Positions 1 through 54,651 of a stretch of 54,651 bases of DNA are shown here, in pieces. Every line of letters begins with the position of its first letter. Positions within the stretch are counted from its first letter, which is position 1. The stretch is from IMG/VR virus record IMGVR_UViG_3300032240_000649, positions 1 to 54,651 of that record. The stretch is one strand, 5' to 3'. This DNA is from a virus. The notes under the pieces are model-generated. The model was not told where the DNA came from and ran no database searches. It was given only the letters and a program-made list of their open reading frames with translations. The position numbers and the translations under genes are program-made.

Positions 1-123
1 GCAACCGCGACATCTTGTACGGTGCGTTGGGATACCGCCAGCTTCCATCACGGGAGACCATGAGCGGTCTGTACACCAACAGCCTTGGTGGTGTTGAAAA
101 CAACCCCATGACTATGGCCCGGC
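1..123. repeat. Left copy of 123-base terminal direct repeat
   Basis: Bases 1-123 are identical to 54529-54651. The repeat lies in the middle of an open reading frame that continues in phase across the join, which is what a circular assembly with an end overlap gives. It may reflect a circularly permuted, headful-packaged genome. I see no sign that it is a true packaged terminal repeat. Confidence 0.95.
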
Positions 124-911
124 CGCTGATGGATTTCCCCACCGGTGGTGGCGGATTTATGGCCCCACAGTCACGCAAGACCATGGACGCTGTCGAACAC
201 TTCCGCGCCTTCCAAGACGCCCAAGAAGCTGGCGCATACAACTTGCCCAACACCATGAAGGGCGTCAAAGGCAAGAACTCCATCATGTTTGATGCCCGCA
301 GCACCAACCCCGACAAGTTTAAAGACCCGACAGCGGCCGTTGAGCCAAACGCCCAACAATTGACTGACATCGATGCACTCATCCGCCGATTGACCCCAGA
401 GGGCAAAGACGTGGACTTTGGCGTGTCGGCCACTAACCGTGGCGTGGTTGTGTTCCCGTTTGACCCAACCATGAACTCCAAGGACGCCAACAAATTCCTG
501 AACAAGCTCAAGAAGGAAGTGCCAAAGATTTACCCGTCGTCGCCAGAAAAAGCCATGACAACCACAGGCTACATGCCCGGTATTGGTAAGCGTGGCGAGT
601 ATGGGCCACTGTCTACCATGCCGTACAGCGGCGAGGCGACCAGCGACCTGCTGCGCCACTTCTCTGAGCTGCCGCAATCGGTGTCGGAAAACCTAAGCGA
701 ATCCGAATGGGTTAGAAACCAGATTCGCGAAAAGGCGCTGCGTGATTCGCTCATGGGCGGCACACGCGGTGACATTCAAGAGTCGCGCCGCTTCTTTAGT
801 GAGGCGGATTGGCCAAAAGCAGTCAGCATGATCCGCGAGGGCATGACGCCCGCCGCTGCACTTGCTGCACTTGGCTACAGCGCCAGCTCCATGGCTGGAG
901 AGCGCGAATGA
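1..911 (+). CDS. Polyvalent virion-type protein, C-terminal part (gene begins at 51462)
   Basis: This is the 3' end of the gene that starts at 51462. The first full codon is at base 3, and the phase fits exactly when base 54528 is joined to base 1, giving about 1325 residues in total. The visible part is hydrophilic with no motif I recognise; it includes the segments FDARSTNPDKF and GVVVFPFDPTM and ends in a short Ala-rich helix (TPAAALAALGYSA). The stop codon TGA at 909-911 directly abuts the stop of the leftward gene at 912. See the entry at 51462 for domains and context. Confidence 0.85.
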   Translation, partial: NRDILYGALGYRQLPSRETMSGLYTNSLGGVENNPMTMARPLMDFPTGGGGFMAPQSRKTMDAVEHFRAFQDAQEAGAYNLPNTMKGVKGKNSIMFDARSTNPDKFKDPTAAVEPNAQQLTDIDALIRRLTPEGKDVDFGVSATNRGVVVFPFDPTMNSKDANKFLNKLKKEVPKIYPSSPEKAMTTTGYMPGIGKRGEYGPLSTMPYSGEATSDLLRHFSELPQSVSENLSESEWVRNQIREKALRDSLMGGTRGDIQESRRFFSEADWPKAVSMIREGMTPAAALAALGYSASSMAGERE

Positions 912-1121
912 TTAAATCCGCCCTCGTGACTTCATGTAGAACCGAGCGCCGCCTTCGGCCTGCTTCGCCCATGCAAGCTCTTCTGCGGTCCACTGCTGAG
1001 GCTTGGGGCGTGACTTATGAGCCTGAGCAAGCAGCTCTTCCATCAACTCCGCGCACTCATCAAAGTAGCTGCCCGGTTCAACACTCTTCAAAAACTCAAT
1101 TGCTTGATCGTACTTATCCAT
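912..1121 (-). CDS. Small leftward protein of unknown function (69 aa)
   Basis: I do not recognise this protein. It is predicted to be helical and acidic at the N-terminus (MDKYDQAIEFLKS), with a Gln/Trp/Glu-rich middle (PQQWTAEELAWAKQAEGG). I chose ATG at 1121 because AGGAGAG sits 5-6 bases upstream; a GTG at 1127 is in frame but too close to that ribosome site. It is the only leftward gene among the rightward packaging and head genes, converging with the polyvalent gene and diverging from the portal gene. This suggests an independently expressed, moron-like gene. That it is a real gene rests on its ribosome site, its tight fit between neighbours and the possible promoter at 1137-1165. Confidence 0.6.
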   Translation of the reverse strand: MDKYDQAIEFLKSVEPGSYFDECAELMEELLAQAHKSRPKPQQWTAEELAWAKQAEGGARFYMKSRGRI

Positions 1122-1136
1122 CCGCACTCTCCTACG

Positions 1137-1165
1137 GTGTAATGTGAAGTTAAATCATAGCACAA
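1137..1165 (-). promoter_or_regulatory. Possible leftward promoter for gene 912-1121
   Basis: Read leftward, TTGTGC (1165-1160) and TTACAC (1142-1137) are separated by 17 bases and lie just upstream of the gene's ribosome site. The match to a sigma70-type promoter is moderate. The gap 1122-1175 also holds the ribosome site of the portal gene (CAAGGAAC). Confidence 0.3.
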
Positions 1166-1175
1166 GGAACACGAT

Positions 1176-3710
1176 ATGGCTACAGAATTTCCAATAGACC
1201 AAGAATACAACCGATTTGTTGGTGGGCAACCACAGGACCAAGACGAGGAAGTCGCGGTCGACATGCCCGACATGGACGATTCTGAGCTGGAAGAGCTGCC
1301 CGACGGGTCTGTCGTGGTTAAGCTTGACACCAAGGGGCCGATGGAAGACGAAGACTTCTACGCCAACCTTGCCGAGAGCGACCACATCAACCCGCTTGAC
1401 ATCGACGGCTTGGCCTTGCGCTACATCGAGCTGGTCGAAAAGGACAAGAACGCCCGCAAACAGCGCGACAAACAGTACGAAGAGGGCATCAAGCGCACCG
1501 GCATGGGCAATGACGCGCCCGGTGGAGCCAACTTCAACGGCGCATCCAAGGTGGTTCACCCCGTAATGGCCGAGGCCTGCATTGATTTTGCGTCCCGCGC
1601 CATCAAAGAGATGTTCCCGCCAGACGGCCCAACGAAAACCAAAATCTTGGGCGACGTCACAGAGGACAAAACCGTCATTGCCGAGCGCAAATCGGATTTC
1701 ATGAACTGGCAGCTCACCGAGCAAATCGAGGAATTCCGCGACGAGCAAGAGCAAATGCTCACACAGCTCCCGCTGGGTGGCTCGCAGTACATCAAGCTCT
1801 GGTACGACGAGAAGAAGCGCCGCCCCTGTGCGCAGTTTTTGCCCATCGACAACGTGCTTTTGCCCTACGCCGCAGGAAACTTCTACACTGCGCAGCGTTT
1901 TACTGAAGTTGACGACATTTCTGACTTTGAATTCAAGCAGCGCGTGGCTGCCGGTCTGTACCGCGACACCGCATTGACCCGCGCCACCATGGACCCCGAG
2001 ATGACGGCGGCCCAAAAGGCGACAAACAAGGTCGAAGGCAAGTCAGAAAACGACAATGACGACGGTTTGCGCCGCGTCTATCACGTCTACACATGGCTCC
2101 AGCTTGACGACGACCCCGTTACCAAGGGCGAGCTGGCCCCGTACATCCTGATGATTGACGATCTGTCGTCAGAAGTCATCGGCCTGTACCGCAACTGGGA
2201 AGAAGGCGACGAAACAATGACCAAATTGGACTGGATCATTGAGTTCAAGTTTATTCCTTGGCGCGGTGCATACGCCGTCGGCCTGCCACAGCTCATTGGA
2301 GGCCTCTCAGCGGCCCTTACAGGCGCTTTGCGGGCCTTGCTGGACTCTGCCCACATTAACAACGCTGCAACGCTCCTGAAGCTCAAGGGCGGCAAGATTT
2401 CTGGCCAGTCCCAAGAGGTCGAAGTCACGCAGGTTGTGGAAATTGAGGGCGCTCCCGGTGTGGACGACGTGCGCAAAATCGCCATGGCCATGCCGTTCAA
2501 CCCGCCATCGCCCGTTTTGTTCGAGCTTTTGGGCTGGTTGACCAACGCAGCCAAGGGCGTCGTTACCACCGCCGAGGAAAAGATCGCCGACGTCAACAGC
2601 AACACCCCAGTTGGCACGACTCAGGCGCTGATCGAGCAGGGCGCTGCTGTTTTCTCGTCCATTCACGCCCGTTTGCACGAGTCTCAGGGCCGCGTGCTCA
2701 AGGTTTTGAGCCGAATCAACCGTTGGTATCTCGACGACATGCGTCGCGGCGAGGTGGTGGAAGATCTGGACATCAAACGCGAAGATTTTGCTCGCGTGAC
2801 CGACGTTATTCCGGTCTCTGACCCGCACATCTTCAGCGAAACCCAGCGTATGGCCCAAACCCAAGCGGTTATGGCCATCATGGACAAGAATCCCGAGCTT
2901 TTCAACAAGCGTGCGGTGATTCAGCGCTTCCTAAAGCAGATCAAAGTGCCCGGCATCAACGAAATCATGACCGACGTGCCGCCACCCGTCAAAATGGACT
3001 CGGCCAACGAGAACGTGGCCATGGCCATCGGTCAGGCAGCGTTTGCGTACCCCGAGCAGGACCACCTTGGTCACATTCAGGCGCACTTGGACTTTGCAAA
3101 GAGTCCGATCTTTGGTGGCAACCCCATCATTGCGCCAGCGTACCTGCCCAAGGCCGTGGAACACATCAAGCAGCACCTTGTTTTGTGGTATTTAAACCGC
3201 ATGAACGGCTACGTTCAGAAGTCTTTGGGCGAGAAGCTGCCGGACTACGACTTGGCCAGCGATCCCAAGGCCGTTGACAAGCTGTTTGCGCTGGCATCTC
3301 AGCACGTCGAGCTGGACGCGGACCAAACGCTCAAAGGCATCATGCCTGTGGTGCAGCAGTTGGTTGCTGGCTTGAAGCAATTCCAGCCTCAGCCGCCAAT
3401 GACGCCGGACGCCAAGGTTCTGCTGGACACCAGCATGGCCGAGACCCAACGCCGTACCAATCGCGACCAAGCCGAATTGCAGCTCAAGGACAAAGAGCTG
3501 GCAGCCAAGATCCAAATGGACATGGCCGACTTGCAACAACGCCAGCAGCGCGACATGGAAGAGATGCAGTTGCGTCTGGCCATCGCCATGGGCGACAACG
3601 AAATGAAGGAACGCATCGAAACAGCCCGCCTAACGCGAGATGCTGCCAAGCTCAATTTCGAGCAAAGCAAGGCTGTACCAACCACAGGAGGCCAATATGG
3701 CAACGAGTGA
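1176..3710 (+). CDS. Portal protein (podovirus type, 844 aa)
   Basis: Probable portal: the dodecameric ring at the capsid vertex through which DNA is packaged and ejected. Evidence is the size (844 aa, within the long P22/SU10-like range), the position just after packaging genes and before the scaffold and capsid genes, and the overall pattern: an acidic N-terminus, a conserved-looking core with PLGGSQYIKLWYDEKKRR and a long helical C-terminus. Residues about 745-825 are a strongly charged Gln/Lys/Glu coiled coil (QAELQLKDKELAAKIQMDM), like the barrel helices of long podovirus portals. CAAGGAAC precedes the ATG. The gene overlaps the next by 14 bases. The family is inferred from order and architecture, not from a unique motif. 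Confidence 0.85.
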   Translation: MATEFPIDQEYNRFVGGQPQDQDEEVAVDMPDMDDSELEELPDGSVVVKLDTKGPMEDEDFYANLAESDHINPLDIDGLALRYIELVEKDKNARKQRDKQYEEGIKRTGMGNDAPGGANFNGASKVVHPVMAEACIDFASRAIKEMFPPDGPTKTKILGDVTEDKTVIAERKSDFMNWQLTEQIEEFRDEQEQMLTQLPLGGSQYIKLWYDEKKRRPCAQFLPIDNVLLPYAAGNFYTAQRFTEVDDISDFEFKQRVAAGLYRDTALTRATMDPEMTAAQKATNKVEGKSENDNDDGLRRVYHVYTWLQLDDDPVTKGELAPYILMIDDLSSEVIGLYRNWEEGDETMTKLDWIIEFKFIPWRGAYAVGLPQLIGGLSAALTGALRALLDSAHINNAATLLKLKGGKISGQSQEVEVTQVVEIEGAPGVDDVRKIAMAMPFNPPSPVLFELLGWLTNAAKGVVTTAEEKIADVNSNTPVGTTQALIEQGAAVFSSIHARLHESQGRVLKVLSRINRWYLDDMRRGEVVEDLDIKREDFARVTDVIPVSDPHIFSETQRMAQTQAVMAIMDKNPELFNKRAVIQRFLKQIKVPGINEIMTDVPPPVKMDSANENVAMAIGQAAFAYPEQDHLGHIQAHLDFAKSPIFGGNPIIAPAYLPKAVEHIKQHLVLWYLNRMNGYVQKSLGEKLPDYDLASDPKAVDKLFALASQHVELDADQTLKGIMPVVQQLVAGLKQFQPQPPMTPDAKVLLDTSMAETQRRTNRDQAELQLKDKELAAKIQMDMADLQQRQQRDMEEMQLRLAIAMGDNEMKERIETARLTRDAAKLNFEQSKAVPTTGGQYGNE

Positions 3711-3852
3711 TCAAGAGCAAAAGAGCGTGCAGGTTCCCCAGCACAAACGCATGGCAATGGGCGAGAAGCTCGACGGCCAAACCATGCAATCCAAGGGCCA
3801 GTCAAACGGCTCTAAACCACAAGGAGGTCTGTCACAGGCAAAAGGCAAATGA
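3697..3852 (+). CDS. Small hydrophilic protein after portal (51 aa)
   Basis: This is a short Gln/Lys/Ser/Gly-rich protein (MATSDQEQKSVQVPQHKR), probably disordered, of unknown function. ATG at 3697 follows ACAGGAGG by 6 bases, a strong ribosome site placed inside the end of the portal gene, and its stop overlaps the next start as ATGA. It lies in the portal-scaffold interval, so a minor head role is possible, but nothing in the sequence shows it. Confidence 0.65.
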   Translation: MATSDQEQKSVQVPQHKRMAMGEKLDGQTMQSKGQSNGSKPQGGLSQAKGK

Positions 3853-4034
3853 AAACCCTATCAGACCTCATTGGTGGAATTAAGTCTAGGCAGGCTGAAA
3901 TAGCCGCGTCCCTTGCTGCTGGTAATGCAGCGAACTGGGAGTCTTACATCCGCTGTGTTGGTCATCACGCGGGCTTACAAGAAGCCCTCGAAATCTTAAA
4001 CAACCTGATGAAGGAAGATGATGAATATGAGTGA
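3849..4034 (+). CDS. Small helical protein (61 aa)
   Basis: Unknown function. It is predicted to be all helical (MKTLSDLIGGIKSRQAEIAAS) with an acidic tail (MKEDDEYE), ATGA-coupled to the gene before and overlapping the start of the GroES-like gene after. Two His residues and one Cys in the middle (IRCVGHHAGLQEAL) are not arranged as a known metal site. Confidence 0.7.
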   Translation: MKTLSDLIGGIKSRQAEIAASLAAGNAANWESYIRCVGHHAGLQEALEILNNLMKEDDEYE

Positions 4035-4458
4035 ACCGGTAGCTTCTCACGAAGCTGAAATGGCTTGGGCATTTCCGAGCGTAGACCCCGGTGCTAAACC
4101 TCTTGGCGGACGCGTATTGGTGCAACTTCGCCGCACGAAAAAGAAGGCAACTAGCATGGGAATTATCTTGGTCGAAGAGACCAAGGAAACCGAAAAGTGG
4201 CAGAACATGGTGGCCAAAGTCATCGAGATCGGACCGCTGGCGTTCAAGCATCGTGACACGATGCAAGGCTGGCCAGAAGGCTCTTGGTGTACAGAGGGCG
4301 ATTTCATCCGCGTGCCCAAGTGGGGCGGCGACCGCTGGGAGGTACGAGTGCCCGGTGACGATGAGCACGAAGATCCAGCGCTGTTTATGGTGCTGAATGA
4401 CCATGAGGTGATCGCAAAGCTCACCGGTGATCCACTTGCTATGAGGGCCTTCCTATGA
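4021..4458 (+). CDS. GroES-like co-chaperonin (Cpn10 family, ~145 aa)
   Basis: Probable phage co-chaperonin that would cap the host GroEL during folding of the capsid protein, as T4 gp31 does. The Cpn10 pattern is visible in order: PLGGRVLVQL at the N-terminal strand, then a charged mobile loop with the hydrophobic GroEL-binding tripeptide region (TSMGIILVEE), then AKVIEIGPLAF, then EGDFIRVPKWGG, and a C-terminal strand ending in MVLNDHEVIAKL. It is longer than GroES (97 aa), with an N-terminal extension and an insert around residues 75-95. Of three in-frame ATGs (4018, 4021, 4027), 4021 is best placed after AAGGA. It sits between portal and scaffold genes, ATGA-coupled to the scaffold, which fits a role in head assembly. 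Confidence 0.75.
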   Translation: MNMSEPVASHEAEMAWAFPSVDPGAKPLGGRVLVQLRRTKKKATSMGIILVEETKETEKWQNMVAKVIEIGPLAFKHRDTMQGWPEGSWCTEGDFIRVPKWGGDRWEVRVPGDDEHEDPALFMVLNDHEVIAKLTGDPLAMRAFL

Positions 4459-5396
4459 ACACAGAAGCCAAAAAAGAACAACATGACGACATCGCGGTCG
4501 TGGAAGAGAAGGACGGGTCTGTCACGGTAGACCTGCCCGATCACATTGAGTCGCCCGATGCGCAAGCGTCCGACGACCACCATGACGACGGCGGTGACGT
4601 CGATCACCCTGACGATACTGATGCGGTCCGAGAAGCTCGCCGCAACCGTCGTCGGGCCAAAAAAGAGTACATCAAGCGCACCAACGAGGAAAAGGACCAA
4701 AACCTGATCCTGTTGCGCCGTCAGAACCAAGAGCTGATGGAGCGCCTGTCGGTCGTGGAGCGCAAGACCCACGGTGCGGATCTGGCACGTTTTGAGAAGG
4801 CTATCGAGGACGAAGAATATCGCCTGCGCTACGCCCAACAAAAGATGCAAGAGGCCACCGACAACTCTGACGGTGTGGCGTTTACCAAGGCCCAAGAGCT
4901 TTGGTACGACAGCCGCCGCAAGCTCGAAGCCATGAACAACTACAAGGAGCAGGCTGCACGCACCAGCGTTCAAGACACAGCGCCAGCAAACCCCAAGTTG
5001 ATTCGTTTGGCAAATAGCTGGATGGAGCGTAATTCTTGGTACGACCCAGAGGCTGGCGATGAGGATACTCAAATCGCCAAAGTCATCGATAACCGCCTTG
5101 TTGCCGAGGGTTGGGACCCCGCAACACCCGATTATTGGGATGAGCTTGACAATCGCTTGCAAAAGCGCTTACCACACCGTTATACTAGATCTAATGACGA
5201 AAATTCCAGAAGGACTCCTCGGAGCGTCGTAACTGGGTCTAGTCGTGAATCAGTTGGTCGTGGAAACGGCAACACATTTGTTTTGGAACCCGAACAGGTT
5301 CGAGCAATGAAAGATGCCGGATTTTGGGATGATCCCGAAAAACGCAACCGAATGATTAAACGATACGCCCAAGAAGCACGCAATAAAAGGAGCTGA
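4455..5396 (+). CDS. Head scaffolding protein (313 aa)
   Basis: Probable internal scaffold for procapsid assembly. It has the usual properties: a very acidic, disordered N-terminus (runs of Asp/Glu/His to residue 55), a basic stretch (RRNRRRAKKEYIKR) and a long predicted coiled coil (about 75-160). A basic, Arg-rich C-terminal region and a final helical segment (FWDDPEKRNRMIKRYAQ) follow and could bind capsid protein. It lies between the portal and the major capsid genes, the conserved place for this gene, and is ATGA-coupled to the GroES-like gene. Assignment is by position and composition. Confidence 0.75.
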   Translation: MNTEAKKEQHDDIAVVEEKDGSVTVDLPDHIESPDAQASDDHHDDGGDVDHPDDTDAVREARRNRRRAKKEYIKRTNEEKDQNLILLRRQNQELMERLSVVERKTHGADLARFEKAIEDEEYRLRYAQQKMQEATDNSDGVAFTKAQELWYDSRRKLEAMNNYKEQAARTSVQDTAPANPKLIRLANSWMERNSWYDPEAGDEDTQIAKVIDNRLVAEGWDPATPDYWDELDNRLQKRLPHRYTRSNDENSRRTPRSVVTGSSRESVGRGNGNTFVLEPEQVRAMKDAGFWDDPEKRNRMIKRYAQEARNKRS

Positions 5397-5401
5397 ACAT
5401 T

Positions 5402-5944
5402 ATGGATACACGTCTTAAAAAAACTCTCAACGCGGGTGGCCGCGAACAAAGATCTTCACAAGATCTAAACCGAGCCGCTCCCGAGGAGAAGTTCATTTCA
5501 AAGCAGGAACGTCGCAAGATGTGGAGCGATGAATGGACACAAAGTGCGCTGCCGAAGGTTCCGGAAATTCCGGGATGGCATCTTTGCTGGTTATCAACCA
5601 CCAACGGCTACGACAGTATTGATAAGCGGATGCGACTGGGTTATGTACCCGTGAAAGCGGATGAGTTACCCGGATTCGACAATTACCGCGTAAAGGCTGG
5701 CGAAGACATTGGTTTTATCGCGTGCAATGAGATGCGCTTGTATAAGCTTCCAATGGAAGTTTATCAAGAGGTCATGACTCAAATGCACCATGAGGCACCC
5801 AATGAGGAGTCTGACAAAGTTCAGGTCCAAGTTGAGCAGCTTCAAGGCAACCGCGATAGCTCAGGCAAAAGTCTGGGAAGCGTTGAAGGTGAAGGCTTTG
5901 GCAATTTGAACCGAAACGTCCAAGCACCTGTGTTTTACGGGTGA
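5402..5944 (+). CDS. Head-module protein of unknown function (180 aa)
   Basis: A strong ribosome site (AAAAGGAG) precedes the ATG. The N-terminal 45 residues are basic and hydrophilic. The middle is predicted to be a compact alpha/beta domain (IPGWHLCWLSTTNGYDSIDK, then GFIACNEMRLYKLP). The C-terminal 50 residues are Gln/Ser/Gly-rich and end in NVQAPVFYG. I do not recognise the family. Its place between scaffold and decoration/capsid genes suggests a minor head component. Only 5 bases separate it from the scaffold gene. Confidence 0.75.
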   Translation: MDTRLKKTLNAGGREQRSSQDLNRAAPEEKFISKQERRKMWSDEWTQSALPKVPEIPGWHLCWLSTTNGYDSIDKRMRLGYVPVKADELPGFDNYRVKAGEDIGFIACNEMRLYKLPMEVYQEVMTQMHHEAPNEESDKVQVQVEQLQGNRDSSGKSLGSVEGEGFGNLNRNVQAPVFYG

Positions 5945-5966
5945 GGACTTAACAAAGGAGTTAAAT

Positions 5967-6539
5967 ATGTCTTCGACTAATGCTCCGTTCGGCTTGCGTC
6001 CTTCGTTCCACCCATCGGGTCTGGATCGCGCTGTGGCGCTTGCTAACGGTATTGCCTCCGGTTACAGCACCGGAATTTTGAAGGGTCAACCTGTTGCCCT
6101 TAACACGTCAGGCAACATCGTTGCTGCTACTGCTGGCAGTGCCTATCAAGGCGCTTTTGCTGGTCATGAGTACACCGATTTGACTGGCCGTCGTGTTGTC
6201 AGCAACCAATGGCTTGCAAACACTGCATACCAAACTGGTTCTGAAGTGACTTACTACTACTCTGACCCGAACATCGTTTACGACATTCAGGCTGACGGTA
6301 GCTTGGCACAAACCTCTGTTGGCGATCAAGCCAACTTCAGCAACATTACTGCTGGTTCTACGACCACTGGTTTGTCGCAATGCACCATCTCTTCGAGCTT
6401 GGCGGGTGCTGGTAATGTGGGCGATCTGCGCATTATTGGTTTGTATAACGGCGTTGACAATGCATGGGGTGATGCATACACGGTTGTTCAGGTTCAAGTG
6501 AGCCGCAGCCAGTTCGTCGCCACTGTTAACGCAATCTAA
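5967..6539 (+). CDS. Probable capsid decoration/structural protein (190 aa)
   Basis: The start NAPFGLRPSFHPSGLDRA matches the conserved opening of a structural protein family seen immediately upstream of capsid genes in many marine and freshwater phages. The rest is predicted beta-rich (GIASGYSTGILKGQPVALN, then AYQGAFAGHEYTDLTGRRVV), consistent with a head decoration or cementing protein on the capsid surface. AAAGGAG precedes the ATG, and the next gene is the major capsid protein, 13 bases on. Product is inferred from family resemblance and context. Confidence 0.7.
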   Translation: MSSTNAPFGLRPSFHPSGLDRAVALANGIASGYSTGILKGQPVALNTSGNIVAATAGSAYQGAFAGHEYTDLTGRRVVSNQWLANTAYQTGSEVTYYYSDPNIVYDIQADGSLAQTSVGDQANFSNITAGSTTTGLSQCTISSSLAGAGNVGDLRIIGLYNGVDNAWGDAYTVVQVQVSRSQFVATVNAI

Positions 6540-6552
6540 GGAGGACTAAAAA

Positions 6553-7467
6553 ATGGCCGCTCCAATGCGCAGTACGGACTTTCGCTCAATCGTTGAGCCT
6601 ATTCTCAACGAGTGTTTTGACGGAGTCTATGACCAACGTACCGATGAATGGTCGCGAGTTTTCCGCGAGCAAGACGGTATTCCCCGCAACTACCACGAAG
6701 AACCCGTCCTGTACGGTTTTGGCGCTGCTCCTCAGTTGCCTGACGGCACTCCCGTCAGCTACCAGCAGGGCGGCGTGCTGTTCCTCCAGCGCTATGTGTA
6801 CAACGTGTATGGCCTAGCCTTCGCGTTGACCAAAGTGTTGGTTGAGGACGGCGACCATATCCGTATCGGTCAGGTCTATGCTCGTCACTTGGCTCAGTCT
6901 CTCATCGAGACCAAAGAGACTTTGTGCGCGAACATTTTGAACCGCGCGTTCAACAGCAGCTACCCCGGTGGCGACGGTGTGTCTTTGATCAACACCGCTC
7001 ACCCCATCGTGAACGGCACTTTCAGCAACCAGTTGGCAACTTCTGCCAACCTGTCCCAGACTTCTTTGGAGCAGATGCTGATTCAGATCCGTCAAGCTGT
7101 CGACAACAACGGCAAGAAGATTCGTTTGGTGCCCCGCCAATTGGTGGTCGCCCCCGGCAACGTCTTCCAAGCTGAAGTTTTGTTGAAGAGCGTTCTGCGT
7201 GCTGGTACTGCAAACAACGACCTGAACCCTGTCAAGTCTATTGGCTTGTTGGACGAAGGCGCTGCTGTTATCAGCCGTTTGACCAGCTCTACCGCATGGT
7301 GGGTTCAGACCGACGCTCCCGAGGGCATGAAGCTCTTGATGCGTCGCAAGCTGGAGAAGACCATGGAAGGCGATTTCGAGACCGACTCGATGCGCTACAA
7401 GGCTACCGAGCGTTACATCCCCGGATTCACTGATCCGCGTGCAATGTACGGTACTCCCGGCGTATAA
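6553..7467 (+). CDS. Major capsid protein (304 aa)
   Basis: Probable main shell protein of the HK97-fold class. Support: about 300 residues, beta/alpha composition without membrane or low-complexity segments, a strong ribosome site (AAGGAGG), location after scaffold and decoration genes, and a very good terminator immediately behind it, as expected for an abundantly expressed gene. Segments such as FALTKVLVEDGDHIRIGQVYA, followed by a helix (LAQSLIETKETLCANILNRA), resemble the spine helix region of such proteins. PRQLVVAPGNVFQAEVLLKS resembles the phrase often seen where these proteins re-enter the P-domain. The resemblance is to Mu-like/gpT-type capsids; a search would settle the subgroup. 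Confidence 0.85.
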   Translation: MAAPMRSTDFRSIVEPILNECFDGVYDQRTDEWSRVFREQDGIPRNYHEEPVLYGFGAAPQLPDGTPVSYQQGGVLFLQRYVYNVYGLAFALTKVLVEDGDHIRIGQVYARHLAQSLIETKETLCANILNRAFNSSYPGGDGVSLINTAHPIVNGTFSNQLATSANLSQTSLEQMLIQIRQAVDNNGKKIRLVPRQLVVAPGNVFQAEVLLKSVLRAGTANNDLNPVKSIGLLDEGAAVISRLTSSTAWWVQTDAPEGMKLLMRRKLEKTMEGDFETDSMRYKATERYIPGFTDPRAMYGTPGV

Positions 7468-7474
7468 GCCAAGC

Positions 7475-7505
7475 GGGGCGGGAGTAAAAACCCCGCCCCT
7501 TTTTT
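7475..7505 (+). terminator. Rho-independent terminator after major capsid gene
   Basis: A perfect 8-bp stem (GGGGCGGG at 7475-7482 with CCCGCCCC at 7492-7499) is followed at once by TTTTTT. This is a classic intrinsic terminator and probably separates capsid mRNA from downstream structural genes. Confidence 0.9.
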
Positions 7506-7545
7506 GTTAATTTGTATTTGTCAAACTTTTCAAGGAGAAGACAAA

Positions 7546-8517
7546 ATGCCTCAATATTCAGACGACCTATTTTTAGGCCCAGCCCAAACCTACATGGGTA
7601 CGGGTCTGCGCCCCTACACATCAGTTTTCACTGGCTCAATGTCTGGTACGACATTGACCGTAACCGCTCTTTTATCAGGCGCACCAATTCTTGTTGGTAT
7701 GTATGTTGACGGCACTAGCGTGACCGACGGCACATATATCACCGCGTTTGGCACTGGTACAGGCGGTGCAGGTACTTACACGATTAACCAATCGGTAACT
7801 GCCTCTAGCACTTCTATGACTGCTCATAGCAATGCTCCACTTGATAACCCTGCACCAATGGATTTGGGTGTTGGCCCTCTGGGTCGCATCTACGTTTGGG
7901 ACATCGTTCCTCAAGCCGCCGTCACTAACAACATTGCGGCGTCGCAAACTGCCGCCGCCGCTGGTGCTGTCACTTTGACTGCTGGTACTTCGGTGAAGTC
8001 CGTCACTACTGCTGGTGGTGCGACTGTATTGCAACTTGACTGCCCTCGCGCTGTTAAGGTGAACTGCTCTACAACTGCTCGTGCTTTTACTGTTAGCGGG
8101 TACGACTACTACGGACAGGCAATGAGTGAAGTTATCACTGTTGCCACCGCTGGTACTGCTGTTACTGGTTTGAAGGCTTTCTTCCAAATCTCTAGCGTAA
8201 CCATCGCTGGCTCTGCAACTGCTGTTGTGGTTGGTACAAGCGACGTTTTAGGTCTGCCAGTTCGCGTGTTCAACGTGGCTTATGTGGCAAGCGTCAAGAG
8301 CAACAACGCGCTGGCGCAAGACGGTGGTAATTTTACTGCCGCTGACACTAATACCGCTACAACCACCACTGGTGACGTTCGCGGTACATACACCCCCGCT
8401 ACTGCATCGAACGGTATCGTTCGCACTGTAATGGGAATTCTGTTGCCTGCTATTGCAGTCGGTCCAAATGCTACCCGTGTGGGCGCTTTGGGTGTAAACC
8501 AAAACTTAGTGTCCTAA
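7546..8517 (+). CDS. Structural beta-rich protein (323 aa)
   Basis: Ala/Thr/Gly/Val-rich beta protein, probably on the virion surface; I cannot name the family. After a short N-terminus ([20 protein letters not shown]), residues about 25-92 form a Gly/Thr module ([20 protein letters not shown]). Similar modules recur in many environmental phage structural proteins and look inserted. The remainder begins [20 protein letters not shown] and is a run of predicted strands. The start is ATG 7546 behind CAAGGAG. It follows the capsid terminator, so it probably has its own promoter or depends on read-through; no clear promoter is seen in 7506-7545. Confidence 0.75.
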
Positions 8518-8529
8518 CAGGAGGCCAAC

Positions 8530-9612
8530 ATGGGTCAATTCAAACCAATGGTCAAAATGATGACCACAGAGCCTTCAGTTGAACTGAAGCTCAAAAAAGG
8601 TGGCAAGGTAGCCAAGAAGGCCGATGGCGGCATGATGGGTGCTCCTATGGGCGCTTCTGATGGCCTGCCCCCTGCTATGCCTGCCCGTGGTGGCATGATG
8701 GGCGCTGCGGCCCCCATGAAGCCTTCGCTGGCTATGCGTCGTCGCGCAATGAAGGGCTTGCCTGCTGGTGCTGGCCCCGCTGGTCCAGTTGGCGGCGCTG
8801 CTCAAATGCAGCCCCCAATGGGCGCTCCTAGCGGCATGCCTGCTATGAAAAAGGGCGGCAAGGCTGAAGGCGGCAAGATGGACATGGCGCAAGACAAGGC
8901 CATGATCAAGAAGGCCTTCAAGCAGCACGACATGCAAGAGCACAAAGGCGGTAAAGGCACTTCTTTGAAATTGAAGAAGGGCGGCAAGATGATGAAGTTT
9001 GCAACTGGCGGCGCAATCCCCAGCGAAACAACTTCTGGTTCGCCTGCTACAACCATCATGCACCAAGCCAAGCCTGACAACGCTCCAGCAAAAACTGGTG
9101 GCGTCAAGAACGGCAACGGCGGCGGCTTCAAGACGGGCGGCAAGATCAAGAAGATGGCCACTGGTGGCGTCGTCAAAGGTCAAGCTGGCTACGCTACTGG
9201 CGGTGCAATTCCTTCTGAGACCACTTCTGGCAGCTACGCAACCACTGAGATGCATTCGGCCAAACCTGACAATTCACCTGCCAAAACAGGCGGCGTGAAA
9301 GACGGCAATGGCGGTGGCTACAAGCGCGGAGGGTCTGCGTCAAAAAAAGCCTACGCGGCGGGGGGTACTGTTGATTCAGGTCGTCCCGTCGCGATGCCTC
9401 AAGGTCGCAAACCAATCCCCAAACCTGTAGAGATCAACGAACTCGCTGGCACCTACAAGAAGGGCGGAATGGTAGCTCCCGGCAATCGTAAATTGCAGGC
9501 AATCTCCGATAAAGAGAACGCGCCTGCTATGCGTGCAGCCAAAGCAATGAGCAACGAAAAGTACGGCCCAGCCAGTACGATGAAGCTCAAAAGAGGCGGC
9601 ATGGCTTGTTGA
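8530..9612 (+). CDS. Lys/Gly-rich repeat protein with '[FY]AxGG' motifs (360 aa)
   Basis: Unusual low-complexity protein: very basic, rich in Lys-Gly-Gly, Ala, Met and Pro, predicted disordered. Short units such as LKLKKGGK occur near the start, middle and end. Residues about 158-205 and 222-268 are a duplication (both read TGGAIPSETTSGS...AKPDN.PAKTGGVK). Motifs FATGG, MATGG, YATGG and YAAGG resemble those in the polyvalent protein (51462) and the giant protein (26353). The charge suggests DNA contact inside the head or an ejected protein, but no known domain is seen. ACAGGAGG precedes the ATG, and a terminator-like hairpin follows. Confidence 0.75.
   Translation: MGQFKPMVKMMTTEPSVELKLKKGGKVAKKADGGMMGAPMGASDGLPPAMPARGGMMGAAAPMKPSLAMRRRAMKGLPAGAGPAGPVGGAAQMQPPMGAPSGMPAMKKGGKAEGGKMDMAQDKAMIKKAFKQHDMQEHKGGKGTSLKLKKGGKMMKFATGGAIPSETTSGSPATTIMHQAKPDNAPAKTGGVKNGNGGGFKTGGKIKKMATGGVVKGQAGYATGGAIPSETTSGSYATTEMHSAKPDNSPAKTGGVKDGNGGGYKRGGSASKKAYAAGGTVDSGRPVAMPQGRKPIPKPVEINELAGTYKKGGMVAPGNRKLQAISDKENAPAMRAAKAMSNEKYGPASTMKLKRGGMAC
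9001..9333 (+). repeat. Imperfect tandem duplication inside Lys/Gly-rich gene
   Basis: Bases about 9001-9144 and 9193-9333 encode two near-identical stretches of about 47 residues. Many differences are at third codon positions, so the duplication is old and kept at the protein level. Confidence 0.8.
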
Positions 9613-9620
9613 AAACGAGT

Positions 9621-9645
9621 GGGGGCTTCGGCCCCCGCTTTTAAT
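9621..9645 (+). terminator. Hairpin terminator after Lys/Gly-rich gene
   Basis: GGGGGC (9621-9626), a TTCG tetraloop and GCCCCC (9631-9636) form a stable hairpin followed by GCTTTTAATT. The T tract is short, so termination may be partial. Confidence 0.7.
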
Positions 9646-9656
9646 TGGAGAAAAAT

Positions 9657-10076
9657 ATGGCTGATGCAGTCGCAAGTCAAACGCTCATGGATGGTGAGCG
9701 CGTTGCAATTATGAAATTTACAAACACCAGTGATGGCACTGGTGAAACCAATGTGGTCAAAGTTAATCCTTCGACTTTGGCTCCTTCTGGTTCAGGCGGT
9801 GGCGCTTGCGACCGAGTAACAATTACCAAAATTACCGCTTTGACTCATGGCATGGAAGTGCAATTGAAGTGGAAAGCCAGCACGCCCGTCATCATTGAAA
9901 CCATTCCTCAAAATAATGCTTACCAGCAAGACTTTGAAAAAATTGGTGGTTTGACAAACAATGCTGGCACTGGTGTTGATGGCGCAATCACATTTACCAC
10001 TTTGGATGCAAGCGCTGGTGACACCTATACCGTGGTTTTGGAGATGGTCAAACACTATGTAAATCCGTTAGGTTGA
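9657..10076 (+). CDS. Small beta-rich structural protein (139 aa)
   Basis: Unrecognised. ATG 9657 lies 6 bases after TTGGAG; an upstream in-frame ATG at 9645 would lie in the terminator tail and is less likely. The N-terminal half resembles a short strand-rich adaptor (ERVAIMKFTNTSDGTGETNVVKV) and the C-terminal half is a predicted beta sandwich (VTITKITALTHGMEVQLKW, then DTYTVVLEMVKHYV). Its position between head proteins and the adaptor suggests a minor virion protein. Confidence 0.7.
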   Translation: MADAVASQTLMDGERVAIMKFTNTSDGTGETNVVKVNPSTLAPSGSGGGACDRVTITKITALTHGMEVQLKWKASTPVIIETIPQNNAYQQDFEKIGGLTNNAGTGVDGAITFTTLDASAGDTYTVVLEMVKHYVNPLG

Positions 10077-10078
10077 TC

Positions 10079-10600
10079 ATGCCAAGCAAGTCACCAGCCC
10101 AACACAAATTGATGGAGGCGGTTGCGCATAATCCTGCGTTCGCCAAGAAGGTTGGCATCCCCTCAAAGGTCGGCAAAGACTTTGCCAAGGCCGACGAGGG
10201 CAAGAAGTTCAAAGGAGGCGGACTCTATGACAACATCAATGCAAAACGCGAAAGAATCGCTGAAGGCTCTGGTGAGCGCATGCGCAAGCCGGGCAGCAAA
10301 GGTGCTCCAACGGCTGAAGCTTTTCGTGAGTCAGCTAAGACAGCCAAAATGAAAGACGGCGGCCCCAGTTTGGCCATCGGTCGTGGTGAAAAATTACCTG
10401 CCGAAAAAGGCGCTGGCCTGACCAAAAAAGGTCGCGAGAAGTACAATAGAGAAACAGGGTCCCACTTAAAGGCACCGCAGCCTGAAGGTGGCTCACGACG
10501 CGATTCGTTTTGCGCTCGCATGGGTCCGGTTGCAGAAAAAAGCGACGAGGGGAGCCGTGCTAGAGCCTCGATGAAGCGTTGGAATTGTCCGGGGTGGTGA
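10079..10600 (+). CDS. DUF6321-type phage protein (173 aa)
   Basis: A two-part basic protein. The N-terminus (PSKSPAQHKLMEAVAHNP, then VGKDFAKADEGKKF) and the C-terminus (GLTKKGREKYNRETGSHLKA, then GGSRRDSFCARMGPVA and ASMKRWNCPGW) match a well-known phage family annotated DUF6321, function unknown. Between them is a flexible linker with GGGLYDN. Cys residues in SFCARM and WNC could bind metal. The start is ATG 10079, just after the previous stop. The family usually sits among structural genes, as here. Confidence 0.8.
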   Translation: MPSKSPAQHKLMEAVAHNPAFAKKVGIPSKVGKDFAKADEGKKFKGGGLYDNINAKRERIAEGSGERMRKPGSKGAPTAEAFRESAKTAKMKDGGPSLAIGRGEKLPAEKGAGLTKKGREKYNRETGSHLKAPQPEGGSRRDSFCARMGPVAEKSDEGSRARASMKRWNCPGW

Positions 10601-10601
10601 C

Positions 10602-11663
10602 ATGGCATATTCAGGTTCGGTAGGCACGACCGTAGTAACGGTCCAAACGCTAATAGATCACGGCGCACGGCGCTGTGGGAAGTTGGCCGAGGAGCTGACC
10701 TCCGAGCAAGTCCTGAGCGCCCGCGAGTCGCTGTTCTTCCTGCTCTCAAACCTGATCAACATTGGCATTCAGTATTGGGCCATCGACAAGAAGGTCTATG
10801 GTTTTACGCCTGACCGCGCAACGTATTTCTTGCCCCTTGGTGGCAACGACGTTCTGAACGCGCTGTACCGCTGGATGAACCGCCCAAACGGTGCGTACAC
10901 GTCCTCTGCTGGTGGTACGGTTGGCAATTTGTATGATGGCGATGTCGATACAATCTGCACCCAGAGCACGGCCAACGGCAATTTTTCTGTCAATTACGGT
11001 CCCTCTGACCCCATTTTTATTGGCTCAATTGGCTTTTTGCCTGCTGCCTCTGGCACTTGGTCAATCATCTACGAATACTCGCAAGACAACTCCACATGGC
11101 AGACCCTTGCGGACCTTGGGACCATCACGGTGGTCAACAACGAGTGGGTGTGGACCGATATTGCCAACGGCCAGACCGTGCCGTACTACCGCATTCGCGC
11201 CTACAACGGCACAACACTGAGCTTGCGCGAATGGTACTTGGGCAACAACTCCACTGAAATCACCATGTCGCGCTTGAACCGCGACGATTTCACCAACCTG
11301 CCCAACAAGAATTTCACGGCCAACCAGCCGTTTCAATACTGGTTCAACCGCACGATTCCTCAAAGCGAGATTGTGCTGTGGCCAACGCCTCAAAACGCCT
11401 TCTACCAGATGACCATTTGGTACTCGCGCCAGATCATGGACGTGGGCGATCTGTACGGCGAGCTGGAAGTGCCGCAGCGCTGGTACGAGGCCGTGGTCAT
11501 GATGCTGGCTCACCGCATGAGCTTGGAGCTGCCCGGCGTTGACATGGCCCGCACGCAGTACCTTGAGGGTCAGGCTGAGAAGTACCTTGCTATGGCCGAA
11601 GAGGAAGAGCGCGACAAGTCGCCGATCTACTTCGCACCAAACATCAGCGTCTACACGAGGTGA
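10602..11663 (+). CDS. Head-tail adaptor-like protein with inserted discoidin-type domain (353 aa)
   Basis: The N-terminus (residues 1-95: ESLFFLLSNLINIGIQYWAI, then VYGFTPDRATYFLPLGGNDVL) and C-terminus (PQSEIVLWPTPQNAFYQMTIW, then VPQRWYEAVVMMLAHRMSLEL) match podovirus adaptor/tail-accessory proteins that join the portal to the tail. Residues about 96-215 interrupt this with a domain that looks like an F5/8-type C (discoidin) carbohydrate-binding fold: GNLYDGDVDTICTQ, then GSIGFLPAASGTWSIIYEYS, DNSTWQTLADLG and PYYRIRAYNGTTLSLREWYL. The insert may present a sugar-binding surface near the neck. It abuts the DUF6321 gene. Confidence 0.75.
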   Translation: MAYSGSVGTTVVTVQTLIDHGARRCGKLAEELTSEQVLSARESLFFLLSNLINIGIQYWAIDKKVYGFTPDRATYFLPLGGNDVLNALYRWMNRPNGAYTSSAGGTVGNLYDGDVDTICTQSTANGNFSVNYGPSDPIFIGSIGFLPAASGTWSIIYEYSQDNSTWQTLADLGTITVVNNEWVWTDIANGQTVPYYRIRAYNGTTLSLREWYLGNNSTEITMSRLNRDDFTNLPNKNFTANQPFQYWFNRTIPQSEIVLWPTPQNAFYQMTIWYSRQIMDVGDLYGELEVPQRWYEAVVMMLAHRMSLELPGVDMARTQYLEGQAEKYLAMAEEEERDKSPIYFAPNISVYTR

Positions 11664-11666
11664 TCC

Positions 11667-12029
11667 ATGCCTGTATTTTTGGACACCCTTGGATACTCTG
11701 ACATCGCGATAGCGATATGTGACCGCTGCAAAATGAAGCGGCCGCACGCTGTCATGCGCAATGATCCTAATTTCCCGGGACTTCGGGTTTGCAATGAAGG
11801 GTGTGCCGACCAGCTTGATCCGTACCGACTGCCTGCTCGTAAAACCGAAAGGATAACGATTCGGTTTCCACGTCCTGACGCGCCTATTAACGCGGGTGAC
11901 AACTACTTGATCACTGGTGGAGAAACCAACGTGTTCCAGATCTCGACTGAGCAGAACACCCAAATTCCAACATCGACCGGGAACAAGGACACTATTGCAC
12001 CGAACCCACCTGACAATACGAGCACATAA
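11667..12029 (+). CDS. Zinc-ribbon-like phage protein (120 aa)
   Basis: Residues 18-50 hold four cysteines in a zinc-ribbon pattern (CDRCKMKRPH, then LRVCNEGCADQLDPYRLP), followed by the conserved-looking ERITIRFPRPDAPI and a disordered Thr/Asn/Pro tail. This combination is common in podovirus structural modules, always next to adaptor or fibre genes; its role is unknown. The stop overlaps the following ATG by one base (TAATG). Confidence 0.75.
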   Translation: MPVFLDTLGYSDIAIAICDRCKMKRPHAVMRNDPNFPGLRVCNEGCADQLDPYRLPARKTERITIRFPRPDAPINAGDNYLITGGETNVFQISTEQNTQIPTSTGNKDTIAPNPPDNTST

Positions 12030-14311
12030 TGTCCGCACAAGTAACCATCACCCAACTGCCAGCGGCTGGCCCCATTACAGGGGCTGAGTCTGTTCCTATT
12101 GTTCAAAATGGCGTCACCGTGCAGACGACCACGGGCGCAATTGCTGCTGCCCCGTCGCAGGTTTACACCTATCTGACAGTTTCGCAGACACCGCAACTTC
12201 CAAACAGCCGCTACGTTGGCGTGACCAACGGCTTGGTGATTACCGACGGCGGTGCTCAGGGCCTCTTCAATATCAGCACCACAGGCGCTTTGTTGTCGCT
12301 GGTGAACTCCGGTACTGGGTTTCAGGTAAAAACGTCTTCTACGGCCATTACGGGCCGTTCTATCGCCGTTTCTGGAGTCGGCCTGTCCATTTCCAACGGC
12401 GACGGCATATCTGGCAACCCAACAATCACTTTGGCTGGCCAAGTCCTAAATTTGGCTAACTTGAGCGCCAACGGTTTGATGACGATCACGTCCGCTGGCG
12501 CGTTGTCGGCCACCAGTTTGCTCAATGTTGCGGACCAAACTGCGGTTTACAACGCCAACGGCGTCACCGGCAACCCAACAATTGGTTTGGCCGACAACCC
12601 AATTATTCCCGGTACTGGTGCAATTCAGATCCCTGCTGGCACAACTGGCCAGCGCCCTGCTGGCGTAGCTGGCAAGATCCGTTACAACTCTTCTGACGGA
12701 GCCTACGAGGGCTATTCCGCAGGCTCATGGCGTCAATTCTCGTTGTCTGGTGGTGTGACCTTGGTCGACACCGGTACGGGCCTCACAGGCGGCCCTATCA
12801 CGGGCACGGGCACGATTTCAATAGCCAACACCACGGTGACGGCTGGCTCCTATGGCTCCACAACTCAGGTTGGGTCGTTCACTGTTAACGCTCAGGGCCA
12901 ACTGACTGCCGCGTCCAATGTGACGATCACGCCTTCCGCGATTGGCGCGGTGGCTTCCGTCTCTGGGACCGCAAACGAAATAACCGCAATTGGAACAACC
13001 AACGTCGTCATTTCGCTGCCTGTTGCTTTGACGTTCACCGGCAAGACTGTGACGGGTGGCACGTTCAACATGACGGCGGCTTCTGTCGCCTCTGACACGG
13101 TCACTACGAATACTGCAACGCAGACCCTGACCAATAAGACTTTGACCTCCCCGGTCATTGCAACGATTGTCAATACGGGTACGCTGACGCTGCCAACAAT
13201 CACCGACACCTTGGTGGCTCGCACAACGACCGATACGCTCACAAACAAGTCGATGAGCGGCTCGGCCAACACGTTCACGAACATACCAAACTCGGCCCTG
13301 ACCAACAGCACCATCTCTGGTGTTGCGTTGGGGTCCAACCTGTTTGCCTTGACAATTGGCACGGGCTTGACCGGTACAAGCTACAACGGGTCTGCTGCGG
13401 TTACGATTGCAATTGATTCAACTGTGGTGACGCTGACCGGCACGCAAACGCTGACCAACAAAACCATCAGTGGCGCAAGCAACACGCTGACCAACATTGG
13501 CAACAGCTCGCTGACCAATTCATCGTTGACGATTGGCACGACCAGCATCTCGCTTGGCGGCACATCGCTCACGCTTGGCGGCCTGACATCGGTTGCGGTC
13601 ACTCAAGACCCAACAACAGCCCTCCAGCTCGCCACCAAACAGTATGTGGATAACACCGCTGCCGTTGGTTTGACCTTTCACCAGCCTGTGCAGGTGGCAA
13701 CCACGCAAAGCCTCGCAGCTCAAACTGGCGGACTTGTTGTTTACAACAACGGCGCTTCTGGTGTTGGCGCTACGCTGACGCTGACCGTTGCGCTGACCAC
13801 CTTGGATGGATATACCCTCACCAACGGTGACCGCATTCTAATTAAGAACGAGGTCAACCAAGCCTACAACGGCGTGTATACATGGGCCACTGGTGGCACG
13901 GTGTTGACTCGTTCGACCGACACAAACTCGTATGGACCCGGCTCTACCCAATTGAGCGAAGGCGATTACTTTTTCACCCAAAACGGTACAGTCAACAAAG
14001 GCAACTCTTTTGTTTGTACGACTGTTGGCACGATCACGTTTGGCACAACGGCAATCACTTTTGCCCAATTCAGCTCATCGCAGGTCTATACAGGCACATC
14101 ACCAATTAATATTTCCGGCACGGTCATATCTTTGACCACGGTCCCGGTTAATTTGGGCGGTACGAACTTAACGAGTTACACCACCGGCGACACGCTTTAC
14201 GCAAGTGGGTCAACAACATTGTCTAAACTAGCACTGGGAACGCAAGGTTATGTGCTGACTGCGGGCGCAACTGGCCCGACTTGGTCTGGCATCTCTGGCG
14301 GAACTTTCTGA
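12029..14311 (+). CDS. Tail fibre protein with TLTNKT repeats (760 aa)
   Basis: Probable host-contact fibre. The protein is Thr/Gly/Ala-rich and beta-predicted, with the repeated phage-fibre phrase TQTLTNKT (about residues 365-490) and a later conserved segment TTALQLATKQYVDN, typical of trimeric fibre shafts. N-terminal residues 1-70 (VTITQLPAAGPITGAESVPIV) are the usual virion-attachment type. The last residues, WSGISGGTF, share the ending GGTF with the fibre encoded at 21220-22716. The next fibre gene starts 10 bases after the stop, with GAGGAAAAA before it. Confidence 0.85.
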   Translation: MSAQVTITQLPAAGPITGAESVPIVQNGVTVQTTTGAIAAAPSQVYTYLTVSQTPQLPNSRYVGVTNGLVITDGGAQGLFNISTTGALLSLVNSGTGFQVKTSSTAITGRSIAVSGVGLSISNGDGISGNPTITLAGQVLNLANLSANGLMTITSAGALSATSLLNVADQTAVYNANGVTGNPTIGLADNPIIPGTGAIQIPAGTTGQRPAGVAGKIRYNSSDGAYEGYSAGSWRQFSLSGGVTLVDTGTGLTGGPITGTGTISIANTTVTAGSYGSTTQVGSFTVNAQGQLTAASNVTITPSAIGAVASVSGTANEITAIGTTNVVISLPVALTFTGKTVTGGTFNMTAASVASDTVTTNTATQTLTNKTLTSPVIATIVNTGTLTLPTITDTLVARTTTDTLTNKSMSGSANTFTNIPNSALTNSTISGVALGSNLFALTIGTGLTGTSYNGSAAVTIAIDSTVVTLTGTQTLTNKTISGASNTLTNIGNSSLTNSSLTIGTTSISLGGTSLTLGGLTSVAVTQDPTTALQLATKQYVDNTAAVGLTFHQPVQVATTQSLAAQTGGLVVYNNGASGVGATLTLTVALTTLDGYTLTNGDRILIKNEVNQAYNGVYTWATGGTVLTRSTDTNSYGPGSTQLSEGDYFFTQNGTVNKGNSFVCTTVGTITFGTTAITFAQFSSSQVYTGTSPINISGTVISLTTVPVNLGGTNLTSYTTGDTLYASGSTTLSKLALGTQGYVLTAGATGPTWSGISGGTF

Positions 14312-14320
14312 GGAAAAAAT

Positions 14321-17300
14321 ATGGCTGCAACGAACTACACACCGATCCAACTCTACTATTCGACGACTGCCTCGGCAGCGCCGACGTCTGGCAATTTAGC
14401 CAGCGGTGAGCTGGCAATCAACATCACTGACGGCAAGCTGTATTACAAAGATAACGGCGGCGTTGTTCAAGTGATCGCCACCAAGGGTGCCGGTACTATC
14501 GGCGGCTCGACCACGCAGATCCAGTACAACAATGCAGGCGCATTGGCTGGTAACGCAGCGATGACGTTTAACAGCGGAACCAACACCACCACGCTGACCA
14601 CGTTGAACCTCACCAATGCCCTTGGTGCGACCTATGGCGGCACTGCGCAGTCTGCCTATACCCAAGGTGACATTCTGTACGCCTCGGCCACCAACACGCT
14701 TTCCAAGCTTGCTGTGGGCACTGTCAACTACATCTTGACATCGACCGGCTCGGTTCCTCAGTGGGTTGCGCCTACCAGCGTGACGGTCAACACGGCAACC
14801 AACCTTGCTGGTGGCGCTGCTGGATCGGTTCCTTACCAGTCTGGCGCGGCCACAACCACGTTCTTGGCTATTGGGGCTGCGAACACGGTTATGACGTCTT
14901 CTGGTACTGCGCCGCAGTGGGGAACGACTCTAACGGGCCTTACAGGGCTTTCTACGTCCTCGTTCACCAACACCAGCCTGACTGCCACCCGCGTCCGCTA
15001 CAGCACTACTGGTGGCCTTGAAACCGACTCCGCGAACTTGACCTTTGACGGCACGACTTTGTCTGCTGCTGGCCTGTCTACGACCGGCTTTACCACGATG
15101 GTCAAAACCATCACTGCCGGTAATAGCAACTTCAACGGCACGGCCGTATTTGCACCTGCGACTCCTGCCAAGCTGTTTATCGGCACTGGCACTGTGACTG
15201 ACGTTACTTCTGCTGCAAGCGCCACCAACACCGCCGGTGCGATTGTTGCAATGGGTATTACGCCGATTGCCGCCACCAATGCTTCAGTGACTTACACCAA
15301 CGCATCGACCCTGTACATTGCAGGCGCTCCAAGTGCTGGCACAAACGTCACGATCACCAATCCATACTCACTGTATGTGGCTGCTGGCGCTGCCTACTTT
15401 GGCGGCGCTGTAACCGTTGCTGGAACAATTTCGTTGGCTGGTGTCACCGTCACTTCGTTGACCGATTCTGGCCTAACCTCTGGCCGTGTGACTTACGCTA
15501 CGACTGGCGGCTTGTTGACTGACTCTGCCAATTTGCTGTACAGCGGCACTGACCTGACTGTTTACGGCATCACAGTAGGCCGTGGTGCAGGTGCTGTGTC
15601 TACCAATACTGCGGTGGGTACTAGTGCTTTGGCGGCTAATACGACTGGCAGTTATTCTGCCGCGTTTGGCGATAGGGCGCTCACTCAAAACACTACTGGA
15701 GCAACCAATGCCGCTGTTGGCTCTCTTGCGCTTTATAGCAACACTACTGGCTCAAACAACGCCTCCTTGGGTTATGCGGCTTTGTATGGCAACACAACAG
15801 GAAGCGCAAATACCGCAGTAGGCCGAGAAGCCCTCCAAGCCAACACCACAGGCGCACAAAGCACCGCCATAGGCTACAAGGCTTTGTATTCCAACACCTC
15901 AGATTCAAACACGGCCGTTGGTTGTAACGCTCTTACTGCAAATACCTCAGGGTATAAAAATGCCGCTTTTGGCGGGAATGCTTTAACTGCTAACACCACA
16001 GGCAAGGGCAATACCGCAATTGGTATTGAAACCATGTCTTTCAACACCACTGGCGTGGGCAACGTGGCGCTTGGCGGTGTGGTTGATGTTGTTACAAACG
16101 CCGCTTTGTATGCCAACACAACTGGCACATACAACTTTGCTGGTGGCTCTGGTGCGCTTACCGCAAACACAACGGGCTCTTACAACGTTGCAGTTGGTCA
16201 TGCGGCTTTAAATTCAAACACCACAGCATCATTTAACACTACGGTTGGTGTTCAATCGCTTTACTCTACAACCACTGGCGCTCAAAACACAATTGTTGGT
16301 TATCAAGCGGGTTACTACATTACTGGCAATTACAACGTCGGCATGGGTATGGGTGCTATGTCTGGCATTGACCGAGGCGGTATAAGCACTGGCGCGAATA
16401 GCACGGGTATTGGCTATTACGCTCTTGCTAAAAACGGGGCAGATTCAAACACAGCCGTTGGTTATTTGGCTTCTTACAGCAACACCACTGGTACTGTAAA
16501 CGTCTCTGTTGGTAATAATGCTTTGTATACCAACACAACAGGCTCTCAAAACACTGCTGTTGGTTATCTTGCTCTTACCGCCAACACTACGGCCTCATAC
16601 AACACTGCGGTTGGTCATCGTGCCGCAAACGCTACTACTACTGGAACCGAACTTTCGGCATTTGGTGTTGGCGCTTTGTTTGCCAACACAACTGGTTCCT
16701 ACAACACTGCGCTTGGCGTAAATGCTCTTGCAAACAACACCACAAGTTCATACAACGTTGCGGTAGGCCATTCCGCGCTCAACTCAACCACCGCAGGTCA
16801 AAATACTGCAATTGGTTATCAGGCGGGTGTTATCAACACAACAGGTAACTCTCTTGTTTTTATTGGCTATGGCGCGGGGTATAGCAATACCACAGGTAGC
16901 GACAACATTGCAATTGGCGTGAATGCTAGTTACTACAACACAACCTCCACGAACAACACAGCCGTTGGTCGTGCCGCTTTGTTTTACAACACAGGGGGGA
17001 ACAACACTGCGATGGGTGGAAGTGCCGCCTTCAGCACTACTACTGGAACAAATAACGTTGCGATGGGCGCTAGTGCGCTTTACAACAATACGACTGGCTC
17101 ATCAAACGTGGCAGTTGGTTATTCAGCCCTTGGCGCTAACACCACAGCCAACGGAAGTACTGCTGTTGGCTATCAGGCCGCATACAGCAACACAGCGCAG
17201 GCTGTAACTGCGTTTGGTTATCAAGCGGGTTATACGCAATCTGGAGCAAACCCCGGAGACAATACTTATATTGGCTCCCAGTCAGGTTATGCCGTGACCA

Positions 17301-18292
17301 CTGGTGGCGCAAATACTGCGGTGGGTTCAAATTCGGCTCGCTACATGACAACTGGCACATACAACACTGCAATCGGTGCTTATGCGTTAAATAGTCAAAC
17401 AACCGTTTCTTACACCACGGCGATTGGTTACAAGGCTGGTCAAGGTGGTGCAAGTGCAAACGATAGCGTGTTCGTCGGTTATCAAGCCGCATACAACTGG
17501 ACTGGTTCAAATAACGTCGTTATTGGCTCCAACGCAGGCGGCACAAACGCAACCGCATCTACAAACTCCACAATCATTGGTTATAGTGCTGGCAACTCAC
17601 TTAATAATGGTTCAGACCAACGTAATACTTTTGTTGGCTCTCAGGCTGGCGCTTCTGTAACCACTGGTTCTGGCAATACATTTATTGGTGGCACCTCCAC
17701 TGGTTCTGGTAACGGCGCTGGTCGTCTAGTTACCACTGGCTCCAAGAACACCATTCTTGGAACCTACGATGGCAACCAATACGGTATTGACATTCGCACA
17801 TCAAGCAACAACATTGTGTTGTCTGATGGAGACGGTATTCCTGCTGTTTTTTATTCTAGTGCGCAGGGTCTTCAGGTTGGTCAAGGTACTTCTGGCACTA
17901 GCATTGGCAACTATGCTCCGGGCGAAAAAGGGTTTGCAAATGCTTTGACAAACCTATCCACATCGTATGTAAGTTTTACAGCGTTTGCTGGCAATGGTTG
18001 CGAAATTCATATTGGCATCCAAACTATTGAAACCCATCAAGGCACATTGGTTATCTACGGTGGTCGTGAAACCGGCATTTCGCACCGCTGGACTGCTGTT
18101 GCTGGAGGCAACGTAAATAGTTTGTCAGAACCATCCGAAGGCAACTTTACATTCACAATTGGCGGCAGTTCTACTGTTTACACGATTGACATGGGAACAG
18201 CTTCCCCTAATCCCAGAATCAAAGCGGATGCGACAAAAACTGGAACAACCTATGTTTCCACTTGGTCAATCAACTACAACTTGGCGGGTTAA
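14321..18292 (+). CDS. Large repetitive tail fibre/adhesin (1323 aa)
   Basis: Probable receptor-binding fibre or spike. Residues 1-60 (SGNLASGELAINITDGKLYY) are a common fibre attachment module. Residues about 425-1145 are a long tandem array of a 17-residue unit, roughly NTAVGxxALxxNTTGxx, resembling YadA/Hep_Hag head repeats that build a left-handed beta roll in trimeric adhesins. The C-terminal 150 residues are non-repetitive (HIGIQTIETHQGTLVIYGGR, then FTIGGSSTVYTIDMG), probably the tip or trimerisation domain. Encoding DNA is correspondingly repetitive, so copy number may vary between relatives. It is followed at 3 bases by a small fibre-associated gene. Confidence 0.85.
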   Translation: MAATNYTPIQLYYSTTASAAPTSGNLASGELAINITDGKLYYKDNGGVVQVIATKGAGTIGGSTTQIQYNNAGALAGNAAMTFNSGTNTTTLTTLNLTNALGATYGGTAQSAYTQGDILYASATNTLSKLAVGTVNYILTSTGSVPQWVAPTSVTVNTATNLAGGAAGSVPYQSGAATTTFLAIGAANTVMTSSGTAPQWGTTLTGLTGLSTSSFTNTSLTATRVRYSTTGGLETDSANLTFDGTTLSAAGLSTTGFTTMVKTITAGNSNFNGTAVFAPATPAKLFIGTGTVTDVTSAASATNTAGAIVAMGITPIAATNASVTYTNASTLYIAGAPSAGTNVTITNPYSLYVAAGAAYFGGAVTVAGTISLAGVTVTSLTDSGLTSGRVTYATTGGLLTDSANLLYSGTDLTVYGITVGRGAGAVSTNTAVGTSALAANTTGSYSAAFGDRALTQNTTGATNAAVGSLALYSNTTGSNNASLGYAALYGNTTGSANTAVGREALQANTTGAQSTAIGYKALYSNTSDSNTAVGCNALTANTSGYKNAAFGGNALTANTTGKGNTAIGIETMSFNTTGVGNVALGGVVDVVTNAALYANTTGTYNFAGGSGALTANTTGSYNVAVGHAALNSNTTASFNTTVGVQSLYSTTTGAQNTIVGYQAGYYITGNYNVGMGMGAMSGIDRGGISTGANSTGIGYYALAKNGADSNTAVGYLASYSNTTGTVNVSVGNNALYTNTTGSQNTAVGYLALTANTTASYNTAVGHRAANATTTGTELSAFGVGALFANTTGSYNTALGVNALANNTTSSYNVAVGHSALNSTTAGQNTAIGYQAGVINTTGNSLVFIGYGAGYSNTTGSDNIAIGVNASYYNTTSTNNTAVGRAALFYNTGGNNTAMGGSAAFSTTTGTNNVAMGASALYNNTTGSSNVAVGYSALGANTTANGSTAVGYQAAYSNTAQAVTAFGYQAGYTQSGANPGDNTYIGSQSGYAVTTGGANTAVGSNSARYMTTGTYNTAIGAYALNSQTTVSYTTAIGYKAGQGGASANDSVFVGYQAAYNWTGSNNVVIGSNAGGTNATASTNSTIIGYSAGNSLNNGSDQRNTFVGSQAGASVTTGSGNTFIGGTSTGSGNGAGRLVTTGSKNTILGTYDGNQYGIDIRTSSNNIVLSDGDGIPAVFYSSAQGLQVGQGTSGTSIGNYAPGEKGFANALTNLSTSYVSFTAFAGNGCEIHIGIQTIETHQGTLVIYGGRETGISHRWTAVAGGNVNSLSEPSEGNFTFTIGGSSTVYTIDMGTASPNPRIKADATKTGTTYVSTWSINYNLAG
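15600..17760 (+). repeat. Tandem ~51-base repeats encoding 17-aa adhesin units
   Basis: Degenerate tandem repeats with a 51-base period run through the middle of the fibre gene, each carrying an ACNACNGG-type core for Thr-Thr-Gly. Some units are one codon shorter or carry small inserts. The repeats are diverged at the DNA level but well kept in protein. Confidence 0.85.
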
Positions 18293-18295
18293 AAC

Positions 18296-18613
18296 ATGAC
18301 TACATACAACTGGCAAATTGTTTCAATGCCCTCCTATTCTCAGATTGATGGGCAATCCGATGTGGTGTTTCAGGTGAATTGGTCTTGTTTTGCAGTCGAT
18401 GGAAATTATTCGGCTCAAACAACTGGTTCAGTTCCAGTGACTTATACCGCTGGAACACCTTTTACGCCATACAACCAACTCACACAAGACCAAGTGTGGG
18501 GATGGATTAACCCAAGCATCGACAGGCCAGATGTTGAGGCCAATCTTCAGGCTTTGATTGATGCCCAAAAGAACCCACAAACCGTAACCCCACCCTTACC
18601 TTGGAGCAACTAA
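18296..18613 (+). CDS. Fibre-associated small protein (105 aa)
   Basis: The pattern TYNWQIVSMPSYSQIDGQSD, then VVFQVNWSCFAVDG and TPYNQLTQDQVWGWI is a family regularly found directly behind tail fibre genes in environmental phages. It may be a fibre chaperone or tip cap, as its position suggests, but its function is not established. It is predicted as an N-terminal beta domain with a C-terminal helix (VEANLQALIDAQK). Confidence 0.75.
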   Translation: MTTYNWQIVSMPSYSQIDGQSDVVFQVNWSCFAVDGNYSAQTTGSVPVTYTAGTPFTPYNQLTQDQVWGWINPSIDRPDVEANLQALIDAQKNPQTVTPPLPWSN

Positions 18614-18614
18614 A

Positions 18615-18839
18615 ATGACTGAAATCGTTCAAGAAAAACCCACCGCTGAAGAGATTGCCAAGCACTACAGCGCCGCAATAGACTCAGTGAACCTCATCAA
18701 CGGCGGCAAGCCTGAAGGCATGGAAGACGCCGACTGGGCTGATACCGTGTCACGCAACAAAGAGCACCTCAAAATCATGCTGGCCAAAGACTTTTGGACT
18801 ACCGAAGACCTTGGTCCTTTGCAGGCCGCTGCGGCATAA
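18615..18839 (+). CDS. Small helical tail-region protein (74 aa)
   Basis: An acidic, mostly helical protein (EEIAKHYSAAIDSVNLINGG, then DWADTVSRNKEHLKIMLAK) of a type that often follows fibre genes and their associated protein. Its function is unknown. The start lies one base after the previous stop, so the two are probably translated together. Confidence 0.75.
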   Translation: MTEIVQEKPTAEEIAKHYSAAIDSVNLINGGKPEGMEDADWADTVSRNKEHLKIMLAKDFWTTEDLGPLQAAAA

Positions 18840-18893
18840 TTGCACATGGGCAAACCGCTGGCCCTAACAGCGGCAATTACACGGAGAGTGAAA

Positions 18894-19058
18894 ATGGAAA
18901 AAGTGACTTTGTCAACGCAACTGGTGAACGCAGTTCTTCAATATTTGGGCAGCCGTCCTTTTGTTGAAGTGCAGCAATTGATTGGTGGTATCCAGCAAGA
19001 AGCCCAAGGCCAGTTCCCTGCGCCTGAGGCACCTGCTGAGGCACCCAAAGCGGAGTAA
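18894..19058 (+). CDS. Small protein with Pro/Ala-rich tail (54 aa)
   Basis: ATG 18894 is preceded by ACGGAGAG. The N-terminal 37 residues are a predicted helical pair (LSTQLVNAVLQYLGSRPF, then EVQQLIGGIQQEA) and the tail is Pro/Ala/Glu-rich. Similar small proteins occur at the edge of phage lysis modules; the role is unknown. The 54-base gap before it contains no clear promoter. Confidence 0.65.
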   Translation: MEKVTLSTQLVNAVLQYLGSRPFVEVQQLIGGIQQEAQGQFPAPEAPAEAPKAE

Positions 19059-19064
19059 ACCGTT

Positions 19065-19238
19065 ATGGCCACGAAGTGGATTCAAAAAGCGATCACGCAC
19101 CCCGGCGCACTGAAGAAGTCGTTGCACGTCCCTATGGACAAGACGATTCCTGCAAAGAAGCTGGAAAAGGCCGCCAAGGCCCCCGGCAAGCTTGGTCAAC
19201 GTGCTCGTTTGGCGAAAACACTTCGTGGGTTTGACTGA
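19065..19238 (+). CDS. Small basic phage protein (57 aa)
   Basis: It encodes a Lys-rich peptide beginning MATKWIQKAITHPGALKKSL and ending LAKTLRGFD. This is the recognisable form of a small conserved phage protein (WIQKAI..PGAL and RA.LAKTLR) found near fibre or lysis genes. Its function is unknown; the charge suggests nucleic-acid or membrane contact. The stop overlaps the next ATG (TGATG). Confidence 0.75.
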   Translation: MATKWIQKAITHPGALKKSLHVPMDKTIPAKKLEKAAKAPGKLGQRARLAKTLRGFD

Positions 19239-19453
19239 TGGCCGACGTTCATGAACTTGCCTCGGAAACCGACAAGCGCCTGAGCGTCCACGAGGCCATC
19301 TGCGCCCAGCGCTATGAGAATATTCAGGGCCGTTTTGACGACGGCTCCAAGCGCATGACCAAGATTGAGCGCCTGCTGTATGTGGTCATTTTGGCCGTAC
19401 TGCTTGGCCCCGGCGTCGCTGCTGACTTTGTCCGAAAGATCATCGGTATATGA
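19238..19453 (+). CDS. Membrane protein of lysis module (71 aa, one TM)
   Basis: A soluble helical N-terminus (residues 1-44) is followed by one hydrophobic segment (LLYVVILAVLLGPGVAADFV, about 46-65) and a short basic tail. The layout resembles XhlA-like holin accessory proteins, and the genes that follow are a 3-TM holin and an endolysin. It may act with the holin or form part of a spanin-type complex. It is ATGA-coupled to the next gene. Confidence 0.7.
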   Translation: MADVHELASETDKRLSVHEAICAQRYENIQGRFDDGSKRMTKIERLLYVVILAVLLGPGVAADFVRKIIGI

Positions 19454-19719
19454 ATTGGTCAGACGTTCTCAAAGCAGTCATCCCCATCGTGGTGATGTCC
19501 TTGGCTTGGCTGCTTGGTCAAGTCAACAACTTTTCTGAGCGACTGACAAGAATTGAAGGGCAAATGCCCGCTCTGATCACCAAAGAAGGCGTCCCAACGG
19601 ACAGCCCAATCAGCGCTGAGAGACGTGCCGTTTTGAAAGAGCAGCTCATGCTCCACATTAACGACTTGCAGGTCAAAGTCAGGCTCCTTGAAGAGCGCGA
19701 AAAATTGGGGAAAAAATGA
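19450..19719 (+). CDS. Small membrane-anchored coiled-coil protein (89 aa)
   Basis: One N-terminal hydrophobic segment (VLKAVIPIVVMSLAWLLGQV, residues 6-25) is followed by a periplasm- or cytoplasm-facing helix with coiled-coil character (NNFSERLTRIEGQM, then LHINDLQVKVRLLEEREK). This shape fits an inner-membrane spanin (Rz-like) or a holin partner. No lipoprotein signal for an outer-membrane spanin is seen nearby. ATGA overlaps link it to both neighbours. Confidence 0.65.
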   Translation: MNWSDVLKAVIPIVVMSLAWLLGQVNNFSERLTRIEGQMPALITKEGVPTDSPISAERRAVLKEQLMLHINDLQVKVRLLEEREKLGKK

Positions 19720-20237
19720 TTCCAATCGTTGCCACACTCCTTGGGACCCTTGCTCAAAACGGCTTGGGTCTTTTGTCTTCTGCAATCCAAGCCAAAGGCA
19801 AGCAGGTCGTCGAGGACACCCTTGGCGTCAAGATCTCTGACAACCCAAGCCCTGAAGAGGTTAGCAAGCTGCGCCAGCTTCAGTACGACCACGAAGAGCG
19901 CTTGCTGGAGCTTGGCATCGAAAAGGCCCGACTGGAGCAAGAAGAGCTAAAAGCTTTGCTGGCTGCCAAGGTGGCCGAAGACAACAACGTCACCGACCGC
20001 TGGAAGGCCGACATGTCGTCGGATTCTTGGCTGTCAAAGAACATCCGCCCCGGCACGCTGATCTACATTCTGACGGCTTACTTACTGTTTGCGCTGCTTG
20101 ATGGCGGCGGCTACCGCATTGCCGAGTCCTACGTTCAATTGTTGGGTCAGTGGGGCATGTTGGTCATGACGGCTTACTTTGGCGGCCGGACCGTCGAGAA
20201 GGTCATGGAGCTGCGCAACAAGGGGAAAGACAAATGA
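19716..20237 (+). CDS. Holin, 3-TM gene-transfer-agent type (173 aa)
   Basis: Probable holin, which forms the inner-membrane lesion that triggers lysis. The N-terminal segment (IVATLLGTLAQNGLGLLSSA) is hydrophobic. The middle is a charged helix (KLRQLQYDHEERLLELGIEK). The C-terminal half has the family phrase DRWKADMSSDSWLSKNIRPG followed by two hydrophobic helices (LIYILTAYLLFALLDGGG, then LLGQWGMLVMTAYFGG) and a charged tail. This matches the 3-TM holins first named in gene transfer agents (PF11351). It is directly coupled to the endolysin gene by ATGA. Confidence 0.8.
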   Translation: MIPIVATLLGTLAQNGLGLLSSAIQAKGKQVVEDTLGVKISDNPSPEEVSKLRQLQYDHEERLLELGIEKARLEQEELKALLAAKVAEDNNVTDRWKADMSSDSWLSKNIRPGTLIYILTAYLLFALLDGGGYRIAESYVQLLGQWGMLVMTAYFGGRTVEKVMELRNKGKDK

Positions 20238-20575
20238 GCTTGAGCCAAGAACAAGCCGCCTTCCTGCTGGACGCCTGCAAGCTCATCCAGCACGCCACAG
20301 AGCAGGGTTTTCAGGTCACTGGAGGCGAATTAGCTCGCACTCCTGAGCAACAGGCCATTTACGTCAATACAGGCCGTTCCAAGACGTTAAATTCGATTCA
20401 TTTAAAACGCTGCGCAATTGACCTAAATTTCTTTAAAGACGGTAAAATCATTTGGGATAAAACAATATTGGCACCGCTCGGTGCTTATTGGGAATCTTTG
20501 AACCCAAAAAACCGTTGGGGAGGCAATTTTAAGTCGCTGGTTGACTGCCCGCACTTTGAACGCAACGTCGGATAA
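20234..20575 (+). CDS. Endolysin, M15-type L-Ala-D-Glu/D-Ala peptidase (113 aa)
   Basis: Cuts peptidoglycan stem peptides. The compact zinc-peptidase pattern of VanY/T5-endolysin M15 enzymes is visible: GGELARTPEQQAIYVNTGRS (Arg-containing N-terminal motif), then NSIHLKRCAIDLNFFKDG (SxHxxxxAxD, zinc ligands His and Asp), and finally DCPHFER (third ligand His). The length fits the family minimum. No signal peptide is present, so export depends on the holin encoded just upstream. The start is ATG 20234, overlapping the holin stop. Confidence 0.9.
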   Translation: MSLSQEQAAFLLDACKLIQHATEQGFQVTGGELARTPEQQAIYVNTGRSKTLNSIHLKRCAIDLNFFKDGKIIWDKTILAPLGAYWESLNPKNRWGGNFKSLVDCPHFERNVG

Positions 20576-20587
20576 GGGGAGAACAAG

Positions 20588-21223
20588 ATGACAGTCGCCG
20601 CCGTAATGACGTATGACTCGCTGGTCAATGACATCCAAACTTATTTGGAGCGTACTGACGCGCAAACTTTGGAGAAGATTCCGCAGTTCATTATGCTGGC
20701 GGAGCAGATCATTGCGTCTGAAATTAAATTCTTGGGCAACCTGACTGTTGCTGAGAGCACCTTGGTTCAAGGTGAAAACATCATCCCCAAACCAGCTCGC
20801 TGGCGCAAGACCGTTTCAATGAACGTCACCGTTGACGGCAAACGGCAGCCGGTCCTGCTGCGCACTTACGAATACATCCGCGAATACTGGCCAGACGCCG
20901 CCTCAACCGACGTGCCGCTGTATTTTTGCGATTATGACTACGAGCACTGGCTTGTTGGCCCAACGCCCGACGCGTCGTACTCGTATGAGGTCCTGTATTA
21001 CCAACGAGTCCAGCCTTTGGACTCAGCGAATCAGTCAAACTGGTTCACCCAGTACGCCCCGCAGGCGCTGCTGTACGGCTCTTTGCTGCAAGCCATGCCG
21101 TTCCTGAAAAACGACGAGCGCATGCCTATGTGGCAAGGTAACTTTGACCATATCATTGAAGTCCTGAAAGCCGAGAACGTCACCCGGGCGGCTGATCGTC
21201 AGGCGATTGTGAGGGATTCATGA
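20588..21223 (+). CDS. Phage adaptor protein, SU10/gp4-like (211 aa)
   Basis: Probable ring protein joining portal to tail nozzle. The pattern TYDSLVNDIQTYLERTDAQT, then KIPQFIMLAEQIIASEIKFL, is followed by a beta part (TVAESTLVQGENIIPKPARW and PVLLRTYEYIREYWPDA) and a C-terminal helical part (YAPQALLYGSLLQAMPFLKN, then MWQGNFDHIIEVLKAEN). This is the typical podovirus adaptor architecture. GGGGAGAAC precedes the ATG. The next gene overlaps by ATGA, and the tail hub follows, in keeping with neck and tail assembly. Confidence 0.85.
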   Translation: MTVAAVMTYDSLVNDIQTYLERTDAQTLEKIPQFIMLAEQIIASEIKFLGNLTVAESTLVQGENIIPKPARWRKTVSMNVTVDGKRQPVLLRTYEYIREYWPDAASTDVPLYFCDYDYEHWLVGPTPDASYSYEVLYYQRVQPLDSANQSNWFTQYAPQALLYGSLLQAMPFLKNDERMPMWQGNFDHIIEVLKAENVTRAADRQAIVRDS

Positions 21224-22716
21224 GCTTTACCAGTCCATTTACCGGTCAGGTTATTCAACCGACCGACGTCTCCTACCGCGAGGTCATCCTCGTAGCCGAC
21301 GAAACCCTGTCATGGCCAATCAACGGCAGCGTGACGGACAACGCCGCAGCTCGTATCATGGACGTCACGTCCTTGTCCAGTGGCTTGGCTTTGTCTGGCG
21401 TTACCGTCACTGGCACAAACGGTCAGTGTTCCTGCACTACGACCCCGAGCCTGTTCATTGGCCAAGCGGTTGTTGTCACCGGAATCTCAACCGGCACGTC
21501 AACCGGCATTACAACCGGCAACACCTACTACATCATTGCCACCAATGGCACGACAACCTTCACCTTGTCGGCCACTTTGGGCGGTGCTGCGGTGGCCACC
21601 ACGGCTGGCACAACTACCGGCCTGACGTTCACGCTTGATTCGTTTTCCCTTGCCATGCCACCGGCAAGTCAAGCCTCAGTTGGCATCGATGCGTTGTTCC
21701 GCAACGTCGGCTCTTACACTTTTACGGTTACTGATTACGTCGGCGGCACAATTTGCACGGTTGCACCGGGCGCGGCTAAGTACATCTACCTGACGGACAA
21801 CGCCACAACGGCTGGCACTTGGGGCTTGATTGCTTTTGGCGTCGGAACATCAAACGTCGACGCTGCGACGCTTGCCGGTTTTGGCCTCAAGGCCATTTCA
21901 AACACGCTGAATTCTGCAAACAATGTCAACACATTTGCGTCAAGCTACACAGCCCTCAGCACAGACCGCGCATCAACCTATGTTTGGACCGGTGGCTCTG
22001 GCACGCTGACGTTAACGTCTGCCATCACGCTGGGCAACGACTGGTACATGATGGTCCGTAACAGCGGATCTGGCACTTTGACGATTGCCCCTTCCGGCGG
22101 CATTCAGATCAACGGCGCTTCAACAATCTCGCTGTCGCCTGCTGACTCTTGCGTGATCTGCTGCTCTGGCGCTGCCTTTTATACCGTTGGTCTTGGCCGT
22201 AGCACTCAGTTCAACTTCACCCAGCTCACCAAGGCAGTGGTGACCGGCAGTTACACCTTGAGCGCCTCGGAGGCCGCCAACACCATTCAGAAATACACCG
22301 GAACCCTGACTGGCAATGTGACTGTTGTCTTGCCTCAGACCGTGCAGGTGTACTACATCACCAACCAAACCAACGGCGGTGGTCCGGGCTACCAGATCAC
22401 CTTCACCACGGGCGCAGGTGGTGCGACTGCTACGGTCCCCGCTGGCCAGCAGGTGATTCTGCTGTGCGACTCGGTGAACCTGCTTAACGCCTCGACGATT
22501 GCCGCCGGTGCTGTGAACGTCTCATTGGTGGACGGCACGGTCGGCGCACCTTCATTGAATTTTGCAACTGAAACATCGACTGGTATTTACCGTCCCGGAT
22601 CTGGAGAGTTTGGCATTTCAATTTTGGGCGTGAAGCTGTTTGGCTTGACGTCCACGGGCCTCAATATTCCGGGGACTGGTAACTTTACCGGGGGTGTGCA
22701 AGGCGGGACCTTCTGA
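21220..22716 (+). CDS. Tail fibre/neck fibre protein (498 aa)
   Basis: The N-terminus (TSPFTGQVIQPTDVSYREVI, then LVADETLSWPING) is a conserved virion-attachment domain of tail or neck fibres in podoviruses. It is split near residue 50 by a Thr/Gly-rich module (about 55-145: SLFIGQAVVVTGISTGTSTG, TTFTLSATLGGAAV) that looks inserted. Two beta repeats follow, each with a motif like TGSYTLSASEAANTIQKYTG or SSYTALSTDRASTYVWTGGS and an associated VVLPQ/LTLTS strand. The end shares GGTF with the fibre at 12029-14311. It overlaps the tail hub gene by one base. Confidence 0.8.
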   Translation: MSFTSPFTGQVIQPTDVSYREVILVADETLSWPINGSVTDNAAARIMDVTSLSSGLALSGVTVTGTNGQCSCTTTPSLFIGQAVVVTGISTGTSTGITTGNTYYIIATNGTTTFTLSATLGGAAVATTAGTTTGLTFTLDSFSLAMPPASQASVGIDALFRNVGSYTFTVTDYVGGTICTVAPGAAKYIYLTDNATTAGTWGLIAFGVGTSNVDAATLAGFGLKAISNTLNSANNVNTFASSYTALSTDRASTYVWTGGSGTLTLTSAITLGNDWYMMVRNSGSGTLTIAPSGGIQINGASTISLSPADSCVICCSGAAFYTVGLGRSTQFNFTQLTKAVVTGSYTLSASEAANTIQKYTGTLTGNVTVVLPQTVQVYYITNQTNGGGPGYQITFTTGAGGATATVPAGQQVILLCDSVNLLNASTIAAGAVNVSLVDGTVGAPSLNFATETSTGIYRPGSGEFGISILGVKLFGLTSTGLNIPGTGNFTGGVQGGTF

Positions 22717-24929
22717 TGACTGCAAAAGTCTTTTCCCTCGACACGCAGCCGGGTATCCAGCGCGATGGAACGGTGTTTGACAAGCAGTTCTACAACGACG
22801 GTTTGTGGGTCCGCTTCCAGCGTGGCCGACCCCGCAAGATTTTGGGTTATCGCGTTATTTCGGACCAATTAACCGGACCATCTCGCGGCATCTGGGTCAA
22901 CCCGCAAAATGCATTCACGTCGATCTTCAGCGGCTACAACAATGGCCTGCAAGTTCTGACAATTGACAACAACGGGGTGGGCGCTGGCATCGGTGACTTC
23001 ACGTTGGCCAACTTTACCCAGTCCAATTTGAACCTGTGGCAGTTTGATGGCTTCTATGACGTTGCGGGCACCGGTTTGCAGTCTTTGGTGGCTCACCCCG
23101 GACAGAACCTTGCATCGATTGACAACGACGTCAACACGCCTGTTTTGATTGGCGACATCACATCATTGAACATGAGCCAGATCGGCGTGTTCACTAACTC
23201 TGGAACCACCACGGCACTCAGCCCTACGGTGACTTTGGCTGCTGCAAACCCATTGATTGGTGCTGGCCAAACGGTGACAGGCACAGGCATTCCGGCAAAT
23301 ACCACGGTGCTGTCTGTTTCTACGACCACGGTGACTTTGTCCAACAACGCTACGGCGTCGGGCACTGTGGTGCTGACCTTCAACAACAACATTTCGGTGT
23401 CCGGCGGTTTGGTATCGCTGCACCCGTACCTGTTTGTGTACGGCAACAACGGCTTGATTCAGAATTGCTCGGCTGGCAACACCAACGACTGGGTCTCTGC
23501 GGACGCAAACGCGACCAACGTGGCCTCCGGAAAGATTGTCCAAGGGTTACCCGTCAGGGGCGGTTCAAACGCGCCTTCTGGCTTGTTTTGGAGCCTTGAC
23601 AGCTTGATCCGCGTGTCGTTCATCGGCGGCACGGGAACACCTCCCCAATACTGGCGCTATGACATCATCAGCAGTCAGTCCTCAATTCTGTCTTCGCAGT
23701 CGGCCATCGAGTACGACGGCGTCTACTACTGGTGCGGTGTTGACCGTTTCTTGCTTTACAACGGTGTTGTGAAGGAGATCCCCAACAACATGAACCAGAA
23801 CTATTTCTTTGACAACTTGAACTATGACCAGCGTCAGAAGGTTTGGGCAACGAAGGTCCCTCGTTACGGCGAGATCTGGTGGTTCTACCCACGCGGCGAC
23901 GCAACCGAATGCACCGACGCGATCATCTACAACGTGCGCGAAAACACTTGGTACGACGCAGGCCAAGCGCTCGGTGCGCAGCGCTCTGCCGGTTACTTCT
24001 CGCAGGTGTTTGCATACCCTGTGGCCGCCGATTGGCACACCACCACGGCAGAGACCGTGTTCACCGGGACCTTTAATGAGGTCAGCGGCAGCAAGTTCCT
24101 GTACAACGACACCTACAGCACGCAGGTTGCAATTGGCCAAGTCATCTCTGGCTCAAACATCCCAACCGGCACCAAGGTGGTGGCGATCACCACAAGCAAC
24201 GTCAAGACCCTTGGGTCCATTACGCCCGGCTCTGGCTACGTCAACGGCTCATATACCAATGTGCCCCTCACCGGAGGCTCTGGATCGGGCGCTAAGGCCA
24301 CGATTGGCGTTTCTGGGGGTGCAGTGACCACCGTGACAATTACGGCCCGTGGAGCCGGTTATGCGGTTGGTAACGTGTTGAGCGCGTCGAACACAAACCT
24401 TGGCGGTACTGGCTCCGGGTTTTCAATCCCCGTGACGGCCATTTACACCCAAGCCATTGAGATGTCATTGGCGTCGACCGGAACCGGTTCGGTTTCGCTT
24501 ACCTTTTCGATTCCTGCTGACCTGATTGAGATCTATCAGCACGAGATTGGCACGGACCAGATCGTCGGCCAGAACGTGCGTGCGATCCGCAGCTACTTTG
24601 AGACCAACGACCTTGGCTGGGTCACCGGCGGACCCTCGCAACCAACGGCCGATGGCAACAACCGCTGGTTGCGTTTGGAGCGGGTGGAACCTGACTTTGT
24701 ACAAGAGGGTGAGATGTCACTGATTGTGACCGGGCCGCCGTTTGCGCAGGGTGAGGATAAAGAATCTGACCCCTACGTTTTTGGACCCAACACCGGCAAG
24801 ATTGACATGCGTGAGCAGCGCCGCGAATTGCGGCTGCGGTTCATCTCCGACGTGGCTGGTGGCAATTACCAGCTTGGTAAAGTGATTTTGGACGCCGACA
24901 TTGGCGACGTGAGGCCCTATGGCCCTTAA
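22716..24929 (+). CDS. gp10-like tail hub/packaged-DNA stabilisation protein (737 aa)
   Basis: Probable P22 gp10-type nozzle protein that plugs and extends the portal-adaptor channel. The opening (TQPGIQRDGTVFDKQFYNDG, then WVRFQRGRPRKILGYRVISD) is the family hallmark, and the body has the repeated beta-propeller pattern (YYWCGVDRFLLYNGVVKEIP, then VWATKVPRYGEIWWFYPRG). Two Thr/Val-rich beta modules interrupt it at residues about 159-227 and 448-598. The second itself contains a further module at about 496-578 (GSGYVNGSYTNVPLTGGSGS). These look like in-frame insertions at surface loops. The C-terminus closes the propeller and overlaps the next gene. Confidence 0.85.
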   Translation: MTAKVFSLDTQPGIQRDGTVFDKQFYNDGLWVRFQRGRPRKILGYRVISDQLTGPSRGIWVNPQNAFTSIFSGYNNGLQVLTIDNNGVGAGIGDFTLANFTQSNLNLWQFDGFYDVAGTGLQSLVAHPGQNLASIDNDVNTPVLIGDITSLNMSQIGVFTNSGTTTALSPTVTLAAANPLIGAGQTVTGTGIPANTTVLSVSTTTVTLSNNATASGTVVLTFNNNISVSGGLVSLHPYLFVYGNNGLIQNCSAGNTNDWVSADANATNVASGKIVQGLPVRGGSNAPSGLFWSLDSLIRVSFIGGTGTPPQYWRYDIISSQSSILSSQSAIEYDGVYYWCGVDRFLLYNGVVKEIPNNMNQNYFFDNLNYDQRQKVWATKVPRYGEIWWFYPRGDATECTDAIIYNVRENTWYDAGQALGAQRSAGYFSQVFAYPVAADWHTTTAETVFTGTFNEVSGSKFLYNDTYSTQVAIGQVISGSNIPTGTKVVAITTSNVKTLGSITPGSGYVNGSYTNVPLTGGSGSGAKATIGVSGGAVTTVTITARGAGYAVGNVLSASNTNLGGTGSGFSIPVTAIYTQAIEMSLASTGTGSVSLTFSIPADLIEIYQHEIGTDQIVGQNVRAIRSYFETNDLGWVTGGPSQPTADGNNRWLRLERVEPDFVQEGEMSLIVTGPPFAQGEDKESDPYVFGPNTGKIDMREQRRELRLRFISDVAGGNYQLGKVILDADIGDVRPYGP

Positions 24930-25179
24930 TCCAGCACAGGTCTATGACCCTCGTTACCACACGTTTGAGTCGTGGGCGTCGCTCATGTGCGAGCTTTACG
25001 GCGCTCAGAATCTTGAGATCCCCAACGCTTTGACCGAGTGGAAAAAGTGGGGCAACGGCCTGAACGCAATCGATGTTTTTTCAAATGAAGCCACCCCGCG
25101 CACTGACCAGTACGACAATTGGTTCGACTGGGCCGAGGCCATGGTGGCGGCAGTTAACCCGGCGACCCAAACAACATGA
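24919..25179 (+). CDS. Small tail-module protein (86 aa)
   Basis: Trp/Tyr-rich, predicted mostly helical (YDPRYHTFESWASLMCELYG, then WKKWGNGLNAIDVF and WFDWAEAMVAAVNP). I do not recognise the family; similar short proteins occur after gp10-like genes in environmental podoviruses. It overlaps the hub gene by 11 bases and the di-metal protein gene by ATGA, so it is very likely translated. Confidence 0.75.
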   Translation: MALNPAQVYDPRYHTFESWASLMCELYGAQNLEIPNALTEWKKWGNGLNAIDVFSNEATPRTDQYDNWFDWAEAMVAAVNPATQTT

Positions 25180-25874
25180 CATATTGGTGCGACAACTCCC
25201 CTGTGTGGAGTCATTACGGCAACGCCTCTAGCGTCCTTTTCCCGGCGTGGGAAAGGGCGTTTGCGGCCGTGATTAAGCACTACCTGCCTGTGGTTCAGGA
25301 TCAAGACCTGAAGGCCCGCATGGTGCAGTTCATGAACGAAGAGCTGGCTCACGCATCGGCGCACGAGGCTTTCAACAAGCGCCAAGGCCTTGAGGAGCTG
25401 GAGGCCGTTGAATTCAGACGCGCCCGGATTGTGCTGCGCAAGCCCGGGTTGCCGTTTTGGCTGGGCACCATGGTGTCGATTGAGCACTTGGCGGCCTGCA
25501 TGTCTCGTTCGGTGATTGGCCGTTGGGGCGGGCGCGAAGGGCGCGATTACAAACTGTTCCTGTGGCACGCTAAAGACGAGCTTGGCCACAAGGCCTTGGC
25601 CATCGACCTGTGGCGCTACCTTGGCCATTCTGACGCCGAGCTGCGCAAAATTGCGCGGAGCAACCAGTTCTACGTCATGGGCGGCATGATCAAACATACC
25701 ATCAAGCAAACTGCAAAGGATGGCCAGCTTCGCAACTGGAGAACGTGGAGCGATCTGCTGTCGTGGTCGTTCTTTGTGACCACCAAGGTCCTGATCCCGA
25801 TGCTAACAATTTATTTGCCCGGGTTTCATCCAAACAAAACAGACGACACCAAATACATGGAGGTGCCCGCATGA
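25176..25874 (+). CDS. Ferritin-like di-metal protein (PF10118-type metal-dependent hydrolase, 232 aa)
   Basis: Resembles COG3687/PF10118 'predicted metal-dependent hydrolases', four-helix ferritin-like proteins with a di-iron type centre. Visible ligands: MNEELAHASAHEAFN (E55/E56, H59, H63), SIEHLAA (E103, H104) and LWHAKDELGHKALAIDLW (E135, H138). A hydrophobic helix near the C-terminus (LLSWSFFVTTKVLIPMLTIY, about 194-213) could touch a membrane. The reaction is unknown; family members are often placed near lipid or fatty-acid functions. It is embedded by ATGA overlaps in the tail/ejection module, so it may be a virion enzyme acting on the host envelope. That role is inference. Confidence 0.75.
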   Translation: MTYWCDNSPVWSHYGNASSVLFPAWERAFAAVIKHYLPVVQDQDLKARMVQFMNEELAHASAHEAFNKRQGLEELEAVEFRRARIVLRKPGLPFWLGTMVSIEHLAACMSRSVIGRWGGREGRDYKLFLWHAKDELGHKALAIDLWRYLGHSDAELRKIARSNQFYVMGGMIKHTIKQTAKDGQLRNWRTWSDLLSWSFFVTTKVLIPMLTIYLPGFHPNKTDDTKYMEVPA

Positions 25875-26356
25875 ACGCAACAGGCATCCACCCCGTCAGC
25901 TCCAAGGAGCACATGCTCAAGCCCACCGACATTTTTGCGGTGGCTGCGCACGAGTACAAGCAAGGCATTGAAAACTGCACCGCTGCTGCAAAAAAATATC
26001 ACGTCTCGCCTGAGCGTTTGTCGTACTCAATCATGATTCAAGAGTACAGCGATCCACGCTTGATTCGTATTCGCGAAGGCAACACCTTGTTCACGATTGC
26101 AGCGATGCCGCACCGTGTTGGCTATGTCCGCAGCTACAACGGCGACACGGCAGACAACTTTATTGAAAACATGATTGTGTTTAATCAAGCAGCTCGCAAG
26201 ATGGGTTTTGACGTTTTGGTTGCGCACACCTCGCCTGACATTGTTCGGGCGCTAAAGCTCTCGTTAAGAAAGCACAAAATCAAGGGCATCAAATCAAACT
26301 TTGATTCCTCACAAAATATGTTTGCGATCACCACTGGTGAACCAAGGGGTGAATGA
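25871..26356 (+). CDS. Internal-virion-type protein, possibly T7 gp13-like/acetyltransferase fold (161 aa)
   Basis: The start is ATG 25871, overlapping the previous stop. The sequence reads as an alpha/beta domain: helix (DIFAVAAHEYKQGIENCTAA), strands (PRLIRIREGNTLFTIAAMPH, then VGYVRSYNGDTADNFIENMI), helix (FNQAARKMGFDVLVAHTSPD), then a final strand (NMFAITTG). This is the shape of small GNAT-like proteins found beside ejection proteins in T7-like and other podoviruses. No catalytic signature is convincing. It directly precedes the giant internal protein, fitting a virion role. Confidence 0.65.
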   Translation: MNATGIHPVSSKEHMLKPTDIFAVAAHEYKQGIENCTAAAKKYHVSPERLSYSIMIQEYSDPRLIRIREGNTLFTIAAMPHRVGYVRSYNGDTADNFIENMIVFNQAARKMGFDVLVAHTSPDIVRALKLSLRKHKIKGIKSNFDSSQNMFAITTGEPRGE

Positions 26357-29300
26357 TGGGATGGGTAAATAACAACATCATAAAACCTGCCGTCAACTTA
26401 GTTAGCTCCGTTGTTGGCGGCGTAGTCGACCTTGCAAGCAGCGCTTTAAAGACCGTAGGCGATGCAATTGGTAGCGTCGTTAAAACTGTTGGCAAGACCG
26501 TTGAGGCCGTACTAAAAGATCCCCTGCCTACGCTGCTGCAAATCGGTGGATCTTTTATTGGTATACCGCCTTACGTTACTGCTGCGGTGATCACTGCTGC
26601 CAAGGGCGGCAAGCTTGAGGACATTGCCAAATCAGCCGCAATTTCGTATGCCTCGACGCAGATCTTGTCGAACACTGAGATTGGCACAACGATTGGCGAC
26701 ACGACCAAGACTTGGGGCAACGACTTCACCAACAACATGATGAAGACGTTTGACCTGCCGCCCGACACGGCAGTGTCGATTGCCAAATCGGCTACGGCTG
26801 CCTTGAACTCATCTGTGATTGGCGGCATTAACGCTGCCATCAGCGGTAAGTCAATTGCAACCGGCATCACGTCTGGCTTTACGTCCGGCTTGGTGTATTC
26901 ATCAACCGACAGCTTCTTTGACTCGATCAATAAAGACCCTAATTGGGGTTTCAGCGACAAGGCAGTGAGCTTGATGAAGGGCGCAACCAGCACCGCCCTG
27001 AATACATTCATCTCTGGCAAGGGCGACCCCGCTCAGGCCGTTGGAAACTACATTGCTTACGCCGCTTTGAACATGGGTGGCACATCGCTTGCGCAGTCTG
27101 CAAAAGATGCCTACAAACTGTTGACCACTGACACTGAAGCAGCAAAAGCGGCACAAGACAAATACACCACGCTCAAGGCCGACTACGATCAAAAAATTAA
27201 AGACGGCGAAACTTTGCGCACAACCATCAATGATGAGTCTGCTGCATACAAAAAAGTTGTTGACGAGCAATACAACCCATATAAGGAAAAGCTGGACGGA
27301 TTGATTGCCGAAAACACTACGGCTGTTGATGACTTCAACACCAACAAAAAGGCATACGACGACAACAAGTGGGCCTACGACAACTATGCAACCAAAATGA
27401 GTCAGCTTGGTTATGAGGCGTCCGCTAATGAAGACGGTTCTAACACTTATTACAAGCGAGTTGGTGGCCGTTATGAAATGCGAGATGATGGAGAAGGCGG
27501 CCAGTACCGGGCCTATATTCCTGATGGCTCTATAAGAGACGATGAAGGAAACCCAACATGGCGCACGGTTTATGACGCGCCTTCTCAGCAATCCTATGCC
27601 GATGCGGCCAACGCTGCGGCTACAAAAGCCAACGCTGCGGCTGATAAGTACACCAGCACCAAAAATGCGGCAGAAAAACTTGCGGCCGACAACAAAGACA
27701 TGGTTGACGGTCTTGTGGCCTCTGGCAAGTCCATCGATACCAAGATGACCGACTTGCAAAAAATTAAAGACGATGTTGAGAAGCCCAACGCTGACGGCAC
27801 AAACTTGGCTGCCAAAGTCAAAGCCGCGTCTGACGCATATCAGACCAAGTACGACGCATGGGCCAAGACCAAGGAAGCCGCAGATCGCTCTGCCGAGAAC
27901 TACACCAAGGCCTTGGCCGAGGCGGCCACCAGAAACGCCACCATTGACGCGCTGAACACCGGCGCAATCAAAGCCACAAGCAAAGACGCTGACGGCAACT
28001 GGACGCTTTCTAACGGCATGACTTTGACCAGCGATGGCAAGTTTATACAGGACGGCAAGCAGGCCTTTACAAACACCGCAGGCATTCCACAGGCCGTGCT
28101 TGACTTCAAGGCGGCCGACGGAACCAAGGTTGACTTCAATGAGAACGCTGGCCGCGTAATGTCCACCACTGACGTTCAAAGCGTCATGAAGCGCGACTAC
28201 AACCTTGACGTGAGCGAAGACGAAGCCAAGAAGTTTGCAGGCACAACCTACGGCACAACAGATGCCAAGGCGATGAACGACTTCACCAATCAAAAGGTGC
28301 GCGACGCTTACTTCCAAACCGTTGGTGCGCAGCCTACCGATGCTCAAGTCACTCAGATCAGAGCAACTGGTGGTGGCGGTAACGACCTTTTAACCAGCGC
28401 CAAAGAGTTTGCTGTCAACGGCCTCGACCTGCCTGAAGACTACAAGTTCCCCGACACCAACGCCAAAATATCTTTTGGCCAAGCCTATGCCGCAGCCCGT
28501 TCTGCTTACGGCCCAAATGCCACGTTTGAGTGGAACGGCAAAAAGTACACCACCGAAAACCGCGAAGAAAAAATTGTTCGTGACGACACGGCCGCTGCGG
28601 CTGCTGGCAAGTACGACACGCAAGTTTCGTCATATGCCAAGTACAAGATGCTGGACAACCTCAGCAGCCCTGACTTCAATCCGGCGGACTTGACCAAAGG
28701 CGAGATGTCAAAGTTTGTTGACGCATACACAAATGCAAGCCCGCTGCAACGGGCTGCAATGCTCAAGGGTTCTGACAGCTCGACCTACAAAGTCATTGAC
28801 ACAATTTTGAACGAAACGGCTCGTTATAACCCAACGGGTCAAATCAATACCACCTACAAAGGCACGACAACCGGAACTATCTCGGCTTACAACCCCACCG
28901 GCGTTGAGAAAATTCTTGACTCTGTCAGAACCGGCAAAGATGTGCTCAATGCTGGTTTGAACATTGCAACGGCTGACGTGGCAGGTGTTGTCACTCGCGG
29001 CGCACAGTTGCTTCGCGACGCAATAGGTTTGGACAATACGACTGCTGACAAGATCCAGCAAATGTGGAGTGACTCCAAGGACAAGTCCCTCAAAGGCCTT
29101 GCAACCGACAATCAGCGCGTTATTGCAGGCGGTATTGCATCTGGCCTTGAATCGGTTGGTGCGTTTGCTACAAGCGGCCCTGTTGGGGCTTTGATGACCC
29201 TTGGCGCTATTGCCGCCAATAACTCATACCAAGAGGGCGCTACCACTTGGATTGACAACAACGGCAAGGCTTACTCGTCCAAAGATGAGGCTGCACGCGC

Positions 29301-32274
29301 GGCAGGCGTCAGCAATATTCGCCAATTGACGCCAGAAGAGAACATGCAGCGCACGGCTGTCATGACGGCTCTGGAAATTGCTGGTGAAGCCGCAGGCATC
29401 CCGGGTATGACTCGTTTGATGAAGGGCATCCCGCTCACTGGGAACACTGGCCAAATTGTCAACGCCGTCAAAAATTTTGGTGTTGGTTTGGGTAACGAGC
29501 AGGTGTCTGAACTTTTGACCACCACGGCCCAAATGGCTGCCGACAAGTGGCTAAGTTTTGGTTTGGGCAGGGACGCTACTCTGGCTGACTACACCAAGGC
29601 GCTGCAAGATACTGCGCTGGCCACCACAGCGGCTGTGGGCACTGCTGGGTCAATCTCGACCGCAACCCGCAACATGCAGGATCTGAAGAGCTACTCCAAT
29701 CCGTTCTCAACAAACACCGGTCTGGATACAATTTCCCCGACCGTTCCGTCATTGAAGCAGGCGGCCGCAACGCTTGGCCTTAGCGAATCTGATTTTGCAA
29801 CCATCCAGCGCAACGTCACCAACAGCGTGCGTGCTGGCAACGCATACATTGGATCGGCAGAAGACCTTATTTCACAGTCTTTGCAAGACAAAGGCATGTC
29901 GACTGTTAAGGCAGACGCAGTTGCTTCTATTCTTTCGCAAAAGCTTGAGACGGTCGCCGTTACGGACTTCTTGACAGCCAACGGTATTGACCCGGCCAAG
30001 ATCCCTGCGCTGACGCCTTTGATTCAGTCTCAGCTTGACCCCAACATCAACACTGCTGCTGCGGCAAAAAACATTGCGTCGATCTTTGCATCCGCCGGTA
30101 TGGACCCAGCCTTGGCTGGAAAAACCGCAAGCACGTTCTATTCAAACACTGTGGCGGCCCCAACCATCACGCAGGCCGATATTGACTTGTCAAATCAGCT
30201 CATGAAAAACGCCGGGCTTGAGGTTGGCAAGGTTTACATTTCGCCCAAAGGAACTACCACTACCGTCACTTCTACGCCGGGCACGACGGTCACCAACGAT
30301 CAGTTGCAAACCACATTTGGTACAACTGGCACGACTGGCACTACAACGACCACCGGCAACACTGCGGTTGGAACCGGCACTACTACTGGGACCACAACTG
30401 GAACCACTACCGGTGGCACTGCTGGAACCGGAACCACTACGGGTAGTGGCACTACAACCGGCGGAACAACTGGAACAACTACTGGCGGCACTACTGGAAC
30501 TTTTGCAACTACCGGCACTTTGACTGGTGGTGGCACTACGACCTCTACGGGCGGGACAACCGGAACCACAACGACCGGCGGCACTACCGGTACAACCACA
30601 GGTGGTACAACAACTGGCGGCACAACGACAGGCGGTACAACCACCGGCACGACTACTGGCACGACCACTGGCACGACCACTGGTGGGACCACTACGGGCA
30701 CTACCACCGGCGGAACTACGACTGGCACAACGACCACTGGCGGGACAAACACCGGAACAACCACTGGTACAACAACCGGAACGACAACTGGCACCCAGAC
30801 TGGTACTCAGACTGGCACGACTACTGGTACACAAACAGGCACCCAAACAGGAACGCAAACCGGGACACAAACCGGTACGCAGACCGGAACTCAGACCGGA
30901 ACTCAGACTGGAACGCAAACTGGAACCCAGACTGGTACAAACACGACCACTGCAAACACAATAACGCAGCAAAACCTGACTGACCTTCAAACCGCGTTGA
31001 ATACTCGTATTGGTGAATTGATCAGCCAAGGCGTGAATCAGCAAACTGCAATTCAGCAAGCCATCAAAGAAGTTCAAGGTCAAATTACGACCAACAACAC
31101 TGCGGTCAACACCCGCATCAATGATCTGATTGCTACTGGCTTGACTAATCAACAAGCCACCGAGGCTGCAATTAAAGAAACGCAGGGCAAGGTTACGAAC
31201 CTTGGAACGCAACTTGATACGCGCATCAATGACCTTGTTAAGCAAGGCATGACCAATCAAGAGGCAACCAACCAAGCTATTAAAGAAACGCAAAGTCAAG
31301 TCACGCAAACCAAACAAGAGCTGACTACTCAGATTGAAAAAACCAACGCGACGTTCAATCAGCGGGTCAACGAATTAGTTGAGCAAGGCAAGACTTATCA
31401 AGAGGCAACTCAGCAGGCGTTCAAGGAAACAAACCAAAGCATTGCAGACGTTCAGAAAGCGCAAGACGAGGCCAAGAAAGCTCAAGAAGAAGCTGCAAAA
31501 GCCGCACGCGCAAAAGAAGGCCAAGCCAAAACCGCAAGCAACCTTGCTCAGGCCGTGTCTTTGGCTGCTTTGCCAGCCGCTGCTGCTGCTGGAACTGACG
31601 AGACAACACCGTTCAAGAACATTGGTTTAAAAACAACCGGTGAATCTAAATTTGAAGGCCCGCTTGAGCAATACCTCAAGCTGGTGAAAGGAACCAACTA
31701 TGCACAAAAGCCAGCGGAAGCGCAGCAGCAGCAAACTCAACAACAAGTTCAGCAGGGGGCCAACGTGCAACAAGACCTATTGACCCCGCAACCGGAGCAG
31801 CCTGTGTCCGGATCTGACTACTTCAACTATGGCCAGCAAACTGACATTGACAAGCTATTGGCCGGTCAAGTCAATGAGACCAATACCATGCAAGCCAAAC
31901 GCGGCGGGTTGGCTACCCCGCTTTTTGCTGGTGGCGGCACAACCCGCTATGGTCGTTATGCAGGCGGCGGTTTGAACGTGATCAACCATTCTGGCAAAGC
32001 CCGTGTGGACTTCAGAACCGGCGATGCCGTAAGCGGACCCGGCGATGGCCAGTCTGACGACATCCCTGCAATGCTGGCTGACGGTGAATTTGTGTTCCCG
32101 GCTGACGTAGTTTCGGCTTTGGGAAATGGCTCAACAAAGGCCGGAAGCGATAAACTATACGACATGATGCATTCAATTCGGGCGTATCACCGGTCGGCTA
32201 AACCAGAGGACTTGCCGCCACCCGCGAAAAAGTCACCTCTGGATTATTTGAAAACTCGTAAGGCAAGGAGATAA
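26353..32274 (+). CDS. Giant internal/ejection protein with Thr-Gly domain and coiled-coil repeats (1973 aa)
   Basis: Largest gene of the genome. Residues 1-110 are amphipathic/hydrophobic (NLVSSVVGGVVDLASSALKT), which could insert in a membrane. Residues 250-530 are helical coiled coil rich in Lys/Asp/Ala. Residues about 940-990 and 1010-1100 contain further hydrophobic helices. Residues 1315-1536 are almost only Thr and Gly. Residues 1538-1710 hold four repeats of a 36-46 residue coiled unit (core TRINDLVKQGMTNQEATNQA). The C-terminal 120 residues carry FAGGG and YAGGG motifs and the phrase GPGDGQSDDIPAMLADGEFV, seen in other environmental podovirus virion proteins. It is probably an ejected or internal-core protein. 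The start may be 26353 or 26356 (AAGGGG upstream). Confidence 0.8.
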   Translation: MMGWVNNNIIKPAVNLVSSVVGGVVDLASSALKTVGDAIGSVVKTVGKTVEAVLKDPLPTLLQIGGSFIGIPPYVTAAVITAAKGGKLEDIAKSAAISYASTQILSNTEIGTTIGDTTKTWGNDFTNNMMKTFDLPPDTAVSIAKSATAALNSSVIGGINAAISGKSIATGITSGFTSGLVYSSTDSFFDSINKDPNWGFSDKAVSLMKGATSTALNTFISGKGDPAQAVGNYIAYAALNMGGTSLAQSAKDAYKLLTTDTEAAKAAQDKYTTLKADYDQKIKDGETLRTTINDESAAYKKVVDEQYNPYKEKLDGLIAENTTAVDDFNTNKKAYDDNKWAYDNYATKMSQLGYEASANEDGSNTYYKRVGGRYEMRDDGEGGQYRAYIPDGSIRDDEGNPTWRTVYDAPSQQSYADAANAAATKANAAADKYTSTKNAAEKLAADNKDMVDGLVASGKSIDTKMTDLQKIKDDVEKPNADGTNLAAKVKAASDAYQTKYDAWAKTKEAADRSAENYTKALAEAATRNATIDALNTGAIKATSKDADGNWTLSNGMTLTSDGKFIQDGKQAFTNTAGIPQAVLDFKAADGTKVDFNENAGRVMSTTDVQSVMKRDYNLDVSEDEAKKFAGTTYGTTDAKAMNDFTNQKVRDAYFQTVGAQPTDAQVTQIRATGGGGNDLLTSAKEFAVNGLDLPEDYKFPDTNAKISFGQAYAAARSAYGPNATFEWNGKKYTTENREEKIVRDDTAAAAAGKYDTQVSSYAKYKMLDNLSSPDFNPADLTKGEMSKFVDAYTNASPLQRAAMLKGSDSSTYKVIDTILNETARYNPTGQINTTYKGTTTGTISAYNPTGVEKILDSVRTGKDVLNAGLNIATADVAGVVTRGAQLLRDAIGLDNTTADKIQQMWSDSKDKSLKGLATDNQRVIAGGIASGLESVGAFATSGPVGALMTLGAIAANNSYQEGATTWIDNNGKAYSSKDEAARAAGVSNIRQLTPEENMQRTAVMTALEIAGEAAGIPGMTRLMKGIPLTGNTGQIVNAVKNFGVGLGNEQVSELLTTTAQMAADKWLSFGLGRDATLADYTKALQDTALATTAAVGTAGSISTATRNMQDLKSYSNPFSTNTGLDTISPTVPSLKQAAATLGLSESDFATIQRNVTNSVRAGNAYIGSAEDLISQSLQDKGMSTVKADAVASILSQKLETVAVTDFLTANGIDPAKIPALTPLIQSQLDPNINTAAAAKNIASIFASAGMDPALAGKTASTFYSNTVAAPTITQADIDLSNQLMKNAGLEVGKVYISPKGTTTTVTSTPGTTVTNDQLQTTFGTTGTTGTTTTTGNTAVGTGTTTGTTTGTTTGGTAGTGTTTGSGTTTGGTTGTTTGGTTGTFATTGTLTGGGTTTSTGGTTGTTTTGGTTGTTTGGTTTGGTTTGGTTTGTTTGTTTGTTTGGTTTGTTTGGTTTGTTTTGGTNTGTTTGTTTGTTTGTQTGTQTGTTTGTQTGTQTGTQTGTQTGTQTGTQTGTQTGTQTGTQTGTNTTTANTITQQNLTDLQTALNTRIGELISQGVNQQTAIQQAIKEVQGQITTNNTAVNTRINDLIATGLTNQQATEAAIKETQGKVTNLGTQLDTRINDLVKQGMTNQEATNQAIKETQSQVTQTKQELTTQIEKTNATFNQRVNELVEQGKTYQEATQQAFKETNQSIADVQKAQDEAKKAQEEAAKAARAKEGQAKTASNLAQAVSLAALPAAAAAGTDETTPFKNIGLKTTGESKFEGPLEQYLKLVKGTNYAQKPAEAQQQQTQQQVQQGANVQQDLLTPQPEQPVSGSDYFNYGQQTDIDKLLAGQVNETNTMQAKRGGLATPLFAGGGTTRYGRYAGGGLNVINHSGKARVDFRTGDAVSGPGDGQSDDIPAMLADGEFVFPADVVSALGNGSTKAGSDKLYDMMHSIRAYHRSAKPEDLPPPAKKSPLDYLKTRKARR
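30298..30960 (+). repeat. Low-complexity ACN/GGN region encoding ~220 aa of Thr-Gly
   Basis: About 660 bases of mixed ACN and GGN codons, giving TTTGTTTGGTT-like protein sequence, ending with repeated GTQTGTQT units. Codon use is varied within the tract, so the composition seems selected in protein and not the product of recent slippage. It probably forms an extended linker. Confidence 0.9.
30967..31480 (+). repeat. Four coiled-coil repeats in giant protein
   Basis: Four related units of 36-46 residues follow the Thr-Gly tract. Each has a core like NTRINDLIATGLTNQQAT followed by AIKETQGKVT. The pattern of hydrophobic positions suggests trimeric or tetrameric coiled coil. Confidence 0.8.
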
Positions 32275-32276
32275 CC

Positions 32277-33323
32277 ATGGCATTAACTCAAGGATCGCCG
32301 CTGCCCGATATTACGCAAACCACAACGCGTACCGATCAGGCCCCCGATTACTACACCAATTATTTGTCCGGCTTGTCGCAGGCCGGGCAAACTGCCATGG
32401 CTCGCTCGCCGACTCAGTCGGTGGCCGGTTACGACCCCTTGCAGGTCATGGGCTACAACAACCTGCCTGCTGCAACAGAGTCGTACAAAACCGGGCTGAC
32501 GGCCGCTCAAAACACCGCAGCACAGGCAGCTCAGGGTATTACGCCTGAGCGCATCAATGCTTTGATGAACCCGTACACCACCAACGTGGTGGACGAGATG
32601 GCTCGCCTGTCCCAGCAGAACGTGCAACGCAACTTGCTGCCCACCATGAAGGCTGGTTTTGTCGGCACTGGTGGCATGGGCAGCCAACGCTACGCTGGCG
32701 CTCTTGGGCAGTCCATGGCGGACATCCAAGCCGGTTTGACGGGCCAACAGTACGGCGCATTATCAAAAGGCTACAGCGAGGCTCTGAAGGGCGCTTTGGA
32801 TGAGGCCCAACTGCAAAACCTAGCCGCTGGCACTCAGGGCAAGCTTGCGCAGCAAGAGCTGGACATGGGGTTAACCGGTGCCGGTGCTTTGACCAAGGCC
32901 GGTGCGGAGCGTCAGGCGTACCAACAAAGTCTACTCGACGCTCCCTTGAAAACGGCGACAGCATCGTCAGGACTCATGCGGGGCTACACCGTGCCGCAGT
33001 CGCAGGTCGAAAAGTTCGTGGGGCCAAAGGCTGGCTCTTACGGCACGTCGGACCTGTCAAACATTCTTGGCGTGTTGTCGGTGCTTGGAAGCGCCGCAGG
33101 CGGCAAGGGCCTTTCAACTGTGGCAACCGCTGGTGGCGACTTGATCAACTGGCTCAAAGGCGGCGGTGGCGGTGGCAACCAAGACCTTTTTGGCAATTTT
33201 AAAATTGACCCCAACGAATTTACCGGCGGCACAAATGCAAACGGCGTGCCTGTTTATTGGGACACAGCCACCGGCAAATACTACGGGACTGACGGCAAAG
33301 AAGTTCCTGTGACTGGAGATTGA
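32277..33323 (+). CDS. Internal/ejection protein (348 aa)
   Basis: Ala/Gly/Gln-rich helical protein of a type found in many podovirus ejection modules. The recognisable phrase is INALMNPYTTNVVDEMARLS followed by QQNVQRNLLPTMKAGFVGTG and GSQRYAGALGQSMADIQ. A hydrophobic Gly-rich segment (LSNILGVLSVLGSAAGGKGL) and a poly-Gly stretch precede a small C-terminal beta unit (VPVYWDTATGKYYGTDG). It is probably packed in the capsid and delivered with DNA. AAGGAGATAACC precedes the ATG; it is the second of four adjacent large internal proteins. Confidence 0.75.
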   Translation: MALTQGSPLPDITQTTTRTDQAPDYYTNYLSGLSQAGQTAMARSPTQSVAGYDPLQVMGYNNLPAATESYKTGLTAAQNTAAQAAQGITPERINALMNPYTTNVVDEMARLSQQNVQRNLLPTMKAGFVGTGGMGSQRYAGALGQSMADIQAGLTGQQYGALSKGYSEALKGALDEAQLQNLAAGTQGKLAQQELDMGLTGAGALTKAGAERQAYQQSLLDAPLKTATASSGLMRGYTVPQSQVEKFVGPKAGSYGTSDLSNILGVLSVLGSAAGGKGLSTVATAGGDLINWLKGGGGGGNQDLFGNFKIDPNEFTGGTNANGVPVYWDTATGKYYGTDGKEVPVTGD

Positions 33324-33324
33324 T

Positions 33325-35199
33325 ATGTCAGAAAAGACGCAATCAGCCAGTTATTTGCCGGGCACTGACCCGGACATCGTCGAGGCCAACCGCCGCTATC
33401 AAGAGGCGCTGGACACGCTCACGCAATCGCTGGACACCCGCAAGAACCGGTACTTTGATCCGGTCATGCTGGCCATGGCTCAGGGCTTCTTGGCTCCCAC
33501 CCAGAGCGGCAGCTTTGGTGAATCGTTAGGCAACGTCGCTGGTAAGGTCGGACCTGCCGAAGCGGCTGCCATGAAAGAGCAGCAAGACATCGCCCAGCAA
33601 AAGCTTGGCGTGGCCACGCAAGGCCTTGAGCTTCAGCGCTTGAAGTCACGCGACGCCGAGCTGGCCAAGTACCTTGGCGAAGGCCCCACAGCAGGCCCAC
33701 AGGCGGCCCCTGTAGCCGGTCCGAAGGCTGGCCCCTTGTCTGGTGCTTTGGCAGGCCCTGCGGCCGCTCCTGAAGCTCCTCCTGCTGGTCCTTTGAGCGC
33801 CACCGGCCCGGCACAGACTGGTGCAGTGACCGTTCAACCACCTCCGGGCGCGATTAAAGTAACCCAAAATGATGGAACAGGCGCTGGCGCATTACCTGAG
33901 CCTGTCAAAACAATCACTCCGCAGGCGGTCAGCAAAGGCCCGTTGTCGGCTGGCGACAAGCCTGTCGGTTTTGAGAATGTTGAGGGAATTCAGGTTGCGC
34001 CTCCAAACTCCAACTTCATGTCGGCCCGTGACTACATTCGTTTGAACCGGTTCGACAAGACCAAGTCACCCGGCGACCTGATCAAGGAAGGCCAAGAGAT
34101 CGAGCAAAAGCGCTACCGCGACAAAGAAGGTGGCGTGCTGGATCTGGCCACCGGCAAATATTACCAGTACCCCACCGGCAAGACCGAGCAGATCCAGCTC
34201 TACGGTTATCCCGGCACTTACAACGTCGACGCACGCACGGCTGCGCAACTCAGCCTGTTTGCGGCAAACAACGACCCAAGGTATCACGATCTTGCGGAGC
34301 GCGTGGTCAAGGGTCCTGAGAAGCGCAAGCCTGAAGGTGAAGGCAAGCCTGCCGAAGGTGGCAAGGAAACCGAAGGCGGCAAGCCTGCCGGTGGCGGCAA
34401 ACCAGCAGAACCAGCTCGTATGAAGTCCAAAGAAGAGCTGGAGCTGGAGCAGGAAAAGAAAAAGAAGATGCAGGAAGCTGAGGTGTCTTCTGAGATTGAA
34501 GCTCGCAAAGACTTCAACCAGCGCAGGAAAGACGCTGACGAGACCATTACCACGGCCAACGTGTTCCGCCGCTTTGCGACCGATCCAAAAGCCAAAGACA
34601 TGTTTGGTATTTTGAACAACGACAAGGTCATGTCAGGTGTTGCCACGCTCGTGCGTGATGGCATCGGGCTGCCCGGCTTCACAGTGGGCACCAAGTCGAT
34701 TGAGGACATCATGCGCAACGCTGGTTTGAATGCGGCGGACCAAGCCAAGTACCGCACGTTCTTGATGTACGCAACGCAAATGCAATTGCAGCAATCCAAG
34801 TACATGAAGGGCGCGGTGTCAGACTTTGAGCAGCGCTTGATGGCCAACGCTGGTATCACCAACCAAGACACACCAGAGTCGATTCGCATCAAGGCCGACT
34901 TGTTGACGCGTCGTGCTCAGTTTGACCGCCGTGTAGCGAAGGCGTTCAAAGAGTCTAAGATGACCGCCGACGAGTTTTTGGATTCGGACAAGTACGACCA
35001 GATGCGCGACAAGTACAACGAGGACCTTTCGGACCTTGCGTCTGGCAGCAAGATTCTTGTTGCGCCTCCCAAGCCCGCCGCACCAGCAACAACTCCCGGA
35101 GCAGCGCCCGGGGCGGCACCCGGAGCCGGGCAACCAAGCGCCGGATTTATTCGTGACCCTGTGACTGGAGTGATCCGTCGCAAGAAGCCGGGGGAATAA
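33325..35199 (+). CDS. Internal/ejection protein with Pro/Ala/Gly linkers (624 aa)
   Basis: Residues 1-110 are helical (MLAMAQGFLAPTQSGSFGES), followed by a Pro/Ala/Gly-rich linker (about 115-200) with several repeats of GPLSG/GPLSA. A compact middle domain (YIRLNRFDKTKSPGDLIKEG to LFAANNDPRYHDLAERVV) follows, then a charged Lys/Glu/Gly linker. The C-terminal helical domain (about 385-590) includes ADQAKYRTFLMYATQMQLQQ. No catalytic motif is seen. Size and neighbours suggest a core/ejection protein analogous to T7 gp15 or P22 gp20 in role, not in sequence. Confidence 0.7.
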   Translation: MSEKTQSASYLPGTDPDIVEANRRYQEALDTLTQSLDTRKNRYFDPVMLAMAQGFLAPTQSGSFGESLGNVAGKVGPAEAAAMKEQQDIAQQKLGVATQGLELQRLKSRDAELAKYLGEGPTAGPQAAPVAGPKAGPLSGALAGPAAAPEAPPAGPLSATGPAQTGAVTVQPPPGAIKVTQNDGTGAGALPEPVKTITPQAVSKGPLSAGDKPVGFENVEGIQVAPPNSNFMSARDYIRLNRFDKTKSPGDLIKEGQEIEQKRYRDKEGGVLDLATGKYYQYPTGKTEQIQLYGYPGTYNVDARTAAQLSLFAANNDPRYHDLAERVVKGPEKRKPEGEGKPAEGGKETEGGKPAGGGKPAEPARMKSKEELELEQEKKKKMQEAEVSSEIEARKDFNQRRKDADETITTANVFRRFATDPKAKDMFGILNNDKVMSGVATLVRDGIGLPGFTVGTKSIEDIMRNAGLNAADQAKYRTFLMYATQMQLQQSKYMKGAVSDFEQRLMANAGITNQDTPESIRIKADLLTRRAQFDRRVAKAFKESKMTADEFLDSDKYDQMRDKYNEDLSDLASGSKILVAPPKPAAPATTPGAAPGAAPGAGQPSAGFIRDPVTGVIRRKKPGE

Positions 35200-35200
35200 C

Positions 35201-36775
35201 ATGGCAAACAAGAACGTCGAAGCTTTTATCACCACCTACGGGCCTGTTGCACAGCAGGTCAGTAAAGAGATCAACGTCGACCCCAACGTGTTGGTTGGCC
35301 AGTGGGGCATGGAGAGCCGCTGGGGCCAGTCCGAGATGGCCAAGAAATACAACAACGTGGGCGGCATCAAAGATTTTAGCGGTACTGGCCACGAGGCCAA
35401 AGACAACAAGACCGGAGCTGTGGACAAGTACGTCAAGTTTGAGGACCCCGAGGTCTTCGGTATGTATTACGCCGACCAGATCAAGCGCAACTTCCCCAAC
35501 GCCGTGAACACCGGCCCTGATGTGGGCGCGTTCACTCGCGGCTTGGCGTCTGGCAAAAAAGGTTCGTACTTTGGAAACACGCCGATTGAGGAATACCAAT
35601 CGGCCTTGACCGGTGCTCAAAACGCCATCCCGCAAGACAAGCAGTTGCCTTTTGAGCCGACAGCAAAGCCTGAAGGTGAAACCAAGCAAGAGGGCGAAGG
35701 CGACATGGTTACGGCTGATGCGCCGCCACCCCCACCACCTCCGCCAGAGGGCGACAAGTCTGGTGCAAGCCCCGGTGAGCGCTTCCTTGGTGCTGCTCTT
35801 GGTACGGCTGCTGGCACGGTGTCTACCGGTGCTCAGGCCTACGGCGCTCAAAAAACATCCAGCGCGGTCAAACGTGCAGGGCTTGAAGAGGCCGCCAGAA
35901 TCGCAGCCCAGCAAAAGGCAGGTGTGGTCCCTCCTCCCGCAGGTGGCTTACCGGGTTCCACTCCCGGTGCAGCGCCCGGTCAAAGCATTATGCGCCAGCC
36001 CATTCCATCGGGCGGCCCTGACGCTGGCCGCATGGCCCCGGGTCAAACCGGCAACATGGTTTACAACTATGGCAAGGCGGCAAAACTGACTGACATTGAA
36101 GCTGGCCGCGCTTTGGATATGACCAAGGAAGCTGGTGGTGTTCATGACCTGACCACGCAGCGCCGAGAAAATCTGAACAAAATTCAGACCATGTTCCCCG
36201 GCGAAAAGTATGTTGAGAACCCACGCTTTGGCGGCTTGATGACTTTGGACCAAGGCGTTGGCAGTGGCCCTCGCGCCAGCTACAAGGTGCAAGGCCCAGT
36301 GTCAGATCTGCCCCCCGGCCACATGCCCGGCCCAGCAGCGCCAGCGGCACCCGGCACATTGGTACAGATACCAAAGCCCCAGCCCGTGCCAACCACGCCC
36401 CCGCCACCTACAATGGGCGCACGCATGATGTCTGGGCTTGACTCAGTCAACAGCATGTTCAAAAACATGATGCGGCCTGTGACGACCGCCGTGGGCACCG
36501 TTGGCAAGTACGCCTTGCCGCCCCTTGCCGGTCTTTCAGCAGGCCTTGACGTGGCTGAGATGGCGCACGAGTACGACAAGCCTCAAGACCAACGCGACTA
36601 CACCAAGCTGGGATTGAAGGGCGCAAGCCTGATTGGTGGCGGCCTGTCAATGTTCCCGCCCACTGCGCCGATTGGAATTCCGTTGTCGCTTGGCGCGTCT
36701 GCATACCAAGCTTACCGAGAAGACCCGGAATTCTTCAAGCAAAAAATGAAGGAGTACACCGGGTACTCCCCCTAA
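35201..36775 (+). CDS. Virion-associated peptidoglycan hydrolase, glucosaminidase/FlgJ-like (524 aa)
   Basis: Residues 1-145 match the glucosaminidase/FlgJ-type lysozyme-like fold (PF01832): VSKEINVDPNVLVGQWGMES, then RWGQSEMAKKYNNVGGIKDF (catalytic Glu in GMESRWG) and later KYVKFEDPEVFGMYYADQIK. This would cut the glycan so that DNA and internal proteins can cross the cell wall. The remainder is Pro/Gly/Ala linkers, a mid domain (YNYGKAAKLTDIEAGRALDM) and C-terminal hydrophobic stretches (ASLIGGGLSMFPPTAPIGIP) that could embed in membrane, as in T7 gp16. It is the last gene of the structural module. Confidence 0.8.
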   Translation: MANKNVEAFITTYGPVAQQVSKEINVDPNVLVGQWGMESRWGQSEMAKKYNNVGGIKDFSGTGHEAKDNKTGAVDKYVKFEDPEVFGMYYADQIKRNFPNAVNTGPDVGAFTRGLASGKKGSYFGNTPIEEYQSALTGAQNAIPQDKQLPFEPTAKPEGETKQEGEGDMVTADAPPPPPPPPEGDKSGASPGERFLGAALGTAAGTVSTGAQAYGAQKTSSAVKRAGLEEAARIAAQQKAGVVPPPAGGLPGSTPGAAPGQSIMRQPIPSGGPDAGRMAPGQTGNMVYNYGKAAKLTDIEAGRALDMTKEAGGVHDLTTQRRENLNKIQTMFPGEKYVENPRFGGLMTLDQGVGSGPRASYKVQGPVSDLPPGHMPGPAAPAAPGTLVQIPKPQPVPTTPPPPTMGARMMSGLDSVNSMFKNMMRPVTTAVGTVGKYALPPLAGLSAGLDVAEMAHEYDKPQDQRDYTKLGLKGASLIGGGLSMFPPTAPIGIPLSLGASAYQAYREDPEFFKQKMKEYTGYSP

Positions 36776-36777
36776 TT

Positions 36778-36797
36778 CAAGCGGCTCTCCCCGCTTG
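36778..36797. other. Perfect hairpin between convergent operons
   Basis: CAAGCGG (36778-36784) pairs with CCGCTTG (36791-36797) around a six-base loop, three bases after the stop of the lysin gene. There is no T tract on either side, so on its own it is more likely an RNA end stabiliser than a terminator. Confidence 0.6.
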
Positions 36798-36838
36798 GAT
36801 TGCCGTGGCTTTACCAGTTGCCTGCGGCATCCTTGATC

Positions 36839-36867
36839 CCCCCTCCTTCGCGGGAGGGGGTCTTTTT
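36839..36867 (+). terminator. Strong terminator of the structural module
   Basis: CCCCCTCC (36839-36846) pairs perfectly with GGAGGGGG (36853-36860), followed by TCTTTTTA. It terminates rightward transcription at the meeting point with the leftward operon, whose last stop codon (36866-36868) overlaps the T tract. Confidence 0.9.
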
Positions 36868-37093
36868 ATGGACGTTGACTTTGTAGACCGTTGGCCACTT
36901 CGCGGTTCATGTGAGCCACGATAGTGACGCAGCGCTTGTGCTCTTCGGCAGCAATCAGCGGGCGCAATACAGCTTCGAGCTTCTCGGCAAACTGCACGAT
37001 GTCAACCTCATCAGCGATCAACGGATTTGGCCGCCTCTCGTCGCTGTAGAAAAACACTTGCTTGACCAGCTCTTCATTGAGGAATGATTTCAT
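36866..37093 (-). CDS. Small protein, last gene of leftward operon (75 aa)
   Basis: Unknown, predicted helical (MKSFLNEELVKQVFFYSDER, then DIVQFAEKLEAVLRPLIAAE). I prefer ATG 37093, which has GGAAG eight bases upstream and overlaps the previous gene by 20 bases, over ATG 37153, which would overlap it by 80 bases. Confidence 0.65.
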   Translation of the reverse strand: MKSFLNEELVKQVFFYSDERRPNPLIADEVDIVQFAEKLEAVLRPLIAAEEHKRCVTIVAHMNREVANGLQSQRP

Positions 37094-37295
37094 TTTTGGA
37101 CTTCCATAGTTCCCAGTTGATAACAGTTTGTCGTGCCATTGCTCGATGCGCATGACCTTTATATGGGTTCAATTCGTCATCTAAAAAGGTCTCAACGACG
37201 CCTTCTTTTTTGAGCAGCATTTCATGACGTTCGGCCTCCCGTTGTGTTTCAAACAGGGACCCGTCCGAAGTTTGGTAGGCTTTGATTGGTTTCAT
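37074..37295 (-). CDS. Small conserved phage protein (73 aa)
   Basis: MKPIKAYQTSDGSLFETQRE, then AERHEM, FLDDELNPYKGHAHRAMARQ and NWELWK are features of a small phage family that accompanies recombination/replication genes; the function is unknown. The ATG at 37295 forms an ATGA overlap with the exonuclease-like gene upstream. Confidence 0.75.
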   Translation of the reverse strand: MKPIKAYQTSDGSLFETQREAERHEMLLKKEGVVETFLDDELNPYKGHAHRAMARQTVINWELWKSKNEIIPQ

Positions 37296-38053
37296 TGGTG
37301 TTGGTTCTTCAACTGCCAAAATTGTAAGAGAGACATAAACATGGCCCAGCCACGCTTGAGGTCCTCTTGCGACCATTCTTTGACGACCACCAGCCCGGGC
37401 ACGCTGCGCGATACAAACACGTTTGCACATCGGGCCTCTGGCATGCCCAAGCCAACCCGGTAGGCGGCAAGCTGCATCAGGTGCTCATCGTAGGCGTCAA
37501 CCTTCTTGGGGTCGTCAAACTCTTTGGTCTTGATGTCGGCCACCACGCCGGGCGCGTGCAAGTCAACCTTGCCACCAAACCCAGCCTCGTGGGCAAAGGC
37601 CCGTTCAGAAATCCATTCCAAGGCCCCAAATTCCTTCACCAAGGCCTTCGCGCAGCCTTCGACATGTGCATGGTGCTTGGTGACCGCTTGGCCCTCATAG
37701 AAGCCCTGTATCGAGGCGTGGATGTCCGTACCAGCATCGGCGGCGGCTCGGCCCTGCTCTTTACTGTCGTCCATGATGCGGGCGATGTAGTCGTCTTCCG
37801 GCTCGTTGTCAATGCGCGGCAGCGTGAGCGCGGCCAGCAGGACCTGCTTTTGGACCCACTGAATGAGCGCTGGCTTGGCCGCCACGTTCAGGATGGTGGT
37901 CACGCTGGGGACAAGACTCTCGGTGCGAGCGTCACGCAGGGTGGTGTTGCGCTCTTTGCCGTTCTTGCCCATGACGGTGTAACGGGGCACGCCGTCGCGG
38001 GTGTACCAGTGATTGCCTTCGCTGGCGCGGGGTTCTTTTGCTGTGATGGTCAT
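37292..38053 (-). CDS. PD-(D/E)XK nuclease, RecB/Cas4-like exonuclease (253 aa)
   Basis: Probable DNA exonuclease in phage recombination or host-DNA turnover. Motifs in order: AGTDIHASIQGF (H112, the RecB-family histidine), SERAFAHEAGFGGKVDL (E150, D164), VVADIKTKEF (D173, K175) and HLMQLAAYRVGL (the QxxAY motif). This is the complete order expected for RecB/lambda-exo-type enzymes. It lies in the leftward operon with a second candidate nuclease and the ssDNA-binding protein, a typical recombination set. Confidence 0.85.
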   Translation of the reverse strand: MTITAKEPRASEGNHWYTRDGVPRYTVMGKNGKERNTTLRDARTESLVPSVTTILNVAAKPALIQWVQKQVLLAALTLPRIDNEPEDDYIARIMDDSKEQGRAAADAGTDIHASIQGFYEGQAVTKHHAHVEGCAKALVKEFGALEWISERAFAHEAGFGGKVDLHAPGVVADIKTKEFDDPKKVDAYDEHLMQLAAYRVGLGMPEARCANVFVSRSVPGLVVVKEWSQEDLKRGWAMFMSLLQFWQLKNQHQ

Positions 38054-38062
38054 ACGGTTCCT

Positions 38063-38443
38063 TTATTGAAGTCGCAAAAACTCGACGCAGTTTTTGTCGC
38101 GGTTGACGGTGGTGGTTACAGACCCAATGCCCCACATTTTTTGGGACACTGAGGTGCCAATACTTTGCACCATGTGCAGCTCATACGGACCCTTGGGGAC
38201 CTCGACAACGCCGCCGATGGGCATGTCTTTCAAAAACTGCCGCGCGTACTTGGAGCGCTCACCAAACACAAACTCGGTGTTGGTGGTGCGTTTCGTCGGC
38301 TCTTTGATCTCAAGGCTGCCGTGCTTGTTTCCCAATGGGTCAACGACCGCGTATTTGCACTTGATGCCATCCAGCAAAAGCAGCGCCCGCTTCAAGGCTT
38401 GCTGCTGCACTTGTGAAAGCTCGAATTCCAGTTGCTCTTTCAT
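38063..38443 (-). CDS. Unknown protein between two nucleases (126 aa)
   Basis: ATG 38443 follows GAGG by five bases; the reading frame is open far upstream, but that part overlaps the next gene in another frame and is not credible. The N-terminus is helical (FELSQVQQQALKRALLLLDG). The rest is beta-predicted with basic residues (GGVVEVPKGPYELHMVQSIG, then WGIGSVTTTVNRDKNCVEFL), which could bind DNA. Not recognised. Confidence 0.7.
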   Translation of the reverse strand: MKEQLEFELSQVQQQALKRALLLLDGIKCKYAVVDPLGNKHGSLEIKEPTKRTTNTEFVFGERSKYARQFLKDMPIGGVVEVPKGPYELHMVQSIGTSVSQKMWGIGSVTTTVNRDKNCVEFLRLQ

Positions 38444-38445
38444 AA

Positions 38446-38934
38446 CTACCTCACTGTGTAAATTTTGGCTCCTGCCATGTTGATGAATGCATTGGTCCGC
38501 AGCGCTCTCCCGCCGTTGATCGTTGCCTGTGTTGACGTGGTCGAAAGGCGCACTTCCGCTGCCAGACGGCCCTCGTTGTCGGACAGCCTTTGCGTCAGCA
38601 GCACCTTCGGTTTGACGAGGTACAAAAAGCCGACACACGGCACGCCCATTGATGTCGCGATGTTGATTGCGTTGCTCACTTTGGACCACGTCACCAGCCA
38701 CTCGTTTTTGTAGTTGGTCTGGAACTGCTCCAGTGAAGCTAGGTCGTACCGGCACTTGGTTTCGGCCACCCCCAAAAGCTCCGAAGAGTTCTTGTTGGTT
38801 AGGATGGCGTCGACCAAAGCCGGTGTTTCTTTGGGGGTCTGGATGTACTTCATCGCGAACGTCTTCTCCAGCCACTTCGCCAGAGCTTGCTCGTCGCTGA
38901 GGGACACCTGACCCTTTTCGGTCAGGATGTCCAC
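38446..38934 (-). CDS. Possible PD-(D/E)XK-fold DNA-binding/nuclease protein (162 aa)
   Basis: The segment TPALVDAILTNKNSSELLG followed by VAETKCRYD gives the D-X(n)-E-x-K pattern of restriction-like nucleases (Asp42 with Glu58 and Lys60, approximately). The next segment is a helix (SLEQFQTNYKNEWLVTWSK) and then a hydrophobic strand (GVPCVGFLYLVKPKVLLTQR), as in that fold. It might instead be an inactive relative. It lies directly downstream of the SSB gene in the leftward operon. Function in recombination or repair is inferred. Confidence 0.6.
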   Translation of the reverse strand: MDILTEKGQVSLSDEQALAKWLEKTFAMKYIQTPKETPALVDAILTNKNSSELLGVAETKCRYDLASLEQFQTNYKNEWLVTWSKVSNAINIATSMGVPCVGFLYLVKPKVLLTQRLSDNEGRLAAEVRLSTTSTQATINGGRALRTNAFINMAGAKIYTVR

Positions 38935-38936
38935 TA

Positions 38937-39611
38937 TCAGAAGGGAATGTCATCGTCCATGTCGTCAAAGCCTGAGCCTTGACGCGCTTGGCGATCTGCA
39001 CCGGACATGGACTCGTTGCGGCCGTAGTCGCCGCCCTCACGCGCTTGCCACTCTGGTGAGGCTTTGATCTTGTCCCGCAGGCCGTTGCTGAAGCTCTCGA
39101 ACAACTCCATGTCGGGGTTGCTGATTGCAAACATTGCCGTGTTGTTGACGCCTGACGGCAGGCCAGCCTTTTTGATGGCAGCAGGCACTGGGTTCACCGA
39201 CATGATGTTGGTGTATTCCTTGCCGTTGTTGCCAACTGACTTGGCCACGCTGATCATGGCCCATACGCCGAGCACGTTTTTCAGCTCAAAGCCGCGCAGC
39301 TCTTCGGCCGTGAAGTCACGACCGCGCCATGCCTGCAAGTCTTTGCGAAGCGTGGCCTTCTCTGCAAGGCTCAGGGTGTAGTTCTTTGAGATGCTCATGG
39401 GTTCACCCTTGTTGGTGACCAACGAACGTCCCGCGTCGTCTTCGCCGTGAACCTCAAACTGGACCATGACCTTCTGAAGGTACTTGATCTGCCCTTGGTA
39501 TTCGGACTTCTGGGTTCCCAAGTCAACGATGCGGTAGCACCGTGCAAGGTGCATGCCCGGGGGTACGGGGGTAAAGCTGCTCTCGCCGCTGTCTTTCGCT
39601 ATTAAACTCAT
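38937..39611 (-). CDS. Single-stranded DNA-binding protein (224 aa)
   Basis: Probable phage SSB protecting ssDNA in replication and recombination. The body is predicted OB-fold-like (GMHLARCYRIVDLGTQKSEY, then YLQKVMVQFEVHG, and NVLGVWAMISVAKSVGNNGK). The decisive feature is the C-terminus: a Gly/Arg/Ser-rich flexible linker followed by a very acidic tip, DDMDDDIPF, the protein-interaction tail of bacterial-type SSBs. It sits near the start of the leftward operon, ATGA-coupled to the gene upstream. Confidence 0.85.
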   Translation of the reverse strand: MSLIAKDSGESSFTPVPPGMHLARCYRIVDLGTQKSEYQGQIKYLQKVMVQFEVHGEDDAGRSLVTNKGEPMSISKNYTLSLAEKATLRKDLQAWRGRDFTAEELRGFELKNVLGVWAMISVAKSVGNNGKEYTNIMSVNPVPAAIKKAGLPSGVNNTAMFAISNPDMELFESFSNGLRDKIKASPEWQAREGGDYGRNESMSGADRQARQGSGFDDMDDDIPF

Positions 39612-39799
39612 TCTTCGCTCCTAGTGATTGAAACACTCTCCATGGTTACAAATGGCCTTCTGGGCAGCCCGCACTCGCTGCGGATGATGTCCCAGTCGTC
39701 CTCGGTAGCAACGCCTGCCTTGGCCCGTTCATAGGCCTCCTCAAGCATTTGCATTCTTTCCAGCATCATTTGATGCATCTCGGCTTCGTAGTTCCTCAC
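39608..39799 (-). CDS. Small Met/Glu-rich helical protein (63 aa)
   Basis: Unknown. The N-terminal half is a long helix (YEAEMHQMMLERMQMLEEAY), then a short acidic turn (VATEDDWDIIRSECGLPRRP). It is ATGA-coupled on both sides, to the first gene of the operon and to the SSB gene. Confidence 0.7.
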   Translation of the reverse strand: MRNYEAEMHQMMLERMQMLEEAYERAKAGVATEDDWDIIRSECGLPRRPFVTMESVSITRSEE

Positions 39800-39993
39800 A
39801 GCGTGCGCTCCATGCGGTTGCGCAAAAGGTTGGCCAAGCGAACAAAAAAGTTGGGCCTGATAACGCGTGGCGTTAGCAGTGCTGTTTGCAGCAGCTCCAT
39901 GTCGTAGTCCAAAGGCGTGATTTGGCCTCTCTCAAACCTGCTACCAATTTTGATGCCCGTGCTGGTGGTGTAGGGCGGTTGTTTTTCGTTCAC
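39796..39993 (-). CDS. First gene of leftward operon, small protein (65 aa)
   Basis: Unknown. It is basic at the C-terminus (FFVRLANLLRNRMERTL), with a short opening segment YTTSTGIKIGSRFERGQITP like that of small regulatory proteins. ATG 39993 is preceded leftward by GAAGGAGAGCGAAGTG, a good ribosome site. The promoter at 40024-40052 lies just upstream. Confidence 0.7.
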   Translation of the reverse strand: MNEKQPPYTTSTGIKIGSRFERGQITPLDYDMELLQTALLTPRVIRPNFFVRLANLLRNRMERTL

Positions 39994-40023
39994 TTCGCTC
40001 TCCTTCGCTGTTGATGTGTGGCG

Positions 40024-40052
40024 AGTGTAACAAGTTTAAGTTGAACATACAA
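40024..40052 (-). promoter_or_regulatory. Leftward promoter of recombination operon
   Basis: Read leftward: TTGTAT (40052-40047), 17 bases, TACACT (40029-40024). The spacer contains TTAAAC (40039-40034), a half-site identical to the operator arms of the five accessory promoters at 44635-48292. Regulation by the same protein is possible but weaker. Confidence 0.6.
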
Positions 40053-40057
40053 CCCCC

Positions 40058-40085
40058 TTGCGCATAATTTTTTTTCGTGTATGAT
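40058..40085 (+). promoter_or_regulatory. Rightward promoter of early operon
   Basis: TTGCGC (40058-40063), 16 bases that are T-rich, then TATGAT (40080-40085), about 28 bases upstream of the regulator's ATG. TTAAAC at 40090-40095, near the predicted start of transcription, is another possible half-operator. Back-to-back with the leftward promoter, this makes a lambda-like divergent control region. Confidence 0.65.
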
Positions 40086-40113
40086 GGGCTTAAACCAACC
40101 ACAAGGAGATTGC

Positions 40114-40323
40114 ATGACACTGGAAGAGTTTTTTAACACCAAACCGCGAGGCGCGAAGATCGAAATGGCCCGGGCTTTAGGCGTGAGCAAGACGTGGATG
40201 AGTCTCATCATCAGCGGCAGATCGCTTGCCAGCCCTGAACTGAGTTTGGCCATCGAGCGGTACACCAAAGGCCAAGTGAAGCGCAAGATTTTGCGGCCTG
40301 ACATCTTTGGAGACATACGGTGA
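40114..40323 (+). CDS. Cro/YdaS-like transcriptional regulator (69 aa)
   Basis: Small helix-turn-helix protein. The core GAKIEMARALGVSKTWMSLI, then SGRSLASPELSLAIERYTKG and RKILRPDIFG match the YdaS/Cro family (PF15943), whose members end with the RxDL/LRPD phrase. ATG 40114 has AAGGAG five bases upstream; an earlier ATG at 40081 lies in the -10 box and is excluded. It is the first gene of the rightward operon and faces the leftward one, the place of a Cro-type switch protein. It is a candidate ligand for the TTTAA-N7-TTAAA operators. No partner repressor or integrase is present. Confidence 0.85.
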   Translation: MTLEEFFNTKPRGAKIEMARALGVSKTWMSLIISGRSLASPELSLAIERYTKGQVKRKILRPDIFGDIR

Positions 40324-40970
40324 TTTGGTACAAATTCCACCTTGGTGACTACATCACCCACACCACGCATCTTAGCGATGCAGAGGACTTGGCTTACCGC
40401 CGCCTGCTGGATTTGTACTACATGAGCGAGAAGCCAATCCCACTCGATACCCAATCGGTATCACGAAAAATTCGCCTTGATTTGGACATAACCGAATCGG
40501 TTTTGGGGGAGTTTTTTGAACATACCGAAAATGGGTACATCAACAATCGTTGTGATGCCGAAATCGCGAAATATCAAGCACAAGTCGAGAACAACCGACA
40601 GCTCGGAAAGCGAGGCGGCAGGCCGAAGAAAACCGAATCGATAACCGAATCGAAACCGAACACGAACCCTAAGAAGATACAGAATAAGAATATATCTATA
40701 TCGTCGGTTTCACCGACAACATCGCGATTCGGTGAGTTTTGGGCAGCATGGCCAACGTCAAAACGAAAGGTGGCCAAGTCATCTTGCGAAACCAAGTGGC
40801 TCAAGCTGAAGCTCGACAAGGTGGCCGACCAGATCATTGCCAACGTCAATTCTTTGAAGACGACCGAGCAGTGGACAACGGGTTACGAACCCGCGCCCCT
40901 AACGTACATCAACCAGCGTCGCTGGGAAGATGGTGATGCGCAGCCGGTCCAATCGCGGAGGGTGATATGA
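40320..40970 (+). CDS. Replication initiation protein, DUF1376/YdaU-like (216 aa)
   Basis: The N-terminal half (YKFHLGDYITHTTHLSDAED, AYRRLLDLYYMSEKPIPLDT, then RCDAEI) is DUF1376. The C-terminal part (FGEFWAAWPTSKRKVAKSSC, then GYEPAPLTYINQRRWEDG) is the region typical of lambda O/DnaT-type phage replication proteins that recruit helicase. The GTG start overlaps the regulator stop (GTGA). Between the domains a linker (KKTESITESKPNTNPKK) is encoded by repeated ACCGAATCG units, resembling iterons embedded in an initiator gene as in lambda O. A perfect AACCGAATCGGTT lies at 40490-40502. Confidence 0.8.
   Translation: MIWYKFHLGDYITHTTHLSDAEDLAYRRLLDLYYMSEKPIPLDTQSVSRKIRLDLDITESVLGEFFEHTENGYINNRCDAEIAKYQAQVENNRQLGKRGGRPKKTESITESKPNTNPKKIQNKNISISSVSPTTSRFGEFWAAWPTSKRKVAKSSCETKWLKLKLDKVADQIIANVNSLKTTEQWTTGYEPAPLTYINQRRWEDGDAQPVQSRRVI
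40630..40670 (+). repeat. ACCGAATCG iteron-like repeats in initiator gene
   Basis: ACCGAATCG occurs at 40632 and 40644, with a third partial copy ACCGAACAC at 40655; spacing is 11-12 bases. Related pieces lie at 40449, 40490 (full palindrome) and 40726. The tract is also coding, so binding function is unproven. Confidence 0.6.
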
Positions 40971-41401
40971 CCCCTGTCGAGAACTTGATCCAAAGGCTTG
41001 AGAAGGTCAAAGGCCGTAACGGCTCATGGACCGCTTGCTGCCCGGCGCATAACGACAAAGGTCCTTCACTGGCGGTGAGAGAGCTTGACGATGGCAGGAT
41101 CTTGGTTCACTGCTTTGCCGGTTGCGAGACCGCCAGCGTGTTGGGTTCGGTTGGTTTGGATATGACCGATTTGTTCCCACCTGACGACAAGCGCAAGGAC
41201 TATCCTGTGGGCGGCAAGCCTTCATTGAAGCCTGCGTTTTATGCCAGCGATTTGATGCGCATCATTGCCTTTGAGGCGTTGGTCGTTCAGATCGTCGCCT
41301 TTGACATGGCCAAGGGCAAAACTATAACCAGCGAAACACGCGAGCGCATGCAGCTTGCGCACGAGCGAATTGAAGAAGCGATGAGGTATGCAAATGTCTA
41401 A
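40967..41401 (+). CDS. Primase-type zinc-finger protein (144 aa)
   Basis: The N-terminus is a DnaG/P4-alpha-like CHC2 zinc ribbon: SWTACCPAHNDKGPSLAVRE, then ILVHCFAGCETASVL, giving Cys-x2-His and Cys-x3-Cys ligands. No TOPRIM catalytic domain follows; the rest is a short helical tail (AFDMAKGKTITSETRERMQL). It may target a host primase or act with the helicase encoded next, with which it overlaps by eight bases. It is ATGA-coupled to the initiator gene. Confidence 0.8.
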   Translation: MTPVENLIQRLEKVKGRNGSWTACCPAHNDKGPSLAVRELDDGRILVHCFAGCETASVLGSVGLDMTDLFPPDDKRKDYPVGGKPSLKPAFYASDLMRIIAFEALVVQIVAFDMAKGKTITSETRERMQLAHERIEEAMRYANV

Positions 41402-42404
41402 AGTCAGCATGATTGAGCAGCGGGCGCGGCAGCTTGATGAAGAGCGCAAACTGCGCCTGCTCAAGTCCGAAGAGATTGACACCGAAAAATATTTGAAGGC
41501 TCATGACGTGAGCCACAAGGTCCACGAGGCAGAGCTGTGGTTGTACGAGCTGCACGAAGAGTTGATGCGGCCACCAGAGGCCGTGCCTGTCGTCACGTTG
41601 CCATGGCCAAAAACACATGCCGGGTTTCAGTTTCGCCCCGGCGAGGTGACCCTTTACGCTGGGTCAAATGGTGGCGGTAAGTCATTGATTACTGGTCAAG
41701 TGGCGCTGGGTTTAATCAAGCAAAAGCAGCGCGTGTGTATTGCAAGCTTTGAGATGAAGCCCAAGCGCACGTTGTACCGCATGTTGCGTCAGTTCTCCGG
41801 AGAGAACATCGAGTTCCCGCGCTACACCGACAAGAAGACTTTCATGACTCGGCTGCTTGATCGGTTCATCTCGTATTCGCACAACTACATGTGGCTGTAT
41901 GACCAGCAAGGCACGACATCATCGCAGCAGGTGATTGCCATGGCCCGTTACTGTGCGATAGAGCTGGGCGTGCAGCATGTGTTCATTGACTCGCTGATGA
42001 AGTGCGTGGCCGGTGAAGACGATTACAACGCGCAAAAGTATTTTGTCGATGAGTTGACCGCAGTTGCCCGCGACCACAACATTCACGTTCACTTGATCCA
42101 TCACATTCGCAAGCTGCAAAACGAAGAGATGCAGCCAAACAAAAACGACATCAAAGGCACTGGTGCAATTGCCGACCAAGTCGACAACGTGCTGCTGATG
42201 TGGCGCAACAAAAAGAAGGAGCACGAAATTCAAAACGGCGGCATACCAGACGTGAACAAGCCTGACGCCATGCTGATGTGCGAGAAGCAGCGCAATGGTG
42301 AAGCTGAGGACTGGTTCAGCCTTTGGTATCACAAGGACAGTCAGCAGTTTGTTGAGGCCAGCGGTGGCGTGCCAATGTCATTTGATGACAGGGGAGCATT
42401 TTGA
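41394..42404 (+). CDS. Replicative helicase, SF4 DnaB/T7 gp4-like (336 aa)
   Basis: RecA-fold hexameric helicase core. After a helical N-terminus (1-60), Walker A is GSNGGGKS (residues 90-97), Walker B HVFIDS (195-200), the H3-like segment HVHLIHHIRK (231-240), and the H4 DNA-binding loop QVDNVLLMWRN (262-272). The length lacks a full primase domain, so it works with the separate zinc-finger protein upstream or host primase. I chose ATG 41394, seven bases after GAGG, over 41388, which is only one base away. Confidence 0.88.
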   Translation: MSKVSMIEQRARQLDEERKLRLLKSEEIDTEKYLKAHDVSHKVHEAELWLYELHEELMRPPEAVPVVTLPWPKTHAGFQFRPGEVTLYAGSNGGGKSLITGQVALGLIKQKQRVCIASFEMKPKRTLYRMLRQFSGENIEFPRYTDKKTFMTRLLDRFISYSHNYMWLYDQQGTTSSQQVIAMARYCAIELGVQHVFIDSLMKCVAGEDDYNAQKYFVDELTAVARDHNIHVHLIHHIRKLQNEEMQPNKNDIKGTGAIADQVDNVLLMWRNKKKEHEIQNGGIPDVNKPDAMLMCEKQRNGEAEDWFSLWYHKDSQQFVEASGGVPMSFDDRGAF

Positions 42405-42640
42405 TTGAAGGCCAAGGAGAAGACGAGCATCGGTATCGCTGTCTCGTTCGAGACGTCATCAAACGTCGGGTACAAGATCGTGATGCTGCGCACCGATTCC
42501 TTTACGGCTATCGTGACCACCTTGGCCGTTATCACAAGGGTTGGAATGAATTACATCCCGGCTCAGGACTTGAAAAAGATGTGCGAGAGCAATGGGCCTT
42601 GGGCAACCGGGGCGATTACAACGACTGGAGAGAACGATGA
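42401..42640 (+). CDS. Small phage protein after helicase (79 aa)
   Basis: It uses a TTG start overlapping the helicase stop (TTGA) with AGGGGAG six bases upstream. The end, LEKDVREQWALGNRGDYNDW, and the start, EDEHRYRCLVRDVIKRR, match a small basic family in Burkholderiales phages, function unknown. Another frame in the same interval (from 42405) is also open but lacks such features. The stop is ATGA-coupled to the next gene. Confidence 0.7.
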   Translation: MIEGQGEDEHRYRCLVRDVIKRRVQDRDAAHRFLYGYRDHLGRYHKGWNELHPGSGLEKDVREQWALGNRGDYNDWRER

Positions 42641-42924
42641 AAAAAGTGGAACTGAGTGATTTTCAAAAACGATTCCTGCTTGGGCAAGGCGCTGGCCAAA
42701 CGCTGTACACCGACAAGGAGTTTGCTGAGGCGCTGGCGCAGGCCAAGGCTGAGATCATGGCCGTGGCAATTCAAACGAGCAGGCAGGCCGTGTTCATTGA
42801 GCGTCAGGCGTGCTCAGAGCTGGTGCTGGACCTCGCCAATGATGAGGACGAGGGTGAGGTGGCCACGGCGCTGCGCAACGCGTCTGAGGCGATCCTGAAC
42901 CGCATACCGAGCCAGCGCCAATGA
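42637..42924 (+). CDS. Small helical protein (95 aa)
   Basis: Unknown. It is all-helical and acidic (FAEALAQAKAEIMAVAIQTS, then LVLDLANDEDEGEVATALRN). The start is ATG 42637, in ATGA overlap. The following rusA start overlaps its stop in the same way. Confidence 0.7.
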   Translation: MKKVELSDFQKRFLLGQGAGQTLYTDKEFAEALAQAKAEIMAVAIQTSRQAVFIERQACSELVLDLANDEDEGEVATALRNASEAILNRIPSQRQ

Positions 42925-43322
42925 CAGTTGATGAATTGCAGCAGCACATTGCCGATCTAATTCGTAAAAACGAAAACACGATTACTTTGACGCTGCCATG
43001 GCCGCCAAGCGTGAACAAATATTGGCGCACGTTTCAAGGCCGCATGATCATCAGCGCAGAGGGGAGGTCTTACCGCAAGGCCGTGGCCGACCAAGTGCTG
43101 ATTCAACGCGGAGCAAAACACTTTGCGTGCAAGTTGCGCGTGAACATTGAGGCATACCGGCCAGACAACAGGCGGCGCGACCTCGACAACTTGCTGAAGG
43201 CAGTGCTCGATGGCTGCACTCACGCAGGTGTTTGGGAAGACGACAGCAACATCGTCGACCTGCGAATTTATTGGGCCGAATCAATCGGCGGAATGTTAAA
43301 AGTGAAAGTGAGCGAAGTATGA
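42921..43322 (+). CDS. rusA: RusA-type Holliday junction resolvase (133 aa)
   Basis: Resolves four-way junctions or branched DNA before packaging. The family hallmarks are clear: LTLPWPPSVNKYWRTFQGRM (N-terminal motif), then RPDNRRRDLDNLLKAVLDGC with catalytic aspartates (RDLDN, LDG), and GVWEDDSNIVDLRIYW. The length, 133 aa, is close to E. coli RusA (120). It is coupled by ATGA overlaps to both neighbours. Confidence 0.95.
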   Translation: MTVDELQQHIADLIRKNENTITLTLPWPPSVNKYWRTFQGRMIISAEGRSYRKAVADQVLIQRGAKHFACKLRVNIEAYRPDNRRRDLDNLLKAVLDGCTHAGVWEDDSNIVDLRIYWAESIGGMLKVKVSEV

Positions 43323-43525
43323 GCACACCGTTAAAAGTGAAATGGTTTGAAGGACCCAAAGGCAAGATTGGTATTGCAAAAGTGAGAACCGACGATGGCA
43401 ATATCGAGTTCCGAATAAGCGCCGTCGATGGATTCCTTGAGCACATGGACGTGCAGCAGGTCGTGGCGTGGGGCGCACCGTTTCCCGACGCCGCCGGTTT
43501 TCCGTTGTTTGTGGAGGCAGCATGA
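43319..43525 (+). CDS. Small protein (68 aa)
   Basis: Unknown. It is a beta-rich small domain (LKVKWFEGPKGKIGIAKVRT, then DGNIEFRISAVDGFLEHMDV) ending in PLFVEAA. It is ATGA-coupled to rusA. Its end carries the first copy of the GGCAGCATGAA gene-junction repeat. Confidence 0.7.
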   Translation: MSTPLKVKWFEGPKGKIGIAKVRTDDGNIEFRISAVDGFLEHMDVQQVVAWGAPFPDAAGFPLFVEAA

Positions 43526-43686
43526 AGCACGAACCAGAATTGATTGACATTTTTGCAATGTTTGTGGCAGCAGGCCTTGCTCCCGAAGGAATAGACAGAC
43601 CAAAAGATTTTGCCGAATACGTCTATGTGCTTGCAAATGAAATGATGGAAGAGCGTAAACATTGGATAGGAGAGAACAATGAGTGA
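43522..43686 (+). CDS. Small acidic protein (54 aa)
   Basis: Unknown. MKHEPELIDIFAMFVAAGLA, then PKDFAEYVYVLANEMMEER is predicted helical. ATG 43522 follows GGAGG and overlaps the previous stop; its own end overlaps the next gene by eight bases. Confidence 0.65.
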   Translation: MKHEPELIDIFAMFVAAGLAPEGIDRPKDFAEYVYVLANEMMEERKHWIGENNE

Positions 43687-44017
43687 CAGCGACGTAAAGA
43701 ACCCAGAGCTTGCGATTGAGTACATCTTCAAGAACGGCAAGCGCTATGCAAAGGCTAAGGCCGACCGGATCTATTGCGAGGAGTACCGCAAGAGCTTGAA
43801 GGCCATAATCATGAAGCGCAGCATTGAGACCGCAGTCAATGCACAAGAGCGCGAAGCGTACAGCGACCCTGAATACGTTCAGCTCTTGCAGGGCTTGCGT
43901 GAGGCCGTCGAAATTGAGGAGGAAATTCGTTGGGGACTGGTGGCTGCACAGGCTCGCATCGAGGTGTGGCGATCATTGGAGGCGACCAACAGAGCAGAAG
44001 GGAAGGCCACGTTATGA
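43679..44017 (+). CDS. Helical phage protein (112 aa)
   Basis: Highly charged and helical throughout (AIEYIFKNGKRYAKAKADRI, YCEEYRKSLKAIIMKRSIET, LREAVEIEEEIRWGLVAAQA). I recognise it as a type common in Proteobacteria phage early regions near recombination genes, without known function. TAGGAGAG precedes the ATG, and it is ATGA-coupled to the next gene. Confidence 0.75.
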   Translation: MSDSDVKNPELAIEYIFKNGKRYAKAKADRIYCEEYRKSLKAIIMKRSIETAVNAQEREAYSDPEYVQLLQGLREAVEIEEEIRWGLVAAQARIEVWRSLEATNRAEGKATL

Positions 44018-44184
44018 AGACCGAAGAGGATGAAGAGTTCGAGCGTATTGAGCGCGAGCAAACAGAACGTCAGAAGGCTATGGGCTGGCGCAAGCGACAG
44101 ATCGAGGACGAGCGCGTGCGCAAGACTGAGCCGTATTGCCCCCACTGTGGTTACGAACTCAAAGGGATTGAAGTCAATGATTGA
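44014..44184 (+). CDS. Small C-terminal zinc-knuckle protein (56 aa)
   Basis: A charged helix (DEEFERIEREQTERQKAMGW) is followed by a single CPHC motif (EPYCPHCGYELKG). One CxxC pair alone could bind zinc in a dimer. It overlaps both neighbours. Confidence 0.65.
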   Translation: MKTEEDEEFERIEREQTERQKAMGWRKRQIEDERVRKTEPYCPHCGYELKGIEVND

Positions 44185-44326
44185 TGAAGCGAAAAAAAAG
44201 ACGTGCTCGGTGTGCCGCCTGCGACCGGCCGAGAAGCAAGTGCCCATCAGCAACGGCCTCAAGCAATGGCGCTGCCAAGTGTGCATTGACCAGCGCAACC
44301 CGTCCGGGTTCAAGCTGCGCAAATGA
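44177..44326 (+). CDS. Zinc-ribbon mini-protein (49 aa)
   Basis: Two CxxC pairs (KTCSVCRLRPAEKQVP, then WRCQVCIDQRNPSG) make a complete four-cysteine zinc ribbon in 49 residues. It is probably a nucleic-acid or protein adaptor and is ATGA-coupled to the nuclease gene downstream, with which it may work. Confidence 0.7.
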   Translation: MIDEAKKKTCSVCRLRPAEKQVPISNGLKQWRCQVCIDQRNPSGFKLRK

Positions 44327-44613
44327 CCACCATTGCAGAGCGCAAGCACATGAGCGCGGTGGCCGAGCTGGGCTGCGCCGTGTGCCGCCGTATGGGCTAC
44401 CCGGGAACACCGGCCGAGATCCATCACAAAAGGGCCGGAATAGGCCTTGGAAGACGCGCAAGCCACTTCGAGGTCATACCGCTATGCCCAGAGCACCATC
44501 GCGGCTCTACGGGCCTGCACGGCCTTGGGACCAAGGGATTCCCAAAGCACTGGGGTTTCACTGAGGACGACCTGCTGGAAGACGTGCGGGTGTTGCTTAG
44601 GGAAAACACCTAG
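44323..44613 (+). CDS. Ref-like RecA-dependent HNH-type nuclease (96 aa)
   Basis: Matches the compact phage 'recombination enhancement' nucleases (P1 Ref type, PF16786). The zinc/His pattern is LGCAVCRRMGYPGTPAEIHH, KRAG and VIPLCPEHHRGSTGLHGLG, ending KHWGFTEDDLLEDVRVLL. It would cut DNA at RecA-made displacement loops. It is last in the early operon; a short inverted repeat and an AT tract overlap its end, and an accessory promoter follows. Confidence 0.8.
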   Translation: MTTIAERKHMSAVAELGCAVCRRMGYPGTPAEIHHKRAGIGLGRRASHFEVIPLCPEHHRGSTGLHGLGTKGFPKHWGFTEDDLLEDVRVLLRENT

Positions 44614-44624
44614 AAAATATTTTT
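44598..44624 (+). terminator. Possible weak terminator before promoter cassette A
   Basis: TAGG (44598-44601) and CCTA (44609-44612) flank the nuclease stop codon and are followed by GAAAATATTTTT. The stem is short; the AT tract may act instead as an upstream promoter element. The same arrangement precedes cassettes B, C and D. Confidence 0.35.
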
Positions 44625-44634
44625 GCAAAAGGTG

Positions 44635-44696
44635 TTGACAAGGTTTAAGTTGGTGTTAAACTTCATACATCGACACAGCAATACCGCACAGTCGAT
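44635..44696 (+). promoter_or_regulatory. Promoter-operator cassette A
   Basis: -35 TTGACA (44635-44640), 16-base spacer, -10 TAAACT (44657-44662). The palindrome GTTTAA-N7-TTAAAC (44643-44661) covers the spacer and -10. The predicted transcript begins at about 44669 with ATCGAC...GTCGAT (44669-44674 / 44691-44696), a 6-bp stem. It drives 44716-45000 and following genes. Confidence 0.8.
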
Positions 44697-44715
44697 TACA
44701 GCGAAGGACAGTGAA

Positions 44716-45000
44716 ATGAACAACGACATCAACTTCAACAGCGTCGACAACCTCGGCTCCCTCTTGGCACAGATCGCCGATCTGCAAAAGCAGGCCGACG
44801 CCATCAAGGACAGCATCAAAGAGTCCGCCAGCGCAGGCGGTGCCAAGGTCGTCGAAGGTGCGCTCTTCAAGGCCACCTACATCGAGAGCAACCGCTCGGT
44901 GTTCGACAAGGACGCCTTCATCAAAGAGCACGGCGCTGAGGCATACGCCAAGTTCACCAAGGTGAGCGCAGTGTTCTCGGTCAAGGTCACCAGCAAGTAA
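44716..45000 (+). CDS. First gene behind cassette A, unknown (94 aa)
   Basis: Helical N-terminus (LGSLLAQIADLQKQADAIKD, coiled coil) and a C-terminal part with strands (AKVVEGALFKATYIESNRSV, then FTKVSAVFSVKVTSK). Small early phage proteins of this layout occur in Proteobacteria phages; no function is known. Ribosome site GGACAGTGAA precedes ATG 44716, similar to the leader ends of the other cassettes. Confidence 0.75.
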   Translation: MNNDINFNSVDNLGSLLAQIADLQKQADAIKDSIKESASAGGAKVVEGALFKATYIESNRSVFDKDAFIKEHGAEAYAKFTKVSAVFSVKVTSK

Positions 45001-45012
45001 TCGGAGGCCGCC

Positions 45013-45405
45013 ATGAAATACCAATTCAATGACGGCGGCCGCAAGGCCGCAGGCTTCAGGGGTACGGCAGGCGACTGTGGTGCTCGCGCCATGGCAATCG
45101 CCTTGGGCCTTGACTACAAGGCGGTTTATAAGGAGCTGGCTCAGGCCAATGCCGACAACGGCCGCGCAAAGTCAGCACGCAACGGCATCAACAAGGACAT
45201 CTACGCCGAGGTGCTCAAGCGATATGGCTGGGTGTGGTTCAAAGCCCCACAGTTTGCGGGCCGCAAAGCTCGATGCAGCGACATGCCAGCGGGCGTGGTC
45301 ATTGCCAAACAAGCTCATCACTTTGTGGCCGTGGTCGACGGCGTGGCCAACGACATTTGGGACTGCACCGGGCGCATGGTGTACGGGTACTGGGCAAAGC
45401 AATAA
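45013..45405 (+). CDS. Papain-like cysteine-peptidase-fold protein (130 aa)
   Basis: Belongs to a widespread phage family of unknown role that looks like a minimal papain-type fold. The nucleophile candidate is C22 in TAGDCGARAMAIALGLDYKA. The histidine candidate is H103 in AHHFVAVVDGVANDIWDCTG, with D117 as the third residue, and the end MVYGYWAKQ is typical. Length and order (Cys...His...Asp) fit amidase, transglutaminase or deubiquitinase-like enzymes. Target unknown; it might process a host or virion protein. TCGGAGG precedes the ATG. It is second in the transcript from cassette A. Confidence 0.7.
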   Translation: MKYQFNDGGRKAAGFRGTAGDCGARAMAIALGLDYKAVYKELAQANADNGRAKSARNGINKDIYAEVLKRYGWVWFKAPQFAGRKARCSDMPAGVVIAKQAHHFVAVVDGVANDIWDCTGRMVYGYWAKQ

Positions 45406-45411
45406 ACCAAC

Positions 45412-45427
45412 CGGGGGCCTCGGCCCC
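45412..45427 (+). terminator. GC hairpin after papain-like gene
   Basis: GGGGGC, CTCG and GCCCCC form a stable stem with no T tract behind it (ATCTAAAG follows). It may stabilise the upstream mRNA or terminate weakly; the next gene's ribosome site AAAGGAAAGCGA follows within 25 bases. Confidence 0.5.
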
Positions 45428-45451
45428 CATCTAAAGCGAAAGGAAAGCGAA

Positions 45452-45631
45452 ATGGATAACTTCACAGCAGTGGGCCTTGCAGAGGGCTTCATCGAGGCAG
45501 AGAGCGAAGAGCAGGTGTTGACCGCGTGGCAGCACCTTGTCGACACAGGCATGGCGTGGCGGCTGCAAGGCTGGTTCGGCCGCACGGCTCGCGACTTGAT
45601 CGACCAAGGCCTGATCGAGGTGGCAGCATGA
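45452..45631 (+). CDS. Small conserved phage protein (59 aa)
   Basis: The pattern GLAEGFIEAESEEQVLTAWQ, then LVDTGMAWRLQGWFGRTARD and LIDQGLI is recognisable from many phages (short 'AWQ.L.DTG...LQGWYGRTA' proteins); its function is unknown. AAAGGAAAGCGAA precedes the ATG. Its end is part of the GGCAGCATGAA junction repeat, overlapping the next start as ATGA. Confidence 0.8.
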   Translation: MDNFTAVGLAEGFIEAESEEQVLTAWQHLVDTGMAWRLQGWFGRTARDLIDQGLIEVAA

Positions 45632-45813
45632 AGCACGCAGCCGTCCAATACATCAGCCTCGGCTACAAGTACGAGAAGGCCAAGTCAGCAGAGGCTGGCC
45701 AAGCCGCCGCGCAGGCCATCAGAAGCCTGCTAGAGGCCGAAACAATCGAAGACAGGACCGAGGCCCGCTATCTTGTCGAGCGCGGCCGTAAAGAGGCGCG
45801 GGAGGGCGTATGA
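45628..45813 (+). CDS. Small helical protein (61 aa)
   Basis: Unknown. MKHAAVQYISLGYKYEKAKS, then AAAQAIRSLLEAETIEDRTE is helical and basic/acidic mixed. It shares the opening residues MKH with the protein at 43522 because of the repeated gene junction. Confidence 0.65.
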   Translation: MKHAAVQYISLGYKYEKAKSAEAGQAAAQAIRSLLEAETIEDRTEARYLVERGRKEAREGV

Positions 45814-45980
45814 GCGAGACCACCATGTCCGAGTACATCAAAGGGTTCGACGCCGGTTACGGCTATGTGCTGGTCGAGATCGAGCGCTGGATCAAGCAGC
45901 ACGAGCACGAGCCGCGAGTCACCCAACCCATCGAGACCCTGCTGGCACACCTGAAAATGGAAGGTAGGGAAAGTACCTAG
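45810..45980 (+). CDS. Small protein before cassette B (56 aa)
   Basis: Unknown. MSETTMSEYIKGFDAGYGYV, then LVEIERWIKQHEHEPRVTQP has the G-FDAGY opening common in small phage proteins. It is ATGA-coupled upstream. Its last codons and stop form the inverted repeat that precedes promoter cassette B. Confidence 0.65.
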   Translation: MSETTMSEYIKGFDAGYGYVLVEIERWIKQHEHEPRVTQPIETLLAHLKMEGREST

Positions 45981-45990
45981 AAAATATTTT
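45962..45990 (+). terminator. Possible weak terminator before cassette B
   Basis: AGGTA (45962-45966) pairs with TACCT (45974-45978), followed by AGAAAATATTTT. The same arrangement is found before cassettes A, C and D. Confidence 0.35.
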
Positions 45991-46001
45991 GGTTGGAAGT
46001 G

Positions 46002-46050
46002 TTGACACCGTTTAAGTTGGTGTTAAACTTCCAATCACTGCAATAAGCAG
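46002..46050 (+). promoter_or_regulatory. Promoter-operator cassette B
   Basis: -35 TTGACA (46002-46007), 16 bases, -10 TAAACT (46024-46029). Palindrome GTTTAA-N7-TTAAAC at 46010-46028; the N7 is identical to cassette A. The predicted RNA 5' end (about 46036) is followed by the hairpin CTGC-N5-GCAG (46038-46050). It drives the ArdC-like gene. Confidence 0.8.
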
Positions 46051-46078
46051 GTAACAGCGAAACGAAAGCGAGATCATT

Positions 46079-46843
46079 ATGGAAAAAGCAAACTTCAGCC
46101 AGCTCCTCAAAGACGCCGTCAACCAACCCGGCATCATCAGCAAGTGCTACAGCACGTTCCACGGCTACAGCATCGGCAACCAACTGCTGGCATGGGTGCA
46201 GTGCGTCGAGCGCAACATTCCCCTTGGCCCCATCGCCACCTACAAAAAGTGGTCCGAGCTGGGCCGTCAAGTCACCAAGGGCCAGAAGGCCATCGCGTTG
46301 GTGATGCCCGTTACCATCAACAAAAAAGACGCCGCAGGCGAGAAGACCGGCGACGTGTTCAGCATGTTCGTGCTGCGCAATAACTGGTTTGTGTTGAGCC
46401 AGACCGAAGGCGAGGACTACGTCAACGAGGTGGTCATCCCCGCATGGGACAAGGCCAAGGCGCTGGCCAAGCTGGACATCAGCGAAGTGCGCTTTGACCA
46501 CGCCGACGGCAACTGCCAAGGCTACGCCAGCGGCCGCACCATCGCGGTCAACCCTGTGGCCGTGCTGCCCCACAAAACCCGCTTCCACGAGTTGGCCCAC
46601 GTTGTGCTCGGTCATACCACCGACGAGGTGATGGCCGACAGCGAAGTGACACCCCGCGACATTCGCGAAGTCGAGGCCGAGAGCGTGGCCTACATTCTGT
46701 GCAGCCTGCTGGATCTGCCCGGCCTGCACGAGTCACGCGGCTACATTCAGAACTGGCTGCAAGGCGCAGAGGTCAGCGACAAGTCGGCCCAGCGCATCTT
46801 CAGCGCGGCCAACAAGATCCTCGAAGCTGGCCAAGACGAGTAA
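46079..46843 (+). CDS. ArdC-like antirestriction protein with metallopeptidase domain (254 aa)
   Basis: The N-terminal part (residues 10-110) resembles the ArdC ssDNA-binding domain: FHGYSIGNQLLAWVQCVERN, then PLGPIATYKKWSELGRQVTK and GQKAIALVMPVT. The C-terminal part is a zincin-like peptidase: TRFHELAHVVLGHT (HExxH at 170-174) and the third-ligand helix EVEAESVAYILCSLLDL (about 198-210). Plasmid ArdC protects incoming DNA from restriction, and related domains occur in phage polyvalent proteins. It is alone behind its own promoter cassette, consistent with early expression on infection. The antirestriction role is inferred from family. Confidence 0.8.
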   Translation: MEKANFSQLLKDAVNQPGIISKCYSTFHGYSIGNQLLAWVQCVERNIPLGPIATYKKWSELGRQVTKGQKAIALVMPVTINKKDAAGEKTGDVFSMFVLRNNWFVLSQTEGEDYVNEVVIPAWDKAKALAKLDISEVRFDHADGNCQGYASGRTIAVNPVAVLPHKTRFHELAHVVLGHTTDEVMADSEVTPRDIREVEAESVAYILCSLLDLPGLHESRGYIQNWLQGAEVSDKSAQRIFSAANKILEAGQDE

Positions 46844-46868
46844 GGGTAAGTCCCTAGAAAATAATTTA
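46843..46868 (+). terminator. Possible weak terminator before cassette C
   Basis: AGGG (46843-46846) pairs with CCCT (46852-46855) around TAAGT, followed by AGAAAATAATTTA. Confidence 0.35.
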
Positions 46869-46880
46869 TCGAGGGGGTTG

Positions 46881-46928
46881 CTGACACCCCCTTGATTTAA
46901 GTTATAATTAAACCACTGCGATGTGCAG
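46881..46928 (+). promoter_or_regulatory. Promoter-operator cassette C
   Basis: -35 CTGACA (46881-46886), 16 bases, -10 TATAAT (46903-46908), a perfect -10. Palindrome TTTAA-N7-TTAAA at 46896-46912. 5' hairpin CTGC-N5-GCAG at 46916-46928. GGGGG/CCCCC (46874-46878 / 46887-46891) could form a hairpin around the -35. Confidence 0.8.
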
Positions 46929-46950
46929 GACAGCGAATCAGGAGCGAATC

Positions 46951-47739
46951 ATGACCAAATTGTTTACCCGCCAAGGCGTCGAGTTCACCGGCACCGTTGA
47001 GACCAACGAGGCTGGCAAGGCCGTGCGTTATGTCAACGTGAGCTGCGACCGTTGCCACGTCATCAACGGCCAGCGCCTGTGGATCATGGGCACTGAGAAT
47101 GGCCGCCCCTACAGCAAGACCGGCTTTGACTGCTGGACCTGCGGCAACACCGGCGTGCGTGGTACACGTCAAGAGCGTTTGTTCACTGAGGCCGAGTTGG
47201 CCCGCGCCAACAAAACCGCAGCCACCCGCGCCGCTCGCAAGGCCGAGGCCGACCGTGTGGCCCGCGAGCAGATCGAGGCCGCCCGTGCAGCCAAAGATAG
47301 CGAGTTCCGCGCAACCTGCGGTGAGTTTATTGCCAAGCTGGCCACACTCAACGGTGAGTTCTGGGACGGCTTCCGCGAATCCTTCCTGAGCCGCGCTGTG
47401 GCCCCTACAGAGCGCCAGATCGCGCTTGTTGATGCCGAGGTAGCCAAGCGTGCTGCAAACGCCGCCAGCGCCCATATCGCGGCCGTGGGCGATAAGGTCA
47501 CCCTGAGCATCACCGTCGAGCGCATTGTGGTGCTGGAGTCTCAAATTTACGGCACAAACTACATCACCATTGGCCGCACGCCAGAGGGCTGCGTGGTGAC
47601 CTACAAGGGCCGCGTTGACCTCGGTGGCGTGGGCGACACCAACACCGTCAAGGCTACGGTTTGCGCGCATACCGTATACAACGGCGTGGCCCAGACTGGC
47701 ATCCAACGCCCCAAGCTGGTTGAAGAAGTATTAGGGTAA
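46951..47739 (+). CDS. Zinc-finger and OB-like domain protein (262 aa)
   Basis: Residues 28-70 hold two CxxC pairs (NVSCDRCHVINGQR, then GFDCWTCGNTGVRG), a zinc ribbon. Residues 80-110 are an Ala/Arg/Glu-rich helix. The C-terminal part (VGDKVTLSITVERIVVLESQ, then GTNYITIGRTPEGCVVTYKG) reads as a beta-barrel/OB-like domain. Similar composite proteins are found in phage accessory regions, probably nucleic-acid binding; the function is unknown. ATG 46951 follows CAGGAGCGAATC and is the first codon behind cassette C. Confidence 0.75.
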   Translation: MTKLFTRQGVEFTGTVETNEAGKAVRYVNVSCDRCHVINGQRLWIMGTENGRPYSKTGFDCWTCGNTGVRGTRQERLFTEAELARANKTAATRAARKAEADRVAREQIEAARAAKDSEFRATCGEFIAKLATLNGEFWDGFRESFLSRAVAPTERQIALVDAEVAKRAANAASAHIAAVGDKVTLSITVERIVVLESQIYGTNYITIGRTPEGCVVTYKGRVDLGGVGDTNTVKATVCAHTVYNGVAQTGIQRPKLVEEVLG

Positions 47740-47757
47740 GTCCTAATAAATATTTTT
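47731..47757 (+). terminator. Possible weak terminator before cassette D
   Basis: TTAGG (47731-47735) pairs with CCTAA (47742-47746), followed by TAAATATTTTT; it overlaps the stop of the zinc-finger gene. Confidence 0.4.
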
Positions 47758-47766
47758 GATCTGGCT

Positions 47767-47815
47767 GTGTTGTTGTTTAATTTGAGGTTATACTTTCAAC
47801 ACGGTCAGCAAGATC
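47767..47815 (+). promoter_or_regulatory. Promoter-operator cassette D
   Basis: -10 TATACT (47789-47794) with a weak -35 (GTGTTG at 47767). Operator TTTAA-N7-TTATA (47776-47792), one base from the shared palindrome. 5' hairpin GGTC-AGCAA-GATC (47803-47815) with one G-U pair. The poor -35 suggests a weaker or activator-dependent promoter. Confidence 0.65.
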
Positions 47816-47840
47816 GGCAACAGCGAAAAGGAACAGCGAA

Positions 47841-47981
47841 ATGACACTTTATCAAACAAACCAAGCCATCAGAACGCTTCGCGCAGCAGCGCACTCAGGC
47901 CCCTTACCAATGAAGCTTCACGACGAAATCACGAAGGCTTTGATCAACTTGTTGAACCACAAAGAATCATTGAAAAAGTAA
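47841..47981 (+). CDS. Very small protein behind cassette D (46 aa)
   Basis: A short helical peptide (MTLYQTNQAIRTLRAAAHSG, then MKLHDEITKALINLLNHKES), function unknown. It has the leader end AAAGGAACAGCGAA shared with other cassettes directly before ATG, which is the main reason to call it a gene. The next gene follows after ten bases with AAGGAGAG. Confidence 0.6.
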   Translation: MTLYQTNQAIRTLRAAAHSGPLPMKLHDEITKALINLLNHKESLKK

Positions 47982-47991
47982 GGAGAGCACC

Positions 47992-48240
47992 ATGTCATAC
48001 ATCGCAGAAATTGAAACCCGTGTGGCAGGCATCCCCTGCATCATCGGCGTCACCCACTTCGAGAGCGTGCGCGGCTCATACAGCTACCACGCTGCCAGCG
48101 ACTGGGACTACCACGGCTACACCGAGGCCGAGTGGGAAGTGCTGGACCGTCGTGGCCGCCCTGCTCCATGGCTGGCCAAGAAGCTGTCCGATAAGGACGA
48201 GTCCCGCATCGAAAAAGAAATCTCAGAATATTTTCAATGA
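47992..48240 (+). CDS. Small conserved-type phage protein (82 aa)
   Basis: The N-terminal beta part (IAEIETRVAGIPCIIGVTHF, then SVRGSYSYHAASDWDYHGYT) and a C-terminal helix (APWLAKKLSDKDESRIEKEI) are typical of small phage early proteins; the function is unknown. It has a strong ribosome site, AAGGAGAGCACC. Confidence 0.75.
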   Translation: MSYIAEIETRVAGIPCIIGVTHFESVRGSYSYHAASDWDYHGYTEAEWEVLDRRGRPAPWLAKKLSDKDESRIEKEISEYFQ

Positions 48241-48244
48241 GCTG

Positions 48245-48292
48245 TTGCAGCCTTGAAAATTTAATGTACAATTAAACCACTGCAACCCGCAG
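48245..48292 (+). promoter_or_regulatory. Promoter-operator cassette E
   Basis: -35 TTGCAG (48245-48250), 16 bases, -10 TACAAT (48267-48272). Palindrome TTTAA-N7-TTAAA at 48260-48276. 5' hairpin CTGC-N5-GCAG (48280-48292). No inverted repeat precedes this copy, but GAATATTTTC does. Confidence 0.8.
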
Positions 48293-48313
48293 GCAACATT
48301 GAAGGACAGCGAA

Positions 48314-48508
48314 ATGACACAAGAAATCGAAACAACCATCTACACCGAAGACGACGTGCGCTTGCATGTCAGCGAGTGGGACGATGGTGGCGCATGGATT
48401 CGCCTCAGCGCCCGCCACGGCTCGATGTCCACGGCTCTGACCCGTGCCGAGGCCGAGCAATTGTTGGCTGGCCTGCAAGCCGTCTTGGCCAAAGAGGTGG
48501 CAGCATGA
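48314..48508 (+). CDS. Small protein behind cassette E (64 aa)
   Basis: Unknown. It is predicted as a small beta hairpin domain plus helix (TTIYTEDDVRLHVSEWDDGG, then STALTRAEAEQLLAGLQAVL). The opening resembles small DNA-mimic or regulatory proteins in its acidity, but no family is recognised. Leader end AAGGACAGCGAA precedes ATG 48314. It ends with the GGTGGCAGCATGAA junction. Confidence 0.7.
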   Translation: MTQEIETTIYTEDDVRLHVSEWDDGGAWIRLSARHGSMSTALTRAEAEQLLAGLQAVLAKEVAA

Positions 48509-48711
48509 ACTACGGTCAATGGCACGAGGTGTTCACCAACAAGGTCAAGGGCTACGATTGGCACACATGCCGTCGCGCCTTGTTCGATTGCCACGACACG
48601 CTGGCGCTGCATAAGGACCTGTCGACCGACGACGCCTACTACATCAAGCTGTGGGCCGAGATCGACGCCCTGCGCGAACGTCAACTCAAACTCTCAAAGG
48701 TGGCAGCATGA
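48505..48711 (+). CDS. Small protein (68 aa)
   Basis: MNYGQWHEVFTNKVKGYDWH, then CRRALFDCHDTLALHKDL and KLWAEIDALRERQLKLSKVA is predicted helical, unknown. ATGA-coupled on both sides; both of its ends lie in copies of the GGTGGCAGCATGAA junction repeat. Confidence 0.7.
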   Translation: MNYGQWHEVFTNKVKGYDWHTCRRALFDCHDTLALHKDLSTDDAYYIKLWAEIDALRERQLKLSKVAA

Positions 48712-48851
48712 ACAAGCACGAGATCGACGAAATGATGCGTCATTTACCAAGCCAGCAGCGCGAAGAAACATTGATTGAACGCTGTATAATTGGTACAATG
48801 TTCATTGTGTTTTTGGTATTGCTGATGATGCTGCCCGAGCTGTATCGATAA
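48708..48851 (+). CDS. Small single-TM membrane protein (47 aa)
   Basis: A charged N-terminus (MNKHEIDEMMRHLPSQQREE) is followed by one hydrophobic segment (CIIGTMFIVFLVLLMMLPEL). It is probably an inner-membrane peptide; such early phage peptides may affect the host envelope or superinfection. Function is inferred only from shape. Confidence 0.65.
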   Translation: MNKHEIDEMMRHLPSQQREETLIERCIIGTMFIVFLVLLMMLPELYR

Positions 48852-48995
48852 CCGAACCAAAACCGAATCGGTTCCCCCGACCGCAGAACAAAACGGGGGC
48901 CAAAGAATACTTAAAGCGATCCGAAAGCGAAGAGAAACCGAATCGGTTTCGACCAGCACAAGGGGCTGGGATCACAAAACAAATCGGAGAGCCAC
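48852..48995. other. 144-base non-coding gap with two large palindromes
   Basis: This gap between the accessory island and the packaging genes has no open gene. It holds AACCGAATCGGTT at 48861-48873 and a 17-base version, GAAACCGAATCGGTTTC, at 48934-48950 (centres 75 bases apart), with a half-site at 48850. It may be an origin, operator or packaging-control region. GGAGAG at 48987-48992 belongs to the next gene. Confidence 0.7.
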
Positions 48996-49208
48996 ATGGC
49001 AGAACGCATCTACATCGTCCACGGTCCCCAAGGGACCCGCCTCGTCAAAGCCAGCTTGCGCCAGCAGGCATTGAGCCACGTCGCAAACAGCACCTTTGCC
49101 ATTTGCGTCGCATCACAGGACGACCTCGTGAAGGCCATCACGGCTGGGACCAAGATCGAGCAATATCGCGCACCAGAGCAGGCCGACCTGCTTGATGCAG
49201 CCGAATAG
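48996..49208 (+). CDS. Small protein before terminase (70 aa)
   Basis: AERIYIVHGPQGTRLVKASL, then RQQALSHVANSTFAICVASQ and AGTKIEQYRAPEQADLLDAA: a small alpha/beta protein of a type often found before terminase genes in Burkholderiales phages; function unknown. GGAGAG precedes the ATG. A short gap with CGAATCGGTT (49209-49218) follows. Confidence 0.75.
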   Translation: MAERIYIVHGPQGTRLVKASLRQQALSHVANSTFAICVASQDDLVKAITAGTKIEQYRAPEQADLLDAAE

Positions 49209-49255
49209 CGAATCGGTTACGATAACGGCAAGATCAACGGACGAGGACTACGGTC

Positions 49256-49867
49256 ATGCCAGAAACCGCCGCAAAGCCACCAAAACGAGCCACAGCAGCT
49301 CAAACGCCCAAGGCTAAGGCCAAGGGTGCAGCAACGCCCGCGAGCGCCCCAAAAGCCCAAAAGAAGATGGGAGCACCAAAAGGATCGGGATCAAAGTACA
49401 CCGAACAGATAGCAGACCAGATCTGTGACCTCGTTTCCAATGGAGTCAATCTAAGAGCGGTATGCCGTATGCAGGGTATGCCAGCATGGCGGACGGTTTA
49501 CGATTGGGTGGTGGCAAAGCCTGACTTTGCCGCACGCCTCGCGCGCGCCAGAGAGATGGGTTACGACGCCTTGGCAGAGGAGGCCCTCGAAATCAGCAAC
49601 ACGCCGGTGATGGGCCAGAAGCAGGTGATGGGTGACAACAAGACCTACACCACGGTCGAGGACATGCTTGGCCACCGCAAGCTCCAGATCGAGACGCGCC
49701 TCAAGCTGTTGGCCTGCTGGGACCCTTCCAAGTACGGCAGCCGCACCACGCTGGCCGGTGACGCCAAGAACCCGGTGGTGATCGACGCGGCCAAGGAAGC
49801 CAAGGACCTGCTCGACGCCTTACTGGCCAACGTCGAGCTGACCAAGCAGGCCAAGGTCAATGGCTGA
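49256..49867 (+). CDS. Terminase small subunit (203 aa)
   Basis: DNA-recognition part of the packaging motor. After a basic, disordered Ala/Lys/Pro tail (1-45), residues about 50-95 form the helix-turn-helix region (QICDLVSNGVNLRAVCRMQG, then MPAWRTVYDWVVAKPDFAAR). The conserved segment ARAREMGYDALAEEALEISN and a C-terminal oligomerisation helix follow. The pattern matches Sf6/P22-like small terminases. It overlaps the large subunit gene by eight bases. Confidence 0.88.
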   Translation: MPETAAKPPKRATAAQTPKAKAKGAATPASAPKAQKKMGAPKGSGSKYTEQIADQICDLVSNGVNLRAVCRMQGMPAWRTVYDWVVAKPDFAARLARAREMGYDALAEEALEISNTPVMGQKQVMGDNKTYTTVEDMLGHRKLQIETRLKLLACWDPSKYGSRTTLAGDAKNPVVIDAAKEAKDLLDALLANVELTKQAKVNG

Positions 49868-51278
49868 GGTCATCGACTTCTTAAAAGACCCCAAGGTTCA
49901 GAAGAGCCTAGACATTGTCGACCCTTTTTACCGCCTTGCATGGGCATGGCGCATGACGTGGCTCAAGAAGCAGCACGACCACCAGACCCTACCACCGGGC
50001 GAGTGGTGGAGCATCTGGCTGCTGCTGGCCGGTCGTGGAGCCGGTAAAACGCGCACAGCGGCCGAGCAAATCGCGTGGTGGGCCTACACCATGCCCGAGA
50101 CCCGTTGGCTCGTTGCAGCCCCTACCAGCGCCGACGTGAAGGCAACCTGCTTTGAGGGTGACTCCGGCCTGCTGAACATCATCCCGGCCCCGCTGGTGGC
50201 CGACTACAACAAGCAGTACCACGAGCTGCGCCTGCACAACGGCAGCCTGATCAAGGGCATCCCGGCGTCCGAGCCTGAGCGCTTCCGGGGGCCGCAGTTC
50301 CATGGGGGCTGGTGCGACGAGCTGGCTGCGTGGGACTACCTGCAAGAGGCGTGGGACCAGATCCAGTTCGGCATGCGACTGGGTAAGCGCACGCGCCTGA
50401 TCTGCACCACCACGCCCAAGCCCAAGGACCTGATCATCGAGCTGATAGGGCGCGAGGGCGACGACGTGGTGATGACCACGGCCTCGACCTACACCAACCT
50501 CGACAACCTGTCCGACAACTTCCGCAAACAGATCTTGTCCTATGAGGGCACGACGCTGGGGCGGCAGGAGATTTACGCCGAGATCATCGACCCTGAAGAG
50601 GGCGGCATCGTCAAGCGCGACATGTTCAAGCTGTGGCCAGCCGGGAAAGAGTTCCCGCGCTTCGAGTACATCCTGCAAAGCTATGACGTGGCCACGTCTG
50701 AGAAGGTCCAGAACGACCCGACGGCCTGCATCACGTTCGGCGTGTTCAAGCCTGTGGACGGTCCGATGTCGGTCATGGTGATCGACTGCTGGCAAGAGCG
50801 CATGCAGTACCCGGACCTGCGCCCCAAGGTCATCGACGAGTATGAGACCGTCTTCGGCGAGGGCAAGGACCGCAAGCGCGTGGACCTGCTGCTGATTGAG
50901 GACAAGAGCGCGGGCATCAGCCTGATCCAAGACCTGCAACGCGCCCACCTGCCCGTGCGTGCTTACAACCCGGGGCGGGCCGACAAGACCCAGCGCCTGA
51001 ACATCGTGTCCAACATCATCGCCCGTGGCCGGGTGTGGATACCCGAGAGCGACAAGCGCAAGGGCTACGTCAAGGACTGGGCCGAGGGCTTCGTGAGCCA
51101 GATCTGCTCGTTCCCCGAGACCACCCACGACGACCTTGTGGACGCCTGCACGCAGGCCCTGCGCTACCTGCGCGACGCTGGCTGGCTGGACATTGACCCG
51201 CCGCCCAATGACGCGTGGGACGAGGATGACTACGCCGACACCGGCCGAGTAAGGAGGGTAAACCCGTATGCAATCTGA
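49860..51278 (+). CDS. Terminase large subunit (472 aa)
   Basis: ATP-driven packaging motor with nuclease. Walker A is LAGRGAGKT (residues 56-64), Walker B with catalytic Glu is FHGGWCDE (147-154), and the coupling motif is ICTTTPKP. The C-terminal RNase H-like nuclease shows acidic residues in QSYDVATSEK, LLIEDKSAG and HDDLVDACTQ. The length is normal for the family. Phylogeny would be needed to infer the packaging mechanism. It overlaps the following small gene by 11 bases. Confidence 0.95.
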   Translation: MAEVIDFLKDPKVQKSLDIVDPFYRLAWAWRMTWLKKQHDHQTLPPGEWWSIWLLLAGRGAGKTRTAAEQIAWWAYTMPETRWLVAAPTSADVKATCFEGDSGLLNIIPAPLVADYNKQYHELRLHNGSLIKGIPASEPERFRGPQFHGGWCDELAAWDYLQEAWDQIQFGMRLGKRTRLICTTTPKPKDLIIELIGREGDDVVMTTASTYTNLDNLSDNFRKQILSYEGTTLGRQEIYAEIIDPEEGGIVKRDMFKLWPAGKEFPRFEYILQSYDVATSEKVQNDPTACITFGVFKPVDGPMSVMVIDCWQERMQYPDLRPKVIDEYETVFGEGKDRKRVDLLLIEDKSAGISLIQDLQRAHLPVRAYNPGRADKTQRLNIVSNIIARGRVWIPESDKRKGYVKDWAEGFVSQICSFPETTHDDLVDACTQALRYLRDAGWLDIDPPPNDAWDEDDYADTGRVRRVNPYAI

Positions 51279-51435
51279 TGAGACCCAAGTGCCACCGGCC
51301 AAGGTGGAGATGTGCGCCAACCGGTTCGAGTTGGTCAGTGGCTGGCAGCAGCCGCTCGACAAGGACTGGGCGCGGCAAATGTTTGAGACGTGGCTGGCGC
51401 AGCGTGATGGACTTGACAAGCCGCAACGATTATGA
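51268..51435 (+). CDS. Small protein after terminase (55 aa)
   Basis: ATG 51268 lies eight bases after AAGGAGGG inside the end of the terminase gene. The product (MQSDETQVPPAKVEMCANRF, then ELVSGWQQPLDKDWARQMFE) is unknown. The strong ribosome site and tight fit before the next gene support it. Confidence 0.7.
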   Translation: MQSDETQVPPAKVEMCANRFELVSGWQQPLDKDWARQMFETWLAQRDGLDKPQRL

Positions 51436-51461
51436 TTAAGGGAAAGTGAAAGGACACCACC

Positions 51462-54400
51462 ATGGCTGATGAAATTCGGGCGCTAGACCCAACGATCCGC
51501 GAGCGGCTGTCGTCCGGGCTTCAGCAGGGCATGGAGGGTCTGGGCATGGACCGCTACAAGGCCCGCCAACGAGCGCAGACGGTTATGGGCGGCGAGAGCA
51601 GCAACCTGCCAATGGGCATGGGCATTGCCGACTTCGTGCCCTTCATTGGGACCACCATGGGCGCTGAGGAAGGCGCTCACGATCTGGGCAAGGCCTACGA
51701 CGCGGCCAAGCGCGGCGACTACATCGATGCGGCGGCCAACACGGTCGGGGCTGCGGCAGGGCTGATCCCCGGCGCGGCAGGCACGGTCAAGGCAGGCAAG
51801 GCGGCCATCAAGAAGCTCAAGGCCATGGAGCTGCCCAAGCTAAAGCCAATCGAAACCGATTCGGTTCCCAAGCGCCAGTCATTGAAAGAGTGGCACGCAG
51901 CCGGTGGCGGCATACCGACCAGCCACAAGGACCGGGCGGACGTCTGGCATCAGAAGGTCCAGCGCTTTGCAGCCGGTGGCGAGGTCTACAACACCGTGCC
52001 CGACATGAGCGACGGCGGCGAGATCATCGACGGCCCGGCTTATGCCAAAGGCGGCGCGGTGACCAAGGTAGCCAAGGACGTCATCGAGGGCGTGGTCGAC
52101 GCCGTCAAGCCAATGGTCGACCGCATCAACATGCACTACAAGGACGTGACCAAGCGCATCCCCGAGCTGCAAGAAGGTGCCCAGAAGATCAAAGACGAGG
52201 AGATGACCCGCGCCCAATATGAGAAGCTGGTCAACAAGTACAAGCCCGTCAAGCCCTACGAATTCATTCCCAAGCCCGCGACCCGCGAGGAGGCCGTCAA
52301 CGCCCTGACGTCGGACAAGCGCGACCTGTACGGCACGCCATCGAGCATGCTCAATGCTGGCCATCCCGTGGGCTTGCGCCTTGACATCCCGGCCTACAGC
52401 GACCACGGCGTGTGGGTTCCGGCCATCCACCAGCAGGACGCTGGCTTTGGTGCTGGAGAGCGCATTGGGTACGAGAGCATCGCCTCGGTGCTGGACCCGC
52501 GCTTTGGCATGGTCGAGAAGGGCGCACTGAACATCGCCGCCGGTAAGCCCAAGGCCACCATTGCCACGATCAAGGGCAACTGGAACCCGATGGACCAAGA
52601 GGCCGCACTGGCCCGCGCCCAAGAGTACCTCGATCACCCCGAGTGGGCGCAGGTGGGCATGGACCCCGAGCGCCACAGCTACTTCTACGACCGCCGCACC
52701 ATGCAGCCCGTCGTAGGGGCCGAGGAGGCCATTCAAGTCGGCCCGCTGGTGCTGGCCCGCAAGCCGCAGTACGGCAACAAGAAGGACTACAAGTACGCCG
52801 GTGGTGGCGCGATCAAGCGCATGGCCAAGAGCGCAATCGAGAGCGCAGCCGAGGCCGCTGGCATGAAGGCTCCGGTCACCGCAGCCAAAGACCTGACGAC
52901 CCTGCAAGACTTCCACACGTCACTGGGTGACGAGGTCCGACGCCGCGCCACCGAAGCCAAGAAGCAAATGGACGCCTTCGACTACAAGTACGACAAGGGC
53001 CAGCGCGTGTTCACTGAGGACAGCGCCAAGAAAAACAGAGCGCCTTACGAGATCATTGAGCGCTACCGCCACGGCAACCAACTGATGTGGGAAGGCGAGC
53101 CGTGGAACAGCAAGAAGATCATGGACCCTGAGACGGGCAAGGCCAAGCGCACGCCATACGAGCCGGGCTACCGCGTCCGGGGCGAGATGGGCGAAATGAT
53201 TTTGCCCGAGACCGCCATCAAGGGCGACGTTGAAATGGCCGGTGGCGGTGCAGCCAAGAAGGGCGCAAAGGAAGTCATCGAGGCTGGCGTCAAGGGCGTC
53301 AAGAGGTTGCTGGGCATGGCCGATGAGGCACCCAAGGGCGTCGAGCCTATCGTGGTCCGCACCCCAGAAGAACGGGCCGTGATTGAGAAGTTTGGCCAGA
53401 AGCAAGAGCAAGAGGCCGCTCGACAGAAGAAGGTCGAGAAGATGGCCAGTGAGAGTGCAGGCCAAAGCCCAGAGGCACAAGCGGCAAAGCCCGCCAAGTC
53501 AAAGGGGCCGCGCACCAAGGTCGAGGCAGACACCTACCGCAAGATGGCCGAGAGCCAAGGCGACGAGGCCGTGCTCAAAGCAGCCCGCGCCGGTGAGCAC
53601 CTCAAGCCCACCAACACCGGTTACGTTGGCGCACCCCGCACCGTGACCAGCGGCCAAGGCCTTGGAGCCATGCGCCGTGGCATCGACAAAGACTTTGCCG
53701 ACTCGGTCGAGGCCGTCAAACTGGCAGACCCCGAGCGGCTGGGCACATGGTACGACCGTGCCAAGCAGGGCATCGCCGAGAGCGTCGAGCCGTATCAGCT
53801 CAACCGCGCATTGGAGCAGCACGGCGTCTACTCCGCTGGCGTCAGCCCCGAGTCAGAATTAGGGTTTGCCCTAAAGCATTTGAACAGCCGCGTGGCCGGT
53901 ATTCCCGAGATGGCCTACCGTGGCGCACCGATGCGCACGCTGGATGAGGCTGTAGCTGAGGGCCGCCCGGTCAAAATGGGCTTCAAGATCGGCGAGTACG
54001 CCAACAAGAACGACCCGCGCATTCCCAACGAGGGCCTGTTTGGCGTGAACGACTTCCGCCGCGCCCAAGGTATGGGCTACACCGACCCGCAGGGCAACCC
54101 GTGGAAGGCTGGCGTGTCCGAGACCATGCACCCGTTCATGGACGCCGAGACCGCCTTGCAGGTGGACCGCGCCAACAAAGCCGGGACCGGTGGCCGCACC
54201 GACTGGGCTGGCCCCCACATTCAAGAGGTGCCGTGGGTTTACGGCAAGGGCCAAGACCTGTACAGCCGGGGCAAGAAGGGCCGCTACGGTGGCGACGAGC
54301 TGGAAGGCATCAAATCGGCCCTGCAAGACGCAAACAACACCGCCCGCGACTACATGTACAAGCACGCAGCCACGGCCACGCACGAGGCCGTTCCCGGCGC

Positions 54401-54651
54401 AAGGCTGGGCCACGTCCGCCAAGTGTTTGACATGACGCCCGAAGAGAAGCTGGAGTACGGCAGGCGCGGCCGCTGGGACTTGCCATCGCCAGAGTCAGCA
54501 CTGAACGAATACCCGGACGTGGGCGCAAGCAACCGCGACATCTTGTACGGTGCGTTGGGATACCGCCAGCTTCCATCACGGGAGACCATGAGCGGTCTGT
54601 ACACCAACAGCCTTGGTGGTGTTGAAAACAACCCCATGACTATGGCCCGGC
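51462..54651 (+). CDS. Polyvalent virion-type protein, N-terminal part (continues at 1-911)
   Basis: About 1325 residues in total. Residues 40-100 are Gly/Ala-rich and hydrophobic (IADFVPFIGTTMGAEEGAHD, then VGAAAGLIPGAAGTVKAGKA). Motifs AAGGG, FAAGGE, YAGGG and MAGGG recur at about 146, 167, 446 and 590. Residues 265-445 form a compact domain (NAGHPVGLRLDIPAYSDHGV to VGPLVLARKPQYGN) of the kind called large polyvalent-protein domain in environmental phages. Further regions are Lys/Glu-rich linkers and domains near 760-1000 (MAYRGAPMRTLDEAVAEGRP may be ADP-ribosyltransferase-like in wording, unproven). It lies between terminase and portal genes and is perhaps packaged and ejected. Start ATG 51462, with GAAAGGACACC upstream. 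Confidence 0.8.
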   Translation, partial: MADEIRALDPTIRERLSSGLQQGMEGLGMDRYKARQRAQTVMGGESSNLPMGMGIADFVPFIGTTMGAEEGAHDLGKAYDAAKRGDYIDAAANTVGAAAGLIPGAAGTVKAGKAAIKKLKAMELPKLKPIETDSVPKRQSLKEWHAAGGGIPTSHKDRADVWHQKVQRFAAGGEVYNTVPDMSDGGEIIDGPAYAKGGAVTKVAKDVIEGVVDAVKPMVDRINMHYKDVTKRIPELQEGAQKIKDEEMTRAQYEKLVNKYKPVKPYEFIPKPATREEAVNALTSDKRDLYGTPSSMLNAGHPVGLRLDIPAYSDHGVWVPAIHQQDAGFGAGERIGYESIASVLDPRFGMVEKGALNIAAGKPKATIATIKGNWNPMDQEAALARAQEYLDHPEWAQVGMDPERHSYFYDRRTMQPVVGAEEAIQVGPLVLARKPQYGNKKDYKYAGGGAIKRMAKSAIESAAEAAGMKAPVTAAKDLTTLQDFHTSLGDEVRRRATEAKKQMDAFDYKYDKGQRVFTEDSAKKNRAPYEIIERYRHGNQLMWEGEPWNSKKIMDPETGKAKRTPYEPGYRVRGEMGEMILPETAIKGDVEMAGGGAAKKGAKEVIEAGVKGVKRLLGMADEAPKGVEPIVVRTPEERAVIEKFGQKQEQEAARQKKVEKMASESAGQSPEAQAAKPAKSKGPRTKVEADTYRKMAESQGDEAVLKAARAGEHLKPTNTGYVGAPRTVTSGQGLGAMRRGIDKDFADSVEAVKLADPERLGTWYDRAKQGIAESVEPYQLNRALEQHGVYSAGVSPESELGFALKHLNSRVAGIPEMAYRGAPMRTLDEAVAEGRPVKMGFKIGEYANKNDPRIPNEGLFGVNDFRRAQGMGYTDPQGNPWKAGVSETMHPFMDAETALQVDRANKAGTGGRTDWAGPHIQEVPWVYGKGQDLYSRGKKGRYGGDELEGIKSALQDANNTARDYMYKHAATATHEAVPGARLGHVRQVFDMTPEEKLEYGRRGRWDLPSPESALNEYPDVGASNRDILYGALGYRQLPSRETMSGLYTNSLGGVENNPMTMAR
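51854..51866. repeat. AACCGATTCGGTT palindrome inside polyvalent gene
   Basis: A 13-base perfect inverted repeat around a central T, the opposite-strand equivalent of the AACCGAATCGGTT copies at 40490-40502, 48861-48873 and 48936-48948. Confidence 0.8.
54529..54651. repeat. Right copy of 123-base terminal direct repeat
   Basis: Identical to bases 1-123; see that entry. Joining 54528 to 1 restores one uninterrupted reading frame. Confidence 0.95.

What the first reader, a model, noticed from the sequence alone, without database searches (positions are those of the whole stretch)
44635..48292. Five promoter cassettes sharing an operator palindrome in a fixed position
At 44635, 46002, 46881, 47767 and 48245, -35 and -10 boxes are 16 bases apart and the spacer/-10 carries TTTAA-N7-TTAAA (one mismatch in the fourth), always with the second arm overlapping the -10 by the same register. 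Two copies have identical N7. Each heads a short accessory operon. This is a built-in regulon, probably under one phage protein; the YdaS/Cro-like product at 40114 is the obvious candidate, since the divergent control region near it has matching half-sites. I know of no description of this exact module.
Basis: partly seen in the sequence, partly recalled or inferred. Interest (0 to 1): 0.85.

Follow-up and report, generated by a model that had tools for sequence, protein, structure and literature searches.

The report
One phage repressor's multi-promoter operator set
A freshwater phage has about eight promoters that carry the same two-armed DNA landing site, and across its relatives the site's sequence changes in step with the DNA-reading helix of one small phage repressor, so that a single protein very probably switches this whole gene set down; this is a new, well-supported example of a known kind of phage control circuit.

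Summary
The five sites are real. TTTAA-N7-TTAAA occurs exactly at 44644, 46011, 46896 and 48260 and with one mismatch at 47776 (0.05 exact sites expected in the window). All five promoters have a 16-nt spacer. The claim of one fixed register is wrong: three sites put arm 2 on the -10 (register A), two put the -10 inside the N7 (register B, shifted 6 bp). Both registers recur in relatives. The full dyad also lies in both divergent promoters of the YdaS/Cro-like gene (40114) and at a conserved eighth site, 1137.

The decisive test was comparative. Phages whose YdaS recognition helix is SKTWxSL use GTTTAA half-sites; [TS][AV]EWMSK phages use TTGAA; TKQWMAA phages use GTGAAA; a TLTWLGI phage uses TCTAA. 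In the first three classes the same half-site sits at ydaS and at the distant cassettes; in the fourth the ydaS copy has one mismatch. N7 is always kept, and homologous genes appear under different operator types. This identifies YdaS as the regulator with good confidence, and the varied site positions favour repression by occlusion. Binding and timing are inferred. No tyrosine or serine integrase and no HTH_3 repressor was detected. New variant of a known kind (SPbeta SPBRE/MrpR, L5 stoperators).

The parts
40114..40323 (+). ydaS/cro-like gene, 69 aa HTH protein, proposed regulator; recognition helix SKTWMSL
   Evidence: Pfam YdaS_toxin 3.8e-12, P22_Cro weak; PDB chains named Cro (8co2, 8c7k E~1e-8; 3bd1); only PF15943 match in the record
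40077..40095 (+). Operator at ydaS promoter PR: GTGTAT-GATGGGC-TTAAAC; PR -35 TTGCGC 40058, -10 TATGAT 40080, spacer 16
   Evidence: (operator matrix 18.3, promoter matrix 27.5; highest random 12.6 and 6.9)
40034..40052 (-). Operator at divergent promoter PL: GTTTAA-GTTGAAC-ATACAA (arm over the PL -35 TTGTAT)
   Evidence: matrix 11.2, within the random range, but conserved in relatives as [AG]TTTAA-N7-ATACAA
44635..44662 (+). Cassette 1 promoter (TTGACA-16-TAAACT) with operator 44643-44661, register A; UP-like AAAATATTTTT upstream
46002..46029 (+). Cassette 2 promoter (TTGACA-16-TAAACT) with operator 46010-46028, register A; N7 identical to cassette 1
46881..46913 (+). Cassette 3 promoter (CTGACA-16-TATAAT) with operator 46895-46913, register B (-10 inside the N7)
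   Evidence: (23 relatives in this register)
47767..47794 (+). Cassette 4 promoter (GTGTTG-16-TATACT) with operator 47775-47793, register A; weak -35
48245..48277 (+). Cassette 5 promoter (TTGCAG-16-TACAAT) with operator 48259-48277, register B
1137..1155 (-). Eighth operator GTGTAA-TGTGAAG-TTAAAT just downstream of a leftward -10 (TATGAT), between a leftward small gene (912-1121) and the portal gene (1176)
   Evidence: arms conserved with varying N7 in the relatives that carry this arrangement
44716..45980 (+). Cassette 1 genes: 94 aa (phrog_6244), 130 aa (phrog_3754), further small ORFs
46079..46843 (+). Cassette 2 gene: ArdC-N plus zincin-like protein, likely anti-restriction
   Evidence: Pfam ArdcN 1.9e-11, PHROG anti-restriction 4e-13
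46951..47739 (+). Cassette 3 gene, 262 aa, phrog_2319, function unknown
47841..48240 (+). Cassette 4 genes: 46 aa ORF and YuA gp49-like protein (47992-48240)
   Evidence: Pfam YuA_Gp49 5e-25
48314..48851 (+). Cassette 5 genes: 64 aa and two further small ORFs
44668..44698 (+). 5'-terminal hairpin of the cassette 1 leader (ATCGAC...GTCGAT); equivalents at about 46036, 46915, 47801, 48279

Best explanation
This is a phage-encoded Cro regulon. The YdaS/Cro-like protein (40114), expressed early from PR, very probably binds as a dimer to a 17-19 bp dyad, GT[T/G]TAA-N7-TTA[A/C/T]AC. The dyad lies in its own promoter, in the divergent promoter PL, in the promoters of five short accessory operons placed between the replication genes and the terminase, and in the promoter of a leftward gene beside the portal gene. 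The promoters look strong (A/T-rich UP-like block, 16-nt spacer, sigma70-type boxes) and would fire as soon as the DNA enters. As YdaS accumulates it would cover the -10/start region and shut them down together, tuning or ending early expression. The transcripts would begin at a short 5'-terminal hairpin, which probably stabilises the mRNA. Shown: the sites, their conservation, and the joint change of site and recognition helix. Inferred: direct binding, repression rather than activation, timing, mRNA stabilisation.
For: 1) Chance: 4 exact dyads against 0.05 expected. 2) A matrix built from the sites finds 172 distinct relatives with none in shuffled sequence at the same cut-off; information is symmetric in both arms (about 1.1-2.0 bits per column apart from one variable column), and the left arm, which lies in the promoter spacer, is better conserved than the -35. 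3) In register B the right arm lies downstream of the -10 and is still TTA[CA]AC at 1.6-2.0 bits. 4) The dyad lies at PL and PR of ydaS. 5) Specificity switch: SKTWxSL phages have 93 distinct distal GTTTAA-type sites (0.25 expected) and a TTAAAC right arm at PR in 39 of 63 control regions; [TS][AV]EWMSK phages have 13 distal and 9 control TTGAA-N7-TTCAA sites (0.5 expected) and no GTTTAA type; TKQWMAA phages have GTGAAA distally and TTTCAC at PR in 10 of 10; MW202545 (TLTWLGI) has 4 TCTAA-N7-TTAGA sites 29-46 nt upstream of genes and a one-mismatch copy at its ydaS. 6) Homologs of the cassette 1 gene (63-71% identity) and of the YuA gp49-like gene stand under TTGAA operators in the second class. 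7) YdaS of prophage CP-933P binds and represses PRM and PR like Cro (PMC8630535). 8) The dyad occupies at least four positions relative to promoters (A, B, PR, PL, 1137), as occlusion allows and activation rarely does.
Against: No binding, footprint or RNA data exist for these phages. The helix/half-site association rests on about three independent switches, two of which (TKQWMAA, TLTWLGI) have few distal sites. MW202545's own ydaS site has one mismatch, and that genome also has two TTGAA-type sites. Some phages with a class 1 helix lack an exact control-region site under the patterns used. PL's second arm is imperfect (ATACAA) and its matrix score is within the random range. Many register A sites have a TTATAC right arm, one mismatch from symmetry, as expected of a compromise with the -10. 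Three YdaS loci with other helices showed no sites of these types.
Confidence: 0.82

Rival explanations
1. The dyad is an activator or alternative-sigma site: a phage protein binds it to turn the cassettes on (a middle-promoter switch, like T4 MotA).
For: The sites are tightly tied to promoters, and the -35 is poor in some (GTGTTG at 47767), which an activator could rescue.
Against: The position relative to the promoter varies: on the -10 (A), around the -10 (B), -10 to +6 (PR), over the -35 (PL), downstream of the -10 (1137). The same dyad sits on the regulator's own promoter. The characterised relative, CP-933P YdaS, is a repressor (PMC8630535).
Confidence: 0.08
2. A host repressor, not the phage's own, binds the sites.
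For: Phages do carry binding sites for host regulators; no binding data exist.
Against: Half-site sequence follows the recognition helix of the phage's own YdaS in four groups, and the ydaS control region carries the matching site.
Confidence: 0.05
3. The palindrome is incidental: one promoter was copied many times and the right arm is merely its -10 box.
For: Register A copies share long flanks (UP-like block, leader hairpin, ACAGCGAA), so duplication or recombination of the module certainly occurred.
Against: Register B, PR, PL and 1137 have unrelated flanks and still carry the dyad; the right arm is conserved when it lies outside the -10; the N7 varies while arms stay; arms switch with the repressor.
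Confidence: 0.04

Closest known systems
SPbeta repeated element (SPBRE) with master repressor MrpR/YopR, Bacillus phage SPbeta (PMC10516654)
   Same: One phage-encoded repressor binds a repeated element in about ten promoter regions of the phage genome, many of small genes of unknown function.
   Different: MrpR is a tyrosine-recombinase-fold protein that maintains lysogeny, and the motif is a 15-bp element; here the regulator is a small Cro/XRE protein, the dyad is N7, and no integrase or lysogeny repressor was detected.
Stoperators and repressor of cluster A mycobacteriophages (L5, Bxb1) (PMC6550527)
   Same: Dispersed sites for one phage repressor; site consensus and repressor specificity diverge together among relatives.
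   Different: Those sites are asymmetric, mostly outside promoters and block elongation in lysogens; here the sites are symmetric dyads that overlap promoters.
YdaS (Cro analog) of cryptic prophage CP-933P, E. coli O157:H7 (PMC8630535)
   Same: Same protein family; autoregulation and regulation of divergent promoters by overlapping operators.
   Different: CP-933P has a CI analog (PaaR2) and CII analog (YdaT), and binding was shown at the immunity region and PL; here neither partner was found, and operators extend to at least six further promoters.
Start-associated and extended start-associated sequences of cluster K mycobacteriophages (PMC3203893)
   Same: A repeated intergenic module, partly an inverted repeat, in front of many unrelated small genes, tied to gene families across phages.
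   Different: Those are 13-bp asymmetric sequences at start codons with 17-bp inverted repeats and variable spacer; the binding protein was unknown in that paper.
TgrL of Caulobacter phage phiCbK (PMC10688885)
   Same: A phage XRE-family regulator expressed at the earliest stage of infection that mainly represses.
   Different: Its described targets are host genes; here the targets are the phage's own promoters.

Membership tests
YdaS family (PF15943) / Cro-type phage regulator | HTH domain of the YdaS/Cro family | tested here: met
   PF15943 3.8e-12, above the curated cut-off; best PDB sequence matches are proteins named Cro
YdaS family (PF15943) / Cro-type phage regulator | Gene lies at a divergent early promoter region and has operators on its own promoter and the divergent one | tested here: met
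   PR and PL dyads, conserved in relatives
YdaS family (PF15943) / Cro-type phage regulator | Partner CI-type repressor on the opposite strand | tested here: not met
   No HTH_3 match in the record; leftward genes next to PL are a replication/recombination set. S24-type or other repressors were not sought. Membership in the protein family stands; a lambda-type switch is not supported.
Phage multi-operator regulon under one repressor (SPBRE/MrpR type) | One motif repeated in several promoters of the phage, far above chance | tested here: met
Phage multi-operator regulon under one repressor (SPBRE/MrpR type) | The motif is bound by a phage-encoded repressor | not testable with these tools
   Only indirect: site and recognition helix change together
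L5-type stoperators | Asymmetric sites, mostly outside promoters, oriented with transcription | tested here: not met
   Sites are dyads overlapping promoters
Temperate phage | Integrase (PF00589 or PF00239) | tested here: not met
   No match for either, controls positive; one near-relative locus in 84,980 bacterial genomes, on a 3.4-kb Burkholderiales MAG contig. Plasmid-like lysogeny not excluded.

The most novel reading that the evidence does not exclude
In a large group of freshwater phages with no detectable integrase, a Cro-only regulon has split into at least four operator specificities, with all operators of a genome re-tuned along with the repressor. This would amount to immunity groups without lysogeny: during co-infection the Cro of one phage would silence the accessory genes of relatives of the same class but not of other classes, and this selects for new specificities.
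Probability: 0.25. Interest if true: 0.78.

Novelty: new variant of a known kind. Interest (0 to 1): 0.62.

Why it matters
It gives a sequence-only identification of a repressor and most of its regulon in uncultured phages, with a natural set of helix/half-site pairs (SKTWxSL-GTTTAA, TKQWMAA-GTGAAA, [TS][AV]EWMSK-TTGAA, TLTWLGI-TCTAA) that can be tested directly in a reporter strain. It shows that accessory genes travel in these phages with a ready-made regulated promoter module, and that the whole operator set can follow a change of repressor specificity. It supports reading the Pfam name 'YdaS toxin' as a Cro-type regulator. It raises the question of why phages without evident lysogeny diversify repressor specificity.

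Tried and rejected
1) Operator-like match at 37322 (-), matrix score above random: absent in 36 of 37 orthologous regions, a coding coincidence. 2) Whether a single fixed register holds: rejected, two registers plus other placements. 3) Cultured close relatives by DNA similarity: none in 50,697 phage records; by protein only MW202545 is near. 4) Integrated prophages: no integrase in the record, only one small MAG contig in genome contigs. 5) First regex for hairpin leaders returned nothing because of its own design; replaced by a matrix scan. 6) The pattern TTGACANNNTTTAAN7TTAAAC over viral contigs gave 83 stretches, a mix of true relatives and probable chance; used only as extra loci. 7) Structure prediction of YdaS did not finish in time and is not used. 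8) A generic sigma70 consensus scan found three of the five promoters and overall did not exceed shuffles much (6 against 3.9), so promoter consensus alone is weak evidence.
Full report
What is there. The dyad TTTAA-N7-TTAAA stands at 44644, 46011, 46896 and 48260, and with one mismatch at 47776. Exact sites number 4 in the window against 0.05 in first-order randomisations. Each belongs to a sigma70-like promoter with a 16-nt spacer. In copies 1, 2 and 4 the -10 lies on the second arm (register A). In copies 3 and 5 the -10 lies inside the N7 and the second arm follows it (register B).

Conservation. Upstream regions of the cassette 2 gene in relatives carry the same module. A matrix from register A sites found 172 distinct sites in the fetched relatives and none in shuffled sequence at the cut-off. 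The profile is symmetric: GT[T/G][T/A]AA - N7 - TTA[C/A/T]AC, with about 1.1-2.0 bits per column in both arms apart from one variable position in the right arm. The left arm, inside the promoter spacer where sigma70 makes little demand, is better conserved than the -35. Left-arm GTG goes with right-arm CAC (34 G/C, 6 G/A, 0 G/T), as symmetry demands. Register B is also a conserved class, with TTA[CA]AC kept at 1.6-2.0 bits downstream of the -10; so the right arm is not kept merely because it is a -10 box.

The regulator's own region. The ydaS control region holds two whole dyads in this window and in its relatives: GTGTAT-N7-TTAAAC on PR (40077) and GTTTAA-N7-ATACAA on PL (40034). A matrix trained without the window ranks PR among the best sites of the genome; the PL score (11.2) is within the random range (highest 12.6) and rests on conservation. 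The matrix also finds 1137, upstream of a leftward small gene beside the portal gene; its arms are conserved and its N7 varies in the relatives with that arrangement. A further match at 37322 (-) is not conserved and is rejected.

The decisive test. If YdaS binds these sites, phages whose YdaS has another recognition helix should have another half-site, at ydaS and at the distant cassettes alike. This was found. Helix SKTWxSL (64 non-redundant loci): 93 distinct distal GTTTAA-type sites against 0.25 expected, and 2 TTGAA sites against 1.25 expected. Helix [TS][AV]EWMSK (9 loci): 13 distal and 9 control-region TTGAA-N7-TTCAA sites against 0.5 expected, and no GTTTAA type. Helix TKQWMAA (10 loci): GTGAAA sites distally, and TTTCAC as right arm at PR in 10 of 10. 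The one complete named relative, MW202545, with helix TLTWLGI, has four TCTAA-N7-TTAGA sites, each 29-46 nt upstream of a gene, and a one-mismatch copy in its ydaS control region. In the second class the genes under the distal sites include homologs (63-71% identity) of this window's cassette 1 gene and of the YuA gp49-like gene: the same gene stands in the same regulon with the operator re-written. The number of independent switches is about three, and this is the main limit of the argument.

Mechanism. The dyad lies on the -10, around it, over the -35, or downstream of the -10 in different promoters. Occlusion by a repressor works in all of these places; activation from all of them is unlikely. 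The characterised family member, YdaS of prophage CP-933P, binds PRM and PR and represses them like Cro (PMC8630535), and the Pfam label 'toxin' has been disputed (PMC5917428). I infer: strong early promoters, then joint shut-down as YdaS accumulates. The transcripts would start at a short hairpin: in 124 of 132 distinct leaders the first base pair lies 0-3 nt from the reference start, and the stem varies by compensating changes (CTGAC/GTCAG, TCGAC/GTCGA, CGGTC/GACCG, CTGG/CCAG). A role in mRNA stability is an inference from general knowledge of 5'-terminal stem-loops. An A/T-rich block resembling an UP element lies upstream of the -35 in most copies.

What the regulon contains. The cassettes hold small genes between replication genes and terminase: an ArdC-like protein (probable anti-restriction), a YuA gp49-like protein, and proteins of unknown function. 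In relatives the module heads about 30 sequence clusters of first genes, some of them probably mis-called starts, so accessory genes evidently move with, or recombine at, a ready-made promoter module.

Known or new. Dispersed operators for one phage repressor are known: SPBRE/MrpR of SPbeta (PMC10516654) and stoperators of cluster A mycobacteriophages, where repressor and site specificity also diverge together (PMC6550527). New here are the Cro/YdaS-only arrangement in phages where neither integrase type nor an HTH_3 repressor was detected, symmetric promoter operators in two registers, and the four helix/half-site classes read from sequence. I searched open-access papers only and found no description of this regulon. 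Verdict: new variant of a known kind.

Noticed in passing
46874-46895 and 23 relatives in register B: A second inverted repeat, AGGGG(G)-N8/9-(C)CCCCT, surrounds the -35 of register B promoters and is conserved. Its role is unknown; PR of ydaS also has CCCCCTTG at its -35.
   Followed up: partly
40491, 48862, 48937, 49207, 51854: The palindrome AACCGAATCGGTT occurs about six times (10 strand matches with up to one mismatch against 0.13 expected), three copies just upstream of the terminase genes. Possibly a second regulatory or packaging signal.
   Followed up: no
46079-46843: ArdC-N domain followed by a zincin-like peptidase domain: a likely anti-restriction protein, conserved in more than 60 viral contigs.
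   Followed up: no
44613, 45980, 46843, 47739 and relatives: The previous gene often ends in TAGGGAAAGTACCTAG or similar (short stem TAGG/CCTA) directly before the A/T-rich promoter block; could be an RNA element or a recombination border.
   Followed up: no
MW202545 about 6160-6670: Cluster of tRNA-like T-arm repeats (TTCGAACC) suggests several tRNA genes in this relative; not annotated in the record.
   Followed up: no
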